From assembly GCF_028714775.1 (NCBI RefSeq), contig NZ_JAQTLS010000001.1, forward strand, positions 124,001 to 188,000: a DNA stretch of 64,000 bases, written 5' to 3'. Below are positions 1 through 64,000 of this stretch, piece after piece. Every line of letters begins with the position of its first letter. Position 1 is the first letter of the stretch. Origin of the DNA: Thiothrix sp. (GTDB lineage: Bacteria; Pseudomonadota; Gammaproteobacteria; Thiotrichales; Thiotrichaceae). A program made the translations under genes and the position numbers. The notes beneath the pieces were generated by a model that saw only the letters and a list, made by a program, of their open reading frames with translations, was not told the DNA's origin and searched no databases.

Positions 1-552
1 GAAATAGTTTTCCGCCTGCGTATTCAACTGCCCGTGCTGCACAAATAGCACCATCACGCCCAATGTCCCCAGCAGGAACAGGATGCCGCTACGGGTAGCA
101 CGGGTAATCAGAAAAATGAACAGGACATTGACCCAAAATTCCACCGCTACCGACCAACTGGGGTAATTCCACGTCAGCCCCTGTGGGTTGAGGCCAATAT
201 TGTGCGTCATGGTCAGGTTCTGGATGAAGGTGAACAACGCCCCATCCGGGAACGTGGGCATCGTCCAGTAGATCAGCCAATGCACCAACATAAACATCAG
301 CAAGGTATAGAGGTGCAAGGGATACAAGCGGGCAATACGGTGATTAATAAATTCCAGCGGGGACGCTTGCCTGCCACCATACAGGTAGCGGTGCGACAAG
401 ATAAAACCGCTCAGCACCAAAAAGAAATCCACCGCCAAATAGCCCAAACCGCCGTAGACGTGGAAATACACCACCCATAAAGCCGCCAAACCCCGCAGGG
501 CATCCAACGCCAAGAAACGCTGCCCGCTTACCGAAACCTTTTCCACACACAT
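1..552 (-). CDS. Acyltransferase 3 family membrane protein (partial, C-terminus off the left edge)
   Basis: The reverse strand reads from an ATG at 552 without a stop to base 1, giving the first 184 residues. The N-terminus has the LDALRGLAALWVVYFHVYGG pattern, then AVDFFLVLSGFILSHRY and INHRIARLYPLHLY. These are hallmarks of the OafA/OpgC-type acyltransferase family (about 350-400 residues, about 10 membrane helices), which O-acylates surface polysaccharides or exported glycans. The likely catalytic His lies in VVYFHV. It starts 6 bases after the tmcA stop on the same strand, so it is probably cotranscribed. The acceptor substrate cannot be inferred. Confidence 0.85.
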   Translation of the reverse strand, partial: MCVEKVSVSGQRFLALDALRGLAALWVVYFHVYGGLGYLAVDFFLVLSGFILSHRYLYGGRQASPLEFINHRIARLYPLHLYTLLMFMLVHWLIYWTMPTFPDGALFTFIQNLTMTHNIGLNPQGLTWNYPSWSVAVEFWVNVLFIFLITRATRSGILFLLGTLGVMVLFVQHGQLNTQAENYF

Positions 553-558
553 AACCCT

Positions 559-2085
559 TTAGAACAATGCCTTACCTTTGGCGCTCAACGCCTTGACCTG
601 CACCACGGAACGGCTACCACTCGCCGTATCCTTGCGGAACCCCACCCGCGCCAGCACAAAACCGGCACGTTCCCAAAAGCGCAGCAGCTCAGGGGTCATG
701 GCATAACTGACCCCAATATAATCCGCACCACCTTGGGCAGCGAATTCTACCAGATGTTCCAATAATTGCCCGCCCAATCCCCTGTTTTGTAAGTTTGGGT
801 GGACAGCGATGCGCATTACCCGTTCACACAGCAGTTCTGCCGCGCCGGGAATTTTGGCGTGAAATGTCAGCGTCTGCGGCACGGGATGCCCGTGTGGACG
901 GCGTTTTCCGGCATGGATTGCGGCAGTTAGTTCCGGGTCAAGTCCCCCTTCGCGGGACAACAGGGCGACGGCAACAATCGTGCTTTGCTGTTCAAGGACG
1001 TGGATGGAAATGTCGGGGGCATCAAGCATCTGGCGCAGGTCGGAGGGGCGAGTTTGGTAATGGGCAGTGATCAGTAGGCCAAAGAGTTGGCGTAGGAGGG
1101 GTTCATTTTCTACCAATTCATCGCGGTTTAAATGGTGGTACTCCGCACATCCCCCCCCATCCCCAACCCTTCCCCCGCTAGGGGGGAAGGGGGCAAGATC
1201 GGCATCGAGTAACAGTGTTTGGTTTATGAACTGTTCCAACGGATCATGTTCCGCCCAACGGATCGGTTGGTGCAAACGCAAGGATTGCCAGCCCGGAACC
1301 CGCTCATCCAATGCTTTCTGGAAACGCAACGCAAAGCCGCGCCCGCTCCCCTCATAGCCATGCAAAGTCGTCGAAAATACACAGCGGGGGTAATGTTCCA
1401 GCATTTGCAACAGCAGTGGCACAGGAATCGCCGCCGCTTCATCCACCAGTAACACATCACCTTCCGGCAAGGTTTGCAGCAAATCATCGGGAGCAAAAAA
1501 TTGCGGCGGGTTTGTTGCCGCGTGCTTAAAAACCGTTTCGACAGTAGCGCGGGAAGGCGCGGTCAGCAGCACCCGCTTTCCTGCATCAATCAATTGGCTC
1601 GCCGCCATACCGAGAGCCGCAGACTTGCCACGCCCCCGATCAGCCGTTAAAACCACTGGAACTTCAGATTGCAGAATGCTTTGGACAGCACTGGCTTGAC
1701 TCCCCCCCCCTCGCCCGCTTAGCGGGAGAGGGGGACGGGGGGTGAGGGTTTTCAACATCCGCACAAACCGCCCCAAAAACCTTCCCCGCACATCCGCCGC
1801 CGTATATGGATACGGTAAAAACCGCCGGTAATCCGGGTCAGCGAACCCTGCCCAGTCGTCCAACGGCGGAGTAAGCAGGAACAACGTCCCGCCCCCACGC
1901 AAAGTCCCGCTGACCGCCGCGAAGGCATTCACATCAAAACCGCTGTGGGCATCGAACACGAGCGCAGCGCATTCTTGCCCCAGCAAGGTATGTGTTTTTT
2001 TGGCAGGTAACGCCCCCGCCACCTCCGCCGTGGTAATCCAGAAAGTGTCCGAACCCGCAGGCAGCAGGCATTGCACCCGCTGCAA
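559..2085 (-). CDS. tmcA: tRNA(Met) cytidine acetyltransferase TmcA, short form
   Basis: TmcA makes N4-acetylcytidine at the wobble base of elongator tRNA-Met using ATP and acetyl-CoA. Visible landmarks match E. coli TmcA in order: HSGFDVNAFAAVSGTL (N-terminal domain), the P-loop TADRGRGKSAALGMAAS, LLVDEAAAIP (Walker B), LHGYEGSGRGF, QPIRWA, and the GNAT part MRIAVHPNLQNRGLGGQLLE. The protein is 508 residues against about 670 in E. coli and stops just after the GNAT domain, so the usual C-terminal tRNA-binding domain is missing. Two proline/glycine-rich stretches (coded near 1150-1195 and 1701-1748) are in-frame palindromic repeats. The start used is TTG at 2085; an upstream CTG is possible. 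Confidence 0.88.
   Translation of the reverse strand: MQRVQCLLPAGSDTFWITTAEVAGALPAKKTHTLLGQECAALVFDAHSGFDVNAFAAVSGTLRGGGTLFLLTPPLDDWAGFADPDYRRFLPYPYTAADVRGRFLGRFVRMLKTLTPRPPLPLSGRGGGSQASAVQSILQSEVPVVLTADRGRGKSAALGMAASQLIDAGKRVLLTAPSRATVETVFKHAATNPPQFFAPDDLLQTLPEGDVLLVDEAAAIPVPLLLQMLEHYPRCVFSTTLHGYEGSGRGFALRFQKALDERVPGWQSLRLHQPIRWAEHDPLEQFINQTLLLDADLAPFPPSGGRVGDGGGCAEYHHLNRDELVENEPLLRQLFGLLITAHYQTRPSDLRQMLDAPDISIHVLEQQSTIVAVALLSREGGLDPELTAAIHAGKRRPHGHPVPQTLTFHAKIPGAAELLCERVMRIAVHPNLQNRGLGGQLLEHLVEFAAQGGADYIGVSYAMTPELLRFWERAGFVLARVGFRKDTASGSRSVVQVKALSAKGKALF
1150..1195. repeat. GC-rich palindromic repeat inserted in frame in tmcA (copy 1)
   Basis: A C-run followed by CCCTTCCCCC, the spacer GCTA, and GGGGGGAAGGGGG forms a strong inverted repeat. 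It keeps the tmcA frame open and codes a Pro/Gly-rich loop between the helicase and GNAT parts that E. coli TmcA lacks. It resembles the short dispersed CTCCCC/GGGGAG palindromes common in proteobacterial genomes. Confidence 0.6.
1701..1748. repeat. GC-rich palindromic repeat inserted in frame in tmcA (copy 2)
   Basis: A run of C followed by TCGCCCGCTTAGCGGGAGAG and a G-rich tail forms the same kind of palindrome as copy 1. On the coding strand it specifies a TPRPPLPLSGRGGG segment just upstream of the TmcA P-loop, again without breaking the frame. Confidence 0.6.
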
Positions 2086-2135
2086 ACATTCCGCCTGCGA
2101 ACCGGCAATGACCTCCAGTTTACGCGGCAGGTTGC

Positions 2136-4123
<1,988 letters not shown>

Positions 4124-4184
4124 GGTGTCATAAAACTGTATTGTTACCAGCCAAAGACTATACCTGAAAAGGGTGCAATACATC

Positions 4185-4436
4185 ATGTCCCGTATTCTTT
4201 TTATCCTTGTTTTGCTGCTAGTCGGGTTTCTTCTGCTAAAATCGCATCAGCGCAAGAAACATTTGCAACAACAACATAAACAACAGAAATCTTCGTCCGG
4301 TCGAATCCTAAAAAATACCCGCGTGCTACGTTGCCAGCACTGCGGCTTACATGTACCGGAAGACGAAGCCATTTCCCAGGGGGGAAAACACTTTTGCAGC
4401 CTGGAACACGCGAAACAACATTTGACCAAAAGCTAG
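4185..4436 (+). CDS. Small membrane protein with C-terminal Cys cluster (PP0621-like)
   Basis: About 83 residues from the ATG at 4185 (a GTG at 4173 is in frame but gives a poorer N-terminus). One N-terminal hydrophobic helix (SRILFILVLLLVGFLLL) is followed by a basic, Gln-rich linker and a small CQHCGLHVPEDEA...FCSLEH domain that looks like a zinc knuckle. This matches the PP0621 family, which is usually found just upstream of pilS in gammaproteobacteria. Its 3' end overlaps the start region of pilS in another frame. Function unknown. Confidence 0.8.
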   Translation: MSRILFILVLLLVGFLLLKSHQRKKHLQQQHKQQKSSSGRILKNTRVLRCQHCGLHVPEDEAISQGGKHFCSLEHAKQHLTKS

Positions 4437-6022
4437 TCCCTGTATTCCTGCACGAAGACCCGTGGAACCTACTGCGCCTCTATCACGTCTACCGCCTGAC
4501 CCTTGCCGGGGCATTGCTGGTGGCGCTGGTGATGGAACATGGGCAAGTACGGCTGGGGGAATACCAACCGGAAATGTTCCAGTGGTTAACGGGCACTTAC
4601 CTGTTCATTGCCGTTCTCAGCAACCTGTCGTCTTATTTCCAATGGCCGGATTTGTCGGTGCAAACGGTCTTTTTCGTGCTGCTGGACATCGCCATCCTGC
4701 TCGGGCTGATCTATTCCAGCGGTGGGATTGAAGGCGGCTTCGGCATCTTGCTGCTGATCCCGATCCTGATCCCCTACCTTGGCAACCCCGGTCACGTTTC
4801 ACTGATGCTGGCGGCCTTAACGGGCATGACGCTGGTTGCCATGCAAATCTGGTTGCAGTCCAAAGGCGTGGCGGAGCAAGTCAGTGTCATGCACGGCGGG
4901 CTGATTGCCTTGTTCATCATGCTGGTCAGTTGGGCGAGCAACCGTTGGATACGCAAAGCCAGCGCGATGGCCTCCCTTGCCCAACGGCGCGGCATCGACC
5001 TTGCCAATATGTCGCAACTCAACCAGTCGATCCTTGACCGGCTGGAATCCGGCATTCTGGTGGTGGAAGGTTCCGGCGCAATCCGCCACATGAACCAAGC
5101 TGCGTGGGATATGCTCGGCCAACCCGGCAACTGGCGCAGCAAACCCTTGCAGCAATTCGCCCCGGAACTCGACCAGCACTTGCAGCATTGGTTACATAAA
5201 GTCAGCCCACGCCTCGCCAGTTTCGACATCCGCCACCAAGGGACTACCGAAGTGCGGGCGCGTTTCTCACAATTGGGCACGCAAGCCCGCCGCGCCACCA
5301 TGATCAATCTGGAAGACACCACCGAGCAGCGCGAAAAATTACAAAGCGTAAAACTGGCATCCCTAGGCCAATTGACCGCCAGCATTGCCCACGAAATCCG
5401 TAATCCATTGGGGGCCATCAGCCATGCTGCCCAATTGCTCACGGAATCGCAAAATATGGACAAGGCCGACACGCGCCTGTTACAGATCATCCAGTCCAAT
5501 GCGCGGCGCATGAATTTGACCATCGAAAGCGTGCTCAACCTTTCCCGCAAGAAAACACCCAACCGCGAACGCTTGGCACTCAAGCTATGGCTGCATGAAT
5601 TCCGCAAAGACTTCATCCTGCAAAACAAATTGCGCGAAGAGCAAGTTAGCCTATTCATCGAACCTGCCGACACCGTGATTGAATTTGACCCCGCACACTT
5701 GCACCAAATTATCTGGAACCTGTGCCGCAATGCGCTCAAGTATGCCCACGATGACCCGCGCAAGCTGCAATTGGACATTCAAGGCGGCAACCCCACCCAT
5801 ACCCGTGACATCATGCTCAACATCATCGACAATGGGCGAGGTATGACAGAAGCACAACGCCAGCGCCTATTTGAGCCATTTTTCACCACCAGTACCCAAG
5901 GCACAGGGCTGGGTTTGTTCATGTCGCGGGAATTGTGCCTAAGCAATGGCGCAAGCCTCGAATACGTTGCCCTGCCGAGCGGGGGAAGCTGCTTCCGCAT
6001 CGTTTTCTCGCGCAACCGCTAA
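4394..6022 (+). CDS. pilS: Sensor histidine kinase PilS
   Basis: Membrane sensor kinase for type IV pilus expression, partner of PilR. It has several N-terminal hydrophobic segments (about residues 30-170), a PAS-like region with SGILVVEGSGAIRHMN, the phospho-acceptor His in SIAHEIRNPLGAISHAAQLL, the N box NLCRNALKYA and the G boxes DNGRGM and GTGLGLF. The start is uncertain: the frame is open from TTG 4331, and TTG 4394 is used here. No ATG precedes the DPWNLLRLYHVYRL region that begins the conserved part. It lies 21 bases before pilR. Confidence 0.9.
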   Translation: MQPGTRETTFDQKLVPVFLHEDPWNLLRLYHVYRLTLAGALLVALVMEHGQVRLGEYQPEMFQWLTGTYLFIAVLSNLSSYFQWPDLSVQTVFFVLLDIAILLGLIYSSGGIEGGFGILLLIPILIPYLGNPGHVSLMLAALTGMTLVAMQIWLQSKGVAEQVSVMHGGLIALFIMLVSWASNRWIRKASAMASLAQRRGIDLANMSQLNQSILDRLESGILVVEGSGAIRHMNQAAWDMLGQPGNWRSKPLQQFAPELDQHLQHWLHKVSPRLASFDIRHQGTTEVRARFSQLGTQARRATMINLEDTTEQREKLQSVKLASLGQLTASIAHEIRNPLGAISHAAQLLTESQNMDKADTRLLQIIQSNARRMNLTIESVLNLSRKKTPNRERLALKLWLHEFRKDFILQNKLREEQVSLFIEPADTVIEFDPAHLHQIIWNLCRNALKYAHDDPRKLQLDIQGGNPTHTRDIMLNIIDNGRGMTEAQRQRLFEPFFTTSTQGTGLGLFMSRELCLSNGASLEYVALPSGGSCFRIVFSRNR

Positions 6023-6043
6023 TGGATAACAAAAAGTAACAAC

Positions 6044-7465
6044 ATGACCGAACAAACTGTACTGATCATCGACGACGAACCAGACATCCGCGAACTGCTG
6101 GAAATTACCCTGTTGCGCATGGGGCTGGATACCGTCACCGCAGGCAACGTACAGGATGCGCTGAGCAAAATCGAAGAATACCAGCCGAACCTGTGCCTGA
6201 CCGACATGAAGCTACCGGACGGCAACGGCATTGACATCGTGCGTTACCTGCAAAAAAAATACCCGCATATTCCTGTCGCTGTAATCACCGCGTTCGGCAG
6301 CATGGATACCGCCGTGGAAGCGCTCAAAGCTGGGGCGTATGATTTTGTTTCCAAACCCGTTGACCTGCCCAAACTGCGCGAACTCATCCAAACGGCACTG
6401 AAACTTTCCGCCAGCCGGGGCAACAAACACGCCTCCAGCGACAATAGCGATGATCCCCACGGCAACAGCATCCTCGGACATTCGCCCGCGATGCAGCAAC
6501 TCAAAGGAACCATCAGCAAACTCGCCCGCAGCCAAGCGCCGGTTTACATCCACGGTGAATCTGGCAGCGGTAAGGAACTGGTGGCACACCAAATCCACCT
6601 GCAAGGTTCCCGCTCTAAAGGCCCGTTCATCCCAGTCAACTGCGGCGCAATTCCTGAAACCCTGATGGAAAGCGAATTCTTTGGGCACAAGAAAGGCAGC
6701 TTTACCGGCGCGGTCGTCGACAAACAAGGGCTGTTCCAAGCTGCCCACCGGGGCACGCTGTTTCTGGATGAAGTCGCCGACCTGCCGCTGACCATGCAGG
6801 TGAAATTACTGCGTGCCATCCAAGAAGGCGCAGTCAAACCCGTCGGTGGCTTGGAAGAAATCCCGGTGGATGTGCGCATCCTCAGCGCCACCCACAAAAG
6901 CCTCGAACACGAAGTCGCTGCCGGGCATTTCCGCCAAGACTTGTATTACCGCTTGAACGTTATCAAGTTGAAAGTGCCCCCCTTGCGCGAACGCCAAGAC
7001 GACATCTTGTTGCTCGCTGACTTTTTCCTGCAAAAGATTGCCGAGCGCTGGCAAATGCCGCCGATCCGCCTATCCGTTGCAGCTCGCGGGGAATTACAGG
7101 CATACAGCTTCCCCGGCAATGTGCGCGAACTGGAAAATGTGCTGGAACGGGCAAGTACACTTTGCGACAACAACACCATCCAACCTGACGACTTACAGCT
7201 ATCGGCAACGTCGCAAACGGCTCCGGTTCCGCCCCCGCTAAGTATTCCCCAATGGGCGGGTGAAGCCCCCGAAGTGGACAAAATTCCCACCGTTACCGAC
7301 AAATTGCCCGCGTGGAACCCAATTAACGAAGACGAAGAACGCAACCTGATCGTGCGGGCGCTGGAACAAACCCGCTGGAACCGGACGAAAGCGGCGGAAT
7401 TGCTCGGCATGACGTTCCGGCAATTGCGTTACCGGATCCAAAAATACGGGCTGGATGAAGGGTAA
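6044..7465 (+). CDS. pilR: Sigma54-dependent response regulator PilR
   Basis: NtrC-family activator (473 residues). The receiver domain has the acidic pair IIDDEPD and phospho-acceptor D54 in LTDMKLPDG. The AAA+ domain has Walker A GESGSGKE, the sigma54-contact loop written GSFTGA (the usual form is GAFTGA), and Walker B GTLFLDEVADLP. The C-terminal Fis-type helix-turn-helix is NRTKAAELLGMTFRQLRYRI. With PilS it activates pilA-type promoters through RpoN; no pilin gene is in the window. The Ser variant of the loop is also seen in other functional family members. Confidence 0.93.
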   Translation: MTEQTVLIIDDEPDIRELLEITLLRMGLDTVTAGNVQDALSKIEEYQPNLCLTDMKLPDGNGIDIVRYLQKKYPHIPVAVITAFGSMDTAVEALKAGAYDFVSKPVDLPKLRELIQTALKLSASRGNKHASSDNSDDPHGNSILGHSPAMQQLKGTISKLARSQAPVYIHGESGSGKELVAHQIHLQGSRSKGPFIPVNCGAIPETLMESEFFGHKKGSFTGAVVDKQGLFQAAHRGTLFLDEVADLPLTMQVKLLRAIQEGAVKPVGGLEEIPVDVRILSATHKSLEHEVAAGHFRQDLYYRLNVIKLKVPPLRERQDDILLLADFFLQKIAERWQMPPIRLSVAARGELQAYSFPGNVRELENVLERASTLCDNNTIQPDDLQLSATSQTAPVPPPLSIPQWAGEAPEVDKIPTVTDKLPAWNPINEDEERNLIVRALEQTRWNRTKAAELLGMTFRQLRYRIQKYGLDEG

Positions 7466-7485
7466 ACCGGATACGCAAAAAGCTG

Positions 7486-7513
7486 TTGACAACTGTTGTT
7501 TTTACGCTACACT
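7486..7513 (+). promoter_or_regulatory. Sigma70-type promoter for the rtcB unit
   Basis: TTGACA at 7486-7491 (perfect -35) and TACACT at 7508-7513 (4/6 match to the -10) with a 16-base spacer. Transcription would start near 7520 and give a leader of about 190 bases before rtcB. Confidence 0.6.
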
Positions 7514-7553
7514 TTTCCACCATCATCAACCTTATTTTACGGAGACACTGACC

Positions 7554-7592
7554 ATGCTGAATAAACATAGACGGAGCAATTCAATTAACTAG
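7554..7592 (+). CDS. Possible 12-codon leader peptide upstream of rtcB
   Basis: ATG at 7554 reads MLNKHRRSNSIN and stops with TAG at 7590-7592. A GGAG at 7541-7544 sits 9 bases before the ATG. That GGAG is inside the first pairing arm, and the stop codon touches the second arm, so translation would melt or mask both. This is inferred from layout only; 12-codon ORFs also occur by chance. Confidence 0.35.
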   Translation: MLNKHRRSNSIN

Positions 7593-7669
7593 TGTCTCCC
7601 GCACTGTGCCGGGAGACTGATTTTCAGTCATCCGGTGGAGGAATGCGGCGCTTCGTTTGCAGCATGTCG

Positions 7670-7708
7670 AAAACCCCGGATGGCCTAAAAAACCAACGGG
7701 GTTTTTTT
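7670..7708 (+). terminator. Intrinsic terminator / RBS-sequestering hairpin abutting the rtcB start
   Basis: AAAACCCCG (7670-7678) pairs with CGGGGTTTT (7697-7705), with an inner TGG/CCA helix, and is followed by T's from 7702 to 7708. The rtcB ATG begins at the next base (7709). The GGGG of the right arm is also the only plausible Shine-Dalgarno for rtcB, so the hairpin could act on transcription, translation or both. Confidence 0.7.
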
Positions 7709-8911
7709 ATGCCTATCAGTTTTATGCTCAATAAGGGCAAAGTGCCGGTCAAGATTTTTACCGACGATGTGGACAGTGCTTCCCTCACGCAATTAGGAAA
7801 CCTGTCGCAACTGCCCTTTATCCATTCCCACATTGCAGCGATGCCGGATGTTCATCATGGCATTGGCGCAACTGTGGGTTCAGTCATTCCAACACGCGGG
7901 GCGATTATCCCGGCGGCGGTGGGTGTGGATATCGGTTGCGGGATGAATGCGGTGCGCTTGTCCCTCAAGGCCAGCGATTTGCCGGATAACCTGTACAACA
8001 TCCGCAGTGCAATTGAAAAACGTGTGCCGACGGGTTTCGATGAACACCTCCGCCCCAGCATCCAAGGCGCTACCTTGAAAAACATGGAAACGCATCTGGA
8101 TGTGATTACCGACAAGCATCCCGGCTTGGTGAAAATGCTGAAAAACTTTCACCATCAATGGGGAAAGCAACTCGGCACACTCGGCGGCGGCAACCATTTC
8201 ATCGAACTGTGTATCGACGAAAGTGATGACGTGTGGGTGATGCTGCATTCCGGTAGCCGGGGTGTCGGCAATGCCATCGGGCGTTATTTCATCGAAAAGG
8301 CCAAAAAGGATGTGGGTCGGGAACTGGGTCAACTCCCTGACAAGGACTTGGCCTATTTCACCGAAGGCACAAAACATTTCGACGACTATGTGGAAGCGGT
8401 CGGTTGGGCGCAGGATTACGCCATGATCAACCGCCGCGAAATGATGCGCTTGGTGTTGGATGCCTTGCAAGCCAGCAAAGCCTTGCCTGCTTTCACCACC
8501 ACCCGCGAAGCGATCAACTGCCACCACAATTACGTGCAAAAGGAAACGCACTTTGGCGCGGAAGTTTATTTGACCCGCAAGGGTGCGATCAGTGCGCAGC
8601 AAGGCCAGTTAGGGATTATTCCCGGTAGCATGGGTGCGAAATCGTACATCGTGCGTGGCTTGGGTAATGCGCAATCATTCTGCTCATGTTCGCACGGGGC
8701 GGGGCGGCGCATGAGCCGCTCTGAGGCTAAACGGCGTTTCAATACCTTGGATTTGGAAGCCCAAACCAAAGGCATCGAATGCCGCAAGGATAAAGGTGTG
8801 GTCGATGAAATTCCCGGCGCGTACAAGGACATCGACGTGGTAATGCAGAACCAGAGTGATCTGGTTGAGGTCGTACATACATTGCGCCAAGTGATTTGCG
8901 TGAAAGGTTAA
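7709..8911 (+). CDS. rtcB: RNA-splicing ligase RtcB (3'-phosphate/5'-OH RNA ligase)
   Basis: GTP- and Mn-dependent ligase that joins 2',3'-cyclic-phosphate or 3'-phosphate RNA ends to 5'-OH ends, as in repair of cleaved tRNA and rRNA. About 400 residues, collinear with E. coli RtcB: MPDVHHGIGATVGSVIPT, AAVGVDIGCGMNAVR, LGTLGGGNHFIE, MLHSGSRGVGNAIG, INCHHNYVQKE and the guanylylated His in FCSCSHGAGRRMSRSEAK. The frame opens further upstream, but similarity starts at MPISFMLNKGKVPVK, so ATG 7709 is chosen. No RtcA or RtcR is next to it. It leads a unit with the genes at 8925 and 9853. Confidence 0.95.
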   Translation: MPISFMLNKGKVPVKIFTDDVDSASLTQLGNLSQLPFIHSHIAAMPDVHHGIGATVGSVIPTRGAIIPAAVGVDIGCGMNAVRLSLKASDLPDNLYNIRSAIEKRVPTGFDEHLRPSIQGATLKNMETHLDVITDKHPGLVKMLKNFHHQWGKQLGTLGGGNHFIELCIDESDDVWVMLHSGSRGVGNAIGRYFIEKAKKDVGRELGQLPDKDLAYFTEGTKHFDDYVEAVGWAQDYAMINRREMMRLVLDALQASKALPAFTTTREAINCHHNYVQKETHFGAEVYLTRKGAISAQQGQLGIIPGSMGAKSYIVRGLGNAQSFCSCSHGAGRRMSRSEAKRRFNTLDLEAQTKGIECRKDKGVVDEIPGAYKDIDVVMQNQSDLVEVVHTLRQVICVKG

Positions 8912-8924
8912 ACGGAGGTGAAAC

Positions 8925-9878
8925 ATGGAAAAAACACAAGTTGAACTGATCCGCGAGTGCCTGAGCGGTAGCCGCACGGTGTTCCGTTACGCGCCTGACA
9001 GCTATGCCCTGCAACTGCTCAAGGACTACATCGGCAACGGTATGGGGGTGGCGGCTTTGCGCCGTTCCCCTTACGCCCGCTTGCTGACTAAGCCGATTGT
9101 GATGGAAGCACTGGCGCTGGCGAGCGCGGGTGTGCTGGAACCGTGGCATCTGGAGGCAGTGCTGGCGCAATACCGCGACCACAAGCCGCTCAATTTCATC
9201 CTCACGCTGGATGAGTGGGGCACGGAGGACAAGGGTGACCGCCACTGGAAGCAGATTTGCCGCACCGGTTACGACCTAGTGCTGCAACTCAACTTCGCCA
9301 GCGACCACCAGCAGCACTTCAAGACGCTGATCAAGACCGATGAAGTCGCACCGTTTTCCTACCACGGACACCCGGTACGCAAAGATGGCGGGCTGGAAAC
9401 GCTGGCGTGGGCGCGGATCGACCTCGATTTCGCCAGCAATCAGGCATTGATCGAAGAAATCCAGTCCGACTGGGTGAAAGGTGCGGCAGATCAGGATAAA
9501 AACTGGGATTACGGCGCGGAGAATATGCAGCAGTACCGCCAGGTGTTACGCCCTTACGCACGGGTATGGGATGAGGCTATCTTGACCGCTGCACTGTGTT
9601 TCATCCGTCGGGAACTCGGCATCCGTGACGTGTTCTATCACAGCTTCGATACCGGCAACCGCCTCAAAGGTATCGAGCGTTATTACCACTACGGCAAGCC
9701 ACCGCGTTACCTATACACGGAACTGCCGAAAAAATTTTGCTTCGCCAAAACCAGCGAAGCACCGGACTTTTTGAAACCTGTCCGGTATCTGCATTACCTG
9801 CAACGGCACGGTAAGGCGCAATGGTTCAAACTGCCAACACAGGAGAAATCTCATGGCAAAAAACAAGCAGCGGCGTAG
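8925..9878 (+). CDS. Unrecognised protein cotranscribed with rtcB
   Basis: 317 residues, soluble, no signal peptide or membrane helix, starting 13 bases after rtcB with a good AGGTG ribosome site. I do not recognise the family. One stretch, QALIEEIQSDWVKGAADQDK, recalls from memory the IEEIQSDWHQ motif of domains in phage and plasmid polyvalent proteins. The following region (WDEAILTAALCFIRRELGIRD, then LKGIERYYHYGKPPRYLY) has the same general order as those domains. The similarity is too weak to assign a reaction. Context suggests a role linked to RNA repair or ribosome stress. The C-terminus ends in a basic KSHGKKQAAA tail overlapping the next ORF. Confidence 0.8.
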   Translation: MEKTQVELIRECLSGSRTVFRYAPDSYALQLLKDYIGNGMGVAALRRSPYARLLTKPIVMEALALASAGVLEPWHLEAVLAQYRDHKPLNFILTLDEWGTEDKGDRHWKQICRTGYDLVLQLNFASDHQQHFKTLIKTDEVAPFSYHGHPVRKDGGLETLAWARIDLDFASNQALIEEIQSDWVKGAADQDKNWDYGAENMQQYRQVLRPYARVWDEAILTAALCFIRRELGIRDVFYHSFDTGNRLKGIERYYHYGKPPRYLYTELPKKFCFAKTSEAPDFLKPVRYLHYLQRHGKAQWFKLPTQEKSHGKKQAAA

Positions 9879-10095
9879 CCGCAATCCCGTCGCGCACCAC
9901 CTGTTTATTCATCGGGGAGGTGTTCATGAAAAAAGCAATTCTGCCAAACGGCAGGAAGACAAACGCCAGCTACGCAAGCTGGTGGATAAAGCAGGGGCCG
10001 GATTTTCCGGCCCTGATTTTTTGGGTGATACCCTGCGCCCAACGGTTATTTCTTCTGTGCTTCAAACTCACGGGTGTAGTGGTCAAAACAGTTAG
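9853..10095 (+). CDS. Small basic protein; reading frame runs through a terminator (nonstop-type ORF)
   Basis: ATG at 9853 with GGAG 7 bases upstream, overlapping the end of the previous gene by 26 bases. The first 50 residues are strongly basic: MAKNKQRRSRNPVAHHLF, then HRGGVHEKSNSAKRQEDKRQ. The intrinsic terminator at 9995-10022 lies inside codons 48-57, and the first in-frame stop is at 10093-10095. Most transcripts would therefore end without a stop codon, giving a product of about 55 residues. E. coli arfA (ribosome rescue) has exactly this arrangement. The sequence is not clearly ArfA, so the assignment is a hypothesis; the tail after the terminator may be fortuitous. Confidence 0.5.
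   Translation: MAKNKQRRSRNPVAHHLFIHRGGVHEKSNSAKRQEDKRQLRKLVDKAGAGFSGPDFLGDTLRPTVISSVLQTHGCSGQNS
9995..10022 (+). terminator. Intrinsic terminator ending the rtcB unit
   Basis: GGGCCGG (9995-10001), loop ATTTT, CCGGCCC (10007-10013), then TGATTTTTT: a textbook strong terminator. It lies within the open frame of the small basic ORF rather than after its stop. Confidence 0.85.
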
Positions 10096-11473
10096 AAAAA
10101 CTAAACCCACCACCCGTTTTACCCGCACAGTTAGTATCAATATCCGCTAAATTAACCGCATTTAACCCGCCACTGATATTGCTCATCCGCTGAAAACCAG
10201 CCTCCTTCACCACCGCCACGATATAAGCCGCCACACGGGCATTAAACACATCATTATGGTCTTTAACAAAATCCGCATCGGTATACAAAAAATGTAACGG
10301 TTCATCAGAATTTGCTGGAATATGATGCTTCTGAAGCTGTTCCGGCAATAACTTTTCCTTGTCACCCTCGTAACTGATGTAACACTCGCGGCGCTCCTTA
10401 TTGCGGTTTTTGCACGCTTCACTGTTATTACTGTTCTGCTTAACGCTAAGCCCGCTACGGAACGGCAAGTAATTACCAATCGTATTGGTATCCAACTCAT
10501 GCTCATGTAAGGTGACTTTCTTGCCCTTGTACACACGTTCTAGCGGCATTTCACTGCTGCCGATGCTGACCCCAAGGTACTGCCCCGCCCGGAAAGCAAT
10601 GCTGGTGGCAATATCTGCTTGGGAGCTGAGCACATGCAACAGTTTGGGCTGGGTTTTGGCGTAACACTGTTCCTCTGCGACCACTTCTTTCAGTTGCAAG
10701 ATTTCGTTGGCTTCCACCGCAGGATTCAACAGAATGATGCCATGCCCAAACGGTTCTGTTTGTACACAACGTTGGCAACCACTGCGACAAAACTGTAAGC
10801 CGACGGCATGAGTACGGATTGCGCGGTCAAGCAATACATCGTTCATCGCTGAAAGCAGCACCGAACCACCAAAACTATGACCGAGCGTCACAAACACATT
10901 ATGGTTCGGCTCAGTAGCCGTATTCTGCGTAGACAACTCACGTTCCAAACGCAATAAAAGCTCCGTAACACCGCCCTTACCCACATCATGGGCGGTATTT
11001 TTGCGTGCCCAATACGTCAAGTTTTCCGCCACCGGCATCTTGAAAGTCTGACCACGCCAGCCCACGTAAATGCCAATGAGCCGCCGCTCGCCATTCACTT
11101 TAATACGTGCGGCATCTTCCAGCATTTTACGGAAACTTTGCAGGTTACGGTCAGCAGGGGCAGCATTGTGTTTCCAGCCGTGGATAAACACCACCACCGC
11201 AGCCCCCTTGGGGGAAGCCGCTTGGGCTGCAACGTGCCGCAAGACAGCGTTCATGCGCTCGCGGTCAAACACATTGCCACGGTCGGTAAACTCGACAAAG
11301 CCAATGTCATAATCCGAATGCTTTTCCAACACGCTGTTGGGGCAACCACTGGCGGGGCAATCCGTGCTTACCTCATGGGTACGGTAAGCCACATTCTCGG
11401 CGCAACCGACCGTAAGGAACAGCGCCAACAACAGCGGCAGATAAGCCGGATACTTGCATAGGTAATTGAACAT
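10046..11473 (-). CDS. Alpha/beta-hydrolase-fold lipoprotein (putative esterase/lipase)
   Basis: About 475 residues from ATG 11473 (MFNYLCKYPAYLPLLLALF), a lipoprotein signal ending in LTVGC with the Cys as lipidation site, so it is probably anchored in the outer membrane. The hydrolase core has VVVFIHGWKHNA (oxyanion region) and the nucleophile elbow GHSFGGSVL. An upstream ATG at 11524 would bury the signal peptide and is rejected. The C-terminal part has two short Cys-containing stretches (CRSGCQRC, CKNRNKERREC) that may form disulfides. The substrate is unknown. Its 3' end converges on the rtcB unit. Confidence 0.82.
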   Translation of the reverse strand: MFNYLCKYPAYLPLLLALFLTVGCAENVAYRTHEVSTDCPASGCPNSVLEKHSDYDIGFVEFTDRGNVFDRERMNAVLRHVAAQAASPKGAAVVVFIHGWKHNAAPADRNLQSFRKMLEDAARIKVNGERRLIGIYVGWRGQTFKMPVAENLTYWARKNTAHDVGKGGVTELLLRLERELSTQNTATEPNHNVFVTLGHSFGGSVLLSAMNDVLLDRAIRTHAVGLQFCRSGCQRCVQTEPFGHGIILLNPAVEANEILQLKEVVAEEQCYAKTQPKLLHVLSSQADIATSIAFRAGQYLGVSIGSSEMPLERVYKGKKVTLHEHELDTNTIGNYLPFRSGLSVKQNSNNSEACKNRNKERRECYISYEGDKEKLLPEQLQKHHIPANSDEPLHFLYTDADFVKDHNDVFNARVAAYIVAVVKEAGFQRMSNISGGLNAVNLADIDTNCAGKTGGGFSFSNCFDHYTREFEAQKK

Positions 11474-11570
11474 AAAGTCTTTATCGTCAGTAAATGATGC
11501 CCAAGTATAGGCATACCTGCGCATAGATGCACCTAATCGGACGGACGAAATGCAGACAACAGCGGGTGAA

Positions 11571-12359
11571 TCACACTTTCCGGCACAACATATGCTGGTA
11601 ACGTGCCAGTGAACGCCACGGCTCGACCCGCGAATACGCCCGCTCCAGCGGGATCACTTCTTCCAGCTTGGCGAGTTTGCGCACGTCGCGGTACATATAG
11701 TCGTAGAAACAGCGGATGCCCGACCAAGTTTCCAATTCCAGCCCCAAGGGTTGCAGCCAGCTTTGCACTTCTTCTGGTTTCAGCGGGGAAATCGGGGCAA
11801 GCCCTTTGCGCCCGTCACTGGCGATTTCGCCCCGGCGCACAGTTCCCAGATCACCAGCAATCAAGCGGCGCATCACGGTGGAGTGGTAATTGAAGAACAT
11901 CAGTGACAGCCAGCCGCCCGGTTTCAGGCAGCTTAGCAATTGTTCCAAGACCGCACGGGGTTCCGCTAGCCATTCCAGCACCGCGTGGAAGGTAATCAGG
12001 TCAAACGAGCCGCAGCCTTTGCTCGCCAACTCCTGCACGCTGGCTTGCACCAGATGGATGGAATCTTCCAACCCGGCTTGTTGGATGCCGGTTGCGGCAC
12101 GTTGCAGCATTTCAGCGGAAGGCTCCGCCAGCACCACATGATGGCCTTGCTGCGCGAGCCAAATGGCCATTTGCCCCAGCCCGCCACCTGCATCCAGTAT
12201 TTGTAAGGGGCGCGATCCTTGCGCTTCCGTTGTGGTTACGAGGGCGGCAAGGTCATCCTGCAAAATCGCCAAGCGGATTGCGCCGCGAGGGTCATCGTAA
12301 ATTTGTTGCTGGAAACGCTGCGCAAGCCCGTCGAACACCCGATCCTGTTTGGTTTGCAT
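11571..12359 (-). CDS. cmoM: tRNA 5-carboxymethoxyuridine methyltransferase CmoM
   Basis: SAM-dependent methyltransferase (262 residues) that methylates cmo5U34 to mcmo5U34 in tRNA. It aligns with E. coli CmoM/SmtA: DRVFDGLAQRF...IYDDPRGAIRLAI, ILDAGGGLGQMAIWLA (SAM motif I), DLITFHAVLEWLAEPRAVLE, LKPGGWLSLMFFN and CFYDYMYRD. The start at 12359 (MQTKQDRVFDGL) matches the family; the longer frame to 12401 is rejected. Confidence 0.9.
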   Translation of the reverse strand: MQTKQDRVFDGLAQRFQQQIYDDPRGAIRLAILQDDLAALVTTTEAQGSRPLQILDAGGGLGQMAIWLAQQGHHVVLAEPSAEMLQRAATGIQQAGLEDSIHLVQASVQELASKGCGSFDLITFHAVLEWLAEPRAVLEQLLSCLKPGGWLSLMFFNYHSTVMRRLIAGDLGTVRRGEIASDGRKGLAPISPLKPEEVQSWLQPLGLELETWSGIRCFYDYMYRDVRKLAKLEEVIPLERAYSRVEPWRSLARYQHMLCRKV

Positions 12360-12452
12360 TGTCAGAAAAAGTCTCTTACACACAAGACCTGTATCCTGCA
12401 CGAAAACCCTGACCCAAACAAATCAAAAAGACGCAGGGAACGATCAGGCCAG

Positions 12453-12947
12453 TTATTGCGCACCCGTAGTTGCGGGCGGCTCGGCTGGCACAGGTTCAGG
12501 GGGCAAAGGCGGAACCTGCAACACCATGCCTGCCTTGACCTGATCGGGCGATTCCAGATGCAAGCGCTCCCGGTTTGCTTCGTAAATCAGCACGTAGTTA
12601 TCCGCATTGCCATACAAACGAGCAGCAATGGCGCTAAGCGAATCGCCTTCCGCAATGGTGACGGATGTAACCGTGTTACCATCCTTGTCTTTTTCCACCG
12701 TTACTTTACTTTCAGGCTTGGGCTGCGACGGTTCAGCAGGTTTCGCAGCCGTGGTAGCAGCAGCAGGTGTATCCGCTGGTGCTTTGCTAGTTTCGGGCGG
12801 TGCTTCAGGCTTGCTGGCGGGCTTCCCCGTCATCAAGGCTTCGGCGGCTTGACGAATATCATCAATCCCAGCGTCCTTGTTTTCAGCGTGAACAGCACCC
12901 TGCCCTAACAACAGCAGTACTACACACACACGGAGTCCAATTTTCAT
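12453..12947 (-). CDS. Secreted LysM-domain protein
   Basis: 164 residues with an N-terminal signal peptide (LRVCVVLLLLGQGAVHA). A long Pro/Ala/Lys-rich linker (about residues 40-85) leads to one LysM module (SVTIAEGDSLSAIAARLYGN...YEANRERL, then VKAGMVLQVP). LysM binds peptidoglycan, so the protein probably sits on the periplasmic cell wall. It is the last gene of the minus-strand signalling cluster 16673-12453, 10 bases after the haem-sensor gene, which suggests an envelope-facing role for the cluster. Confidence 0.85.
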   Translation of the reverse strand: MKIGLRVCVVLLLLGQGAVHAENKDAGIDDIRQAAEALMTGKPASKPEAPPETSKAPADTPAAATTAAKPAEPSQPKPESKVTVEKDKDGNTVTSVTIAEGDSLSAIAARLYGNADNYVLIYEANRERLHLESPDQVKAGMVLQVPPLPPEPVPAEPPATTGAQ

Positions 12948-12957
12948 GGTGTTGCTC

Positions 12958-13836
12958 CTATTTACGGCTCATGCGCTCCATGATTTTGGCAAGGCTGCGG
13001 CGCATCAATTCAATGGAATGCGCCAACTTGCCGATTTCATCATCGCGCTCAAACGTCAGTGGGGTATCGAGATTGCCTTTGCTGATAATGTCTGCGGTTG
13101 CCGCAATGGTTTCCAACGGATTAAGGATGCGGCGTTTCACCACCAAATTGATCACCACAAAAATCAGCGCAAACAGCACGGTCAATATCCCAATGGCAAT
13201 CAGGCTGCGTTTCATCACCAAACTTTGCACGTCGGATAGAGGCACGCCCACCACGCTGGCTCCCACCACGGAATCCAGCTTGTAACCAAAACCACTTTGC
13301 GTGCCATATTCTTTCCTGATGATTTCCGGCGCGGCTTCTGGGGTGCTGTGGCAAATCATACAATCCGCCTTACTGATGGACGGGCGTGAAGAAAACAAAT
13401 ATTGCTGGTTACGCACCACACCCGTACTGATCAACTCTTTTTCATTACGGTTATCGCGGAAAAAGGTCAGGAACTCCTGTTCCACCGCTTCGGGGCGGTT
13501 TGCGGCATTCAGCGGATTATCGGAAACCACACGGATGTAATAATCGGGTTGCAGTTTCTTAAAATAAGCCGCGACATGCCCCGTCGCTACGGTCGAAGAA
13601 ATCGCGGGTGGAAACAGCACATTCTTTTCCAGCAATTCGGGACGCACATCATCAGAAACGTATTTACGCAAGGATGTCACCATATCCACCAGCAGTGTCA
13701 ATTTCTGGCTGGCATTATCGTAAACTTCCTGCCGGGTAAAGAAATACACCGATGGCACGGTAATCAGCAGGGAAACCACATACAGTGCAATCAACACGAC
13801 ATTAAAGAGTGTCCGTATACTTTTTTTCATATCCAT
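12958..13836 (-). CDS. Membrane sensor: Tll0287/DUF3365-like haem domain plus HAMP, no output domain
   Basis: 292 residues: N-terminal membrane helix (about 10-33), a periplasmic domain carrying a CxxCH haem site (C159-M-I-C162-H163 in ADCMICHSTPEA), a second helix (about 205-228) and a HAMP linker (RRILNPLETIAATADIISKG...DEIGKLAHSIELMRRSL). It ends after HAMP, so it has no kinase, cyclase or methyl-accepting domain and must act through a partner. The periplasmic part fits the DUF3365 (Tll0287-like) family, seen in redox or gas sensors. It belongs to the GTPase/roadblock cluster. Confidence 0.85.
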   Translation of the reverse strand: MDMKKSIRTLFNVVLIALYVVSLLITVPSVYFFTRQEVYDNASQKLTLLVDMVTSLRKYVSDDVRPELLEKNVLFPPAISSTVATGHVAAYFKKLQPDYYIRVVSDNPLNAANRPEAVEQEFLTFFRDNRNEKELISTGVVRNQQYLFSSRPSISKADCMICHSTPEAAPEIIRKEYGTQSGFGYKLDSVVGASVVGVPLSDVQSLVMKRSLIAIGILTVLFALIFVVINLVVKRRILNPLETIAATADIISKGNLDTPLTFERDDEIGKLAHSIELMRRSLAKIMERMSRK

Positions 13837-13858
13837 AAAATATCCTCGCCATGTTATC

Positions 13859-14908
13859 TCATTCTTTACTGGAAACGCTGGAAACCGTATTGCTTAAACG
13901 CTTGGCAAACACCACCGCCAGCACGATTGTCAGCGCCAACAAGCCCAACGCCACCAATGCAAAATAGTTGGACTTGGCATAAACGCTACGGGCATTACTC
14001 ATGCTGACTAACGTGCCGAGTTTTTGATGCCCATTACCCACCATCACCGGCTGCACGCTGATGAAGTGCCCACCTGCCTCAAAGGAAGCAAGGCTGATGT
14101 TATTTTCAATCCCATTAATCAGCTCGGGGTAATCCTTGTAGAAGTTGCTACCGCTATTCAGATCATTTTTCCCACCCCATGCTTTATTTTCATCGGGGTG
14201 GTAATAATAAAATCCGCCTTTATCAATGAACATCATGCTTTCATTGGCATTATCCTGCCCAGAAATCAGCTTGAGTAAGTTAGCTGCCGACACATTGAGG
14301 ATAACCAAACCTTTCAACTCATTATTTTCGGCAAAAACCGGGGTGGCATAGCGGATCGCAGGGCGTATCGGCAATTCAACCTTCCCTTTTTCTTGGTTCA
14401 AATCCAAGGAAGAGACAAACAGGCCATCTTTGGCTAGGCCAATCGCATCATCAAAATAGAAACTGCCTTTACGGTTTTGTAGCTTGCCGTCCTCAACAAT
14501 CCTACTGGCATCGGTTGAACGTTCGATACTGACCAGTTCCTTTCCCGCCTTATCAATAAATCGGATTTGGTGGTAAATACCCTTTTTATCAGAAAAATCC
14601 AGCAAGCTAGTTTGCAAATTTTTCAGCATCAAGGCTTGGGAGTTTTCATCACCCAATTTGAGCGCCGACAGGTACAGGCTCATGGCACTGGAGTCCCGCA
14701 GGTAAAACAAGTCGCTATGCACGCCTTGCAAAAAGACATCCATGCGTTCCCCCGTCAACGTAACCCGGTTTTCCTGCTGGGCAACATTGTGCTCACGTAA
14801 GGTGCTGGATAGGGAGAAATAGCCATACCCGCCCAACAGCAATACTGGCAAGACTGCGAACAGCAATAACACGGGCAATAGTTTATTGTGGATAACGTTC
14901 TTCAACAT
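13859..14908 (-). CDS. Membrane Cache-type sensor without output domain
   Basis: 349 residues from ATG 14908 (GGAG 9 bases upstream; the in-frame start at 14944 lacks such a site). One N-terminal helix (LPVLLLFAVLPVLLLGGYGYF), a large extracytoplasmic region with dCache features (IYHQIRFIDKAGKELVSIER, RYATPVFAENNELKGLVILN) and a C-terminal helix (ALVALGLLALTIVLAVVFA). Only about 13 cytoplasmic residues follow, so the usual chemoreceptor or kinase half is absent. It probably signals through the neighbouring HAMP or GTPase proteins. Confidence 0.83.
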   Translation of the reverse strand: MLKNVIHNKLLPVLLLFAVLPVLLLGGYGYFSLSSTLREHNVAQQENRVTLTGERMDVFLQGVHSDLFYLRDSSAMSLYLSALKLGDENSQALMLKNLQTSLLDFSDKKGIYHQIRFIDKAGKELVSIERSTDASRIVEDGKLQNRKGSFYFDDAIGLAKDGLFVSSLDLNQEKGKVELPIRPAIRYATPVFAENNELKGLVILNVSAANLLKLISGQDNANESMMFIDKGGFYYYHPDENKAWGGKNDLNSGSNFYKDYPELINGIENNISLASFEAGGHFISVQPVMVGNGHQKLGTLVSMSNARSVYAKSNYFALVALGLLALTIVLAVVFAKRLSNTVSSVSSKE

Positions 14909-14968
14909 GGGTAGCTCTCCTGCTGTGATGTTGATTCCTTTCAATTATTTTTTATTGGCTCCTGCCCA

Positions 14969-15658
14969 TCAGGGGCTAATAATGTTTTTCGCCCGCTGTT
15001 GAAATGCTACCCGTTCGGCTTCTGAATCAAACTCAACCAGTAAGGCATTAACCAAGTAATTGGTGTTGTAGCGGTTGGGCGAATGCTTTTGCATCCATTC
15101 TTCCTGTGCCTCACTAAAAATAAAATGGGCGGCAGGGCCAAAATAGCTGGTCAATAAGGTTTCCAACTGTCCCAGCATGATTTGGGTGACATTATCAATC
15201 CGTGGTGGCTCTGCTGGCTGCGTTGATAGCACGGGCGCAGGTGGTGGCGCGGAAATGGTTGGGGCAGTTAATACTGGCTCTACCTGAATTGCAGGCGCAG
15301 AAGCTGGGGAACTCACGGATGGCACTGACAATACAGTACGGATTTTACTGGCTGCGGCCTTAACCCCCATGTGGATCAGCGGAAGGTTTATTTTCTTATC
15401 AGTCACGAGCATTACGATGCCGCAATCACTGAGCGCATAAACCGCAATCAACTTATCGGCAAACGAAAAATACAGCTCATTATGGTCTTTGCCAATGCTC
15501 TCCAAGGCCGCAAATATCTGTTCAACCAAATGAAAAACCCCGCCCACAGCACCCACTTGGTGTTCCGGCAAGGTGGAAGCCACCGATTCGCCATCGCGGT
15601 AAATGCACACCTCATGCACGCCGTTAAGGGATTGAATTTTCCGTAGAATACCTTCCAT
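14969..15658 (-). CDS. Roadblock/LC7-domain protein with C-terminal DUF8082-like domain
   Basis: 229 residues. The N-terminal 115 have the roadblock/LC7 pattern (GILRKIQSLNGVHEVCIYRDGE...HNELYFSFADKLIAVYAL...GIVMLVTDKKINLPLI), as in MglB, which regulates Ras-like GTPases. A Pro/Ala/Ser linker (about 118-158) leads to a C-terminal helical domain (VTQIMLGQLETLLTSYFGPAAHFIF) resembling DUF8082. No signal peptide, so cytoplasmic. The adjoining upstream gene codes a GTPase that itself carries a roadblock-like tail, so the two probably form a complex. Confidence 0.82.
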   Translation of the reverse strand: MEGILRKIQSLNGVHEVCIYRDGESVASTLPEHQVGAVGGVFHLVEQIFAALESIGKDHNELYFSFADKLIAVYALSDCGIVMLVTDKKINLPLIHMGVKAAASKIRTVLSVPSVSSPASAPAIQVEPVLTAPTISAPPPAPVLSTQPAEPPRIDNVTQIMLGQLETLLTSYFGPAAHFIFSEAQEEWMQKHSPNRYNTNYLVNALLVEFDSEAERVAFQQRAKNIISP

Positions 15659-15689
15659 GTCATTCTCACCTATTGTTGTATAGTTAGCA

Positions 15690-16673
15690 TTAAACCCATT
15701 GCAGGATGTCTTCTACCTGTTGGCTAAGCGCAGGGATTGACGCCTTGGGCATGGATAAAATCCCCAATGACTGCCCATTTTCCACAAACACCGTTAGATT
15801 CTCCGCTTGCGGGCTTTTAAGTGTAATGCGCCGGATACGCCCCATCCCCGCCTCTTCTTCAATACTGGGGGTAAGCCCCGATAAAAACGCGATGAATTCA
15901 TTTAAGGCTTCATCATGGATATTGGAATGCAGCAATTCCCCCATCGCATTGGTCAGGCTCACACCAGCAACACCTTGCAGGGCATTGACATCCCCGATAA
16001 CCGATTCGTTTAGTGTCTGGCGTTCTTCGGCTTCGTAGTTGGCAGGGGGAGCGGTTTCTTCGATAGTGGTGGCAGGTAATTCGGGGACTGTGGTAATAGG
16101 CTGGTCAGGAGTTGGCATAGATTGACTCCTCAGTGGTTGTAGTGCTTTGGTGATCAAAAACAAAATATCGTCTTTTTTGCGGGCATCAACTTGAAACACA
16201 TCGTCCGTCACCCCTAAATCACTTGCCCATTGGCGATAGGCTTCGAGGGAAACAGGCCCCGGCTTGTCACAATGGGTAACACCAATCACGGTATTACCGG
16301 GGCGGATGAACCCTGCAAAGGCTTCCGCATAGTGTTTCAAATCGCGGTAAGGGTTATTGCGGCTGTTATCCAGCAAGATAACCAGCGCATCACCGCCTTT
16401 GAGCAGGATGTCCCACATGAAATCAAAGCGTTCTTGCCCCGGCGTGCCGTAGATGTGCGCTTGCTCATGTTCCGAGAGGGAAACGACGCCGTAATCCATC
16501 GCGACGGTGGTGGTTGTCTTGCGCAGGCTAGTGATGTCGCTGACAACCGCATCAGTTGACAGGTGTTTAGAATCTGTAACTGCCCTCACGGCAGCCGTTT
16601 TACCAGCCCCCACGGGCCCAGCAAAAATAACCTTGTATTTGCTCACGCTCAGCGACACTCCGATGTCTAGCAT
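15690..16673 (-). CDS. Ras-like GTPase fused to a roadblock-like domain
   Basis: 327 residues, start ATG 16673 with AGGA just upstream. The G domain (about 12-180) has a P-loop GPVGAGKT (K25, T26), a switch-I Thr cluster (RKTTTTVAMDYG), a G3 region reading YGTPGQERF instead of DxxGQE, and THCDKPG in the place of NKxD. The C-terminal 100 residues (ALQGVAGVSLTNAMGELL...LTVFVENGQSLGILSMPK) look like a roadblock fold. Bacterial relatives are the MglA-type and conservon CvnD-type GTPases that act with roadblock proteins in polarity or signalling. It heads the five-gene cluster. Confidence 0.85.
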   Translation of the reverse strand: MLDIGVSLSVSKYKVIFAGPVGAGKTAAVRAVTDSKHLSTDAVVSDITSLRKTTTTVAMDYGVVSLSEHEQAHIYGTPGQERFDFMWDILLKGGDALVILLDNSRNNPYRDLKHYAEAFAGFIRPGNTVIGVTHCDKPGPVSLEAYRQWASDLGVTDDVFQVDARKKDDILFLITKALQPLRSQSMPTPDQPITTVPELPATTIEETAPPANYEAEERQTLNESVIGDVNALQGVAGVSLTNAMGELLHSNIHDEALNEFIAFLSGLTPSIEEEAGMGRIRRITLKSPQAENLTVFVENGQSLGILSMPKASIPALSQQVEDILQWV

Positions 16674-16842
16674 TTCATCCTTAAGAGGAAAGTATAGAAA
16701 CGGATGTTGGCAACGTTTCGATTTTTCTTAATTTAAGTCAAATTTATGTGCAATCGCTGGCAAGTAATCACGAACGTCATCCCGTTGGCGACGCACATCC
16801 GCCAGAACGCCTACAAATGCTGAATGCGCCCACAGCTTGCAG

Positions 16843-16848
16843 TATACT
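16843..16848 (+). promoter_or_regulatory. Possible -10 element of the glyQS promoter
   Basis: TATACT 32 bases before the glyQ ATG. No good -35 at 16-18 bases upstream, so this is only a moderate candidate. The rest of 16674-16879 shows nothing else that I can support. Confidence 0.35.
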
Positions 16849-16879
16849 CAGCCCTTTCTGGAAGCACGCAAAACGAACA

Positions 16880-17794
16880 ATGGCTAACTACGACTTATCC
16901 ACATTTCAGGGGCTGATCCTCGCCCTGCAAGACTACTGGGCGCAACAGGGTTGCGTCATCCTGCAACCGTATGACATGGAAATGGGCGCGGGAACGTTCC
17001 ACCCAGCGACCTTCTTGCGTTCCATTGGCCCTGAGCCGTGGCGTGCCGCTTACGTGCAGCCTTCGCGCCGCCCCACTGACGGGCGTTATGGCGAAAACCC
17101 GAACCGTTTGCAGCACTATTACCAATTCCAAGTGTTGCTGAAGCCGTCACCAAACAACATCCAAGAGCTGTACCTCGGCTCACTCAAGCTGTTGGGCTTT
17201 GACCCGCTGGTGCATGACATCCGCTTCGTCGAAGACAACTGGGAATCCCCCACCTTGGGTGCATGGGGCTTGGGTTGGGAAGTGTGGCTCAACGGCATGG
17301 AAGTGACCCAGTTCACCTATTTCCAACAAGTCGGCGGGTTGGATTGCCGCCCAGTCAGCGGTGAAATCACCTACGGTCTGGAACGCCTCGCCATGTACAT
17401 GCAAAACGTGCAAAGCGTGTACGATCTGGTGTGGACGAAAGGCCCGCAAGGCGTGGTGACTTACGGTGACGTTTATCACCAAAATGAAGTGGAACAATCC
17501 ACTTATAACTTTGAACACGCCAATGTTGACGCGCTGTTCCACCAATTCGACGTGTGCGAAAGCGAAAGCCAGCGCATGATCGAAGCCGGTTTGCCCTTGC
17601 CTGCTTACGAACAGATGCTCAAAGCTTCGCACACCTTTAACCTGCTGGATGCCCGCCGCGCCATTTCCGTGACGGAACGCCAACGTTTTATCCTGCGGGT
17701 ACGCACACTGGCACGCGCCGTTGCCGAAGCTTATTACAACGCCCGTGAAGCACTGGGCTTCCCGATGCTGCAACAAGAAGACAAGGTGGCCTGA
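16880..17794 (+). CDS. glyQ: Glycyl-tRNA synthetase alpha subunit
   Basis: 304 residues. The alpha chain of the alpha2beta2 glycyl-tRNA synthetase, which forms glycyl-adenylate. Signature segments are [71 protein letters not shown] and [21 protein letters not shown]. The start is the ATG at 16880 ([11 protein letters not shown]); the frame to 16748 is open by chance. glyS follows 2 bases after the stop. Confidence 0.97.
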
Positions 17795-17796
17795 AC

Positions 17797-19854
17797 ATGA
17801 TCGACTTACTCGTAGAAATCGGCACAGAAGAACTGCCACCGAAAGCCCTGCCCACCTTGTCCGCCGCCTTCACCGATGGCATTGCCAAAGGTTTGGCAGA
17901 TGCAGGTCTGACTCCAGAAGCGATTTTGCCTTACGCAGCACCACGCCGCCTTGCCGTGTGGGTCAAAGGCGTGGATGCGCAACAAGCAGACCAGATCATT
18001 GAAAAGCGTGGCCCCGCCATCAAAGGCGCATTTGACGCTGATGGCAACCCGACCAAAGCCGCCCTTGCTTTCGCCAACTCCTGTGGCATGGAAGTCGCGG
18101 ATTTGGGTCGCATGGAAACCGACAAAGGTGCATGGCTGGTATTCCGCCAACAACAAGCCGGACAAGCCACTGCGGCACTATTGCCTGCTATCGTGGAAAA
18201 ATCCCTCGCGGCCTTACCCATCCCCAAACGGATGCGTTGGGGTAGCGGCACGGCAGAATTCGTGCGTCCGGTACATTGGATCGTGATGCTCAACGGTAGC
18301 GAGGTAATTGATGCGGAAATCCTCGGCATCAAAACCGGGCGCGAATCACGCGGACACCGTTTCCACGCGCCAGATGCCATCAGCATCAACACACCGGCTG
18401 ATTACGCAGTGCAATTGAGCGAAGCATTTGTTATTGCCCGTTTTGAAGCCCGCCGCGACATGATCCGCAGCAAAGTGGAAGCCTTGGCTGCCGAACTCGG
18501 CGGTAAAGCCATCATGCCCGAGGGCTTGCTGGATGAAGTCACCGCGCTGGTCGAATGGCCTGTGCCGGTTGCCGGACGTTTTGAGGAACGCTTCCTCGAC
18601 GTACCGCAAGAAGCGCTGATTTCCACCATGCAGGATAACCAGAAATACTTCGCGCTGGTCGATGCTAGCGGCAAACTGATGCCGAATTTCGTCACCATTG
18701 CCAATATCGAAAGCCGCGATGTCACACAAATTTCTTCCGGTAATGAGCGCGTGATCCGTCCGCGTTTCAGCGATGCCGAATTCTTTTGGACGCAAGACAA
18801 AAAGCAGACATTGGAAAGCCGCCGCGAAGGGCTGAAAACGATGGTATTCCAGCAAAAGCTGGGGTCGCTGTACGACAAATCCGCGCGTGTTGCCAAACTC
18901 GCCGGTTACATCGCGCAACAACTGGATGCTGATGCAACACTGGCTGTCCGCGCTGCCGAACTGGGCAAGTGTGACCTGATCACCAATATGGTGTTCGAGT
19001 TCACCGAATTGCAGGGCATCATGGGGCGTTACTACGCTGCCCACGATGGCGAAGCCGCCGAAGTCGCCGCCGCACTCGATGAGCAATACATGCCACGTTT
19101 CGCAGGCGATGAATTGCCGCAAAGCAAAACCGGGCAAATCCTCGCGCTGGCAGAACGCCTCGACACCCTCGCGGGCATTTTCGGCATCGGGCAAAAACCT
19201 ACTGGCGCGAAAGACCCGTTTGGCTTACGCCGTGCCGCCTTGGGTGCGCTGCGCCTGCTGATCGAAAACGGTTTGGCACTGGATTTGGCTGATTTGCTCG
19301 ACCAAGCAGCCATCAACCTTACCACCCAACTCGGCAGCAAACCAGCCACGGGCGAAACGCTGGATTATATCCTCGACCGCCTGCGCGGTTACTACCAAGA
19401 ACAAGGTATCGGTGCGGATGTGGTCGAAGCCGTTGCCGCGCTCAAACCCAGCCAACCGCTGGACTTTGACCGCCGCGTGAAAGCCGTTGCCGCGTTCCGC
19501 CAGTTGACTGCTTCTGAAAGCCTTGCCGCTGCCAACAAACGTATCAGCAATATCCTCAAGAAAGTCGAAGGCGAACTGCCCACCCGCGTGGAATTGGGCT
19601 TGTTGCAGGAACCGGCGGAAAAAGCGCTGGCAGACGCGGTGTTTACCCAAGAAAATAAGGTGTTGCCCTTGTTTGCGGTCGGTGACTACGAAGCAGCGTT
19701 GCTGTCTCTCGCTTCCTTACGCGAACCTGTCGATCAGTTCTTCACCGATGTCATGGTCATGGCAGAGGATGTTGCATTGAAAAATAACCGTCTGGCACTG
19801 TTGAACCACCTGCGCGGGTTGTTCCTGCGCGTGGCTGATTTGTCAGTGTTGTAA
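17797..19854 (+). CDS. glyS: Glycyl-tRNA synthetase beta subunit
   Basis: 685 residues, the usual length for the beta chain, which binds tRNA-Gly and completes the heterotetramer. It shows the LLVEIGTEELPPKALPTLS N-terminus, KRMRWGSGTAEFVRPVHWIV, STMQDNQKYFALVD, GNERVIRPRFSDAEFFW and the anticodon-binding-like C-terminus ending LNHLRGLFLRVADLSVL. Two bases after glyQ, followed by a strong hairpin. Confidence 0.97.
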   Translation: MIDLLVEIGTEELPPKALPTLSAAFTDGIAKGLADAGLTPEAILPYAAPRRLAVWVKGVDAQQADQIIEKRGPAIKGAFDADGNPTKAALAFANSCGMEVADLGRMETDKGAWLVFRQQQAGQATAALLPAIVEKSLAALPIPKRMRWGSGTAEFVRPVHWIVMLNGSEVIDAEILGIKTGRESRGHRFHAPDAISINTPADYAVQLSEAFVIARFEARRDMIRSKVEALAAELGGKAIMPEGLLDEVTALVEWPVPVAGRFEERFLDVPQEALISTMQDNQKYFALVDASGKLMPNFVTIANIESRDVTQISSGNERVIRPRFSDAEFFWTQDKKQTLESRREGLKTMVFQQKLGSLYDKSARVAKLAGYIAQQLDADATLAVRAAELGKCDLITNMVFEFTELQGIMGRYYAAHDGEAAEVAAALDEQYMPRFAGDELPQSKTGQILALAERLDTLAGIFGIGQKPTGAKDPFGLRRAALGALRLLIENGLALDLADLLDQAAINLTTQLGSKPATGETLDYILDRLRGYYQEQGIGADVVEAVAALKPSQPLDFDRRVKAVAAFRQLTASESLAAANKRISNILKKVEGELPTRVELGLLQEPAEKALADAVFTQENKVLPLFAVGDYEAALLSLASLREPVDQFFTDVMVMAEDVALKNNRLALLNHLRGLFLRVADLSVL

Positions 19855-19861
19855 TTTACAT

Positions 19862-19903
19862 AAATTGCGACTTATCATTTGATATATAGATAAGTCGCAA
19901 TTT
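19862..19903. terminator. Bidirectional terminator between glyS and the HEPN-type gene
   Basis: A perfect 15-base inverted repeat, AAATTGCGACTTATC (19862-19876) and GATAAGTCGCAATTT (19889-19903), flanked by A/T runs. It serves the convergent glyS (plus) and 19903-21258 (minus) genes. Confidence 0.8.
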
Positions 19904-21258
19904 TAAACCAAATTCTCTTTTTCCAAACAGCATTCCTTTATCGCCTTATACATTTCCTCCAATTGTTTCTCATACTTTGTTGTTTGCAATCCAATTTTAG
20001 AGAAGCCAATACATGCAGAGAAAATAACATGCGACACCATTTCAAAAGAATTAAAGTTTAATGACGACCGATATGACTTATGAATTGCCATTGAGCCATG
20101 AACAAGCTCTGACCTTAATTTATAAATTTGCCTTGCATTCTCCATCCACCCATTCACATCCCCATAATAAATAGCAATTAAAGACGACACTCTATCACAA
20201 AACTTCTTTGTTATATGAGCATCCTTTTTTTCATCCGAAAATGTAACCAACCTTTCCATAGATGTCACCAACTTAACTACTTGTGCATGATGATTATCAT
20301 CTCGCGTCGCATCACCAAACCAAGTAATAGAATCAATTAGCCTATCAGCCAAACATTCAGAATTTATTGGCGAGATAGCATAATCTACAAGCTTCTTTAT
20401 AACCAGACCACATTCAGAATCCAAGTCTTCCACAAGATTATTCCAAAACACATCAAACTCAATCGGCAATTTCCATGAACTTGACAAGTAATAACCGGAT
20501 TTTTCAGTGAACCACACATAGTGTTTAGTCGTATTACTTCTTGGATTACACCCAAGCGTAATATGAGGACTTGGCAACTTATATGCATATGTAAAAACTT
20601 GAATCAAACCAAAAATAAAGCTTGAGATATTCAATGCACGCTCATAGCTAATTTTATCCGAACAATCGGAAATTTCAAAAGATACAAAAGCATTATAAAA
20701 ATTAACATCCCCTCCCAAGATAACTTCTTTATTTTCTTTTCTAACCTTTGACAGAATGGCATCCTTCTCATAAATACTAACACTTCCAATATCGAAGGCA
20801 CATCTACCCTCCATGCCGGGAATATTAAACGGAAAGAAATACCTTTTTTTCTTCATTTTAAACTTAGAACGCTTAATAGCAAGTGCAACTATCTGCGAAC
20901 ACCCCTTGTCATCAAAAGATTTTCCACGTCTAATATGAATATATATAGCATCTCTCACGTCACCATAGAATTCACCTAGCGACACAAAACCTCTTAATTT
21001 GTTAGCATCAATATGCCTTACTGCAATATCTCTAATTTTATTCTGGGCTTTTAATGACAAATGAAGTTGAAACCTCCTAGAGTCTTTGTCTTTTTCAAAA
21101 ATATCCTTTGGTGCGTTTAAGGTTGCCCCAAGCATATCTATGGGTCTAGCAAAGTCACTTGTATAGGCTTGAGGAGATTCATTTAATAGATTTTGCAACC
21201 TCACCATTTCACTAAAAACATCATTAAAATCTTCAATATCTTGTCTTGACGCACTCAT
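19903..21258 (-). CDS. AT-rich HEPN-like protein of unknown function
   Basis: 451 residues, start ATG 21258. Base composition is clearly more A+T-rich than every neighbour, which suggests horizontal acquisition. The N-terminal 250 residues are unrecognised. The C-terminal part reads DNHHAQVVKLVTSMERLV...FCDRVSSLIAIYYG...ARQIYKLRSELVHGS, the pattern of ApeA-like HEPN domains. R382 and H387 fit the R-x4-6-H motif used by HEPN ribonucleases. HEPN proteins are common in phage defence and RNA-cleaving toxins. No partner gene is beside it, so a defence role is inference. Confidence 0.75.
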   Translation of the reverse strand: MSASRQDIEDFNDVFSEMVRLQNLLNESPQAYTSDFARPIDMLGATLNAPKDIFEKDKDSRRFQLHLSLKAQNKIRDIAVRHIDANKLRGFVSLGEFYGDVRDAIYIHIRRGKSFDDKGCSQIVALAIKRSKFKMKKKRYFFPFNIPGMEGRCAFDIGSVSIYEKDAILSKVRKENKEVILGGDVNFYNAFVSFEISDCSDKISYERALNISSFIFGLIQVFTYAYKLPSPHITLGCNPRSNTTKHYVWFTEKSGYYLSSSWKLPIEFDVFWNNLVEDLDSECGLVIKKLVDYAISPINSECLADRLIDSITWFGDATRDDNHHAQVVKLVTSMERLVTFSDEKKDAHITKKFCDRVSSLIAIYYGDVNGWMENARQIYKLRSELVHGSMAIHKSYRSSLNFNSFEMVSHVIFSACIGFSKIGLQTTKYEKQLEEMYKAIKECCLEKENLV

Positions 21259-21311
21259 TAGCAAATGCCCACTTTAATACAAAAGTACTGACAGCCTAGC
21301 ACAAATACCAG

Positions 21312-21356
21312 AAATTGAAACCCCATTCACCAATTTGACTTACAGGGTTTCAATTT
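21312..21356 (-). terminator. Inverted repeat downstream of ycaO
   Basis: AAATTGAAACCC (21312-21323) and GGGTTTCAATTT (21345-21356) are perfect complements with a 21-base loop. It lies between the ycaO stop and the start of the HEPN-type gene, so it may end ycaO transcription or bind a regulator. The T-tract is short. Confidence 0.45.
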
Positions 21357-21388
21357 AGATTGAATTACAAACCATTTCCCGCAACGCT

Positions 21389-23119
21389 TTACGCGCTGAG
21401 TAAGCTCGGGTGCACTTTCCGATACGCATCCAGTAAGCGCTGGTGCATATCGCACCCGTGCAATTCCAGTGTCGGCGCAGTGATTCCCCAGAAGCGTAAG
21501 CTTCCGTCCAGCAAGCCCTGCGCCTGTTGTAGCGCTGTTTCACCGTACAGCAAGGCAAGGTTAGGCGCGTAATCGTTAGGATCATCCATTTCCAGCAGCG
21601 CTTCGATGCAGCGGTACACGCGGCGGCGGTCGTCGTTAATTTGCTCGAAATGGCGAATCCATTGGCAACCTTCGCGGATCGCCTCTTCGTCATCCATCGC
21701 CAATGCCAGCAAGGTTTTGAGTTCGCCCACGCGCAAATCTGCCCACAAGGAACCGGCATCGGGGGCAAGCCCAATCAGCGCGGCAACGGGTTGGTGTTCA
21801 TCCAAACCCAGTTCTTCGATAGTATCGAACAGATCGGCGCATTCGTCATCTTCCAGTTCCGGCAAGTGCAGGATGGCTTCGCGGACTGCGTTGCCAGTGC
21901 TGTTATTGTCCCACTCCAAATCTTCGGCCTGATAGATTTCTGACATTTCCGGCACGATGATACGGCAGGCATACACGCCCAGATGATCATAATCCATGAT
22001 ATAAACGTCGAAATCGGCAGCGTGGACGCGATCCATCAGGTACTGGCACTCTTCTTCGGTCGTGCCCTCGAAATTCCATGCCACAAACTCATGGTCTGGC
22101 GTGTTCCACAGAAAATCCCAGTGGATCGGGCCACTGGAGTCGATGAAATGGGTTTCCAGATTTTGCGGGGAAGCGACTTCTTCTTGGTCGAAACTGGGTT
22201 CGGAAAAACCCGCAAGCCGATCCAAAGCGCGGCCTTGCAGCAATTCAGTGAGGGCGCGTTCCAACGCCACTTCAAAGCGCGGGTGTGCACCGAAACTGGC
22301 ATAACAGCCTTGATCATCCGGGTTCAGCAGAGTCACACACATGACCGGGTATTCGCCGCCGAGTGAAGCATCTTTCACCAAAATGCCGAATCCGGCTTCA
22401 CGTAATTCCGCAATCCCGGCTTGAATGCTGGGGTAACGGGCAATCACCGCTTCCGGCACATCGGGCAAGCAAATCCCCTCGGCAATGATGCGGAACTTGA
22501 TGTGGCGCTCGAAAATTTCCGACAAGGCTTGGGTGCGGGCTTCGGTTTTGGTGTTGCCTGCCGACATGCCGTTGCTGACGTAAAGGTTGCCGATGACATT
22601 GACCGGAAACCACACAGTTTCGCCATCACGTTGGCGCACATAAGGCAGGGCGCAGATGCCGCGTTCCTCATTGCCGGAATTCAGGTCAACCAAACGGGTA
22701 GCATCCAACGCGGTTTCGGGGTCGTAAAAAGCGATAGTGTCAGCATCCAGCAAACCGTCGGGTAAGCTGCCGCTTTCGTCCAGTGCAAACCACTTTTCTT
22801 GTGGGTAATGGACAAAATTACTGTTGGCGATAGTTTTGCCCAAATAAAAATCCGCCCAGAAATAATTGGTGCTGAGGCGTTCGAAATATTCCCCCAGCGC
22901 ACTTGCCAAGGCCGCTTTGCGTGACGAACCTTTGCCATTGGTAAACAGCATCGGGCAATCGCGGTCATGGATGTGCACCGACCAGACATTGGCAATCGGA
23001 TTCAACCATGAGGCTTCTTCAATGTGGAATCCGATGGCTTGCAGCTTGGCTTGCAGGGTATCAATGGAGGTTTCCAGCGCTGCATCTTTGCCGGGAATAA
23101 AGGTTTGTTGTACTTGCAT
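21389..23119 (-). CDS. ycaO: YcaO, ribosomal protein S12 methylthiotransferase accessory factor
   Basis: 576 residues, collinear with E. coli YcaO: TFIPGKDAALETSIDTLQAKL, EEASWLNPIANVWSVHI, FTNGKGSSRKAALASALGEY, NLYVSNGMSAGNTKTEARTQ, LSEIFERHIKFRIIAE, LETHFIDSSGPIHWDF and HLGVYACRIIVPEMSEIY. YcaO domains bind ATP and phosphorylate amide oxygens. In E. coli this protein supports RimO-dependent beta-methylthiolation of S12 Asp88. There is no azoline-peptide cluster nearby, so the housekeeping role is favoured. The C-terminal third is the helical TPR-like tail of this subfamily. Confidence 0.93.
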   Translation of the reverse strand: MQVQQTFIPGKDAALETSIDTLQAKLQAIGFHIEEASWLNPIANVWSVHIHDRDCPMLFTNGKGSSRKAALASALGEYFERLSTNYFWADFYLGKTIANSNFVHYPQEKWFALDESGSLPDGLLDADTIAFYDPETALDATRLVDLNSGNEERGICALPYVRQRDGETVWFPVNVIGNLYVSNGMSAGNTKTEARTQALSEIFERHIKFRIIAEGICLPDVPEAVIARYPSIQAGIAELREAGFGILVKDASLGGEYPVMCVTLLNPDDQGCYASFGAHPRFEVALERALTELLQGRALDRLAGFSEPSFDQEEVASPQNLETHFIDSSGPIHWDFLWNTPDHEFVAWNFEGTTEEECQYLMDRVHAADFDVYIMDYDHLGVYACRIIVPEMSEIYQAEDLEWDNNSTGNAVREAILHLPELEDDECADLFDTIEELGLDEHQPVAALIGLAPDAGSLWADLRVGELKTLLALAMDDEEAIREGCQWIRHFEQINDDRRRVYRCIEALLEMDDPNDYAPNLALLYGETALQQAQGLLDGSLRFWGITAPTLELHGCDMHQRLLDAYRKVHPSLLSA

Positions 23120-23199
23120 TAGGGAACTCGTAAGGTGGCTATACGTCGAAAAGATGAATTATTTTAGCGCAGTGCACAAGCATACGCCTGTATATCCGT

Positions 23200-23205
23200 T
23201 ATAAT
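23200..23205 (+). promoter_or_regulatory. Perfect TATAAT close to the ATG at 23217
   Basis: TATAAT at 23200-23205 would start transcription near 23212, only about 5 bases before the annotated ATG. Either the mRNA is almost leaderless or the true start is the downstream TTG at about 23262, which follows GAGGGA. No -35 is visible. Confidence 0.4.
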
Positions 23206-23216
23206 CGGGAATATTT

Positions 23217-23780
23217 ATGTCGGAACCGTTGTTTAACCCCATAACAATAAATAGCGAGGGAAGCTTGAAGTTACGGAGTGTTGGTCATTGGCAGTACTGG
23301 CCTGCTGGTCTTGCCGTCGTGCTGTTACTGGTGCTATTACTGGCAGTCGGTTTCGTGCCCCGCTATTTTGCCCATGCGCAAACTGACAGCGCTATGGGCG
23401 ACTTACCCCAATTACGGTCAAGCTTATTGGCAGAGCCTAACAGCGTGCGCGGTAATTGGTTGCGCACCCTCAACCCAAGCGTACAAGACGTGCAAGGCGA
23501 TTTGGTGTGGAATGCCGCCAAACAGCAAGGGGTGATGCGTTTCCTCAATCTACCGGAACCTGCCAACGGCACGTTTTACCAGTTGTGGGTGTACGACTCG
23601 CGCAGTGAAACCGGAACACCCGTTTCTGGGGCGGTTTTCCACCAAGGTTCGGGGATTGGGGAATGGCTTGCCCCCATCCAGACGCAAACGCCGGTAAGTG
23701 AACCGTACAAGTTTGAATTGAAGCTGGAAGTCGACGATAACAGGGGTGCGGCTCAGATTTTGCTGATGGTGCAGCCGTAA
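23217..23780 (+). CDS. Membrane protein with RskA-type anti-sigma-factor C-terminal domain
   Basis: 187 residues with one membrane helix (about 30-48, PAGLAVVLLLVLLLAVGFV). The extracytoplasmic domain matches the anti-sigma-K (RskA) C-terminal pattern: VQDVQGDLVWNAAKQQGVMRFLNLPEPANGTFYQLWVYD. The N-terminal cytoplasmic part is short and has no zinc anti-sigma motif, and no sigma factor gene is adjacent. It may therefore be a stand-alone domain protein rather than a true anti-sigma factor. The start is debatable given the TATAAT just upstream. Confidence 0.78.
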   Translation: MSEPLFNPITINSEGSLKLRSVGHWQYWPAGLAVVLLLVLLLAVGFVPRYFAHAQTDSAMGDLPQLRSSLLAEPNSVRGNWLRTLNPSVQDVQGDLVWNAAKQQGVMRFLNLPEPANGTFYQLWVYDSRSETGTPVSGAVFHQGSGIGEWLAPIQTQTPVSEPYKFELKLEVDDNRGAAQILLMVQP

Positions 23781-23833
23781 AGGTGTGTTACTGCTACAAT
23801 CCAGCCCATCAAAACAGCAAACAAGGAGTCCCC

Positions 23834-24346
23834 ATGCAATCCTCACTGGTACTGACTGTTCTTGGCCCTGACCGTGCAGGGCTGGTCAAATCCATCGCCG
23901 AAGCCGTCAAAGCCCACCACGGCAACTGGCAGGAAAGCCGCATGGTGCACCTCGCCGGACAATTTGCCGGACTTGCCCACGTCACCCTGCCGCAAGATCA
24001 GGTCGCATCCCTGCGGCAAGCACTGCAAACCTTGCAAGCCAATGGCCTGCAAATCCTTGTGCAACACAGCGACGCCGCTAGCCCGCGCACTATTACGCCA
24101 CTGACGCTGGAACTACTAGGCCACGACCGCCCCGGCATCATCCATGACATTACCCGCCAATTAGCGGCGCTGAATGTCAATATTGAAGAGCTGGAAACGG
24201 AACAACGTGCCGCGCCAATGTCCAGCGAGTTGCTGTTCTACGCCCACCTCAAACTGGGCTTGCCGGAAGGTGTGAGCGCAGACGTTGTGCAAGACGCCTT
24301 TGAAGCCATGCCCGATCCGCTGACGGTGGATTTGAGTTTTAGCTAA
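23834..24346 (+). CDS. GcvR-like protein with two ACT domains
   Basis: 170 residues from ATG 23834 with AAGGAG upstream. Two ACT domains in tandem: SLVLTVLGPDRAGLVKSIAEAV...NWQESRMVHLAGQFAG and LTLELLGHDRPGIIHDITRQLAALNVNIEELET. This is the layout of GcvR, the glycine-cleavage-system repressor partner, and of related amino-acid-sensing proteins. No gcv genes are in the window, so the regulatory target is unknown. Confidence 0.85.
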   Translation: MQSSLVLTVLGPDRAGLVKSIAEAVKAHHGNWQESRMVHLAGQFAGLAHVTLPQDQVASLRQALQTLQANGLQILVQHSDAASPRTITPLTLELLGHDRPGIIHDITRQLAALNVNIEELETEQRAAPMSSELLFYAHLKLGLPEGVSADVVQDAFEAMPDPLTVDLSFS

Positions 24347-24445
24347 CAAACAATCTGCATCTAGCGATAGGGTGAGCGTTACTGATGCCGGTCAGCTATG
24401 CTAAACTACGCCCCATTTTTCAAGACCTAACGACGAGAGTTTGAC

Positions 24446-25195
24446 ATGGCTGGTCATAGCAAATGGGCGAATATCAAGCACCAAAAAGCCGCAGTCGATA
24501 AGAAGCGCGGCAAGATTTGGACAAAAATAATCCGTGAAATCACCGTGGCAGCACGGGAAGGCAAAACCTCTGACCCGAACACGCACCCGCGTTTACGGCT
24601 GGCAGTGGATAAGGCACTCGGCGCGAACATGACAAAAGACACCATCGAGAAAGCGTGCAAGCGCGGCGCGGGTGAAACGAGCATGGATAATTACGCCGAA
24701 GTGCGTTACGAAGGTTACGGCCCCGGCGGTATCGCCGTGATCGTGGAAACCATGACCGATAACGTCAACCGCACAGTCGGCGAAGTGCGCCATGCCCTCA
24801 CCAAACACGGCGGCAACCTCGGCACAAACGGCTCTGTCGCGTTCCAATTCAAAAAAATCGGCGTAATGAACTTCGCCCCCGGCATTGACGAAGACAAGCT
24901 GATGGAAGCTGCCCTCGAAGCCGGGGCGGAAGACATCCAAATGGACGACGACGGCTCCGCTGAAATCGTTACTTCCCCGGAAGATTTCGCTGCTGTGAAA
25001 ATGGCCTTAATCGCCGCTGGTTTTACCCCCGACCACGATGAAGTCACCATGCGGGCAGAAAACAACACGCTGGTAGAAGGCGACGTTGCCCTCAAGCTGC
25101 TGAAAATGATTGATATGTTGGAAGACCTTGACGACGTGCAAGAAGTTTTCACCAACGCTGACTTCAACGATGATGATTTGGCGGCACACGGTTAA
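24446..25195 (+). CDS. yebC: YebC/PmpR family protein
   Basis: 249 residues, the family length. It begins [27 protein letters not shown] and contains [24 protein letters not shown] and [15 protein letters not shown], all diagnostic. The family was long annotated as a transcriptional regulator and is now linked to translation at difficult peptide motifs. A TATGCT/TAAACT-rich stretch 40 bases upstream may hold its promoter. Its stop abuts the ruvC GTG. Confidence 0.95.
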
Positions 25196-25696
25196 GTGAC
25201 ACTGCGCCGCATCCTCGGTGTCGACCCCGGTTCCCGCCAGACGGGTATCGGGGTGATTGAAACCGATGGGCAACACACCCGCCATATTTTCAGCACTTGC
25301 TTACGTTTGGGGGATGCGGCATTTCCCGAACGCTTAGGCAAAATTTTCACCGAAATCACCGCGATTATCCGCGAATACCAACCCGTTGAAATGGCGATTG
25401 AAAACGTGTTCGTTTCCAACAATGCCGCATCGGCGTTGAAATTGGGGCAAGCGCGGGGTGCGGCAATTTGCGCGGGCGTCGTCTCCGGTTTGCCCATCGC
25501 GGAATACAGCCCCAAGGAAATCAAGCAAGCCACCGTCGGTAAAGGCGGCGCGGATAAGGCGCAAGTGCAGCACATGGTGAAATTCATGCTAGGGCTGCAC
25601 GGGCGTTTGCAAGCGGACAGTGCCGATGCGCTGGCAGTGGCGCTGTGTCATGCGCATACCAGCCATCTGTTGCGGCGGATTGCAGGCGCGGGTTAA
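25196..25696 (+). CDS. ruvC: Crossover junction endodeoxyribonuclease RuvC
   Basis: 166 residues. Cuts Holliday junctions symmetrically as a dimer with RuvAB. Catalytic acids are visible as D10 (LGVDPGSRQTG), E69 (MAIENVFVSNNAASALKLGQ), D141 and D144 (QADSADALAVALCHAH). It starts at GTG 25196 directly after the yebC TAA, the usual yebC-ruvC order, but ruvAB do not follow. Instead a convergent GST gene overlaps the last 4 bases. Confidence 0.95.
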   Translation: MTLRRILGVDPGSRQTGIGVIETDGQHTRHIFSTCLRLGDAAFPERLGKIFTEITAIIREYQPVEMAIENVFVSNNAASALKLGQARGAAICAGVVSGLPIAEYSPKEIKQATVGKGGADKAQVQHMVKFMLGLHGRLQADSADALAVALCHAHTSHLLRRIAGAG

Positions 25697-26358
25697 GCCA
25701 GCGTCAGCAGATAACCGCCCTGCATTTTCAGGAAATTCATAAACACCGCTTCAAAATCTTCCACCACCGACGTTTTCACTGCATCCAATGCAAGCAACGC
25801 ATCACTCCACGCCTGCATCCGAGTGCTCAGTTCCAAATCAAGGCCAAAGTTCTTTTTCAGTAATGCTAAGCGCATGAACAGTGGCGCATAGACGGTATCC
25901 ACCAGTTTGAAATCCTTGCCGGTAAAAAACGGTGTTTCCGCCGCCAAAATCCCATCCAACCGTTGTACACCCTGCTTAAGTGAGTCACGGGCTTCGGTGA
26001 AAGCCGTTTCATCTTTCGCGGTGAGCATACGGTATTGGCGCATGTTCAGTTCGGAACCGAATTCGATCCACGCCCGCTGTTGGGCTTTTTCCAGCGGATC
26101 AGCGGGGTGGAGCTGCGGCGGGTAAACTTCATCGAGGTATTCGAGGATCACCGCAGATTCAAACAACGGCGTGCCATCCACCAGCAATACTGGCACTTTG
26201 CCCAGCGGGGAAATGGCCTTGAACCAGTCGGGTTGCTCGCTGGGGTTGAGGTGGGTCAGGGTGTATGCCACTCCTTTGTAATTGAGCGCGATCACGGAAC
26301 GTTGCACGAAGGGGCAGATTTTGAAACTGACCAGTTCGAGTTTGTGGGGTTGGGGCAT
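25693..26358 (-). CDS. Glutathione S-transferase family protein
   Basis: 221 residues. The N-terminal thioredoxin-fold domain has KLELVSFKICPFVQRSVIAL (Cys at the active site, omega/DHAR-like), GKVPVLLVDGTPLFESAVILEYLDE (glutathione-binding cis-Pro and Glu-Ser). It is followed by an all-helical domain (RAWIEFGSELN...FKLVDTVYAPLF). The Cys favours thiol transfer or dehydroascorbate-reductase-like chemistry over classical conjugation. Substrate unknown. Confidence 0.9.
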   Translation of the reverse strand: MPQPHKLELVSFKICPFVQRSVIALNYKGVAYTLTHLNPSEQPDWFKAISPLGKVPVLLVDGTPLFESAVILEYLDEVYPPQLHPADPLEKAQQRAWIEFGSELNMRQYRMLTAKDETAFTEARDSLKQGVQRLDGILAAETPFFTGKDFKLVDTVYAPLFMRLALLKKNFGLDLELSTRMQAWSDALLALDAVKTSVVEDFEAVFMNFLKMQGGYLLTLA

Positions 26359-26472
26359 GGGGTTCTCCTTGATTGGGCGTATTTGGATGATGGCTATTAG
26401 CTAACCGTTTTGTGGCGGCTCTCCATAATTTCTGCCGATTTTACCTGTATGCTAACGGCAGGAGGCATGGTT

Positions 26473-27891
26473 ATGCAGTTAAACATTTTTTCCAAGTTGT
26501 TTTTGGCGATGTTGGCGGGAATGGTGTTGGTGGTAGCGGTCATGGCGGTTTTCATGAACTGGAGTTTCCGCACTGGCTTTGAAGCCTACCAACATGGCGG
26601 GGAATTGGATAAGGCGCGGCAGTTGGCAGGAGTGTTAGGCGAAGGTTTCGGGCAACAGGGCAGTTGGGACTTTATCCGTTATGAGCCACACAACTGGAAC
26701 CGTGCTTTGGTACAGATTGGGGAAAATCCGCCGTTGCCGGGGCCGCAAGCACCAATATCCCCTAGAAGGCAGGAAAGATCACCGCAACCCTTGGGTGGGC
26801 GGCTGAATTTGCTGGACGCTAACCAGCAAGCAGTAATTGGCCCACCGGAAAACTTGCACCCCCATCAAGGCAGCATTTTGACCCGGCTAGAAATCAAGTC
26901 ACAAGGACAAGTGGTCGGCTGGTTAGCAGTACGGCAAGGTAAATTGGCGACCGATGTGCTGGCGAAAGCCTTTCTGGATCAACAATTGCGTAATTCCTAC
27001 CTGATTGCGTTGTTCGCTGCCGCATTATCGCTGTTGCTGGCACTGTTATTAGTGCGGCATTTGATCCGCCCGGTACGTTCGCTGACAGCGGGGGCAAAGC
27101 TACTGACGGCAGGACGTTTTGATACACGCATTGAAGTGGCAACGCAGGATGAGTTGGGCGTGCTGGCAAATGACTTTAACTTGCTGGCGACGGCTTTGCA
27201 GCGTAACGAGGAAATTCGGCGGCAGTGGTTGGCAGATATTTCCCATGAATTGCGTACCCCGATAGCCATTCTTCGCAGTGAAATTGAGGCGTTGCTGGAT
27301 GGCATCCGGCAACCAACGGTGGAGCGCATCCGTTCCCTGCATGTTGATGTGTTATCGCTGGGTAAGTTGGTGGATGACCTTTACCAATTATCGCTATCGG
27401 ATGCCGGGGATATGGAATTGCCAGATGAAACCGTTGACTTAGCCGCAATTCTGGATGACACCATGAGCGCCGCAGAAGCAAACTTGCAGGAAAAGCATAT
27501 CGGTTTGTTCAGGCGCATAGATGACACCGTAACACTGGCAGTGCGGGGCGATGCCAAACGTTTGCACCAGCTTTTCTCGAATTTATTGGCAAACAGCCAG
27601 CGTTACACGGATGAAGGTGGACGGGTCGAAGTTTTTGCGCAGCAACAGGGCGACAAGGTGGTTGTGGAAGTTCAGGATACTGCGCCGGGCGTACCGGATG
27701 AGGCTTTACCACATCTGTTCGAGCGCCTGTTTCGGGTGGACAAATCCCGTAGCCGTGCTCTTGGCGGTTCTGGGCTGGGTCTGTCGATTTGCAAGAACAT
27801 CGTCGAAGCGCATCACGGCACGATAACAGCCGGACATTCTGCCTTGGGAGGGCTATCCATCCGTATGGAATTTCCGCTACCCTCTGCCTGA
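26473..27891 (+). CDS. Sensor histidine kinase (BaeS-like)
   Basis: 472 residues from ATG 26473 (GGAGG 7 bases upstream; the ATG at 26467 is too close to it). Two membrane helices (about 7-30 and 175-195) enclose a periplasmic sensor. Then come HAMP (RHLIRPVRSLTAGAKLLTAGRF), the phospho-acceptor His in DISHELRTPIAILRSEIEALLDG, the N box LFSNLLANSQRYTDEGG and the G box GGSGLGLSICKNIVEAHHG. It pairs with the regulator that follows, so an envelope-stress type two-component system is likely. Confidence 0.9.
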   Translation: MQLNIFSKLFLAMLAGMVLVVAVMAVFMNWSFRTGFEAYQHGGELDKARQLAGVLGEGFGQQGSWDFIRYEPHNWNRALVQIGENPPLPGPQAPISPRRQERSPQPLGGRLNLLDANQQAVIGPPENLHPHQGSILTRLEIKSQGQVVGWLAVRQGKLATDVLAKAFLDQQLRNSYLIALFAAALSLLLALLLVRHLIRPVRSLTAGAKLLTAGRFDTRIEVATQDELGVLANDFNLLATALQRNEEIRRQWLADISHELRTPIAILRSEIEALLDGIRQPTVERIRSLHVDVLSLGKLVDDLYQLSLSDAGDMELPDETVDLAAILDDTMSAAEANLQEKHIGLFRRIDDTVTLAVRGDAKRLHQLFSNLLANSQRYTDEGGRVEVFAQQQGDKVVVEVQDTAPGVPDEALPHLFERLFRVDKSRSRALGGSGLGLSICKNIVEAHHGTITAGHSALGGLSIRMEFPLPSA

Positions 27892-27915
27892 CGTGATGCG
27901 GGGAGTGGGAATGCG

Positions 27916-28599
27916 ATGAACGCTAGGCAGAAATGCATATTGATCGTGGAAGACGAGCCAAAGCTGGCGGAAGTGCTGGGCGAATACCTGCAACAAGCGG
28001 GCTTCCTGTCGCATTGGATCGACCACGGCTTGAAGGTAATCCCATGGATACGGGAAAACACCCCAGATTTGCTGATCTTGGATTTGATGTTACCCGGACG
28101 TGACGGTATCGACATCTTCCGCGAACTGCGCACTTTTTCCACACTTCCTGTCATTATGGCAACCGCAAAAGTGGATGAAATCGACCGTTTGCTGGGGCTG
28201 GAATTAGGTGCGGATGATTACGTCTGCAAGCCATATAGCCCGCGCGAAGTGGTGGCACGGGTAAAAAATATTCTGAGGCGTGTGTCATTGCCGTTGGCGG
28301 AACAGGTGTCTGGCAGTGGCATTGAGGTTGATGTGGCTTGTATGGAAGTCTGCCTTAACCACCGTAAACTGGATTTGACCCCGGTTGAATTCCGTTTGTT
28401 TAACCAATTGTTTTCCCGCCCTGCCCAAGTGTTCTCACGGGCGCAATTACTGGATTGCATCTACGATGACCACCGCATCGTTACCGACCGGGCGGTGGAT
28501 AGCCACATCAAGAACCTGCGGCGTAAAATTCACGATGCCATGCCTGAGCGTGAACTAATCAAATCCATCTACGGTATCGGTTACAAACTGGAACTGTAG
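27916..28599 (+). CDS. OmpR-family response regulator (BaeR-like)
   Basis: 227 residues. Receiver domain with ILIVEDEPKLAEVLGEYL, phospho-acceptor Asp in LLILDLMLPGRDGIDIF and the conserved Lys in ADDYVCKPYSPREVVAR. Winged-helix DNA-binding domain with LDLTPVEFRLFNQLFSRPAQVFSR and DRAVDSHIKNLRRKI...IYGIGYKLEL. It lies 24 bases after the kinase gene, its evident partner. Confidence 0.92.
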   Translation: MNARQKCILIVEDEPKLAEVLGEYLQQAGFLSHWIDHGLKVIPWIRENTPDLLILDLMLPGRDGIDIFRELRTFSTLPVIMATAKVDEIDRLLGLELGADDYVCKPYSPREVVARVKNILRRVSLPLAEQVSGSGIEVDVACMEVCLNHRKLDLTPVEFRLFNQLFSRPAQVFSRAQLLDCIYDDHRIVTDRAVDSHIKNLRRKIHDAMPERELIKSIYGIGYKLEL

Positions 28600-28688
28600 C
28601 GCAAAAAGCAATCTACACAGTTGCTCCATTATTCCTCCCAATTAGGCCATTAACCTTCTTGTTAACAACCTGCAACGGAGGACATACC

Positions 28689-29915
28689 ATGAAAAAGCCA
28701 GTTACCCTTTCCATCAGCGCCACCACTTTAGTCGGCGTCTTCTTAAGCCAATCGGCAGGAGCAGCCGTCAGCTATCCTGTAGTGGATACGGGACAGGCAA
28801 GCTGCTACAGCGATACGGCTGCAACCACTTGCCCACTGAAAAGCAAAACGTTTTACGGTCAGGATGCCCAAACTATCCGCAATGCCCCCAGCTACACTAA
28901 CAACGCTAATGGCACGGTCACGGACAAAGTAACGGGACTGATGTGGCAGCAAAGCCCTGACACCACCAACGACGGGCAAATCAAAGCAAGTGATAAATTG
29001 GCTTTCAGCCGTGCGCAAACCTATTGCCAAGACTTGGTGCTAGGCGGTTACAGCGACTGGCGCTTGCCGGACATCAAGACGCTGTACTCCCTGATTGACT
29101 TCCGGGGAACTGACCCTAGCGGTGCAGGCAACAGTTCTGCTGGGCAGACCCCTTTCATTAATACCAGCTATTTCAAGTTTGGTTACGGTGACACCAGCGC
29201 GGGGGAACGTATCATTGATGCCCAATACTGGTCAAATACGCAATATGTCAGCACCACGATGGTCGGGGATGCAACCGTGTTTGGTGTTAACTTTGCGGAT
29301 GGGCGTATCAAAGGCTACCCCCGCGACAAGTCACCGTTTGGAGCACCCGCCCAATATGTCCGCTGCGTGCGGGGAAACACCGCTTACGGGGCAAACAGTT
29401 TCACCAATAACCGTAATGGCACAGTTACAGACGCAGCAACCGGGCTAATGTGGGCGCAAGCCGACAGCGCCAAGGGCATGAATTGGAAAGATGCATTGGC
29501 TTGGGTTGCACAAATGAACACCGCAAAATACTTGGGTTACAGCGATTGGCGCTTGCCCAATACGAAGGAATTGCAAAGTATCGTCGATTACACCCGCTCT
29601 CCCAATACCACAGGTTCGGCGGCGATCAACCCCGTGTTCAGCGTTACTGGCATTATCAATGAGGCGGGGCAAACGGATGCACCCACTTATTGGAGCAGCA
29701 CGACCCATGCAAGCAAAACCAGCGGGGTGTATGCGGCTTATGTCGCATTCGGGCGGGCAATGGGTTACATGAATGGCATCTGGCTGGATGTGCACGGGGC
29801 AGGAGCGCAACGCAGCGATCCTAAATCGGGCAGCCCCAGCAGCTACCCAACTGGGCACGGGCCACAGGGGGATGCGATCCGCATTTACAATTACGTGCGT
29901 TTAGTACGCCAATAA
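28689..29915 (+). CDS. Secreted protein with two DUF1566 (Lcl-type) modules
   Basis: 408 residues from ATG 28689 (GGAGG upstream). A signal peptide (SISATTLVGVFLSQSAGA) is followed by two similar modules, each with NGTVTD..TGLMWQQ/AQ, then YSDWRLPDIKTLYSLID or YSDWRLPNTKELQSIVD, then YWSNT/YWSST, and closing RCVRG or RLVRQ. DUF1566 proteins are extracellular and of unknown function; some are adhesin-like. It may belong to the regulon of the two-component pair just upstream. Confidence 0.85.
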   Translation: MKKPVTLSISATTLVGVFLSQSAGAAVSYPVVDTGQASCYSDTAATTCPLKSKTFYGQDAQTIRNAPSYTNNANGTVTDKVTGLMWQQSPDTTNDGQIKASDKLAFSRAQTYCQDLVLGGYSDWRLPDIKTLYSLIDFRGTDPSGAGNSSAGQTPFINTSYFKFGYGDTSAGERIIDAQYWSNTQYVSTTMVGDATVFGVNFADGRIKGYPRDKSPFGAPAQYVRCVRGNTAYGANSFTNNRNGTVTDAATGLMWAQADSAKGMNWKDALAWVAQMNTAKYLGYSDWRLPNTKELQSIVDYTRSPNTTGSAAINPVFSVTGIINEAGQTDAPTYWSSTTHASKTSGVYAAYVAFGRAMGYMNGIWLDVHGAGAQRSDPKSGSPSSYPTGHGPQGDAIRIYNYVRLVRQ

Positions 29916-29926
29916 CTGACAGTAAA

Positions 29927-29956
29927 AAGGCCAACCCGCCGAAACAGGTTGGCCTT
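29927..29956. terminator. Intrinsic terminator after the DUF1566 gene
   Basis: AAGGCCAACC (29927-29936) and GGTTGGCCTT (29947-29956) form a 10-base perfect stem with a 10-base loop. An A run on the left and GATTAG on the right suggest it works better for leftward transcription, so it may also serve the convergent gene at 29995. Confidence 0.75.
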
Positions 29957-29994
29957 GATTAGCCCCTTTAGCCCTTTTTATCTATGCGCCCGCA

Positions 29995-30477
29995 TTAACG
30001 GTGGTTGTTGTGCGGTTGTGGCAGTGGCTGTAATGGTGCTACCAGCACAGGCTGCGAGTTGTTCGGTTGCAGGTTGCCAAAATGACCGGGTTGCGGGCCA
30101 TTCGGTTGTGACCAGTTATTGTTGCGGTCGTCACGGCGATCATGACGGCGGGCAACATCACGGTTATTGCTGAGTTTGAAGATGTGGCGGTTCAAGCTAG
30201 CTTCTTGACGATCCAGACGGTTGCGTTCACCTGCTGTTACCCGATGATCACGCTTGGCTTGGCGGACGGCTTCAACTAAACGGCGCAATTCACCGCGCAG
30301 TTGGCTTTCTTCGCCACGGGTCAGGTCGCCGCTACGTACACCCATATCAATGCGCTGTTCCAATTTACCGACGTTGACGCCAGTGTAGCCACCATGGAAT
30401 GGGGCTGCCATTGCAGCAGAGGACGCAAACAGTACGCCAGCAACCAGTGCGGTTGAAATCAATGTTGTCTTTTTCAC
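29995..30477 (-). CDS. Secreted charged protein of unknown function
   Basis: 160 residues with a clear signal peptide (LISTALVAGVLFASSAAMAA). The middle is a charged helical stretch (EQRIDMGVRSGDLTRGEESQLRGEL...RVTAGERNRLDRQEASLNRHIFKLSNNR) seen in many small periplasmic proteins of proteobacteria. The C-terminus is Asn/Pro/Gln-rich. Probably periplasmic; no reaction can be inferred. Confidence 0.75.
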   Translation of the reverse strand: MKKTTLISTALVAGVLFASSAAMAAPFHGGYTGVNVGKLEQRIDMGVRSGDLTRGEESQLRGELRRLVEAVRQAKRDHRVTAGERNRLDRQEASLNRHIFKLSNNRDVARRHDRRDDRNNNWSQPNGPQPGHFGNLQPNNSQPVLVAPLQPLPQPHNNHR

Positions 30478-30638
30478 GGTATCGCTCCTTCAATTTGTTT
30501 CAGATATTTGCCCTTTCGGTAGGAGTAACAATACGCGCCAATTCAGCAACAAATATGCCTAGATTGTGCAAATAACGTGGAACCTGCCTCCCCTGACTGC
30601 GTTATCATGCGCGTGATATTCCCTTAAAAGGCGTTGAC

Positions 30639-31298
30639 ATGAAACAGGCATTAATCGGCAGCTTGCTTGCCCTGACCCTTGGCATGGCGGGCTGCGACCA
30701 AACTGCGGTGACACCGGATGATTTACCGTGGCAAATTACCACCACCCCAGCGGGCAACCCACAGGTGTTCCGTTTGGAAATGGGCAAAGCCACCCTCAAA
30801 GATGTGATTGAGCGCCTGCACAGTTTCCCGGAACTGGCTGTATTTTCGCACGAAAGCGGTAAGCGCAAGCTGGAGGCGTATTTCGGCACGCAACGCATGG
30901 GCTTGTTTGATGCCAAAATCATTGCGGAATTACAAGCCGATGCAACGACCTTTGACAAGCTCCAAAACGATGGTGGCAAGCGTGAAGGCATGGCGAGTGG
31001 GCAGTGGAAATTCCCCGTGGCGGAAAAGGATATGCCCAGCGTCAATGCCTTATTGGTGAAGAAACTGGTTTACATGCCTGCCATCAATTACGAGCCAGAT
31101 ATTGTCACTGCCCGTTTTGGTGCACCTGATGAGCGCTTGCCATCGGCGAAAGCAGGGATTGAATACTGGTTCTATCCGAACAAAGGCTTGGCGATTGTGC
31201 TGAGTAATGACGGTGGTGAAATCCTTTACTACACACCGCCGCAAAACTTTGCCGCATTGAAACAAGAGTTGTTGGAGGCAAAACCGAAAGATGAGTGA
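30639..31298 (+). CDS. Lipoprotein of unknown function
   Basis: 219 residues with a lipoprotein signal (LIGSLLALTLGMAGC, Cys19 lipidated). The mature part starts around DLPWQITTTPAGNPQVFRLEMGKATLKDVIERL and ends GLAIVLSNDGGEILYYTPPQNF. I do not recognise a catalytic motif. Its stop overlaps the start of the ycgN-like gene by 8 bases, so the two are coupled. Confidence 0.8.
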   Translation: MKQALIGSLLALTLGMAGCDQTAVTPDDLPWQITTTPAGNPQVFRLEMGKATLKDVIERLHSFPELAVFSHESGKRKLEAYFGTQRMGLFDAKIIAELQADATTFDKLQNDGGKREGMASGQWKFPVAEKDMPSVNALLVKKLVYMPAINYEPDIVTARFGAPDERLPSAKAGIEYWFYPNKGLAIVLSNDGGEILYYTPPQNFAALKQELLEAKPKDE

Positions 31299-31755
31299 TG
31301 CCCGTACCCCGCCGTGGTGGAAACAAAAGCCCCTCACTGAAATGTCGATGGAAGAGTGGGAAAGCTTGTGCGACCACTGCGCCAAATGCTGCCTGATCAA
31401 GCTGGAAGATGAAGAAGATGGCACGGTGTATTACACCGACATTGCCTGCGACCTGTTGGATGGCAAGACTTGCCAGTGCAAGGATTATCCCAACCGCGAA
31501 ACGCTGGTTCCTGATTGCCTGCGCCTGACGCCGGATAACCTCGAACAGCTTTACTGGATGCCGCCGAGTTGCGCCTACCGCTTGTTGTATGAAGGCAAAA
31601 ACCTGCCGTCATGGCATCATTTGCTGTCCGGCGACAAAGAAAGCATCCACCGCATGAAACAATCGGTGGTCGGGCGTTTCACTTACGCCGCAGATGTTAA
31701 CGAAGAAGACTGGGAGGAACGGGTCGTCACATGGCCGTTGAAGCGGAAAATGTAA
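31291..31755 (+). CDS. YcgN-family cysteine-cluster protein
   Basis: 154 residues of the UPF0260/YcgN family. It has WESLCDHCAKCCLIKLEDE, a second set DIACDLLDGKTCQCKDYPNR and VPDCLRLTPDNLEQLYWMPPSCAYRLL. The eight or so Cys fit a bound metal or iron-sulfur site. Function is not established. It overlaps the upstream lipoprotein gene and the downstream Hsp15 gene. Confidence 0.92.
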   Translation: MSDARTPPWWKQKPLTEMSMEEWESLCDHCAKCCLIKLEDEEDGTVYYTDIACDLLDGKTCQCKDYPNRETLVPDCLRLTPDNLEQLYWMPPSCAYRLLYEGKNLPSWHHLLSGDKESIHRMKQSVVGRFTYAADVNEEDWEERVVTWPLKRKM

Positions 31756-32123
31756 GCCAACGCCTCGACCGTTGGCTGTGGGCAGCGCGGTTCTTCAAGA
31801 CCCGCCCATTGGCAGTCGATGCCATCAATGGCGGGCACGTCCACGTCAATGATGAGCGCGTGAAACCAGCGCGGAATGTGCGCCCCGGCGATAAAGTCCG
31901 CATTACCAAGGGCTTTGAAACGTGGGTAATCACGGTCAAGGGCATCAACGAACAGCGCCGCCCTGCCCCCGAGGCACGCTTGCTCTACGAGGAATCCGAA
32001 CACCACCGCGAGCAGCGCGAAGCCGTGATCGAAGAACGCCGCTTGCATGGCGTGAACATCAAAGTGCATAAGCCGGACAAGCGCGAGCGGCGGATGATCG
32101 AGCAGTTCAAACAGAACTGGTGA
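31731..32123 (+). CDS. hslR: Heat shock protein Hsp15 (S4-domain RNA-binding protein)
   Basis: 130 residues. S4 RNA-binding domain QRLDRWLWAARFFKTRPLAVDAI...GHVHVNDERVKPARNVRPGDKVRI, followed by a basic helical tail (HREQREAVIEERRL, KPDKRERRMIEQFK). Hsp15 binds free 50S subunits that carry a stalled nascent chain. Starts at ATG 31731 inside the end of the ycgN-like gene (25-base overlap). It adds to the ribosome-stress genes in this window. Confidence 0.9.
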   Translation: MAVEAENVSQRLDRWLWAARFFKTRPLAVDAINGGHVHVNDERVKPARNVRPGDKVRITKGFETWVITVKGINEQRRPAPEARLLYEESEHHREQREAVIEERRLHGVNIKVHKPDKRERRMIEQFKQNW

Positions 32124-32130
32124 CAGCTTC

Positions 32131-32622
32131 CTACAAGAGGCTATACGCGGCGCGGAAATCGTGATGGCAGGAGGCGCAACTCTCTTTCACTTGATTGTAG
32201 ATGGGCTTGATTTGGTCGAGCTTCCCAGTTTGGGCGACATCAGCCAATTGCGCGGCGGCAACAGTGAATTTTTCTTGAGCCTGTTTGAACGCTTCCGGCT
32301 GTTGCCAGACCGCAGGCAGGGCGCGGCTAGGCGCATAATCGCTACCGGGCGGGAAGTAAGCCCACGGCTGGGTGCTTAAGGCTTTGAGTTGTTGCGCATA
32401 ACCGAGAAACTCTTTGGCGGAGTAAGGCTCTTTGTCGCGTATCATCAGCCCCATTGCTTCAAAGGTGCGGATATTTTCTTTGAAAATGCGCTCACGCTTG
32501 GTGACAGGTTGCCCCGGATGGGTGTCTTCCTTCTGGCAAGCGCTTAACAAGGCAACACAAACAACCGCCAGCAGCGGGACTTGAAACAAGTAATATCTTG
32601 AAGAAACCATAATATCCATCAT
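32131..32622 (-). CDS. Lipoprotein cytochrome c' / c-556 family
   Basis: About 160 residues with a lipoprotein signal (LLAVVCVALLSAC). A four-helix type sequence follows (ERIFKENIRTFEAMGLMIRD...YAQQLKALSTQPWAYFPPGSD...FTVAAAQLADVAQTGKLDQIKPIYNQVKESC), with the haem site CASCH close to the C-terminus, typical of cytochrome c'. Members bind NO or act in small-scale electron transfer. The start may be ATG 32622 or 32610. Confidence 0.85.
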   Translation of the reverse strand: MMDIMVSSRYYLFQVPLLAVVCVALLSACQKEDTHPGQPVTKRERIFKENIRTFEAMGLMIRDKEPYSAKEFLGYAQQLKALSTQPWAYFPPGSDYAPSRALPAVWQQPEAFKQAQEKFTVAAAQLADVAQTGKLDQIKPIYNQVKESCASCHHDFRAAYSLL

Positions 32623-32830
32623 GAGTTATGCCAACTTCGGGGTGAAGCCGGTCGGCTAAGCTAGCTTATCATCCGGTACAACGCAAGAGAGCAACACCCC
32701 TGCGGTACATTGCGGTCATTTTAGGGAGCGGATAATTAAAGCCTTCTTAAAACCACGCCCCATCAGTAAAATTAGCAAATGCTTATGAATGGGTGTAAAA
32801 CGTCACGTAAGACCACTAGGGGAACACATC

Positions 32831-33355
32831 ATGACATCACGTATCACCATTTTTTTCGCTTTGGCGCTGTTTGCGGGCAGTGCATCGGCTGACTTCTTCG
32901 ATTTCTTCGACATGGGCGATTTCTTCGGCAACAACCGTAATGACCAGAACCACCAAGCGGCAGGTACGGGGCAAGCCAGCCAAAACGGCGCGGGCAAAGG
33001 CAACGGGCATTCACGCGGGCGCGGCGAAGCCGACATCAATATGGATTTCGACCTGAATTTCCGTGCCAAAGCTTCCGGCTTGGCGGATGCTGCCAGCAAG
33101 GGGCAAGGCCGCACGCAAAACCAAGTACAAAGCCGGGGCGACGTTGCCCAATATCAGGCCAGCCAGCTCAATGCTTACGGGACAGGCTATAACAACGCCA
33201 ACAGTGCCGTGAACGCCGCGCCGTACAATTACAGCTACGCTTACCCTTACGCCTATTACAATTATTACGCGCCGTACACGCAGCAGCCGTATATGCAAAG
33301 CTATTACCCACAGTACTACTACCCGCAAGCTTATTACCTGCCGCCTGCACAGTAG
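32831..33355 (+). CDS. Sulfur globule family protein
   Basis: 174 residues from ATG 32831 with a signal peptide (ITIFFALALFAGSASA). The mature start ADFFDFFDMGDFFGNN, a Gly/Asn/Gln-rich middle, DINMDFDLNFRAKASG, and a Tyr/Pro/Ala-rich tail (YAYPYAYYNYYAPYTQQPYM) match the structural proteins that coat intracellular sulfur globules in purple sulfur bacteria and Thiothrix/Beggiatoa relatives. It points to a periplasmically derived sulfur globule and to sulfide or thiosulfate oxidation. Low sequence complexity makes finer assignment unsafe. Confidence 0.8.
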   Translation: MTSRITIFFALALFAGSASADFFDFFDMGDFFGNNRNDQNHQAAGTGQASQNGAGKGNGHSRGRGEADINMDFDLNFRAKASGLADAASKGQGRTQNQVQSRGDVAQYQASQLNAYGTGYNNANSAVNAAPYNYSYAYPYAYYNYYAPYTQQPYMQSYYPQYYYPQAYYLPPAQ

Positions 33356-33399
33356 TCTATAGTTGGGGGCAAGATACGTAGGCTCGAAAGGAAAGTCTT

Positions 33400-35814
33400 A
33401 TGTTTATGTTGCGCCCCTTCGCTTGGTTGTTTGCTGCACTGCTGGTGGTTGTGGCAGCAGCATCCATTTTCATCCTGACCTTCGACGCGAACCGCTACAA
33501 GCCTGACCTTGTGGCCTTGGTCAAGCAGCAAACCGGACGTGACCTCGCAATCGGCGGTGAAATCGGCCTATCGGTATACCCCGACATTGCGCTGAAACTG
33601 GAACAGGTGAAACTCGGCAATGCCGCCGGATTTAGCGGGGAAACCTTTGCCAGCGCCGACCATGCGCGGGTTTCTGTGCAACTCATGCCCTTGCTGCAAC
33701 AGCAATTGCGTGTCAACGACGTGACCCTGCAAGGCATGAGCCTGAACTTACAACGCAATAAAAGCGGTGTCACCAACTGGGCGGACTTACTGCCAGCGAA
33801 TTCCAGCCAGAAAGATGATCAGGTCGGGCAAGTCATCGCCCGTTTGCTGGGTAATTTCATGGTTGCCGGGATCAGCGTGCAGGACTCGCAAATCCATTGG
33901 CAGGATGCGCAAAGCGGGCAAAACCTGAATATTTCCCCGCTCAACCTGAAAACTGGCGTATTGCGCCCCGGCAAGCCCGTGGACATTAACCTTGCCACCC
34001 ATTTGCAGCAGAACTCCCCGGCGCTGGATGTCACGCTGGATGGTTCTGCAACTGCGCGGTTAGCGGAAAACCAGCAGGATTTCAAACTTTCTGACCTCAA
34101 GCTCAAGGTGCAAATGCCCAATAAGCCCAGTGCAGGTGATAGCTTGAATGCCAACTTGAGCGCGGGGGTGGATGGCAACTTGCAAACCAAAGTGCTGGCA
34201 TTCAGCGGTTTGGTGGCAGCGATCGACATTGCCAGCAAAGCACAGGGCAATATCCACGCCGATGTGAAAGGCACGTTGCGCGGCGAAACCGATGCCCAGC
34301 AGTATTTCATGCCCGACTTGCAAGCACAGGTGCAACTGCCGCAGGTGGGTAATGCGCAATTGAGCGGGCGGATGCAAGCCAACCTTGCCCGCGAGGAAGT
34401 CAGCATCGGCGGTTTGCGCGTGCAGGCGCAGTTGAATAATCCGAAAGCTGGAAAGGTTGATGCCAACCTCAGCGGTAACATGCATCTGGGCATGGCAGAA
34501 CAGCTCCTGAAAATCGACGGGATGCAACTGCAAGCCAAAACCCAAGGCGGCAACCTGCCCATGCAAACGGCAGATGTGCAAGCCAGCGGCAGCACCCGCG
34601 TGCAGCTAGCGCAACAGCAACTCACTATCGGCGGTCTGCAACTCACCACCAATTTGCAAGGCGACAAACTCCCCGGCGGCAGCTTACAACAGCAAGGCAA
34701 AGGCGAACTTGACCTCAATTGGGGTAGCGGCAAAGGCGTAATCGACCTGTTCCAAACCAGCCTGAAACTCATGGGGCAGCAACTCAACGGCAAGCTGCAA
34801 ATCCGCGACCCAATAGCGGCGCTGAGTATGAGTGGCGAATTCAAGGCCGACGCGCTCAATTACCCGCCCTTCCAATTACAAAAAGCCACACTGGGAGTGC
34901 AAATGGCGGATGGCATCCTCACGCTTGCCCCGCAAGGCACACTGTTCAAAGGCGGTTATCAGGGCAATATCCAGATCAATACCAAGCAGTCACCGCCCAC
35001 GCTGCAAATGACCCACAAAACCAGCGCGTTGCGCACCGAAGACCTGTTTTTCGCCCTCACCCAAGACAAAACCATTACCGGCGCACTCAACCTGACTGCC
35101 AACCTGACTTCGGTGGCGGGCGACGCGGCGGCTTTCAAACAACACCTCAATGGCACGGTTGATGTTGCGCTGAAAGACGGCACGATCCGCGATTCCAGTT
35201 TTGCGCAAAAAACCAAGCAGGTAGTGAAGCTATTTGAGAAAGAAAGCACCAATGCGATGGGCGAAAAGGAAGTGGCTTTTACCAGCTTAGGCGGGCAGTG
35301 GCAGGTGCATCAAGGCACATTCCATACCGATGAAAACGTGTTGCTTGCGCCCTACTTCCAAGTCAAAGGCAGCGGCGATGTGAACACCGTCAACGAATCA
35401 CTGGATTTCAAACTGCGTATTGGCGAAAAGCCCAAACCTGACAAACCCGAAGGTCTGTTTGCCCCGCTGCACATCCAAGGCCCGTGGAAAAACCTGAGTT
35501 ACGAATTGGAACTCGATGTATTGCTCAAGGAGTTGGCGAAACAGGAAATCGACAAGCAAAAAGCCGACCTGAAAGAAAAGCTCGACGCCGAAAAGCAAAA
35601 GCAGTTGGATGCCCTCAAACAAAAGGCCGATGAAGAAAAAGCCCGCCTGCAACAGCAATTGCAAACTGAAAAGGATAAGTTGCAACAACGCCTGCAAGAC
35701 CAAGTGCAGAAGCAATTGGGCGGTTCAGGCAATCCGGCAGATGGCAGCGTGCAAGACCAACTTAAGAAAAAACTGGAAGATGACTTGAAGGGCAAGTTAA
35801 AAGGCTTGTTCTGA
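33400..35814 (+). CDS. AsmA family protein
   Basis: 804 residues. An N-terminal membrane helix (FAWLFAALLVVVAAASIFIL) is followed by FDANRYKPDLVALVKQQTGRDLAIGGEIGLSVYPDIALKLEQVKLGNAAGF, the AsmA signature, and a long beta-rich repetitive region. The DUF3971/AsmA C-terminal part has LNGTVDVALKDGTIRD and ends with a Lys/Gln/Glu coiled coil (about 700-800). AsmA-like proteins span the periplasm and are implicated in phospholipid transport to the outer membrane. Its TGA overlaps the ATG of the nuclease gene. Confidence 0.9.
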   Translation: MFMLRPFAWLFAALLVVVAAASIFILTFDANRYKPDLVALVKQQTGRDLAIGGEIGLSVYPDIALKLEQVKLGNAAGFSGETFASADHARVSVQLMPLLQQQLRVNDVTLQGMSLNLQRNKSGVTNWADLLPANSSQKDDQVGQVIARLLGNFMVAGISVQDSQIHWQDAQSGQNLNISPLNLKTGVLRPGKPVDINLATHLQQNSPALDVTLDGSATARLAENQQDFKLSDLKLKVQMPNKPSAGDSLNANLSAGVDGNLQTKVLAFSGLVAAIDIASKAQGNIHADVKGTLRGETDAQQYFMPDLQAQVQLPQVGNAQLSGRMQANLAREEVSIGGLRVQAQLNNPKAGKVDANLSGNMHLGMAEQLLKIDGMQLQAKTQGGNLPMQTADVQASGSTRVQLAQQQLTIGGLQLTTNLQGDKLPGGSLQQQGKGELDLNWGSGKGVIDLFQTSLKLMGQQLNGKLQIRDPIAALSMSGEFKADALNYPPFQLQKATLGVQMADGILTLAPQGTLFKGGYQGNIQINTKQSPPTLQMTHKTSALRTEDLFFALTQDKTITGALNLTANLTSVAGDAAAFKQHLNGTVDVALKDGTIRDSSFAQKTKQVVKLFEKESTNAMGEKEVAFTSLGGQWQVHQGTFHTDENVLLAPYFQVKGSGDVNTVNESLDFKLRIGEKPKPDKPEGLFAPLHIQGPWKNLSYELELDVLLKELAKQEIDKQKADLKEKLDAEKQKQLDALKQKADEEKARLQQQLQTEKDKLQQRLQDQVQKQLGGSGNPADGSVQDQLKKKLEDDLKGKLKGLF

Positions 35815-36752
35815 TGCCCGTGGTGGATTATTACAGCGTTTACATGGTGCAAGATGGCGATCTCGTGGATGAAGATGTCGCCATCGTCGAACCGCAACAG
35901 GCGCAAAGCGTGCGCAGTGGGGATTATTCCTTCAGCCGTTCCAAATACCTGTTGGCAACGCAGGTGTACAAAGATTACAAGACCGAGTTTTACGGCGGTT
36001 GCCAGTTTAAGCAGCAACAAAAACTGCTGGTTCCGCTGCTGTCTTCATGCGGTTACACGCCGCGCAAGAGTGCCGTCCGCGCCAATCGTATCGAATGGGA
36101 ACACATTGTCCCTGCATGGGTTTTCGGGCATCAATTGCAATGCTGGCAAAACGGCGGGCGGGCGCATTGCCGCGACACCAGCAAAGCCTTCCGCCAGATG
36201 GAAGCTGACCTGCACAACCTTGTACCTGCGATTGGTGAGATCAACGGCGACCGCAGCAATTTCCGCTACCAAATGATCCCCGGCGAAGCGCGTATGTATG
36301 GCAACAAGGTCAATATGGAAATCGACTTCCCGCAACGCACTGCCGAACCGCCCGATAACGTGTGGGGCGATGCGGCGCGTGCCAGCCTTTACATGCGTGA
36401 CCGCTACGGCCTCAAGCTGGGCGACGCGCAGGAAAAACTGTTCCGCGCGTGGAATAACCTCGACCCGGTAGATCAGTGGGAACAGCAACGCAACCGCCTG
36501 ATCACGCAATTGCAGGGCAACGACAACCCTTACGTCACTCACTACCGCAAGCTAGGCGACAACGCCGACAGCCCCAGTACACCCCTTGGAAAAACTGCCG
36601 AAGCCCAAGACTGGGTAGACCGGCTTTACGCGCTGGTTATGCAGCACAAAGACAAGCTGCCGTATGCGGTGGTGTCACTGATAACATTGCTGTACTTGGG
36701 GTATGTACAGTTCCGGCGGCGCAAGGCGTCAAGGAAAACCAAGGCAGGCTGA
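35814..36752 (+). CDS. Endonuclease I (EndA/NucM-like) with C-terminal membrane anchor
   Basis: 312 residues. The nuclease core has the beta-beta-alpha-metal motif in RANRIEWEHIVPAWVFGHQ, then DLHNLVPAIGEINGDRSNFRY and WGDAARASLYMRDRYGLKL, as in periplasmic EndA/Vvn. Unlike those enzymes it has no N-terminal signal peptide; about 30 acidic residues come first. Instead there is a hydrophobic helix near the C-terminus (AVVSLITLLYLGYVQF) followed by basic residues. Either it is tail-anchored or the true N-terminus differs. Starts in an ATGA-type overlap with the AsmA gene. Confidence 0.85.
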   Translation: MPVVDYYSVYMVQDGDLVDEDVAIVEPQQAQSVRSGDYSFSRSKYLLATQVYKDYKTEFYGGCQFKQQQKLLVPLLSSCGYTPRKSAVRANRIEWEHIVPAWVFGHQLQCWQNGGRAHCRDTSKAFRQMEADLHNLVPAIGEINGDRSNFRYQMIPGEARMYGNKVNMEIDFPQRTAEPPDNVWGDAARASLYMRDRYGLKLGDAQEKLFRAWNNLDPVDQWEQQRNRLITQLQGNDNPYVTHYRKLGDNADSPSTPLGKTAEAQDWVDRLYALVMQHKDKLPYAVVSLITLLYLGYVQFRRRKASRKTKAG

Positions 36753-36768
36753 AGCCCCATAAAACATC

Positions 36769-36816
36769 ATAATTACTGTTTTAATGGCATAATTACAACT
36801 ATAATACTGTAATTAT
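36769..36816 (+). promoter_or_regulatory. hipBA promoter-operator with three octamer sites
   Basis: ATAATTAC at 36769-36776 and 36789-36796 and its inverse GTAATTAT at 36809-36816 lie exactly 20 bases apart, about two helical turns. A perfect -10, TATAAT (36800-36805), lies between the second and third sites, so a bound repressor would cover the promoter. This fits autorepression by the HipB-like protein that follows. Confidence 0.7.
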
Positions 36817-36832
36817 CCAGTGGGAGTTAACC

Positions 36833-37123
36833 ATGAATCTCCACGAACAAATCCGCGCCCGCCGCCGCGCCTTGGGTTTGACCCAATCTGACATGAAAAC
36901 CCGCATCGGCATGGGGCAACAGCAATACCAACGCATTGAAGCGGGCGGCAATGCCAATCTCGATACCCTCAAATTGATCGCTGATGGGTTAAATGCTGAC
37001 TTGCTGCTGATCCCGCGTAACCAAGTCCAAGCTGTGCTGGAAATGCTAAACGGCGTAGAAACAGATGCGGAAAACCCGTGGCAAGACCTATTGGGTGATT
37101 TATACGAAGGGGCAAAGCAATGA
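36833..37123 (+). CDS. hipB: HipB-like antitoxin / Xre-family repressor
   Basis: 96 residues. Helix-turn-helix of the Xre type: LHEQIRARRRALGLTQSDMKTRIGMGQQQYQRIEAGG, then LDTLKLIADGLNADLLLIPR. The C-terminal tail is acidic. Neutralises the HipA kinase and represses its own operon through the upstream octamers. The last 4 bases overlap the hipA start (ATGA), ensuring coupled synthesis. Confidence 0.9.
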   Translation: MNLHEQIRARRRALGLTQSDMKTRIGMGQQQYQRIEAGGNANLDTLKLIADGLNADLLLIPRNQVQAVLEMLNGVETDAENPWQDLLGDLYEGAKQ

Positions 37124-38373
37124 CACCCCCCGAACAAGCAAGCACCCTAGCCCTACACCTGTACGGTACGCACATCGCCTATGTGGTCGGCTTTGCCAAT
37201 GGGCAGAACATTGTAACCTTCACACCCGATTACCTACACGCCAGTGAACGCCCAACACTTACCCTGACCCAATTGGGCAAGCCCCAACTGCTGGAAAAAC
37301 CGTGGCATACCCGCCAGCGCTTACACCCCGTGCTTTCCAACTTATTGCCGGAAGGAGCGTTGCGTGCATGGGCAGCGCATCAATTGAAAATTCATCCAGA
37401 TAATGAATTCCCGCTGCTGGCGTGGCTCGGCAATGATTTGCCCGGCGCACTGATTGCCAGCCCGGTAGAGCCTGCGCATGTCCCCACGTGGGCATTGGCA
37501 AGACGCGCCCAAAGCACACCCGTACTCATCCCCGTTAGCCATTACGGGCAACGCTTTTCACTCGCTGGCGTGCAAATGAAATTTTCTGGCAAACACCAAG
37601 ACGGGCGTTACCACGTTACCCAAGCCGGAGAATTGGGAGATTGGATTATCAAAACACCCTCGACCCTGTACCCCGGCGTACCACTCAATGAATACAGCAG
37701 TATGCAACTGGCAAAACTGGCGGGGGTCGAAATCCCCGAAATCCGTTTGCTGCCAATGGCATCACTAAACGGCTTGCCGAATATTGCCTTGCCAGCCGAA
37801 ACCCATGCCTACGCTATCCGCCGCTTTGACCGTGATGAGGCGGGGGGACGCATCCACAGCGAAGATTTCGCCCAAATCCTGCAAAAATACCCGCATGAAA
37901 AATACCGCGACAGCAACTATGAAATGCTGGGGCGCATCCTCCACCAATACAGCCATGACAACATCAGCGACCTGCAACAACTGGCACGCCGCCTGCTGGT
38001 CAACATCCTGCTCGGTAATGGCGATGCCCATTTGAAAAACTGGACGGTACACTATCCCAACGGTATCACCCCACAACTTGCCCCCGCTTATGACATCCTC
38101 CACACCCAAGCCTACATCGCCAATGAAACACAAATCGCCCTCAACATGGGTGACGAAAAAGCTTGGCACACACTGGGCTGGCAACATTTCCAACGCTGGG
38201 CAAATAAAATTGGCGTAGCCTGGCCTGTCATTGAAACAGCATTACAAGACACCCTGCAACGCGCCCGTGACCAATGGCCTAAAGCCTTGCGGGAACTCCC
38301 CATGCTGGAAGCGCATCAAGCTAACTTGCGGATGCACTGGCAAAAACTCTCCCCCGATTGGCGCATCGGCTAA
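37120..38373 (+). CDS. hipA: HipA-family serine/threonine kinase toxin
   Basis: 417 residues. N-terminal subdomain with HPVLSNLLPEGALRAWAAHQ and FPLLAWLGNDLPGAL. Kinase core with the Gly-rich loop FSLAGVQMKFS, the Lys-bearing WIIKTPS, YAIRRFDRD, the catalytic loop LLGNGDAHLKNW and the metal-binding Asp of APAYDIL. HipA of E. coli phosphorylates GltX and arrests translation; targets of this relative are unknown. All kinase motifs appear intact. Its stop is directly followed by the ATG of the next gene, so readthrough transcription of the kinase cluster is possible. Confidence 0.9.
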   Translation: MTPPEQASTLALHLYGTHIAYVVGFANGQNIVTFTPDYLHASERPTLTLTQLGKPQLLEKPWHTRQRLHPVLSNLLPEGALRAWAAHQLKIHPDNEFPLLAWLGNDLPGALIASPVEPAHVPTWALARRAQSTPVLIPVSHYGQRFSLAGVQMKFSGKHQDGRYHVTQAGELGDWIIKTPSTLYPGVPLNEYSSMQLAKLAGVEIPEIRLLPMASLNGLPNIALPAETHAYAIRRFDRDEAGGRIHSEDFAQILQKYPHEKYRDSNYEMLGRILHQYSHDNISDLQQLARRLLVNILLGNGDAHLKNWTVHYPNGITPQLAPAYDILHTQAYIANETQIALNMGDEKAWHTLGWQHFQRWANKIGVAWPVIETALQDTLQRARDQWPKALRELPMLEAHQANLRMHWQKLSPDWRIG

Positions 38374-40668
38374 ATGGCGGCACGTTTTTCCTTCATACAG
38401 CAAATAATCATGATCTTGCTGGGGATGGTCATTTCTAGCGCCTCGCAGGCCACCCCAACCTTGCTTGTCCCTAACGAACAAATCACGCAAAGCGTCAGCC
38501 TTTCCCCCTATCTCGAACTGCTGGAAGACCCGACCCAGCAACTGGGCATTACCCAAGTCAGTTCCGCAGCGTATTCCCATCGTTTTGTACCGAATACCGC
38601 TGCTGTGCCTGATTTCGGGCGTAGCCGTTCGGTATGGTGGGTACGTTTCCAACTGCATTCTGAACACACACAGGAATGGTATTTGCTGCTTGACCGCCCC
38701 ATCGGCGGAATCACGGAAGCCTTCTTAGCGCCGGGAACGCAAAGCCATTTGCACCGTTTGGACGACTTCCGTTTGCCCGTGTGGCATTTGACTATGGCGG
38801 CAGGGGATTCTGTCACGGTATACCTTCGGGCAAACAATGGGCAGGCATTATTGACTTTACCCCTCAAATTGCTGGGTGCAGAAACCTTGCTAAAAACCAA
38901 CAGCAGGGAAGAGATTTTGTTCACCGCCCTGTTTGCGGGAATGGCAATCCTAGCAGTGTATAACTTATTGCTATTTTCCAGTTTACGGGAATACAGCTAC
39001 CTGAGTTTGACCCTACTGTTGTTTGCCAGCGACCTGTTCATTTTGCGTGAAACCAACCTATTTCCTACCTTGGCATGGCTGAATAACCCAACACAGTATT
39101 TTTACACCACACCTTTGCTATTGATGTTTATTACGGGCTTCCAGTATTGGGGCTATGTCAATCAAGGGGCAAGCAAGATCATGGGGCATTTGTGTCGCTG
39201 GATACCACGCCTATCAGTGATGGCAATCCCTTTTATGGGACTAGCATACCGGGGGGAACAAGTCATTTTTGGCATTGGCTTGTCCTTAATGCCTGTTATT
39301 TTCGTCCTTACCAGTTTAATTGTGTGGCAAGGGCATCGTCCCAGCCGCGTTGCATACGGGGCTTTAATTACCCTGATTATTGCTACCGCACCTTATTCCG
39401 CCATGCAAGCTGGCTGGTTCACGCATGACAAACCCTTTGTCTACCTTGCTGCAAGCGGATTTTTGCTAACGGCTTTGTTACTGTCCTTTGTTCAGGCGGA
39501 ACAGACCCGTTGGTTGCGCGAGGCAAAGGAACGGGCGGAAGCCACTGACAAGGCCAAAGACACCTTCCTCACCACCATGAGCCATGAGTTACGCACGCCC
39601 ATCCACGCAATCATTGGGTTGGCTGATCTGCTGCGCAAAACGCCCTGCCCAGAAGCGCAAGCGGTGTATCTGGAAAAACTGCTGTCCTCATCACACCATT
39701 TACAGGGGCTGGTGGATGATGTCCTTGACCTGTCGCGGATCGGTGCTGGAAAGCTGGAACTGGAAACCACCGCTTTCCGGTTAGACGAAGAACTGGACAA
39801 GCTGCACCAGATGTTCAGCCTCGCTGCCCAACAAAAGAGCTTGGTGTTATCCGTCACGAAAGCCATGCCTCCCGGTTTGCAGTTGCTGGGCGATTTGGTA
39901 CGCCTGAAACAAGTGCTGGTCAATTTGCTGGGAAATGCCCTGAAATTTACCGAGCAAGGCAGCATTACTTTGACAGTGCGGCAAATGACAGGCGATGCGG
40001 GCGGGCATATCCACCTCTATTTTGAAGTGAACGATACTGGCATTGGCATCAGCAGCAACCAGCAGCAGTACTTGTTCCAAGCGTTTTCCCAAGCGGACAG
40101 TTCTACCGCACGCCGCTACGGTGGTTCCGGCTTGGGTTTGGTAATCAGCCGCAAGTTGGTAAAGCTAATGGGCGGTGAGTTGGAATTAGAGAGCGAACCA
40201 AACAAAGGCAGCCGTTTCTTTTTCACCCTCACATTCCCGCTCATACAAGAACAGCCCAATCCAATGGCAAACACCCCAAGTGCACTGAACAGTTTGGCGG
40301 GGAAAGGTTTGCACGTGCTGCTGGTGGATGACGACATACTCAACCGCTATCTCGGCGAACAGATGCTGGATAAGCTCGGGGTCAAAGCGACGGTGGTAGA
40401 AAGCGGGCAAGCCGCACTCCAGCAATTGCAACACCAAACCTTCGACTTGGTGATGATGGATGTCAGTATGCCGGACATGGATGGCTACACCACCACCCGC
40501 CACATCCGCGCTGCCGGATTCACCGCGTTGCCCATCATTGCCGTGACTGCCCATGTGATCGAAGGGGAACCCGAACGCTGCCAAGCCTCAGGAATGGATG
40601 GTTATCTGGGCAAACCGTTTGGGCTTGAGGCATTACATACCCTGCTGACCCAATACACTGACAAGTAA
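38374..40668 (+). CDS. 7TMR-DISM hybrid sensor histidine kinase (copy 1)
   Basis: 764 residues. Signal peptide, periplasmic DISM-type beta domain (YLELLEDPTQQLGITQV...RSVWWVRFQLHSE...WYLLLDRPIGGITEAF), seven membrane helices (about 170-375), a HisKA domain with TTMSHELRTPIHAIIGLADLL, an ATPase domain (NLLGNALKFTEQG, DTGIGI, YGGSGLGLVISRK), and a receiver domain with phospho-acceptor Asp in DLVMMDVSMPDMDGY. Signal unknown. It is a paralogue of the protein at 44854. A hybrid kinase of this type needs an Hpt protein; one is coded at 43960. Confidence 0.9.
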   Translation: MAARFSFIQQIIMILLGMVISSASQATPTLLVPNEQITQSVSLSPYLELLEDPTQQLGITQVSSAAYSHRFVPNTAAVPDFGRSRSVWWVRFQLHSEHTQEWYLLLDRPIGGITEAFLAPGTQSHLHRLDDFRLPVWHLTMAAGDSVTVYLRANNGQALLTLPLKLLGAETLLKTNSREEILFTALFAGMAILAVYNLLLFSSLREYSYLSLTLLLFASDLFILRETNLFPTLAWLNNPTQYFYTTPLLLMFITGFQYWGYVNQGASKIMGHLCRWIPRLSVMAIPFMGLAYRGEQVIFGIGLSLMPVIFVLTSLIVWQGHRPSRVAYGALITLIIATAPYSAMQAGWFTHDKPFVYLAASGFLLTALLLSFVQAEQTRWLREAKERAEATDKAKDTFLTTMSHELRTPIHAIIGLADLLRKTPCPEAQAVYLEKLLSSSHHLQGLVDDVLDLSRIGAGKLELETTAFRLDEELDKLHQMFSLAAQQKSLVLSVTKAMPPGLQLLGDLVRLKQVLVNLLGNALKFTEQGSITLTVRQMTGDAGGHIHLYFEVNDTGIGISSNQQQYLFQAFSQADSSTARRYGGSGLGLVISRKLVKLMGGELELESEPNKGSRFFFTLTFPLIQEQPNPMANTPSALNSLAGKGLHVLLVDDDILNRYLGEQMLDKLGVKATVVESGQAALQQLQHQTFDLVMMDVSMPDMDGYTTTRHIRAAGFTALPIIAVTAHVIEGEPERCQASGMDGYLGKPFGLEALHTLLTQYTDK

Positions 40669-40700
40669 CAGCCTAGCCTATACCCCGCTATACTTAAAGC

Positions 40701-41906
40701 ATGAAACCGCAAGACACCCTCCATTTCAGCTACCGCGCTTTACGTGCCTATCCGGGGCGTACTGCACTGATCCTGCTGGCAATGTGTATCGGTGTCGCTG
40801 CCATCATCTTGCTCACTTCATTGGGGGAAGGCGCTCGCCTGTACGTGATCGGGCAGTTCCAAGGTTTGGGGTCTAACCTGCTGATCGTATTGCCGGGGCG
40901 TTCGGAAACCACCGGCGGTGCGCCGCCGCTCGTAGGCACGACCCCACGTGACCTGACGCTGGACGATGCACTTGCCCTGCAACGCAGCACCGCCATCAAA
41001 GACGTTGCCCCCATTATCCTCGGCGCAGCACCTGTTTCGTTTGATGCCCGTGAACGCGAAGTAACCATCATGGGTTCCACCCCCGCTTTGCTCAGCGCCC
41101 GCCAACTGGAGCTTGCCATTGGGCAATCGCTGCCTGACGGCAACCCGCGTGTCGCCACTGCCGTGTGCTTGCTGGGGGAAACGGTGTGGAAAGAACTGTT
41201 CGCCAACCGCAATGCCTTGGGTGAATGGGTACGCATCGGACAAACCCGTTTCCGCGTGATCGGGATACTCGCGGGCAAGGGGCAATCCATGGGCAGTGAC
41301 ATGAGCGACATGGTGGTGATCCCGGTTGCCAGTGCCCGGAACTTATTCAACGCCCCCTCGCTGTTCCGCATCATCGTCACCGCCGAAAGCAAAGGGCAAC
41401 TGGAACAAGCCAAACAAGACATCGAACACACCATCAGCCAACGCCACGACGGGGACAATGACATCACCATCATTACCCAAGATTCGCTGATCGGCACTTT
41501 CGACAATATCCTCACCGCGCTGACGTGGGCACTCGGCGGCATTGCGGCGGTCAGCCTGATTGTCGCGGGCATCCTGATCATGAACGTGATGCTGGTCGCG
41601 GTCAGCCAACGCAAGGCGGAAATCGGCCTGCTCAAAGCTTTGGGCGCACCGACTTCGCAAGTTTTACGCCTGTTCCTCACCGAAGCAACCTTACTGGCAA
41701 GTGCGGGCGGCATGATTGGTTTGCTGCTGGGCTTGGGCGGGGTATTCGTGCTTAACCAAGCCGTGCCGGATTTCACCGCGCAACCACCGCTGTGGGCGCT
41801 GATTGCCTCGGTGCTGATTACTTTCATTACTGGCTTGGTATTTGGCAGCATTCCGGCGAAACAGGCAGCGCGGCTTGATCCAGTCGCGGCGCTGTCGGGG
41901 AGGTAG
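40701..41906 (+). CDS. ABC transporter permease, MacB/FtsX type (first of two)
   Basis: 401 residues. N-terminal helix (ALILLAMCIGVAAIILLTSLGEGARLYV), a periplasmic MacB-PCD domain (GLGSNLLIVLPGRSET...) and the FtsX module with three helices (IAAVSLIVAGILIMNVMLVAVSQRKAEIGLLKALGAPTSQV...). These permeases act with a cytoplasmic ATPase to drive export or mechanotransmission. No ATPase gene is present on either side. A near neighbour copy follows 2 bases after its stop. Confidence 0.88.
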   Translation: MKPQDTLHFSYRALRAYPGRTALILLAMCIGVAAIILLTSLGEGARLYVIGQFQGLGSNLLIVLPGRSETTGGAPPLVGTTPRDLTLDDALALQRSTAIKDVAPIILGAAPVSFDAREREVTIMGSTPALLSARQLELAIGQSLPDGNPRVATAVCLLGETVWKELFANRNALGEWVRIGQTRFRVIGILAGKGQSMGSDMSDMVVIPVASARNLFNAPSLFRIIVTAESKGQLEQAKQDIEHTISQRHDGDNDITIITQDSLIGTFDNILTALTWALGGIAAVSLIVAGILIMNVMLVAVSQRKAEIGLLKALGAPTSQVLRLFLTEATLLASAGGMIGLLLGLGGVFVLNQAVPDFTAQPPLWALIASVLITFITGLVFGSIPAKQAARLDPVAALSGR

Positions 41907-41908
41907 CC

Positions 41909-43108
41909 ATGCTGCTCGCCGACTACCTGCACCTTGCCACCACAAGCATCCGTTTCAGCCGGATGCGCAGTTTCCTCACCGCTTTGGGGATCGCGGTCGG
42001 GATTACCGCCGTGGTGTTGCTGACCGCCTTGGGCAGCGGGGTGCAACAGTACATCCTTAACCAATTTACCCAATTCGGCGCACACATCATTGCCATCAAC
42101 CCTGGCAAAAGTTCAACATTGGGGGTTTCGGGCGCAATGATCAGCAGCGTCCGCCCGCTGTCGATTGAAGATGCGGATAGCTTACGGCGCATCCAAGGCG
42201 TCCAAACTTCCGTGCCAGTGGTGCAAGGCAACTCCCCGGTGGAGGCAGGCGAACGTACCCGCTGGACAACCGTGCTCGGCGTCAACCACGAAACCCCGCA
42301 AACGTGGCAGCTCCCCGTTGCCAGCGGGCAATTCCTGCCCGACGATGCCGCCCGCCAAGCACGTAACCTTGCGGTGATTGGGGCGAAAATACGCTCCGAA
42401 TTGTTCCCCAACAGCAATCCTTTGGGGCAACACATCCGCATCGGGCAAGAACGTTTCCGCGTCATCGGGGTGATGGAATCGAAAGGGCAAATCTTGGGGT
42501 TCGACATGGATGATGCGGTCTACATCCCGACTGCCCGCGCCCTTGCGCTATTCAACCGCGAAGGGCTGATGGAAGTCGACGTGCTCTACCAGCCGGGTGC
42601 GGATGAAACGAATATAATCAAACAAATAAAAATAATCTTGAACCAACGCCACGGTGCTGAAGACATAACCATAACCAGCCAAAGCGATATGCTCAAAACA
42701 CTGGGTTCTATCCTCACCATCCTCAAAGCCGTGGTGGCGGGGATTGGGAGCATTTCGCTGTTGGTCGGCGGCGTGGGCATCCTCACGATCATGAGTATTG
42801 CAGTCAACGAACGTACCGGAGAAATTGGGCTATTACGCGCCTTAGGCGCATCACGCCAGCAAGTGACACGCCTGTTCTTGCTGGAAGCAGCGGCATTGGC
42901 AGGTCTAGGGGGGATTGCGGGAATGGTGGTCGGAATCAGTATTGCGTGGCTATTACACGCGGCTATGCCCTCAATGCCGGTGAAAATCGACTGGCTATAC
43001 GTGCTATTGGCGGAAAGCGTGGCGATAGTCACGGGCTTGCTGGCAGGCTTTGCCCCAGCACAGCGGGCATCTGCTTTGCCGCCCGTCGATGCACTACGCA
43101 GCGAATAA
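41909..43108 (+). CDS. ABC transporter permease, MacB/FtsX type (second of two)
   Basis: 399 residues, homologous to the preceding permease: FLTALGIAVGITAVVLLTALGSGVQQYIL at the N-terminus, a MacB-PCD domain (FGAHIIAINPGKSSTLG), and the FtsX part ISLLVGGVGILTIMSIAVNERTGEIGLLRALGASRQQVTRLFL. The pair could form a heterodimer. Substrate and ATPase are unidentified. Confidence 0.88.
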   Translation: MLLADYLHLATTSIRFSRMRSFLTALGIAVGITAVVLLTALGSGVQQYILNQFTQFGAHIIAINPGKSSTLGVSGAMISSVRPLSIEDADSLRRIQGVQTSVPVVQGNSPVEAGERTRWTTVLGVNHETPQTWQLPVASGQFLPDDAARQARNLAVIGAKIRSELFPNSNPLGQHIRIGQERFRVIGVMESKGQILGFDMDDAVYIPTARALALFNREGLMEVDVLYQPGADETNIIKQIKIILNQRHGAEDITITSQSDMLKTLGSILTILKAVVAGIGSISLLVGGVGILTIMSIAVNERTGEIGLLRALGASRQQVTRLFLLEAAALAGLGGIAGMVVGISIAWLLHAAMPSMPVKIDWLYVLLAESVAIVTGLLAGFAPAQRASALPPVDALRSE

Positions 43109-43236
43109 TAATCACTCAATAGCAGAGAAAATAGCCATTTGGGATATTTTAATTTAGTATTTTCCGTTCCAGCAGCTAAACTACCTGTAATATCTAGACG
43201 CTGGCTTAGGGCTAATCACCGACATAAAGAAGAAGT

Positions 43237-43944
43237 ATGAGCAACAATGGCTTAACAACATGCGAGGGTCACAGCATCCTAATTGTGGATGATGATTTAG
43301 TCCTTCAAGAGCTGCTTGGGCAATTTCTGCATCAGCAAGGTTTTCAAGTAACCCACGCTAAAAATGGAGAAGAGGCAAGCAGAATCCTCCCCCAACATAC
43401 CCCTGCTTTAATCATTCTCGACATCATTATGCCGGGCAAAAATGGCTTGTATTGGCTGCAATGGATTAAGGAAAACTGCCCCCACATGCCGGTGCTGATC
43501 CTGTCTTCGCAATCCAGTGACCAAGAGCGGATTCAAGGGCTGGAACTGGGGGCGGAAGATTACTTGACTAAACCATTCCACCCCAGAGAATTGCTCATAC
43601 GGGTGCGCAACATCTTGCGTCTTTACTTAAACAATGGCAAAAAGACTTTCATGATTGGTTCCTGCCTGTTTGACCCTGAGCGTGAATTGTTAATCCGTTG
43701 GGAAACGGTTCCCACTAAATTGACACCGGCTGACACCCAATTGCTACTGTTTTTCTGTCAAAATGCGGGGCAAATCCTGACGCGGGATGCCATTTCTCAC
43801 GCCTTACACGGCAATGAACACAACCCACTGGACAGAAAGATAGACATGCAGATCAATCGGCTGAAAAAAAGGATCGGGAACACCATTGATGTATCCAAGC
43901 ATTTGCAAACCGTTTGGCGCAAAGGCTACCGTTTTATCCTGTGA
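43237..43944 (+). CDS. OmpR-family response regulator
   Basis: 235 residues. Receiver with ILIVDDDLVLQELLGQFL, phospho-acceptor Asp in LIILDIIMPGKNGL and Lys in AEDYLTKPFHPRELLIR. Winged-helix output with KLTPADTQLLLFFCQNAGQILTR and DRKIDMQINRLKKRIGN...TVWRKGYRFIL. It lies between the two hybrid kinases and 15 bases before a free Hpt protein, so it is the likely terminal regulator of the phosphorelay. Confidence 0.92.
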   Translation: MSNNGLTTCEGHSILIVDDDLVLQELLGQFLHQQGFQVTHAKNGEEASRILPQHTPALIILDIIMPGKNGLYWLQWIKENCPHMPVLILSSQSSDQERIQGLELGAEDYLTKPFHPRELLIRVRNILRLYLNNGKKTFMIGSCLFDPERELLIRWETVPTKLTPADTQLLLFFCQNAGQILTRDAISHALHGNEHNPLDRKIDMQINRLKKRIGNTIDVSKHLQTVWRKGYRFIL

Positions 43945-43959
43945 AATACGGCAAACAGC

Positions 43960-44274
43960 ATGAAAATACTGACCGACTCATTAGGGGAGGAAGGGGCGAA
44001 ACGCTTTCTGGAATTTTCCCTCCCACACATCCAGCAACGCAACAGCGCCTTGCTCGCCTGCTTGTCAGTACAAGATTGGCAACAAGCCGCTGCCCAAGCA
44101 CACAGCATCAAGGGAACCGTGAATTTGTATGGCTCCCCCGATTTGCTTGAACATCTGGACAAGATCATCCGCAAGGACATAGAACATATCCACACGCCAC
44201 ACTTCACCGACAGCCTCAAACAGCAATTGTCGACAACTGAAGAAGAAATAATTAATTACTTATCAATTAGATAG
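43960..44274 (+). CDS. Stand-alone histidine phosphotransfer (Hpt) protein
   Basis: 104 residues, all-helical. The phospho-acceptor His lies in AAAQAHSIKGTVNLYGSPDLLEHL. It would carry phosphate from the receiver domains of the hybrid kinases (38374, 44854) to the OmpR-type regulator just upstream. No membrane segment. Confidence 0.88.
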   Translation: MKILTDSLGEEGAKRFLEFSLPHIQQRNSALLACLSVQDWQQAAAQAHSIKGTVNLYGSPDLLEHLDKIIRKDIEHIHTPHFTDSLKQQLSTTEEEIINYLSIR

Positions 44275-44300
44275 AAATACTGCGGCTCACCAGTAACGGC

Positions 44301-44315
44301 AAATTGTTACAATTT
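44301..44315. promoter_or_regulatory. Palindrome AAATTGTTACAATTT upstream of the small secreted gene
   Basis: Perfect 7-base arms around one central base, 106 bases before the ATG at 44421, followed by related TGTGACA and GTGACAATT words. It could be the binding site of the regulator coded at 43237 or of a Crp/Fnr-like protein; which one is unknown. Confidence 0.35.
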
Positions 44316-44420
44316 GTGACAGTTTTTTGCGTGACAATTCCCCACTTCCGCTATTAAGCTCCTATTCAGTTAGTTACTGCGTGGGCAGGACGCTCACGGT
44401 TTGCGATAAGGAGTAGGATA

Positions 44421-44708
44421 ATGATACTGATAAAAAAACTGCTGCCGTACAGTGTATGTCTTACGGTTTTACTGACAACACAAGCAAGCTTGGCGGAGTC
44501 CAAGTGGGCAGATGCAGAACACAAAAAATTTGGGGACACCATAACAGAGGGGACGGGGGAATCCACAAACCCCGTTACCCCTTATATTGAAGCGGCGGCA
44601 ATGCTACACAGCAGCCTGTACAAGCACCTCCGCGAATCGGACGATTTCGTCAAACTGGAAAGCCTCGCCAACGTTTTATGGCAAGAAGAGTTTGATAAAA
44701 AAGACTGA
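44421..44708 (+). CDS. Small secreted protein of unknown function
   Basis: 95 residues with a signal peptide (LLPYSVCLTVLLTTQASLA) and AAGGAG 9 bases before the ATG. The mature 65 residues (ESKWADAEHKKFGDTITEGTG...YIEAAAMLHSSLYKHLRESD) are helical and acidic, with no recognised domain. It sits between the Hpt gene and the second hybrid kinase with its own terminator, so it may be a signal or target of that relay. Confidence 0.7.
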   Translation: MILIKKLLPYSVCLTVLLTTQASLAESKWADAEHKKFGDTITEGTGESTNPVTPYIEAAAMLHSSLYKHLRESDDFVKLESLANVLWQEEFDKKD

Positions 44709-44719
44709 TACGATTTTAC

Positions 44720-44768
44720 ACAACCTGACTGAATGCGCCATTTCAATAAACAGTCAGGTTGTCTTTTT
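44720..44768 (+). terminator. Intrinsic terminator after the small secreted gene
   Basis: ACAACCTGACTG (44720-44731) and CAGTCAGGTTGT (44751-44762) form a perfect 12-base stem, followed by CTTTTT. Confidence 0.85.
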
Positions 44769-44782
44769 ACGCTTCCTCTGTG

Positions 44783-44826
44783 ACCAGCCCTGCCTACTCC
44801 CTCAACGGGTGGAGGCTGGTTTTTTT
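44783..44826 (+). terminator. Second terminator-like hairpin 28 bases before the hybrid kinase
   Basis: ACCAGCC (44783-44789) and GGCTGGT (44814-44820) followed by six more T's. Being the second terminator in tandem and close to the 44854 start, it may be an attenuator for the kinase gene or simply a back-up terminator. Confidence 0.6.
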
Positions 44827-44853
44827 CTTTCATTCCGTCTTTAATACAGGCAC

Positions 44854-47220
44854 ATGACTTATCCGAAGAAGCCCATGCACCTGTTCCGCGCTTTTCCACC
44901 CGTTTTCTTGCTGTTAGTGCTGTTTTGGCAAGTCGGAATCATCCCTGCTGCCAGTGCCGATGCACTTCTGCCTGCACTTGTGCTGAAAAATGATGCGACC
45001 ACCCTATCCGCCGCCCCCTTTATGGAAATCCTCGAAGACCCAACCCGGCAATTGGGGTTAACAGAGGTAACAAGGCAGGAATTCAATGCGCGGTTTGTTG
45101 CCAACACCCAAGATATGCCCCAGTTCGGCAGAACCCATTCAGCTTACTGGGTACGCTTTAACTTACTCAACCAATCGGACTTGAAGTGGTTTCTGTTGTC
45201 GGATGCGGTACTGGGCGACCAGTATGATTTGCACTTGCTTTCAGGCAGCCAAGAAGTGACCGCGAAGTATGCGCATAAAATGGAGGATTACCGTCGCCCA
45301 GCTTGGTCACTGACGCTGCCTCAGGGTCAGCCCTTGCAAGCTTACATCCGCGCCACCAATGGCGATTCGATACTGAACATGCCAGTGGAACTGCTGACGG
45401 CAGATACCATGTTGGAACGCACCAAAGATAATTATCGCTTGTACAGCAGTGTCTACGGGGCGTTGTTGGCACTGGCGGCTTACAACATGCTGCTGTTTTT
45501 TTCCCTGCGGGAATCCCGTTATTTGATCCTCGTCGTGCATATTTTGGCGATGATGGCCGCCATCCATGTCCTTGCACCTACCTTTAGCTTCCTCAGTTTT
45601 GTGAACAATACAGGTTCGCATTTTTTCACTGCACCTGTTTATATCGCGATGATTTCATTAAGCCTGTTTACCCGCGTGGTATTGGAAACCAAAACACGTT
45701 TGCCCACGTTTGACCGCACCCTGAAAAGCCTCGAAAGTTTAGCGGTAGTGCTGACCGCAGTGACTGGCTGGATTCACAGGGGCACGGCACTAGCACATGC
45801 ACTGGCGCTGGTCATGCTGGTGAGCGTGTTTATTACCAGTCTGGTGACAACAAGGCGGGGCGACCGGATTGCGAAATATTTCGCCAGCATCTATTTGCTG
45901 ATTACCCTGTTCATCGCACCCGCGCTGCTGGTACTGGTGTTGGGGGAGGATAGCTGGAATATCCACGCCTTTTATGTCGTCGGAATACCTGTGGGGCATG
46001 TGATTTTCATCCTGCTGCTATCCATCGTGCAAGCCGAGCGAGTACGCCTATTGCGCGAACAGATGCAGCACACCCAAGCCCTCAGCCACGCCAAAGGCGA
46101 ATTTCTCACCACCATGAGCCATGAATTGCGCACCCCGATGAATGCTGTCATCAGTACGGGTACGCTGCTGCAAAAAACACCACTCAACCCGCAGCAACAA
46201 GATTATGTGGATAGGCTGGGAACGGCGTCCAACCACATGCTGAACCTGATTAATGACATTCTGGACTTGTCCCGCACCGAAAACCATCGGCTGGAGCTGG
46301 CAAACCACGCCTTTACCCTCAGCGAATTACTGGCAAATCTGGATAAGCTGTTGGGCGACCAAGCCCGCCAGAAAAGTTTACATTTGAATTTGCAGACGTG
46401 GTTTCCTGAGAATACCCCTCTCAGAGGTGATGCAACGCGCCTGAGCCAAATCCTGCTGAACTTGCTGGGCAATGCCATCAAATTTACCGAATACGGGCGG
46501 GTTGACCTGTTTATCCGGGAAGTCATGCAACCAGCAACCGGCAAAGCCTTGCTTCAGTTTGAAGTCGTTGATACCGGCATGGGCATTTCACTACAACAGC
46601 AGGAAAGCCTGTTTGAACCCTTTGCCCAAGCCAACGCCAGCATTGCCCGACGCTACGGCGGCACTGGCCTTGGCCTTACCATCAGCCGCAAACTGGTGGA
46701 ACGCATGGGCGGTACACTGACCGTGGAGAGTACGCCCGGCGAAGGTTGCCGTTTTTACTTTGCCCTCGCCTTTCCTTTGCATATTCCTCGCCGTGCCGCA
46801 GAAACACCGGATAATGGGTTGAAAGGGAATTTGTCGGGTACAAACACACACATCCTGCTGGTCGATGATGACCCCATGAACCTGTTTTTCGGGCGCGAAT
46901 TGCTGCAAACCCTCGGCGTACAAGTCACCACCGCCGCCAGCGGCGCAGAAGCCATCCAACAACTGCAACAGCAAGCCATCGACATCGTATTCATGGACGT
47001 AAGTATGCCGGAGATGGATGGCTACGAAACCACCCGGCGGATTCGCGCCGACGTGCGCTTTGCCACCCTGCCGATTATTGCCCTCACCGCCCATGCCATC
47101 GCCGGGGGACGCGAACGCTGCTTAGCGGCAGGGATGAATGATTACCTCACCAAACCGTATGTGCTATCCGACCTGCATAGCACCATTGAGCGCTGGGCGC
47201 GGCTGCAAAACGCTTGCTGA
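44854..47220 (+). CDS. 7TMR-DISM hybrid sensor histidine kinase (copy 2)
   Basis: 788 residues, paralogue of the 38374 kinase: periplasmic FMEILEDPTRQLGLTEVTRQEF...HSAYWVRFNLLNQ, seven helices, phospho-acceptor His in TTMSHELRTPMNAVISTGTLL, ATPase motifs NLLGNAIKFTEYG, DTGMGI and YGGTGLGLTISRK, and a receiver with DIVFMDVSMPEMDGYE. ATG 44854 or 44875 are possible starts; both precede the signal peptide. The shared DISM opening motif suggests both kinases see related periplasmic ligands. Confidence 0.9.
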   Translation: MTYPKKPMHLFRAFPPVFLLLVLFWQVGIIPAASADALLPALVLKNDATTLSAAPFMEILEDPTRQLGLTEVTRQEFNARFVANTQDMPQFGRTHSAYWVRFNLLNQSDLKWFLLSDAVLGDQYDLHLLSGSQEVTAKYAHKMEDYRRPAWSLTLPQGQPLQAYIRATNGDSILNMPVELLTADTMLERTKDNYRLYSSVYGALLALAAYNMLLFFSLRESRYLILVVHILAMMAAIHVLAPTFSFLSFVNNTGSHFFTAPVYIAMISLSLFTRVVLETKTRLPTFDRTLKSLESLAVVLTAVTGWIHRGTALAHALALVMLVSVFITSLVTTRRGDRIAKYFASIYLLITLFIAPALLVLVLGEDSWNIHAFYVVGIPVGHVIFILLLSIVQAERVRLLREQMQHTQALSHAKGEFLTTMSHELRTPMNAVISTGTLLQKTPLNPQQQDYVDRLGTASNHMLNLINDILDLSRTENHRLELANHAFTLSELLANLDKLLGDQARQKSLHLNLQTWFPENTPLRGDATRLSQILLNLLGNAIKFTEYGRVDLFIREVMQPATGKALLQFEVVDTGMGISLQQQESLFEPFAQANASIARRYGGTGLGLTISRKLVERMGGTLTVESTPGEGCRFYFALAFPLHIPRRAAETPDNGLKGNLSGTNTHILLVDDDPMNLFFGRELLQTLGVQVTTAASGAEAIQQLQQQAIDIVFMDVSMPEMDGYETTRRIRADVRFATLPIIALTAHAIAGGRERCLAAGMNDYLTKPYVLSDLHSTIERWARLQNAC

Positions 47221-47308
47221 AAAGCGTGCAAAAAAGGCGAGAAATGACTAAAAATACTAAATTAGGTAAACTATACTTTAACTAATTAAGAATTTTAGTG
47301 TCATTCCC

Positions 47309-48745
47309 ATGAAAATATCACCATCAGAACTTATCAGTGTCCTTGCGCAGTTTAACCCGTGGTGGCGTGGCGGACGCATACCCAGCTTACCTACATGGAA
47401 ACGTGCCGCATGGCATGAACTCAACGAATGGGTAACACAGCCCCCGGTTCACCGTGCGGTCTTGCTGTCAGGCGCACGTCAGGTGGGCAAAACCACCTTG
47501 CTGCTACAGTGCATTGAAGACCTGCTGCAACAAGGCGTACCCGCCGCTAATATCCTTTACGTCACTTTTGACCATCCCATGCTCAAGCTGGGTGGTATTG
47601 ATGCGGTGTTAGCTGCATGGCGTGAGCGTGAACCGCGTGCTGATGGCATTGAGTACCTGTTTTTGGATGAAGCCCAATTCATCCGCGACTGGGGGACGTG
47701 GGTCAAGCACCAAACGGATTTCATCAAAGATCGGCGCATTGTGTTTACGGGTTCAGCCACACCATTACTGGAAGCCGAACAAGAATCTGGCGTTGGGCGT
47801 TGGCACGCCATCCGCATGACTACGCTATCATTCTACGAGTACCTGCAAATCAAGCAGCTCGACTTACCTGCCTTACCGCCGCTACGTTCCTTGCGCTACC
47901 TATTCGATTGGACGGCGCAAGACTTTTACCGCGTAACAGAATTGGCAGTGCCGTATACCGGGCATTTCCATGAATATTTGGTACGCGGCGGTTTCCCCCA
48001 AACCGCGCAGATTGATAGCGTGGTACAAGCCCAGCGTTTGTTGCGGGAAGACATTATCGACAAAGTGCTAAAACGGGACATGACCGCCTTGTTTGGGGTG
48101 CGGCGGGTGCTGGATTTGGAACATACCTTCCTGTACTTGTGTATGCACGACGGCGGGCTGCTGGACATGACGGATTTGTGCAGCAACCTGCAAGTCAAAC
48201 GTCCGACAGCGCAACATTTTATCGAATTGCTGGAAGCCACCCACCTGATCTATCGCCTGCCTCCGTTTGGCTACGGCAAAGACGTGTTGCGGGCGCGTTA
48301 CAAAATTTATCTAGCAGATGCGGCAATTTCATCCGCTGTATTGCTGAAAGGTAAGAATATTCTGGATGACCCCACCGCTCTGGGTGTTGCCACCGAAACG
48401 GCTGTTTTCCGCCATTTGTTCGCCCGCTATTACGCCCAGCAAGTGCGCTTTACTTACTGGCGCGGAAAGCAAGAACGTGAAGTTGATCTGGTAGCTGAGG
48501 TTGGCGGGCAAATTGTCCCGTTCGAGGTCAAATACCGCGCCCAGCACACCGGCGTGCGTGAACTCAAGGGGTTGATGGAATTGTGCCAGCAAAAAGCTAT
48601 CGGTCGCGGCTACGTCGTTACCAAGTCACTGGATGACTTTGGGTTGCTAGCAGGAACACCGGAAGGCATTAACATCATGCGCTTGCCCGCACCGTTGCTG
48701 TGCTATTGGATGGGTGAAGCCGAATTGTATGGTGTTGCAGAATAA
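47309..48745 (+). CDS. AAA ATPase with DUF4143 nuclease-like domain
   Basis: 478 residues. AAA_14 domain with Walker A LLSGARQVGKTTLLLQ and Walker B EYLFLDEAQFIRDW, sensor FTGSATPLL, then the DUF4143 part (EYLVRGGFPQTAQIDSV...DMTDLCSNLQVKRPTAQHFIELLEATHLIYRLPPF). The end has a PD-(D/E)XK-like arrangement TYWRGKQEREVDLVAEVGG...PFEVKYR. This large family is widespread, highly transferable and of unknown role. An AT-rich upstream region holds TATACT (47273-47278) as a possible -10. Confidence 0.88.
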   Translation: MKISPSELISVLAQFNPWWRGGRIPSLPTWKRAAWHELNEWVTQPPVHRAVLLSGARQVGKTTLLLQCIEDLLQQGVPAANILYVTFDHPMLKLGGIDAVLAAWREREPRADGIEYLFLDEAQFIRDWGTWVKHQTDFIKDRRIVFTGSATPLLEAEQESGVGRWHAIRMTTLSFYEYLQIKQLDLPALPPLRSLRYLFDWTAQDFYRVTELAVPYTGHFHEYLVRGGFPQTAQIDSVVQAQRLLREDIIDKVLKRDMTALFGVRRVLDLEHTFLYLCMHDGGLLDMTDLCSNLQVKRPTAQHFIELLEATHLIYRLPPFGYGKDVLRARYKIYLADAAISSAVLLKGKNILDDPTALGVATETAVFRHLFARYYAQQVRFTYWRGKQEREVDLVAEVGGQIVPFEVKYRAQHTGVRELKGLMELCQQKAIGRGYVVTKSLDDFGLLAGTPEGINIMRLPAPLLCYWMGEAELYGVAE

Positions 48746-48788
48746 TTGTTGTTCTGAATGTCATGTGCTTTTCCGTTACAATCCGTCT

Positions 48789-50993
48789 ATGGATATATCA
48801 CCAATACTAGAACCCCTAAATCCCCAGCAACGGCTGGCCGTTTCCGCCCCACCCAAGCCGATCCTCGTGCTCGCAGGTGCTGGCAGCGGCAAAACCCGCG
48901 TGCTGGTGCACCGCATTGCGTGGCTGATTGAAGTTGAAAATGCTTCGCCGTTCAGCATCCTTGCCGTGACCTTTACCAATAAAGCGGCGGCGGAAATGCG
49001 CGGGCGCATCCAAGAGCTGCTGCAAGTACCCAGCGGTGGCATGTGGGTCGGCACGTTCCACGGCTTGGCGCACCGTTTGCTGCGCCTGCACTGGCAACTG
49101 GCGAAATTGCCGCAGACCTTCCAAATCCTCGATTCCGAAGACCAGATACGCATGATCAAGCGGATTTTGAAATCGTTGGAATTGGATGAAACCCGCTTCC
49201 CGCCGCGCCAAGTCGCCAGTTTCATCAACTCGCGCAAGGACGAAGGCTCGCGCCCGCAGCACATCGAAGACCGGGGTGATTTCAACCAACGCCAGATGGT
49301 GCAGATTTACACGGTGTACGAACAAACCTGCCAGCGCAACGGCGTGGTGGATTTCGCCGAACTGCTGCTGCGCTCGCTGGAACTGCTGCGTGACAACCCG
49401 GAACTGCAACAGCATTACCGCAACCGTTTCCGCCACATTCTGGTGGACGAATTTCAGGATACCAATTCACTGCAATACGCTTGGTTGCGCTTGTTGGCGG
49501 GCGACCAAAACCCGGTATTCGCGGTCGGTGATGACGACCAGTCGATCTACGGCTGGCGTGGGGCAAAAATCGAAAACATCCGCAATTTCACCAAGCATTT
49601 CCCGGAATGCGAAACCATCCGGCTGGAACAAAACTACCGTTCCACCGCCAACATCCTGAATGCCGCCAATGCGCTGATCGACAATAACAAAGGGCGTTTG
49701 GGCAAAAAGCTGTGGACAGACGGCAAGGATGGCGAACGCCTGCACTTGTACGCCGCCTTCAATGAGTTGGACGAAGCGCGTTTCGTCGCTGCCCGCATCC
49801 AGAAATGGCAAGCACAAGGCGGGCTACGCAGCCAAGTCGCAGTACTGTACCGTTCCAACGCGCAATCGCGGGTATTTGAAAGCACCTTCAACGAAAACCG
49901 CATCCCTTACCGCGTGTATGGCGGGTTGCGCTTCTTCGAGCGGGCGGAAATCAAAGACGCACTGGCGTATCTGCGCCTGACCAGTAACCGCGTTGATGAT
50001 GCCTCTTTCGAGCGCGTGATCAACCATCCGCCACGCGGCATCGGCGAACGCACCGTGGACATCCTGCGCACCCAAGCCCGCGCTGACAATAAATCGCTGT
50101 GGGAAACCACCAGTGCCGCATCAACCTGCGGTGAATTGACCCCACGCGCTGCCCACGCCGCACTGGCTTTCATCCACCTCATCAACCGCATGGCGACCGA
50201 AACCCAAGGCTTACCACTAGCGGAACAAGTGCAGGTAGTGATCGACCTTGCCGGATTGAAAGAGCATTTCCTCGCCAAAGAAAAAGGCGAAGCAGGCCAA
50301 GCGCGGGTCGACAACTTGAACGAATTGGTTACAGCCGCGCACGGTTACACCTATGTGCAAACCGACGATATGCCGGAAATGGACGCACTTTCCGCCTTCC
50401 TTTCCCACGCCGCATTGGAAGCTGGCGAAGGCCAAGGCGAAGCGGGCGAAGACTGCGTGCAAATGATGACCCTGCATTCGGCGAAAGGCTTGGAATTCCC
50501 ACTGGTGTTCTTGGCGGGCTTGGAAGAAGGCTTGTTCCCGCACCAAATGTCCGCCGATGACCCCGCACGGTTGGAAGAAGAACGTCGCCTGTGTTACGTC
50601 GGTATTACCCGTGCCGAACGCGAATTGGTGATGAGCTACGCGGAACAACGCATGTTGCACGGACGGACGCAATTCAACCCACCTTCACGTTTCCTGCGCG
50701 AATTGCCGGAAGAATTGGTGGAAGAAGTGCGCCCGAAAGTGAAAACCTACCCCACAGGTTATCAAGGCAACAAGTTCCGCCCCGCCGAACCACCACCCGT
50801 TCGCGTCCCCAACAAATACGCCGAAGCCGAAACCGGCTACCGTATCGGGCAGCGCGTGCGCCACGCTAAATTCGGTGATGGGATAATTACTGCATCGGAA
50901 GGTTCCGGCGCACACTCACGGGTACAGGTGAATTTCAAAGCAGTCGGCAGCAAATGGCTAGTGTTAGGCTACGCCAATCTGGAAAAAATATAA
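48789..50993 (+). CDS. uvrD: DNA helicase II UvrD
   Basis: 734 residues, collinear with E. coli UvrD: LNPQQRLAVSAPPKPILVLAGAGSGKTRVLVHRIAWL (Walker A), AVTFTNKAAAEMRGRI, GTFHGLAHRLLRLH, ILVDEFQDTN, GDDDQSIYGWRGA, RLEQNYRST, MTLHSAKGLEFPLVFL and LCYVGITRA. The Tudor-like tail GQRVRHAKFGDGIITASEGSG is present. Acts in mismatch and excision repair. Start chosen at ATG 48789 (MDISPILEPLNPQQR); the frame is open upstream into the previous gene. Confidence 0.97.
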   Translation: MDISPILEPLNPQQRLAVSAPPKPILVLAGAGSGKTRVLVHRIAWLIEVENASPFSILAVTFTNKAAAEMRGRIQELLQVPSGGMWVGTFHGLAHRLLRLHWQLAKLPQTFQILDSEDQIRMIKRILKSLELDETRFPPRQVASFINSRKDEGSRPQHIEDRGDFNQRQMVQIYTVYEQTCQRNGVVDFAELLLRSLELLRDNPELQQHYRNRFRHILVDEFQDTNSLQYAWLRLLAGDQNPVFAVGDDDQSIYGWRGAKIENIRNFTKHFPECETIRLEQNYRSTANILNAANALIDNNKGRLGKKLWTDGKDGERLHLYAAFNELDEARFVAARIQKWQAQGGLRSQVAVLYRSNAQSRVFESTFNENRIPYRVYGGLRFFERAEIKDALAYLRLTSNRVDDASFERVINHPPRGIGERTVDILRTQARADNKSLWETTSAASTCGELTPRAAHAALAFIHLINRMATETQGLPLAEQVQVVIDLAGLKEHFLAKEKGEAGQARVDNLNELVTAAHGYTYVQTDDMPEMDALSAFLSHAALEAGEGQGEAGEDCVQMMTLHSAKGLEFPLVFLAGLEEGLFPHQMSADDPARLEEERRLCYVGITRAERELVMSYAEQRMLHGRTQFNPPSRFLRELPEELVEEVRPKVKTYPTGYQGNKFRPAEPPPVRVPNKYAEAETGYRIGQRVRHAKFGDGIITASEGSGAHSRVQVNFKAVGSKWLVLGYANLEKI

Positions 50994-51005
50994 GCTGCCA
51001 AAACC

Positions 51006-51033
51006 AGTAAGGGTGTCGTCGTGCACCCTTACT
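51006..51033. terminator. Terminator between uvrD and hypC
   Basis: AGTAAGGGTG (51006-51015) and CACCCTTACT (51024-51033) form a 10-base perfect stem between convergent genes; the right arm overlaps the hypC stop codon. Confidence 0.7.
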
Positions 51034-51268
51034 GCGGCGGAAGACTTGCGAAAATTTCGTCGTAATGCGCCCATGTTACCTGCGCATCTTCGGCGGATAC
51101 TTTTTGCATGACCTGCCCCAGACTGATCATGACGTAATCACCCACCGCGAGTTCTTCGCCCAGCATCATCAGTAGACTGACCTCGCGTTCAATGCCGCGT
51201 GCTTCACACCGGGCGCTTAAACCGCTGTCATCCAGTGAAATGATCTGCATCGGGATCGCCAAACACAT
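51029..51268 (-). CDS. hypC: Hydrogenase assembly chaperone HypC/HybG
   Basis: 79 residues starting MCLAIPMQI with the essential Cys2, followed by CEARGIEREVSLLMM and VGDYVMISLGQVMQKVSAEDA. HypC-type chaperones carry the Fe(CN)2CO unit with HypD and deliver it to the hydrogenase large subunit. It is divergent from the hydrogenase operon; the other hyp genes are not in the window. Confidence 0.93.
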   Translation of the reverse strand: MCLAIPMQIISLDDSGLSARCEARGIEREVSLLMMLGEELAVGDYVMISLGQVMQKVSAEDAQVTWAHYDEIFASLPPQ

Positions 51269-51402
51269 GTCTTTTCCTAATCAATATCAATATTTCTGCA
51301 TGTTACGCACTTGACACCCCTGTGTGTTGACCAATGTCAAACGCAGGCGACAGGAAGTGCCCACAATAGGGCTAGAATAACTAAACCGATAAGTGAGAAG
51401 CC
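51269..51402. promoter_or_regulatory. Divergent hypC / hydrogenase promoter region
   Basis: The 134-base gap holds TTGACA (51311-51316) and its inverse TGTCAA (51335-51340) 18 bases apart, and a -10-like TAGAAT (51373-51378) before hupD. I do not see a sigma54 -24/-12 element here, in contrast to the one before the HupK-like gene. Confidence 0.4.
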
Positions 51403-51906
51403 ATGTTGGTGCTAGGTATTGGTAATATCCTGCTGCAAGACGAGGGCATCGGAGTGCATCTGCTGAAATTCATGCAGAAACACTTCCCGATTTTTCCAGA
51501 TGTGAGCTACTTGGATGGTGGTACGCTCAGTTTCACCCTTGCAGGCGAGATCGAAGAACATGACCATCTGTTGGTGCTGGATGCAGTGGAGCTGCACGCC
51601 CGTGCAGGCACGCTTTGTTGTTACGAAGATGAGGCAATGGATCATTTCCTCGGTACAACCAAGCGCAGTGCCCACGAGGTTGGCTTGCTGGATTTGATGG
51701 ACATTGCCCGCCTCTCTGGGCATCTGCCCAAGCACCGCGCCCTGATCGGTATCCAGTATGAAACGTTTGGCTGGGGCGAAGAGTTAACCCCCGCCGTGAA
51801 ACGCAATATCCCGCTTGCTGCCCGCGTGGCTGCCACCCTGCTGCAAAAGTGGGAAGTCGAAAAACATCCACCGTGGCAAAAACACAGTTTGGAGGTTGTC
51901 TTATGA
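51403..51906 (+). CDS. hupD: Hydrogenase maturation endopeptidase (HupD/HyaD family)
   Basis: 167 residues. Nickel-sensing protease that removes the C-terminal tail of the large subunit after nickel insertion. The three metal ligands are visible: E14 (GNILLQDEGIGVHLL), D60 (LLVLDAVEL) and H91 (RSAHEVGLLDLM). Its substrate is HynL at 55426, whose tail follows DPCIACAVH. The stop overlaps the hynS start (ATGA). Confidence 0.93.
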   Translation: MLVLGIGNILLQDEGIGVHLLKFMQKHFPIFPDVSYLDGGTLSFTLAGEIEEHDHLLVLDAVELHARAGTLCCYEDEAMDHFLGTTKRSAHEVGLLDLMDIARLSGHLPKHRALIGIQYETFGWGEELTPAVKRNIPLAARVAATLLQKWEVEKHPPWQKHSLEVVL

Positions 51907-53048
51907 GGCTTGGTGAAATCCCAATCATTGTAAAGGATGAAGTCCCTATCGAAGGTGCACCCACCTCCGCTTTGGGCGCATACCTGCATGAACGCGGCGT
52001 CTCGCGCCGTGATTTCCTGAAATTCTGTGGCTTGCTGGCCTCGACGATGGCGATTTCCCCAGCGTTGATCCCAAAAATCGCAGAAGCATTAGAAAATGCC
52101 AAACGCCCATCGGTGATCTGGCTTTCTTTCCAAGAATGCACAGGCTGTACCGAATCCATTACCCGCTCGCACAGCCCCAGCATTGAAGGGCTGATCTTCG
52201 ACGCGATTTCGCTGGATTACCACCACACTTTACAAGCCGCTTCCGGCTACGGTGCGGAAGAAGCGCGTGCTGAGGCGATGAAGGAAAACTACGGCAAGTA
52301 TGTGCTGGTGGTGGATGGTTCCATCCCACTGGACAACCCCGGCTATTCCACCATCGCGGGTATCAGTAACCTGGATATGCTGAAAGAAGCGGCAGCGGGA
52401 GCAGCAGCGATTGTTGCTGTCGGTACGTGTGCTGCTTACGGTGGCTTGCCGAAAGCTGACCCGAACCCGACGGGTGCGGTTTCAGTTGCCGATATTATCA
52501 AGGACAAACCCATTATCAATGTGCCCGGTTGCCCACCTATCCCGGTGGTGATTACCGGCGTCATTGCCCATTTCCTAACCTTCGGGCTTCCCGAACTGGA
52601 TAGTTTGGGTCGTCCGAAGGCTTTTTACGGGCAAAGCATCCATGACCGTTGCTACCGCCGTCCGTTTTACGAGCGCGGCCTGTTTGCGGAAACCTTCGAT
52701 GATGAAGGCGCAAAAGCAGGCTGGTGTTTGTACAAACTGGGCTGCAAAGGGCCAGTTACGTATAACGCTTGCGCCACCACCAAATGGAATGACGGCACGA
52801 GCTTCCCGATTGAATCCGGGCATGGCTGCATCGGTTGTTCCGAACCCGATTTCTGGGATTTCGGCGGCTTCTACCAAGCACTTTCCATCCCACCGGGCGC
52901 ATCGGGTAAAAATGCCGTGTATGCCGCTGCGGTCGGTATCGCTGCTGGGGTTGCTATCGGTGCAATGAACAAAAAATCCAAGGCGGATGCGGCTGGTTTG
53001 CACCAAACCGTGACGGTCGAGGAATTGAATCAGGAGTCACAATCATGA
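51903..53048 (+). CDS. hynS: [NiFe] hydrogenase small subunit (Isp-type, HynS)
   Basis: 381 residues from ATG 51903. A twin-arginine signal (SRRDFLKFCGLLASTMAIS) exports the folded heterodimer. Cluster ligands appear in SFQECTGCTESITRSHSPSIEGLIFD, VGTCAAYGGLPKADPNPTGA, NVPGCPPIPVVI and the medial/distal region DRCYRRPFYERGLFAE...GWCLYKLGCKGPVTYNACATTKWN...GHGCIGCSEPDFWD. A C-terminal helix (VYAAAVGIAAGVAIGAM) anchors it in the membrane. It is the first structural gene, overlapping hupD and isp1. Confidence 0.95.
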   Translation: MRLGEIPIIVKDEVPIEGAPTSALGAYLHERGVSRRDFLKFCGLLASTMAISPALIPKIAEALENAKRPSVIWLSFQECTGCTESITRSHSPSIEGLIFDAISLDYHHTLQAASGYGAEEARAEAMKENYGKYVLVVDGSIPLDNPGYSTIAGISNLDMLKEAAAGAAAIVAVGTCAAYGGLPKADPNPTGAVSVADIIKDKPIINVPGCPPIPVVITGVIAHFLTFGLPELDSLGRPKAFYGQSIHDRCYRRPFYERGLFAETFDDEGAKAGWCLYKLGCKGPVTYNACATTKWNDGTSFPIESGHGCIGCSEPDFWDFGGFYQALSIPPGASGKNAVYAAAVGIAAGVAIGAMNKKSKADAAGLHQTVTVEELNQESQS

Positions 53049-53704
53049 ACGACGTTGATTTCCTGCTGTGGGTCAAAGGGCCTGCTTTCAGCGCCGCAAT
53101 GGTCATTTTCATTGCTGGTATGGTGTTACGCTTCTTTGAAATCCTCTCGCTGGGTAAAAAGGTCAATTACGCTGTACCGAAAAGCGACCCCGTTCAAGGC
53201 GGGTTGCGTGAAATTTTGCGGCGTTTCGGCACGGATAAGGCCACTTTCCAACGTTCCTTGCTGACCGTTATCGGCGGGTATGTGTTCCATATCGGCCTGT
53301 TTGTGGTGGTCTTTTTGCTGGCGGCACACATTGCCCTGCTCAAAAGCATCATCGGGTTTGGCTGGCCTAACCTGCCAACGCCCGTGGTGGATGCGTTTGC
53401 GGTTATCACCATGCTGACGCTGATCGCAGTGCTGGCGCACCGTTTACAGCATCCGGTAAAACGATTCCTTTCCACCCCGTCGGATTATGTGGTGTGGGCA
53501 TCGACGTTCGTGCCAGTGCTGACAGGTTACATGGCTTACCACCATTTGTTGCTCGCGCCGTCATTGATGTTGGGCTTGCACATCTTGAGTGTGGAATTCC
53601 TGCTGGTTATTTTCCCGTTCACCAAACTGACCCACGCTTTCACACTGTTCTTGGCACGCTGGTACAACGGTGTTTCTATGGGTATTCGGGGGGTTAAATC
53701 ATGA
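53045..53704 (+). CDS. isp1: Isp1, cytochrome b-type membrane subunit of the hydrogenase
   Basis: 219 residues with about five membrane helices and similarity to the NarI/DsrM fold: FSAAMVIFIAGMVLRFFEI, GGYVFHIGLFVVVFLLAAHI, LIAVLAHRLQHPVKRFL and LGLHILSVEFLLVIFPFTKLTHAF. The paired His are likely b-haem ligands. With Isp2 it links H2 oxidation to quinone or sulfur metabolism. Overlaps both neighbours by 4 bases. Confidence 0.9.
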   Translation: MNDVDFLLWVKGPAFSAAMVIFIAGMVLRFFEILSLGKKVNYAVPKSDPVQGGLREILRRFGTDKATFQRSLLTVIGGYVFHIGLFVVVFLLAAHIALLKSIIGFGWPNLPTPVVDAFAVITMLTLIAVLAHRLQHPVKRFLSTPSDYVVWASTFVPVLTGYMAYHHLLLAPSLMLGLHILSVEFLLVIFPFTKLTHAFTLFLARWYNGVSMGIRGVKS

Positions 53705-54978
53705 GCTCATTAACACTCGAACGCGGCATTAACGCTTTCAAGGCGCAAATCGACGCGCCAATGGCAAGCTTTTTCAGCTCCTGCGTCTCTTGCGGGATGT
53801 GTGCGGAAGCCTGTTTGTTTTACACCGAAAACCCTGAGCCACGTTTCGCACCGATCTACAAGCTCGAACCGTTACGGCGCGTGTGGGAACAGGAATACAC
53901 CCTGATCGGTAAGCTCAAAGCCAAGCTGGGTTTAAGCAAACCTGTTACCGACGCAGAACTCGCCGAATGGCAGGAACTGGTTTACAACAACTGCTCCTTG
54001 TGCGGACGCTGCACCCTGATTTGCCCGGTAGGTAACGACCTTACTTACATGATCCGTAAGATGCGCGAAGGCATGGTGGCTTCCGGTCACGCCCCCGAAG
54101 GTTTGATTGGTGCTTCCACCCGTGCGGTACAAATCGGTAGCCCAATGGGGGTTAAACTTCCCGCCCTGCAAGCGCAAGTCCGCCATGTTGAAAAATCCAC
54201 AGGCATGGAAGTGCCTTTCGATAAGGTAGGCGCGGAATACCTGCTGATGCTGTCGTCGATGGAGATCATGAACTACCCCGAATACTTGGAAGCGGTAGCG
54301 AAAATCCTCACCAACGCAGGCAAAACATGGACGCTCAGCTCTGAGTGTTTCGAGGCCACCAACTCCGGCATCCAAATTGGCTCGTCCGACATTGCGAGGG
54401 AGTTAGTCAGCCGGGTGGTGAATGCCGCCGAAAAACTCAAAGTCAAAACCGTGATCAGCCCCGAATGCGGGCACGCTTACACCGCACTGCGTTGGGAAGG
54501 CCCCAACCTGATTGGTCGCCCTTACACCTTCGCCGCCAAACACATTGTCGAAGTGCTGGACGAGTTGCGCGAACAAGGCTTGCTGCAAACCGAAGGCATG
54601 GAAGAGGCCAAACTTACTTTCCACGACCCTTGCCAATTGGTACGGCGTGGCGGCGTGGTGCAACAGCCACGTAACTTGCTCAACATGGTGGCGAAAAACT
54701 TTGTGGAAATGTCCGACTGCGGCACACTTAACTGGTGCTGCGGCGCAGGCGGCGGCGTAAGCGCCAACGAAGACGCCGAAGAAGTGAAGATGAAAGCCTT
54801 CCTGCGCAAGAAAAAGCAATTGGATGAACTCGGCGTCGACACGCTGGTAACAGCTTGCGCCAACTGCCGCATCCAGTTGGAAGAAGGGTTGGAAGTCAAT
54901 CAAATGGACATCCCTGTGGTCGGTTTGACCGAAATGATTGCCGAGCATCTGGTGGAACGTAAAGGAGGTGCAGCATGA
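53701..54978 (+). CDS. isp2: Isp2, HdrD/DsrK-like iron-sulfur protein
   Basis: 425 residues. Two [4Fe-4S] ferredoxin motifs (SCVSCGMCAEACLFY and NNCSLCGRCTLICPVG) precede two CCG domains (SECFEATNSG...ISPECGHAY; HDPCQLVRRGGVV...NWCCGAGGGVSANEDAEEV...TACANCRIQLEEG). This is the heterodisulfide-reductase-like plan also found in DsrK. It sits on the cytoplasmic side and passes electrons between Isp1 and a soluble or membrane acceptor. Context defines it as the Isp2 of group 1e hydrogenases. Confidence 0.92.
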   Translation: MSSLTLERGINAFKAQIDAPMASFFSSCVSCGMCAEACLFYTENPEPRFAPIYKLEPLRRVWEQEYTLIGKLKAKLGLSKPVTDAELAEWQELVYNNCSLCGRCTLICPVGNDLTYMIRKMREGMVASGHAPEGLIGASTRAVQIGSPMGVKLPALQAQVRHVEKSTGMEVPFDKVGAEYLLMLSSMEIMNYPEYLEAVAKILTNAGKTWTLSSECFEATNSGIQIGSSDIARELVSRVVNAAEKLKVKTVISPECGHAYTALRWEGPNLIGRPYTFAAKHIVEVLDELREQGLLQTEGMEEAKLTFHDPCQLVRRGGVVQQPRNLLNMVAKNFVEMSDCGTLNWCCGAGGGVSANEDAEEVKMKAFLRKKKQLDELGVDTLVTACANCRIQLEEGLEVNQMDIPVVGLTEMIAEHLVERKGGAA

Positions 54979-55415
54979 TCAGCAACGACACCGATTTCAA
55001 GCAAACGCTGGAAAAGCTCGAATTGCCGCAACAACGGCGCGTCGGGGCAGCATTTGTGCGCAATGTGTTGGCGCTTAACCTGTCGCTGAGTAAAGTGGTG
55101 GAAACTGCCGCTGACGAAGACGTTTCCGCCGAAGAACTGGCAATCGCCTTCAAACAGGCCAAAGCTGCGGCACTGGAAAGCCATACCCGTTGCGGCTCTG
55201 ACAGTGATTGGCAAGCACAGGCTGGCTATTTCGTCGCCCGCGCCGCTTCCGCACTGGTTGCACCCGATAAGCAGGCCAAAAACCCCGCGTGGGAAGCCGC
55301 CGCCAGTGCGCGGATGGCACGTACCTGTGGGCACATTGACGCCGCCGACGAATCCATGCACGAGGAAAGCGAAGCCCAATACCGCCTCCTTGAGCAATTT
55401 CTAAACGACATTTGA
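54975..55415 (+). CDS. Small protein of the Isp-hydrogenase operon, function unknown
   Basis: 146 residues, soluble and helical, mildly acidic, without a signal peptide. Segments include LELPQQRRVGAAFVRNVLALNLSLSKVVE and FKQAKAAALESHTRCGSDSDWQAQ. There is no cofactor motif beyond two scattered Cys. It overlaps isp2 by 4 bases and precedes hynL by 10, so it is certainly coexpressed. It may be an assembly factor; that is inference from position. Confidence 0.8.
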   Translation: MISNDTDFKQTLEKLELPQQRRVGAAFVRNVLALNLSLSKVVETAADEDVSAEELAIAFKQAKAAALESHTRCGSDSDWQAQAGYFVARAASALVAPDKQAKNPAWEAAASARMARTCGHIDAADESMHEESEAQYRLLEQFLNDI

Positions 55416-55425
55416 GGATAACAAC

Positions 55426-57147
55426 ATGACTGAACGTGTCGTTGTAGACCCCATCACCCGCATCGAAGGCCACTTACGCATCGAAGCGCAGATGAACGGT
55501 AACACCATCGAACAAGCGTATTCCGCCGGGACGATGGTACGTGGGATCGAAATCATCCTGCGCGGACGTGACCCGCGTGATGCATGGGCATACGCGCAAC
55601 GTATCTGCGGCGTATGTACGCTGGTGCATGGCATGGCTTCCATCCGCTCGGTGGAAGATGCGTTGAAATACACTATCCCGCCGAATGCGCAACTGATCCG
55701 CAACCTGATGATTGCGGCGCAATACGTGCATGACCACGTAATGCACTTCTACCATCTGCACGCGCTTGACTGGGTGGATGTGGTATCCGCACTCAGCGCC
55801 GACCCCAAAGCCACGTCTGAGTTGGCACAGAAAATTTCCCCGCATTGGCCTAATTCCACACCCGGTTATTTTTCTGACCAGCAAGCCAAGCTGAAAAAGT
55901 TTGTCGAAGCGGGGCAATTGGGTATTTTCGCCAAAGCTTACTGGGGGCATCCGGCCTACAAACTGCCGCCGGAAGCTAATCTGATGGCGGTTTCGCACTA
56001 CCTCGAAGCACTGGCATGGCAACGCGATGTGGTGAAACTGCACGCCATTTTCGGCGGTAAAAACCCGCACCCCAACTTCCTCGTCGGCGGTGTGCCTTGC
56101 CCGATTGACCTGAATTCCGATTCCGCACTCAATATGAAACGCCTGTCGCAAGTGCAGGACATCATCAAGAAAATGCAGGTATTCGTCGATCAGGTTTACG
56201 TGCCGGATACGCTCGCCATTGCCAGTTTCTACAAAGACTGGTTCAAACAGGGTGAAGGCTTGGGCAATTTCATGACCTACGGCGATTTCCCGGAAAAAGG
56301 CATGGATGACCCTGCGTCGTTCCTGATCCCATCCGGCGTGATCCTCAACCGCGATTTGTCGAAAATCCACCCGGTTGACCTGAATGCCGAAGACCAAATC
56401 CAAGAATTCGTCGCGCACTCGTGGTACGACTACAGCGATGACAAAAACAAAGGCTTGCACCCTTACGTGGGCGAAACCGAGCTGAATTACAGTGGCCCAA
56501 AACCGCCGTACAAGCAACTGGACGTAGACCAATCCTATTCGTGGATGAAATCACCACGTTGGAAAGGCCAAGCAGTCGAAGTCGGGCCACTGGCACGGGT
56601 GCTGATGCTGTACGCCACAGGGCACGAACACACCAAATCGCTGGTCGATTACACCCTGAAATACTTGGATGCGCCCATCGAAGCGCTGTATTCCACCTTG
56701 GGGCGCACCGCCGCCCGCACGCTGGAAACCAAGATCATCGCCGACAAAATGCAGACATGGTTCGACCTCCTCGTCGCCAACATCAAGGCGGGCGACACCA
56801 AAACCTTCAACGATGCGTTGTGGGAACCTTCCAGTTGGCCTTCCAGCGCCAAAGGTGTGGGTTACATGGAAGCACCGCGTGGTGCACTGGCGCACTGGAT
56901 CGTGATCAAAGACCAAAAGATCGCCAATTACCAAGCTGTCGTTCCCAGCACGTGGAATGCCGGGCCGCGTGACGCGCAGAACCAAGCAGGGGCGTATGAA
57001 GCGTCGCTGAAAGGCCATGTCTTGCACGACCCGAAACAGCCAGTGGAAATCCTGCGCACCATCCACAGTTTCGACCCGTGCATTGCGTGTGCTGTGCATG
57101 TGACCGACCCGGATGGGGATGAGCTGATCAAGGTTCAGGTGAGGTAA
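55426..57147 (+). CDS. hynL: [NiFe] hydrogenase large subunit (Isp-type, HynL)
   Basis: 573 residues. The nickel ligands are in the N-terminal motif RICGVCTLVHGMAS and the C-terminal motif DPCIACAVH. HupD should cut after that His, releasing a 15-residue tail (VTDPDGDELIKVQVR). The start VVDPITRIEGHLRIE is typical. Forms the Ni-Fe active site that splits H2; exported by the Tat signal of HynS. The N- and C-terminal CxxC pairs are intact. Two hairpins follow the stop. Confidence 0.96.
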   Translation: MTERVVVDPITRIEGHLRIEAQMNGNTIEQAYSAGTMVRGIEIILRGRDPRDAWAYAQRICGVCTLVHGMASIRSVEDALKYTIPPNAQLIRNLMIAAQYVHDHVMHFYHLHALDWVDVVSALSADPKATSELAQKISPHWPNSTPGYFSDQQAKLKKFVEAGQLGIFAKAYWGHPAYKLPPEANLMAVSHYLEALAWQRDVVKLHAIFGGKNPHPNFLVGGVPCPIDLNSDSALNMKRLSQVQDIIKKMQVFVDQVYVPDTLAIASFYKDWFKQGEGLGNFMTYGDFPEKGMDDPASFLIPSGVILNRDLSKIHPVDLNAEDQIQEFVAHSWYDYSDDKNKGLHPYVGETELNYSGPKPPYKQLDVDQSYSWMKSPRWKGQAVEVGPLARVLMLYATGHEHTKSLVDYTLKYLDAPIEALYSTLGRTAARTLETKIIADKMQTWFDLLVANIKAGDTKTFNDALWEPSSWPSSAKGVGYMEAPRGALAHWIVIKDQKIANYQAVVPSTWNAGPRDAQNQAGAYEASLKGHVLHDPKQPVEILRTIHSFDPCIACAVHVTDPDGDELIKVQVR

Positions 57148-57157
57148 AGAACAAGCA

Positions 57158-57206
57158 GCAGGGGCGCTCTGCCCCTGCACCGCAGGGCGTGATTTACGCC
57201 CCCTGC
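57158..57206 (+). terminator. Tandem hairpins after the hydrogenase operon
   Basis: GCAGGGGC/GCCCCTGC (57158-57178) is followed by GCAGGGCGT/ACGCCCCCTGC (57182-57206, 2-base bulge). Neither has a T-tract, so they may stabilise the mRNA end or stop transcription with Rho. The left arms are alike, so cross-pairing is possible. Confidence 0.5.
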
Positions 57207-57243
57207 CGACTACGACTTCAGCATCCTACTCGCTAACTTGGGC

Positions 57244-59352
57244 TTAACGGCTTAGAGCAAGGCGAAAACCGGAATATTTGTCGCGAAGGTCAGGATGCTC
57301 AGCGTTCCGGTTAGCCGAGCGACAACTATTACCGAGGAAATTCCACGAACCGCTACGCAATATGCGATCAATGCTTGTTCCGCAATTATTTCTCACAGTG
57401 CCATCTGGCGCTGCACCCTGATAACTGTACGAGTAACAATCTGCCACCCATTCCCAAACATTTCCTGACGTATCATACAGGCCATAACCATTGGTGGAGA
57501 AACTACCGACTGGGGCAGTCTGCTTGTTATCCCACTGACTCCCGCATCCATCGCAACTTGCATTATTTTTGCCAATATTATTACCCCATGGGTAAGCCTT
57601 ATCAGTACCTCCTCGCGCCGCATATTCCCATTCGGCTTCTGTTGGCAAACGGTAATTCTTACCTGTTTTCTGGTTTAACCACGGAATATATTTCTGAGTA
57701 ATGTCATTCCAACTAACTGTAATAACCGGGAGTTTTCCTCGCCCCCACCCCTGATCTTCCGCATGGGGACAAGCTTTAGCTTTTTCACAAGCGTCCCACT
57801 CATCAAAAGTCACTTCATATTTACCGATCTGGAAGGCACTGAGAGTAACCTTGTGTGCAGGTTTTTCGTCATTTTCACAATCATTGTTGGCATCATCGCG
57901 GCCTTTTACGCAACCCATGGTGAATGTACCTGCGGGAATGGAGACCATTTCGGATTCAATCGGCTGTACATCAAAATATCGTTTCCACACAAATCCGCCG
58001 ATACCCAGCATCAACATCACACCTATGATGGCTATAGTTTTCCAAGCAAAAACTTGGGGAGCGACAAGTAATGGTTCGGAAATCGTTTTTATAGTTGGCA
58101 GCGGTAAACCTACAGAGTGTGACTCTGTTTGATGCATGAGTTCTTCTTGAGGTTTGCGCTCCTCTGCCTGCGGTTGCAACCCGACTTGGCGTTTGATTTC
58201 TTCTCGCTGACGCTGTTGCTTTTCTATGTACAGGAGTTCTTCGGGAGTCGGTTCGCGCAGCAAGCCACCACCATCAATGCTGGTATAGAGAACAGGCGTT
58301 GCCCATTCAAGCTGATTGTCTTCAGCATAGATCATCTTGCGGGCTTCAGCGACGGCTGCATCAATCGGATAGCCATCCGCTAATGCGGCATAAAACTCAT
58401 GCGAAAAGGTGATGGCGGCGTCATCGGTAATCTCGAACTGCATGGCAATGACAGCCGGGATACTTTTTTGTAGCAAGCTTTGCCCCACCCCGGCGAACGG
58501 GTCGGTGGCGGATGTCCTGCCGCCACTACAAGAGTTCAGCAGCACCAATTGGAGCGTGGTTTCATCATGCAGGAGCGCCCCCAAATATTGCCCGCTGACC
58601 AGATGACCTTTTTTGTCCTTGTCCTCCAGCACCAGCAGGCCGTCGTTATTCTGGCTGTCAAAACCACCGTGACCGATATAGTGGAAAACGTGGTATTCGC
58701 CGCGCCGCAATGCGCGTTGCAGGGCTGCCAAGGATGGCTCCACCTGCTCCAGCATGAGCTTGCCGTCTGATTGCAAACCTTGGGTAGCGGTATTGATCCG
58801 TTCCCATTCACGTTTCACGTCCAGCGGGTAGTAGCCTGTCGGGCTGGAAATCATCACCAGCACCCGCAACACCCCAACGGCCTGACGGATGGAGGGCTGT
58901 TGCGCCAAATCCAACTTGCGGATGACAGGTGTATTGACCGACAAGCCGATATAATCGTTGTTCGCTGCGTCAAACAACAGTTCCCATGGAATATTGATCA
59001 GCGATGGCGCACCCGACAGACGCAAGCGGATACGTAACCCCATACCCGCCCGTTCTGCAATCGCCAGACTGGTACGGAAACGCTCTTCTACATCACCGGA
59101 AAACAGGCAGTCATACAATGCGCTGCCTAACTTTTTAACCGAATGAACATCCACGCCCTCAAGATGAAGACTACGAACACCGCCTCGGTTCTGCCCGATT
59201 TTGAGGATAAATACCTCTAGTTCCAGCGCAGAAAATGGCAGTGAAAAACGATGGACAGCTTGACCAGCAGGCGAGTCAACAACCCGTGCCTCATAGCTGT
59301 CGCCTGCTTCGTTTAACAGCAAGTCAAAATTGAAATAAGATTTGACAGGCAT
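57244..59352 (-). CDS. CHAT-domain protease with TM helix and FGE-sulfatase (C-lectin) domain
   Basis: 702 residues. The N-terminal 370 form a CHAT (caspase-like) peptidase with H228 (HYIGHGGF) and C275 (LLNSCSGGRTS), preceded by SGAPSLINIPWELLFD. A Gln/Glu linker and one membrane helix (about 437-456) lead to an FGE-sulfatase-type domain (about 468-702: VSIPAGTFTMGC, IGKYEVTFDEWDACE, RLPTEAEWEYAARGG, GNVWEWVADC, ILRSGSWNF...GFRLALS). No formylglycine-forming role is implied; such domains often serve as recognition modules. It shares its CHAT half with the gene at 60820. An IS256 element lies 79 bases before its start and may separate it from its promoter. Confidence 0.88.
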   Translation of the reverse strand: MPVKSYFNFDLLLNEAGDSYEARVVDSPAGQAVHRFSLPFSALELEVFILKIGQNRGGVRSLHLEGVDVHSVKKLGSALYDCLFSGDVEERFRTSLAIAERAGMGLRIRLRLSGAPSLINIPWELLFDAANNDYIGLSVNTPVIRKLDLAQQPSIRQAVGVLRVLVMISSPTGYYPLDVKREWERINTATQGLQSDGKLMLEQVEPSLAALQRALRRGEYHVFHYIGHGGFDSQNNDGLLVLEDKDKKGHLVSGQYLGALLHDETTLQLVLLNSCSGGRTSATDPFAGVGQSLLQKSIPAVIAMQFEITDDAAITFSHEFYAALADGYPIDAAVAEARKMIYAEDNQLEWATPVLYTSIDGGGLLREPTPEELLYIEKQQRQREEIKRQVGLQPQAEERKPQEELMHQTESHSVGLPLPTIKTISEPLLVAPQVFAWKTIAIIGVMLMLGIGGFVWKRYFDVQPIESEMVSIPAGTFTMGCVKGRDDANNDCENDEKPAHKVTLSAFQIGKYEVTFDEWDACEKAKACPHAEDQGWGRGKLPVITVSWNDITQKYIPWLNQKTGKNYRLPTEAEWEYAARGGTDKAYPWGNNIGKNNASCDGCGSQWDNKQTAPVGSFSTNGYGLYDTSGNVWEWVADCYSYSYQGAAPDGTVRNNCGTSIDRILRSGSWNFLGNSCRSANRNAEHPDLRDKYSGFRLALSR

Positions 59353-59422
59353 TAGCGGAAACTCCGATTAATCAGTGCAAAAAATACGCATCCAAACAGC
59401 CCCATAAGAACTACCTCTACCT

Positions 59423-59430
59423 CCATGCCG
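59423..59430. repeat. Target-site duplication, left copy (CCATGCCG)
   Basis: CCATGCCG directly adjoins the left inverted repeat; the same octamer adjoins the right end at 60746-60753. Confidence 0.85.
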
Positions 59431-59455
59431 GAGACTGTAAACTGAACTGTGTAAC
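59431..59455 (+). repeat. Left terminal inverted repeat of the IS256 element
   Basis: 25 bases beginning GAGACTGTAAAC and ending AACTGTGTAAC; differs from the right repeat at 4 positions. Confidence 0.85.
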
Positions 59456-59493
59456 TGCTATATAACTGCGGAACCCCCGCAAGGAGCAGTCAC

Positions 59494-60714
59494 ATGGAAA
59501 CCCTTGATCCCATCCTGATGGATGAGCTTTTAACCGATTGCAAAACGCCCGCTGATGTAAAGAACCTTTACAGCCAGCTCCTGCAACGGATGATCAACCG
59601 CAGCCTTGAAGCCGAACTGGATGCGCACCTGAAATACGACAAGGGTGAACGCAGCGACGCAGGGCAACGGCGCAGCAATACCCGCAACGGTAAAGGCAAC
59701 AAGACTATCAAAGGCGAATTTGGCGAGTTGCAGGTGGAAACACCACGTGACCGTGACGGCAGCTTTGAGCCAAAGCTGGTACAAAAACGCCAAATACGGC
59801 TGGCAGGGATGGAAGAGCACATCCTGACCCTGTATGCCAAAGGCATGACCACGCGCGATATTGAAGACACGGTTAAACGTCTCTACGGGGTCGACATCTC
59901 GCACACGCTGATTAGCGAAGTGACCGAAGCCGTTCAAGGCGAAGCCAAAGCTTGGCAGTCACGGGCATTAGACAACATCTACCCGATTGTTTGGCTCGAT
60001 GGGATTATCGTTAAGGTTCAACAAGATAAACAGGTCATCAACAAAGCTGCGCATGTGGTGTTGGCGGTCAACCTACGCGGAGAAAAGGACGTGTTGGGCA
60101 TCTGGTTGGCAGAAAATGAAGGTGCAAAGTTCTGGCTGTCAGTGCTGACTGAATTGCGCAACCGGGGCGTACAGGACATCTATGTGGCTTGCATGGATGG
60201 GTTAAACGGTTTGCCGGAAGCGGTCAATGCTGTTTTCCCCAAGACACTCACCCAGTTGTGCATGGTGCACATGGTTCGAGCCAGCTTGCGCTACGTCACC
60301 GCCAAAGACACCAAAGGCGTGGTGGCAGCCCTCAAACGTATTTACCAATCCAGCACCGCTGAAGAAGCGGAACGCGAACTGGAGGCACTGGAGACTGAAT
60401 GGGGCGGCAAATACAAAGCGGTGGTGCGCCTATGGCGCGGCAACTGGGCGAATGTCATCCCCTTCTTCCAGTTCCAGCCCGAAATCCGCAAAGTGATTTA
60501 CACCACCAATGCGATTGAGTCCCTGAACATGAGTTTGCGCAAGTTCACCCGCAACCGGCGCATCTTCCCCAGTGACAGTTCAGCCCTCAAAAGCCTGTAT
60601 CTGGCGGTTCGCGAAGCCTCGCAAAAGTGGTCGGTTATCCACCACTGGAAACCTGCTTTGCAGACCTTTTTACTCATGTTCGGCGAAGAGCGCGTCCCGC
60701 TCTCCGCCCTATGA
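59494..60714 (+). CDS. IS256-family (Mutator-type) transposase
   Basis: 406 residues, full length. Catalytic acids lie in YPIVWLDGIIVK (first D), YVACMDGLNGLPEAVNAVFP (second D) and YTTNAIESLNMSLRK (E). The N-terminal region YSQLLQRMINRSLEAELDAHL and RNGKGNKTIKGEFGELQVETPRDRDGSFEP is typical of the family. A ribosome site AAGGAG lies 9 bases before the ATG. No frameshift or stop is seen. Confidence 0.95.
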   Translation: METLDPILMDELLTDCKTPADVKNLYSQLLQRMINRSLEAELDAHLKYDKGERSDAGQRRSNTRNGKGNKTIKGEFGELQVETPRDRDGSFEPKLVQKRQIRLAGMEEHILTLYAKGMTTRDIEDTVKRLYGVDISHTLISEVTEAVQGEAKAWQSRALDNIYPIVWLDGIIVKVQQDKQVINKAAHVVLAVNLRGEKDVLGIWLAENEGAKFWLSVLTELRNRGVQDIYVACMDGLNGLPEAVNAVFPKTLTQLCMVHMVRASLRYVTAKDTKGVVAALKRIYQSSTAEEAERELEALETEWGGKYKAVVRLWRGNWANVIPFFQFQPEIRKVIYTTNAIESLNMSLRKFTRNRRIFPSDSSALKSLYLAVREASQKWSVIHHWKPALQTFLLMFGEERVPLSAL

Positions 60715-60720
60715 AAATTT

Positions 60721-60745
60721 GTTACACAGTTTATTTGACAGACTC
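60721..60745 (-). repeat. Right terminal inverted repeat of the IS256 element
   Basis: Reverse complement reads GAGTCTGTCAAATAAACTG and ends TGTAAC, pairing with the left repeat at 21 of 25 bases. Confidence 0.85.
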
Positions 60746-60753
60746 CCATGCCG
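60746..60753. repeat. Target-site duplication, right copy (CCATGCCG)
   Basis: Identical to the octamer at 59423-59430, as expected from a staggered IS256 insertion. Confidence 0.85.
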
Positions 60754-60819
60754 ACCTCCAGCAAGGTGGAAACCGTAGATAAAGATGGATGAACCCCTCG
60801 CACAGACTTATTTACGACA

Positions 60820-62928
60820 TCAACCGCTTCGCGACAGCATCCACTTACTGATAAAAACCCCAATAACTGCACCTAGAGGAGTAACAACAAATAGACCAAC
60901 GAAAAACTTGGATACGTAGTTAATATTATTTGCGATATGATACATAATCATGAAAATAGCTATCCCTATAATTGCCCCAATAAATAATTTAAAACTTCCT
61001 TTGCTAATTACTGCAACAACTGCGCCTGCCAAAATATTTGCCACGCCAACAGCCCCAGCTATCAACCACTCATTTCCATTAGGCATGAACATAAATCCAT
61101 CAACAAGCGATAATACAAACGTGAGTATCGCGTATACTAAACCTACAGCAGCTCCGATATATAAGTACTTTCTTGTACTTGCTATCGGCTGCTGCTGCAT
61201 TCCATCCTCCACCGGCTTTACTTGATAACTAACTTCTTGTTGGTGTTTCAATTCTTCCTGATGTTCGATTTCTTCTTGCTGGTGCTTTAACTCGGCTTGG
61301 TGTTTGGCTTCTTCCTCCTGTTGGCGCTTGAGTTCGGCTTGGAGCTTGGCTTGGCGTTTGGCTGCATCCTCTTCTTGCCGCTTCAGTTCGGCTTGGTGTT
61401 TGGCTGCTTCCTCTTCTTGCCGCTTCAGTTCAGCTTGGCGTTTGGATTTCTCTTCCTGCTGGCGCTTGAGTTCTGCTTGGCGCTTGACTTCTTCCTCCTG
61501 CTGACGCCTCAGCTCAGCTTGACGTTTAGCGTCCTCTTCCTGCTGGTGCTTCACTTCAGCTTGGCGCTTAGCTTCTTCCTGCTGACGCCTCAGCTCAGCT
61601 TGACGTTTAGCGTCCTCTTCCTGCTGGTGCTTCACTTCAGCTTGGCGCTTAGCTTCTTCCTGCTGACGCTTGAGTTCGGATTGACGTTTGGCCTCCTCTT
61701 CCTGCTGGCGTTTCAATTCGAGTTGGCGAGCTTCTTCCTCTTGCTGATGCTTCAATTCCGCTTGGTGTTTGGCTTCTTCTCGCTGACGCCGTTGTTCTTC
61801 CATGCCATGGAGTTCTTCGGGAGTGGGTTCGCGCAGCAGACTACCGCTGTCGATGCTGGTGTAGAGGACGGGTGTTGCCCATTCCAATTGGTTGGCTTCG
61901 GCGTAGATCATCTTACGGGCTTCGGCGACGGAGGCATCTATCGAGTAGCCATCAACCAGTGCTGCGTAGAATTCATGTGAGAAAGTGATGGCGGCATCGT
62001 CGGTGATCTCGAACTGCATGGCGATGACTGCCGGGATGCCCTTTTGCAGCAGGCTTTGCCCCACCCCAGCAAACGGGTCGGTGACGGATGTCCTGCCGCC
62101 GCTGCAAGAGTTCAACAGCACTAACTGAAGGGTAGTTTCGTCATACAGGATCGTACCAAGGTATTGCCCGCTGACCAGATGGCCTTTTTTCTGTTGGTCT
62201 TCCAGCACCAACACGCCGTCATTGTTGGTGCGGTCAAACCCGCCATGCCCGATGTAGTGGAACACATGGTATTCGCCGCGCCGCAACTGCCGCTGCAAAG
62301 CCACCAGCGATGGTTCCACCCGCGTCAAGACCATCCTGCCTTCTTTCTGCAAACTTAGGGTGGCGCTATTGATGCGATCCCATTCGCGTTCCACATCCAG
62401 TTGCTGGTAATTGGAGGGGCTGGAAATCATCACCAGCACCTGCAACACGCCCTGCGCCTGCCGTATCTCCGGCAATGTCGCTAGGTCGAGCTTGCGGATA
62501 ATGGGGGTGTTGACCGATAGGCCGATGTAGTTGTTGTTATCGGCGTCAAACAGCAATTCCCACGGGATGTCGATCAGCTTCGGCGCACCCGACAAACGCA
62601 AACGGATGCGCAACCCGCAGCCTTCACGCCGCGCAATTGCCAGACTGGAGCGGAAACGTTCCGCTATTGCCCCACCAAAAAGCGCCTCATACAACGCCCC
62701 ACCCAGTTTTTGGATGGATGGGACATCAATCCGCTCAATATACAGGCTACGCACACTGCCCCGGTTTTGCCCGATTTTGAGGATGAAGTTTTCCAGTTCC
62801 ACTGCCGAGAAAGGCAGGGTAAACGTGCGGCTGGCCTGACCAGCAGGAGAATCAATCACATGTACCTGATAGTTGTCGCCTGCCTCGTTCAGCAACAAAT
62901 CAAAATTGAGGTAGGATTTAGCAGACAT
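60820..62928 (-). CDS. CHAT-domain protease with coiled-coil repeats and C-terminal membrane domain
   Basis: 702 residues from ATG 62928 (MSAKSYLNFDLLLNEAG, aligned with the paralogue's MPVKSYFNFDLLLNEAG; the frame is open to 62982). The CHAT domain keeps H228 (HYIGHGGF) and C275 (LLNSCSGGRTS). Residues of about 380-570 are a Lys/Arg/Gln/Glu coiled coil built of KRQAELRRQQEEEA-type repeats. The end carries about four membrane helices (YLYIGAAVGLVYAILTFVLS, LIAGAVGVANILAGAVVAVI, FIGAIIGIAIFMIMYHIA, FVGLFVVTPLGAVIGVFI). CHAT proteases take part in cell-death and defence systems; this role is inferred. Upstream partner of the 57244 gene, from which the IS separates it. Confidence 0.88.
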   Translation of the reverse strand: MSAKSYLNFDLLLNEAGDNYQVHVIDSPAGQASRTFTLPFSAVELENFILKIGQNRGSVRSLYIERIDVPSIQKLGGALYEALFGGAIAERFRSSLAIARREGCGLRIRLRLSGAPKLIDIPWELLFDADNNNYIGLSVNTPIIRKLDLATLPEIRQAQGVLQVLVMISSPSNYQQLDVEREWDRINSATLSLQKEGRMVLTRVEPSLVALQRQLRRGEYHVFHYIGHGGFDRTNNDGVLVLEDQQKKGHLVSGQYLGTILYDETTLQLVLLNSCSGGRTSVTDPFAGVGQSLLQKGIPAVIAMQFEITDDAAITFSHEFYAALVDGYSIDASVAEARKMIYAEANQLEWATPVLYTSIDSGSLLREPTPEELHGMEEQRRQREEAKHQAELKHQQEEEARQLELKRQQEEEAKRQSELKRQQEEAKRQAEVKHQQEEDAKRQAELRRQQEEAKRQAEVKHQQEEDAKRQAELRRQQEEEVKRQAELKRQQEEKSKRQAELKRQEEEAAKHQAELKRQEEDAAKRQAKLQAELKRQQEEEAKHQAELKHQQEEIEHQEELKHQQEVSYQVKPVEDGMQQQPIASTRKYLYIGAAVGLVYAILTFVLSLVDGFMFMPNGNEWLIAGAVGVANILAGAVVAVISKGSFKLFIGAIIGIAIFMIMYHIANNINYVSKFFVGLFVVTPLGAVIGVFISKWMLSRSG
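61501..61662. repeat. Perfect 2 x 81-bp tandem duplication in the CHAT coiled coil
   Basis: 61501-61581 and 61582-61662 are identical, each coding 27 residues of the coiled coil. Surrounding DNA (about 61270-61800) is made of more diverged copies of shorter units. Perfect identity points to recent slippage or recombination and a length-variable coiled coil. Confidence 0.85.
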
Positions 62929-63042
62929 CAGCATCAGCCCCGTATTAATACACACACTCGCCAAAGTTATTTTATAAGCCAAAATAGCCGTGGCTGCACC
63001 GTCTTAAGTCATGAAAACACGTTAATTCATATCGTGCTTGCA

Positions 63043-63058
63043 TGGCACGGCATTTGCT
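63043..63058 (+). promoter_or_regulatory. Sigma54 (RpoN) -24/-12 promoter before the HupK-like gene
   Basis: TGGCACGGCATTTGCT matches the consensus TGGCAC-N5-TTGCT exactly, 46 bases before the ATG at 63105. Hydrogenase genes in other bacteria are commonly sigma54-dependent and activated by HoxA/HupR-type regulators. Confidence 0.8.
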
Positions 63059-63104
63059 TTACTATTTAGGACGATGTTCCTACTAAAAGCCAAGTATTCG
63101 CCCT

Positions 63105-64000
63105 ATGCAGCCTCTCGACAATTTTGCTGGTCAATTGCAACTTTCCCTGCGCTACAGCAATGAGGCGGGTATTTGTCGTGTCGAGCACGTGGACATTAGC
63201 TCCAACCGCCTGCGCTTAAGTTCGCGTTTTTTTGAGGGTAAGCCCGTCGCACTTGCCCCCAAGCTGGTGGGGATGCTGTTTAGCCTGTGCGGTACGGCGC
63301 AAACGGTCGCTTCCGCCCGTGCCTGTGGCGAAGCGGCGGATGCTGCCACCGAACACCAGCGCGATACCCAGATCAATATCGAAACCCTGTTTGAACACCT
63401 GTTGCGCCTGTCACAAGACTGGCCTGCGGCACTCGCCAACGAGCCACCGCCCGCCCAAGAATTACAAGCACTGTTCAAACTCAAACGCGAACTAGTACAA
63501 GCCCCCAACCCAGCGGTGATGGATGACATCCAGCAGTGGTTTGAAACCCGCCTCTTAGGGCTGTCACTGGAACGCTGGCTAGATTATTGCGCTCGCGGCG
63601 ATACCAAGAAGCTTTCCATTCGCGGCAAAATTGGCAATTTGATGACCAGCTTATGCCGTTACGATTGGGAACCCTTGGGTAATGGCGAACTTCACCCCTT
63701 GCCCGAACTGCCCCCCGCATGGTGGTTGGAACGTTTGGATGCCAGCGATGCTGCCCAATTCAGCGCAACCCCCACGCTCGACGGACAAGCCTGCGAAACT
63801 TCCAGCCTGACCCGCCAATGGGACAACCCCGCTTTACAAGTCTGGCGAAAAAAGTACGGCAGCGGCCTGATGACGCGCCTAATAGCACGGGTACTGGATA
63901 TGCTGGAATGCTGGCAAAGTTTGGCAGCACCGTTTTCTCCTCCCCTGATAAGGGGAGGCCGGGAGGGGTTTCTTCCCGAAGGGATTTCTACGCTACAAAC
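63105..64000 (+). CDS. HupK/HoxV-like hydrogenase accessory protein (partial, runs off the right edge)
   Basis: The frame is open from ATG 63105 to the end of the window (298 codons). It starts MQPLDNFAGQLQLSLRYSNE and contains MLFSLCGTAQTVASARACGEAAD, which resembles a degenerate form of the large-subunit RICGVC region, as in HupK/HoxV. These are thought to act as a scaffold in large-subunit assembly. Other recognisable parts are LSQDWPAAL and GKIGNLMTSLCRYDWEPLG. Near the edge (63936-63985) a palindromic repeat is read in frame. Position beside a hydrogenase operon supports the call, although CHAT genes and an IS intervene. Confidence 0.78.
   Translation, partial: MQPLDNFAGQLQLSLRYSNEAGICRVEHVDISSNRLRLSSRFFEGKPVALAPKLVGMLFSLCGTAQTVASARACGEAADAATEHQRDTQINIETLFEHLLRLSQDWPAALANEPPPAQELQALFKLKRELVQAPNPAVMDDIQQWFETRLLGLSLERWLDYCARGDTKKLSIRGKIGNLMTSLCRYDWEPLGNGELHPLPELPPAWWLERLDASDAAQFSATPTLDGQACETSSLTRQWDNPALQVWRKKYGSGLMTRLIARVLDMLECWQSLAAPFSPPLIRGGREGFLPEGISTLQ
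63936..63985. repeat. Palindromic repeat inserted in frame in the HupK-like gene
   Basis: CCTCCCCT (63939-63946), GATA, AGGGGAGG (63951-63958) followed by CCGGGAGGGGTTTC. It is the same class of CTCCCC/GGGGAG palindrome as in tmcA and codes a Pro/Gly-rich stretch (SPPLIRGGREGF) without breaking the frame. Confidence 0.6.

Follow-up and report, generated by a model that had tools for sequence, protein, structure and literature searches.

The rtcB locus and its leader

Within the window, a stretch of 64,000 nucleotides from a Thiothrix genome, an rtcB gene is followed by two further genes and preceded by a leader in which a short open reading frame, a series of complementary arms, and an intrinsic terminator lie downstream of a promoter. 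The features, in order, are the following:

7486..7513, + strand: sigma70-type promoter matching the consensus (TTGACA at 7486-7491, 16-nt spacer, TACACT at 7508-7513)
7541..7549, + strand: arm 1, containing the leader Shine-Dalgarno GGAG; partner 7591-7599 (P1)
7554..7592, + strand: leader ORF of 12 codons, MLNKHRRSNSIN; ATG at 7554, stop TAG at 7590-7592, immediately 5' of arm 2
7592..7601, + strand: arm 2; partner arm 1 (P1) or, via 7594-7601, 7610-7617 (P2)
7608..7620, + strand: arm 3; partner arm 2 (P2) or 7624-7636 (P3)
7624..7636, + strand: arm 4, the relay arm; partner arm 3 (P3) or, via 7627-7635, 7676-7684 (P4, the antiterminator)
7670..7708, + strand: intrinsic terminator; 7670-7678 pairs with 7697-7705, and the T-tract (7702-7708) abuts the rtcB ATG at 7709
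7676..7684, + strand: arm 5, which supplies the 3' strand of P4 and shares bases with the terminator 5' strand (7670-7678)
7709..8911, + strand: rtcB, 400 aa, of the MPISFMLNKGKVPVK type (PF01139, E 8.5e-130); relatives align to residue 1
8925..9878, + strand: gene 2, 317 aa; in other genomes it follows rtcB or has such a leader of its own
9853..10095, + strand: gene 3, a small basic protein with the motif RNPVA..RGGVHEKS; overlaps the end of gene 2

The arms of the window leader form a relay chain (1:2, 2:3, 3:4, 4:5, and 5:6) with two alternative pairings for every inner arm, and P4 and the terminator are mutually exclusive because they have bases 7676-7678 in common. The initial annotation had reported the promoter, the leader ORF, three pairings, the terminator, and the T-tract, and all are found in the window sequence at the coordinates it gave. 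It had also described the helices as excluding one another, and its three pairings are exact, but it overlooked the decisive relay helix, P3 (7608-7620 with 7624-7636), which is the helix chosen by RNAalifold and which extends the chain to five links. Judged from the promoter, the predicted RNA 5' end would lie near 7520. The 193-nt leader folds 3.95 standard deviations better than its dinucleotide shuffles (z -3.95), and none of 200 shuffles folds as well. A simple scan for promoters and terminators is by itself unimpressive and not informative against shuffled sequence, with one promoter-like site (mean of 1.4 in shuffles) and five terminator-like sites (3.7 in shuffles); its loop limit of 8 leaves the terminator at 7670-7705, which has a longer loop, unlisted. 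The Rfam search that the initial annotation had suggested returned no match at gathering thresholds in the whole window and none at E up to 1 in 7466-7760, and a Y-RNA-like or tRNA-like element considered 5' of rtcB was dropped for want of Rfam support. The leader occurs once in its own genome.

The initial annotation had stated that control by RtcR and sigma54 is absent here, which is correct for the window promoter. No credible sigma54 site was found at the window rtcB: the sole match with at most two mismatches within 7486-7711 lies at 7646-7660, inside the leader, and sigma54-type matches across the whole window number 117, against 114.2 by chance. The statement does not extend to the rest of the genome. 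A second rtcB lies about 180 kb from the window copy (C1:312167). A sigma54-type site, TGGCACAGCCTTTGCA, stands shortly upstream of it, and about 0.9 kb upstream the opposite strand carries a true RtcR gene, which scores 780.3 bits (cut-off 650). Both features of an RtcR-sigma54 regulon are present at the second copy, and the window copy does not qualify as a member of such a regulon. The window RtcB scores 145.6 bits against TIGR03073, a release-factor-linked RtcB subfamily, which is below the cut-off of 271.8.

At E 0.001 the product of gene 2 has no match in Pfam or NCBIfam, one sub-threshold match being returned for a homolog, and its AlphaFold model (pLDDT 79.8) has no confident match in the PDB (best Foldseek E 0.18). 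Homologs with strong scores are present in 13 of 369 genomes of the class, often beside rtcB and gene 3, and a fourteenth match (E 7.5e-4) is doubtful. Terminators or leaders also precede gene 2 or gene 3 where either is first, and in one relative gene 3 is the first recognised gene behind such a leader.

Conservation of the leader within and beyond the family

RtcB was found in 41 of 57 genomes, the window's own genome counted. When the upstream DNA of the 30 RtcB loci returned was read, the leader was found at 27 (L001-L027); L028 and L030 have no leader upstream of RtcB, and L029 is at a contig end. Among the leaders of the genus, likeness begins at the -35 box TTGAC and the DNA farther upstream differs, as read by eye. 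Six loci (L003, L008, L009, L011, L014, and L015) had been taken from the wrong strand; the first alignment was left unused and these loci were re-read. A covariance model, R1, was then built from 26 leaders (alignment A3, without the near copy L009). R1 has matches in 40 of 63 family genomes and in 35 of the 46 that are near-complete. Inspection upheld 38 of the 40, the matches in G058 and G081 being plain terminators only, and left 25 of the 63 family genomes, some of them incomplete, without a genuine leader. The feature next downstream of the 38 genuine leaders is rtcB in 35, gene 2 in one (L184), gene 3 in one (L186), and a contig end in one (L183).

Alignment and covariation analysis of the arms and terminator in relatives, a check that the initial annotation had itself put forward, revealed compensatory changes in the 43 aligned leaders (41 distinct) of alignment A5. 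This alignment was fitted to P3 and the terminator, with P4 outside the fit; a tighter E-value removed three reverse-strand matches, and several sources were left out, namely L117, L172, and L156, which have no R1 match at E 0.05, L096, which R1 matches at 8.5e-5 and which was omitted for its 31-codon ORF as read by eye, and L187-L190. In the two helices to which A5 was fitted, 94.7% of cells are paired, against at most 61.0% in slid controls, and 91 cells carry a double change, against 32 in shuffled alignments, a number that none of 500 shuffles attains. Compensatory changes are present in P3, and in the terminator 98.1% of cells are paired, with double changes in four of its eight pairs. 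P4 is paired in 93.5% of cells across the 41 distinct rows, against 30-49% (at most 49.3%) with slid partners, and has 29 double-change cells, against 9.6 in shuffles; neither the number of its pairs with a double change, which 64 of 500 shuffles reach, nor its number of further pair types is above shuffles. The antiterminator and terminator helices are mutually exclusive and conserved.

P1 and P2 are out of register in part of the A5 rows or fall outside A5, and were read with a simple helix finder in 37 curated leaders: P1 has at least 5 bp in 36, P2 has at least 5 bp in all 37, and the two have at least three arm-2 bases in common in 36. A pairing test against dinucleotide shuffles was scored for 25 leaders and counted for 21, with L005, L007, L013, and L014 left out as near copies of L001. 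The number of leaders with p<0.05 was 9 for P1, 15 for P2, 19 for P3, and 11 for P4, and kinship among leaders means that combined p-values from this test, or from the 24-leader set described below, are not independent. P1 is weak, reaching p<0.05 in 9 of the 21 leaders and in 9 of the 24 of the second set. P4 fails the test in 10 of the 21, partly through crude segment boundaries, and is unscorable in L172. An inverted repeat 3' of the T-tract (P6) was set aside as a part of the switch, a similar ATGCC tail being found in plain terminators matched by R1; its pairing reaches p<0.05 in none of the six leaders of the group nearest to the window and in 18 of the other 31, among which L017, of the same genus by label, was counted.

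At the level of the class R1 is weak, matching 18 of 369 genomes with many false matches to terminators: L065-L067, L069, L071-L073, L076, and L077 were plain terminators or coding ends on inspection, and L187-L190 were likewise rejected. Because R1 is weak beyond the family, distant leaders were sought by way of the RtcB protein. Upstream of RtcB in L107, L084, L117, L172, L174, and L156 we found leaders of the same design with few letters in common, and in L096 the same design with a longer ORF. A scan of named genomes covered the 80 best RtcB loci out of at least 562, 77 of the 80 having enough upstream DNA; the script applied to them required only a Shine-Dalgarno and a short ORF followed by a suitably spaced terminator. 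Candidates were found upstream of rtcB at 37 of these 77 loci, and their hosts, by title, include Marinobacter, Alloalcanivorax, Hahella, Acinetobacter, Peristeroidobacter, and Chitinimonas. Run on control regions, the script gave 2 candidates in 77 for the reverse strand, none in 70 and none in 64 for DNA farther upstream, and 4 in 78 for DNA downstream of rtcB. The 40 usable loci without a candidate include those of Psychrobacter and Thiodiazotropha.

Ribosome position and the proposed control of rtcB

A leader ORF with its own ribosome-binding site lies between the promoter and the terminator. Its length is 9-16 codons in the 37 curated leaders, for which ORFs were chosen by hand and one leader with a 31-codon ORF was excluded. 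The leader peptides are similar within the genus and unconserved between genera. What is conserved is a geometry, in which the Shine-Dalgarno lies in arm 1 and the stop codon lies at or beside arm 2. These ORFs contain neither a conserved series of regulatory codons nor a long stretch of any single codon, and no individual codon or residue persists from one genus to another. On that ground the switch is most likely to respond to stalling itself.

The effect of ribosome position was predicted by folding the RNA as it would be just before the terminator 3' strand emerges, with everything up to the leading edge of the ribosome removed; these folds are at equilibrium rather than co-transcriptional. 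In the window leader the predicted probability that the terminator 5' strand is paired is 0.98 for a ribosome at codon 5, 0.70 for no ribosome, and 0.49 for one at the stop codon, and the corresponding means over the 37 leaders are 0.65, 0.55, and 0.42. The value at codon 5 exceeds that at the stop by more than 0.1 in 26 of the 37, compared with a mean of 7.3 and a maximum of 11 when the middle region is shuffled; the opposite change, also by more than 0.1, is predicted in L156, L183, and L058. A second set consisted of 24 leaders from named, mostly distant genomes, taken from the 37 script candidates: 11 were dropped because the first set already covered their genus or contig, and two, L211 and L261, because their ORF was doubtful. 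In this set, codon 5 exceeds the stop by more than 0.1 in 17 of 24 leaders and in none is the difference below -0.1 (shuffled mean 4.8, at most 9). The predicted direction is that an early stall turns the switch on and a finished ORF turns it off.

The attenuator tied to translation of a short ORF 5' of rtcB that the initial annotation had proposed is supported by this conservation and covariation in relatives, and the leader is probably a ribosome-mediated transcription attenuator that switches rtcB on when translation stalls. We infer its start site, termination, induction, and the role of stalling as the signal, and envisage the following course of events. The arm-1 Shine-Dalgarno would recruit a ribosome to the leader ORF. 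During normal translation to the stop codon the ribosome's footprint would cover arm 2, allowing arm 3 to pair with arm 4 as P3 and leaving the terminator 5' strand free; transcription would then stop short of rtcB, the off state. A ribosome that stalled early would instead cover arm 1 and leave arm 2 free to form P2; arm 4 would then be released to form P4, the terminator would be blocked, and rtcB and genes 2 and 3 would be transcribed, the on state. If no ribosome were present, P1 would hide the Shine-Dalgarno and should favour the terminated fold. The switch would in that case respond to a ribosome that has begun the ORF but is unable to proceed. This is the weakest step of the scheme: the no-ribosome state is only intermediate in the fold test, so an off state for the untranslated leader is weakly supported. 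The signal would be the stalling and not the peptide, and an antibiotic, a cut tRNA or rRNA, or starvation should each serve.

Published expression data bear on this prediction in both directions. In Acinetobacter baumannii, an RtcB family gene is up 2.6-fold in half-MIC minocycline in one report (PMC9741440), and a locus labelled A. baumannii (L259) has a leader ORF and terminator upstream of rtcB; we assume that the minocycline-responsive gene is the rtcB copy behind this leader. Against the prediction, an RtcB family protein stands at 0.40 (lowered) in a table from an A. baumannii trmB study (PMC10653896). The Acinetobacter leaders are themselves divided in the fold test, in that L257 changes with ribosome position and L259 and L268 do not, L259 having a value of 0.73 in all three ribosome states.

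The folds would be operated equally well by a riboswitch or protein-binding attenuator in which binding of a ligand, of a cleaved RNA end, or of RtcB decides whether P3 or P4 forms and the ORF is incidental. RtcB acts on RNA, which lends this reading some plausibility, and RtcAB participate in RtcR control according to one report (PMC9650030). However, such a binder needs no ORF, and an ORF with a Shine-Dalgarno and a stop codon beside arm 2 is present in all 37 curated leaders; no conserved unpaired motif was seen by eye across the distant leaders, in which conservation resides in complementary arms whose letters vary; and the leader has no match in Rfam. We therefore regard a binder as unlikely, and this analysis yielded no evidence for the control by RtcB itself that the initial annotation had entertained. 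Another reading would make the terminated leader chiefly a trans-acting small RNA, with a constant amount of read-through supplying rtcB transcripts. An RNA of about 185 nt is indeed what the predicted promoter and terminator would yield, but a small RNA has no need of the conserved P4 that competes with the terminator, and the element has kept its place ahead of rtcB or the other operon genes where the DNA farther upstream varies; this reading is very improbable.

It is also quite unlikely that particular codons of the ORF sense uncharged or cleaved tRNAs, as in amino-acid- or tRNA-specific attenuation. In 60 distinct leaders, Gln is enriched early (37 of 240 residues at positions 2-5, 21 of 295 later, p 0.003) and Asn is enriched at the last position (15 of 60, 69 of 535 elsewhere, p 0.017), with p-values that are uncorrected for multiple looks and relatedness, and residues Q3 and F4 of the Pseudomonas leader peptide PA5471.1 are reported to matter in a cca mutant. 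The Asn excess is nevertheless modest against the positional base make-up (56 observed, 38.9 expected), the biases are too weak to name a tRNA, and the absence of any codon or residue kept across genera, or of a long single-codon run, is not what specific sensing would leave. The initial annotation's suggestion that the leader senses particular damaged tRNAs is thus not indicated by peptides that are unconserved between genera and show weak residue biases only. The preferred reading remains a switch that responds to ribosome stalling whatever its cause.

The trp and his attenuators combine a leader ORF, alternative hairpins, and a terminator, with ribosome position as the switch. The window leader is built alike, but it has no regulatory codon run, it possesses an additional helix between the ribosome-sensing arms and the antiterminator, and its target is RNA repair rather than biosynthesis. 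Leaders of the ermC type likewise have no amino-acid specificity and sense slowed translation, as described in PMC2965389, but they regulate translation of the gene, whereas here a terminator is controlled. The RtcR-sigma54 system of rtcBA likewise has an rtcB gene as its target, and in this genome it accompanies the second copy; it employs a protein activator and a sigma54 promoter, in contrast to the sigma70-type promoter of the window copy.

The attenuator, which the initial annotation had offered as possibly novel, is not without precedent, as comparison with armZ (PA5471) of Pseudomonas aeruginosa shows, and a literature search for published rtcB attenuators in this clade gave only armZ. 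As published, this RtcB-like target lies behind a short leader peptide (PA5471.1, 13 aa) and a terminator, and drugs that target the ribosome stall ribosomes and relieve armZ termination. The product differs in being an anti-repressor of MexZ. We take armZ to belong to the release-factor-linked subfamily TIGR03073, and the window RtcB lies below the cut-off for that subfamily. The published armZ model has segments with a 3:4 terminator, whereas the window leader forms a relay of five overlapping helices; the two leaders were likened by architecture, from descriptions rather than from leader sequence. The target and the general logic therefore have a precedent in armZ; our searches turned up no earlier description of the relay design, or of such control for this RtcB subfamily and operon and over so wide a range.

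Significance for RNA repair

To our knowledge, the inducers of bacterial RNA repair are a largely open matter outside the RtcR system. We think it somewhat better than an even chance that the five-helix stall attenuator is a general and old control of the rtcB/317-aa gene 2/RKGGVHxKS module across the Gammaproteobacteria, that it follows the module whichever gene leads, and that two rtcB copies hence have two senses, RtcR-sigma54 at one and stalled ribosomes at the other. If rtcB is indeed switched on by stalling, a ligase that mends cut tRNA and rRNA would be induced by the direct result of the damage, a stuck ribosome, in a design that would account for no activator gene being needed. The two unnamed operon partners would gain a likely role in ribosome or RNA repair, and drugs that target the ribosome would be expected to induce rtcB in many genera from the environment and in some of clinical importance. 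It would also set the Pseudomonas armZ leader in a wider context.

The junction between the terminator and rtcB varies among these leaders. Terminator and rtcB ATG are directly adjacent in L001-L015, which make up 15 of the 16 genomes of the window's genus; in L017 and in other genera they stand apart by about 30-80 nt in most loci and by as much as about 210. In L001-L015 the 3' strand of the terminator sits at the expected position of the rtcB Shine-Dalgarno, so that in these 15 genomes a formed terminator hairpin might also hinder rtcB translation.

Genes 2 and 3 of the operon

Two genes lie downstream of rtcB in the operon of the window:

8925-9878, + strand: gene 2, encoding a protein of 317 aa
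9853-10095, + strand: gene 3, encoding a small basic protein with the motif RNPvA..imRKGGvHxKSrS

The product of gene 3 belongs to a family of small basic proteins that has no name and shares this motif, and it is a candidate ribosome- or RNA-binding factor. A motif search of the fetched loci recovered 20 gene 3 copies, counted as distinct over the first 30 residues, including those at loci L095, L096, L244 and L253. Gene 2 was aligned across 13 sequences from 12 genomes; a family assignment was sought for it and none was found, and structure comparison returned only weak GNAT-like matches (best E 0.18).

Terminator pairing and unusual leader loci

In leaders outside the window's closest group, the 3' strand of the terminator can have an alternative partner, a segment past the T-tract (ATGCCYG), as at loci L018, L023, L025 and L184. 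This pairing reached p<0.05 in 18 of the 31 leaders outside the closest group versus none of the 6 inside it, and a comparable tail is also present on plain terminators.

Several loci depart from the usual arrangement. R1, the covariance model made from 26 leaders, matches L105 (genome G362) strongly (3890-4012, - strand, E 7.9e-9), where the genes that follow encode, rather than RtcB, a basic protein of 49 aa and a protein resembling PcfJ (PF14284, E 1.7e-10). Internally deleted or fragmentary rtcB copies at L182 (G026) and L084 (G294) retain the leader in front, and extra rtcB pieces, likewise deleted or fragmentary, occur in G001, G003, G005 and G007. L015 (G004) has the usual leader ORF and arms; the 5' strand of its terminator is apparently absent, and the assembly contains N letters there.

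Inspection by eye also revealed short ORFs, MKNTLLPFADLFS at L112 and MQQLHLQYLFGI at L116, upstream of release-factor-linked RtcB genes, the former with a 15-bp complement downstream. These ORFs may represent additional leader switches.

A second rtcB and sigma54-type sites

The source genome contains a further rtcB outside the window (loci L176 and L191):

C1:309617-313369: region containing this second copy, a sigma54-type site in front of it and, encoded on the other strand, RtcR

Similar sites were also spotted by eye 5' of other rtcB genes whose products begin with MTITxNYEV or alike, for example at L175 and L158. Within the window, TGGCACGGCATTTGC at 63043-63057 is a perfect sigma54 consensus and the sole match with zero mismatches.
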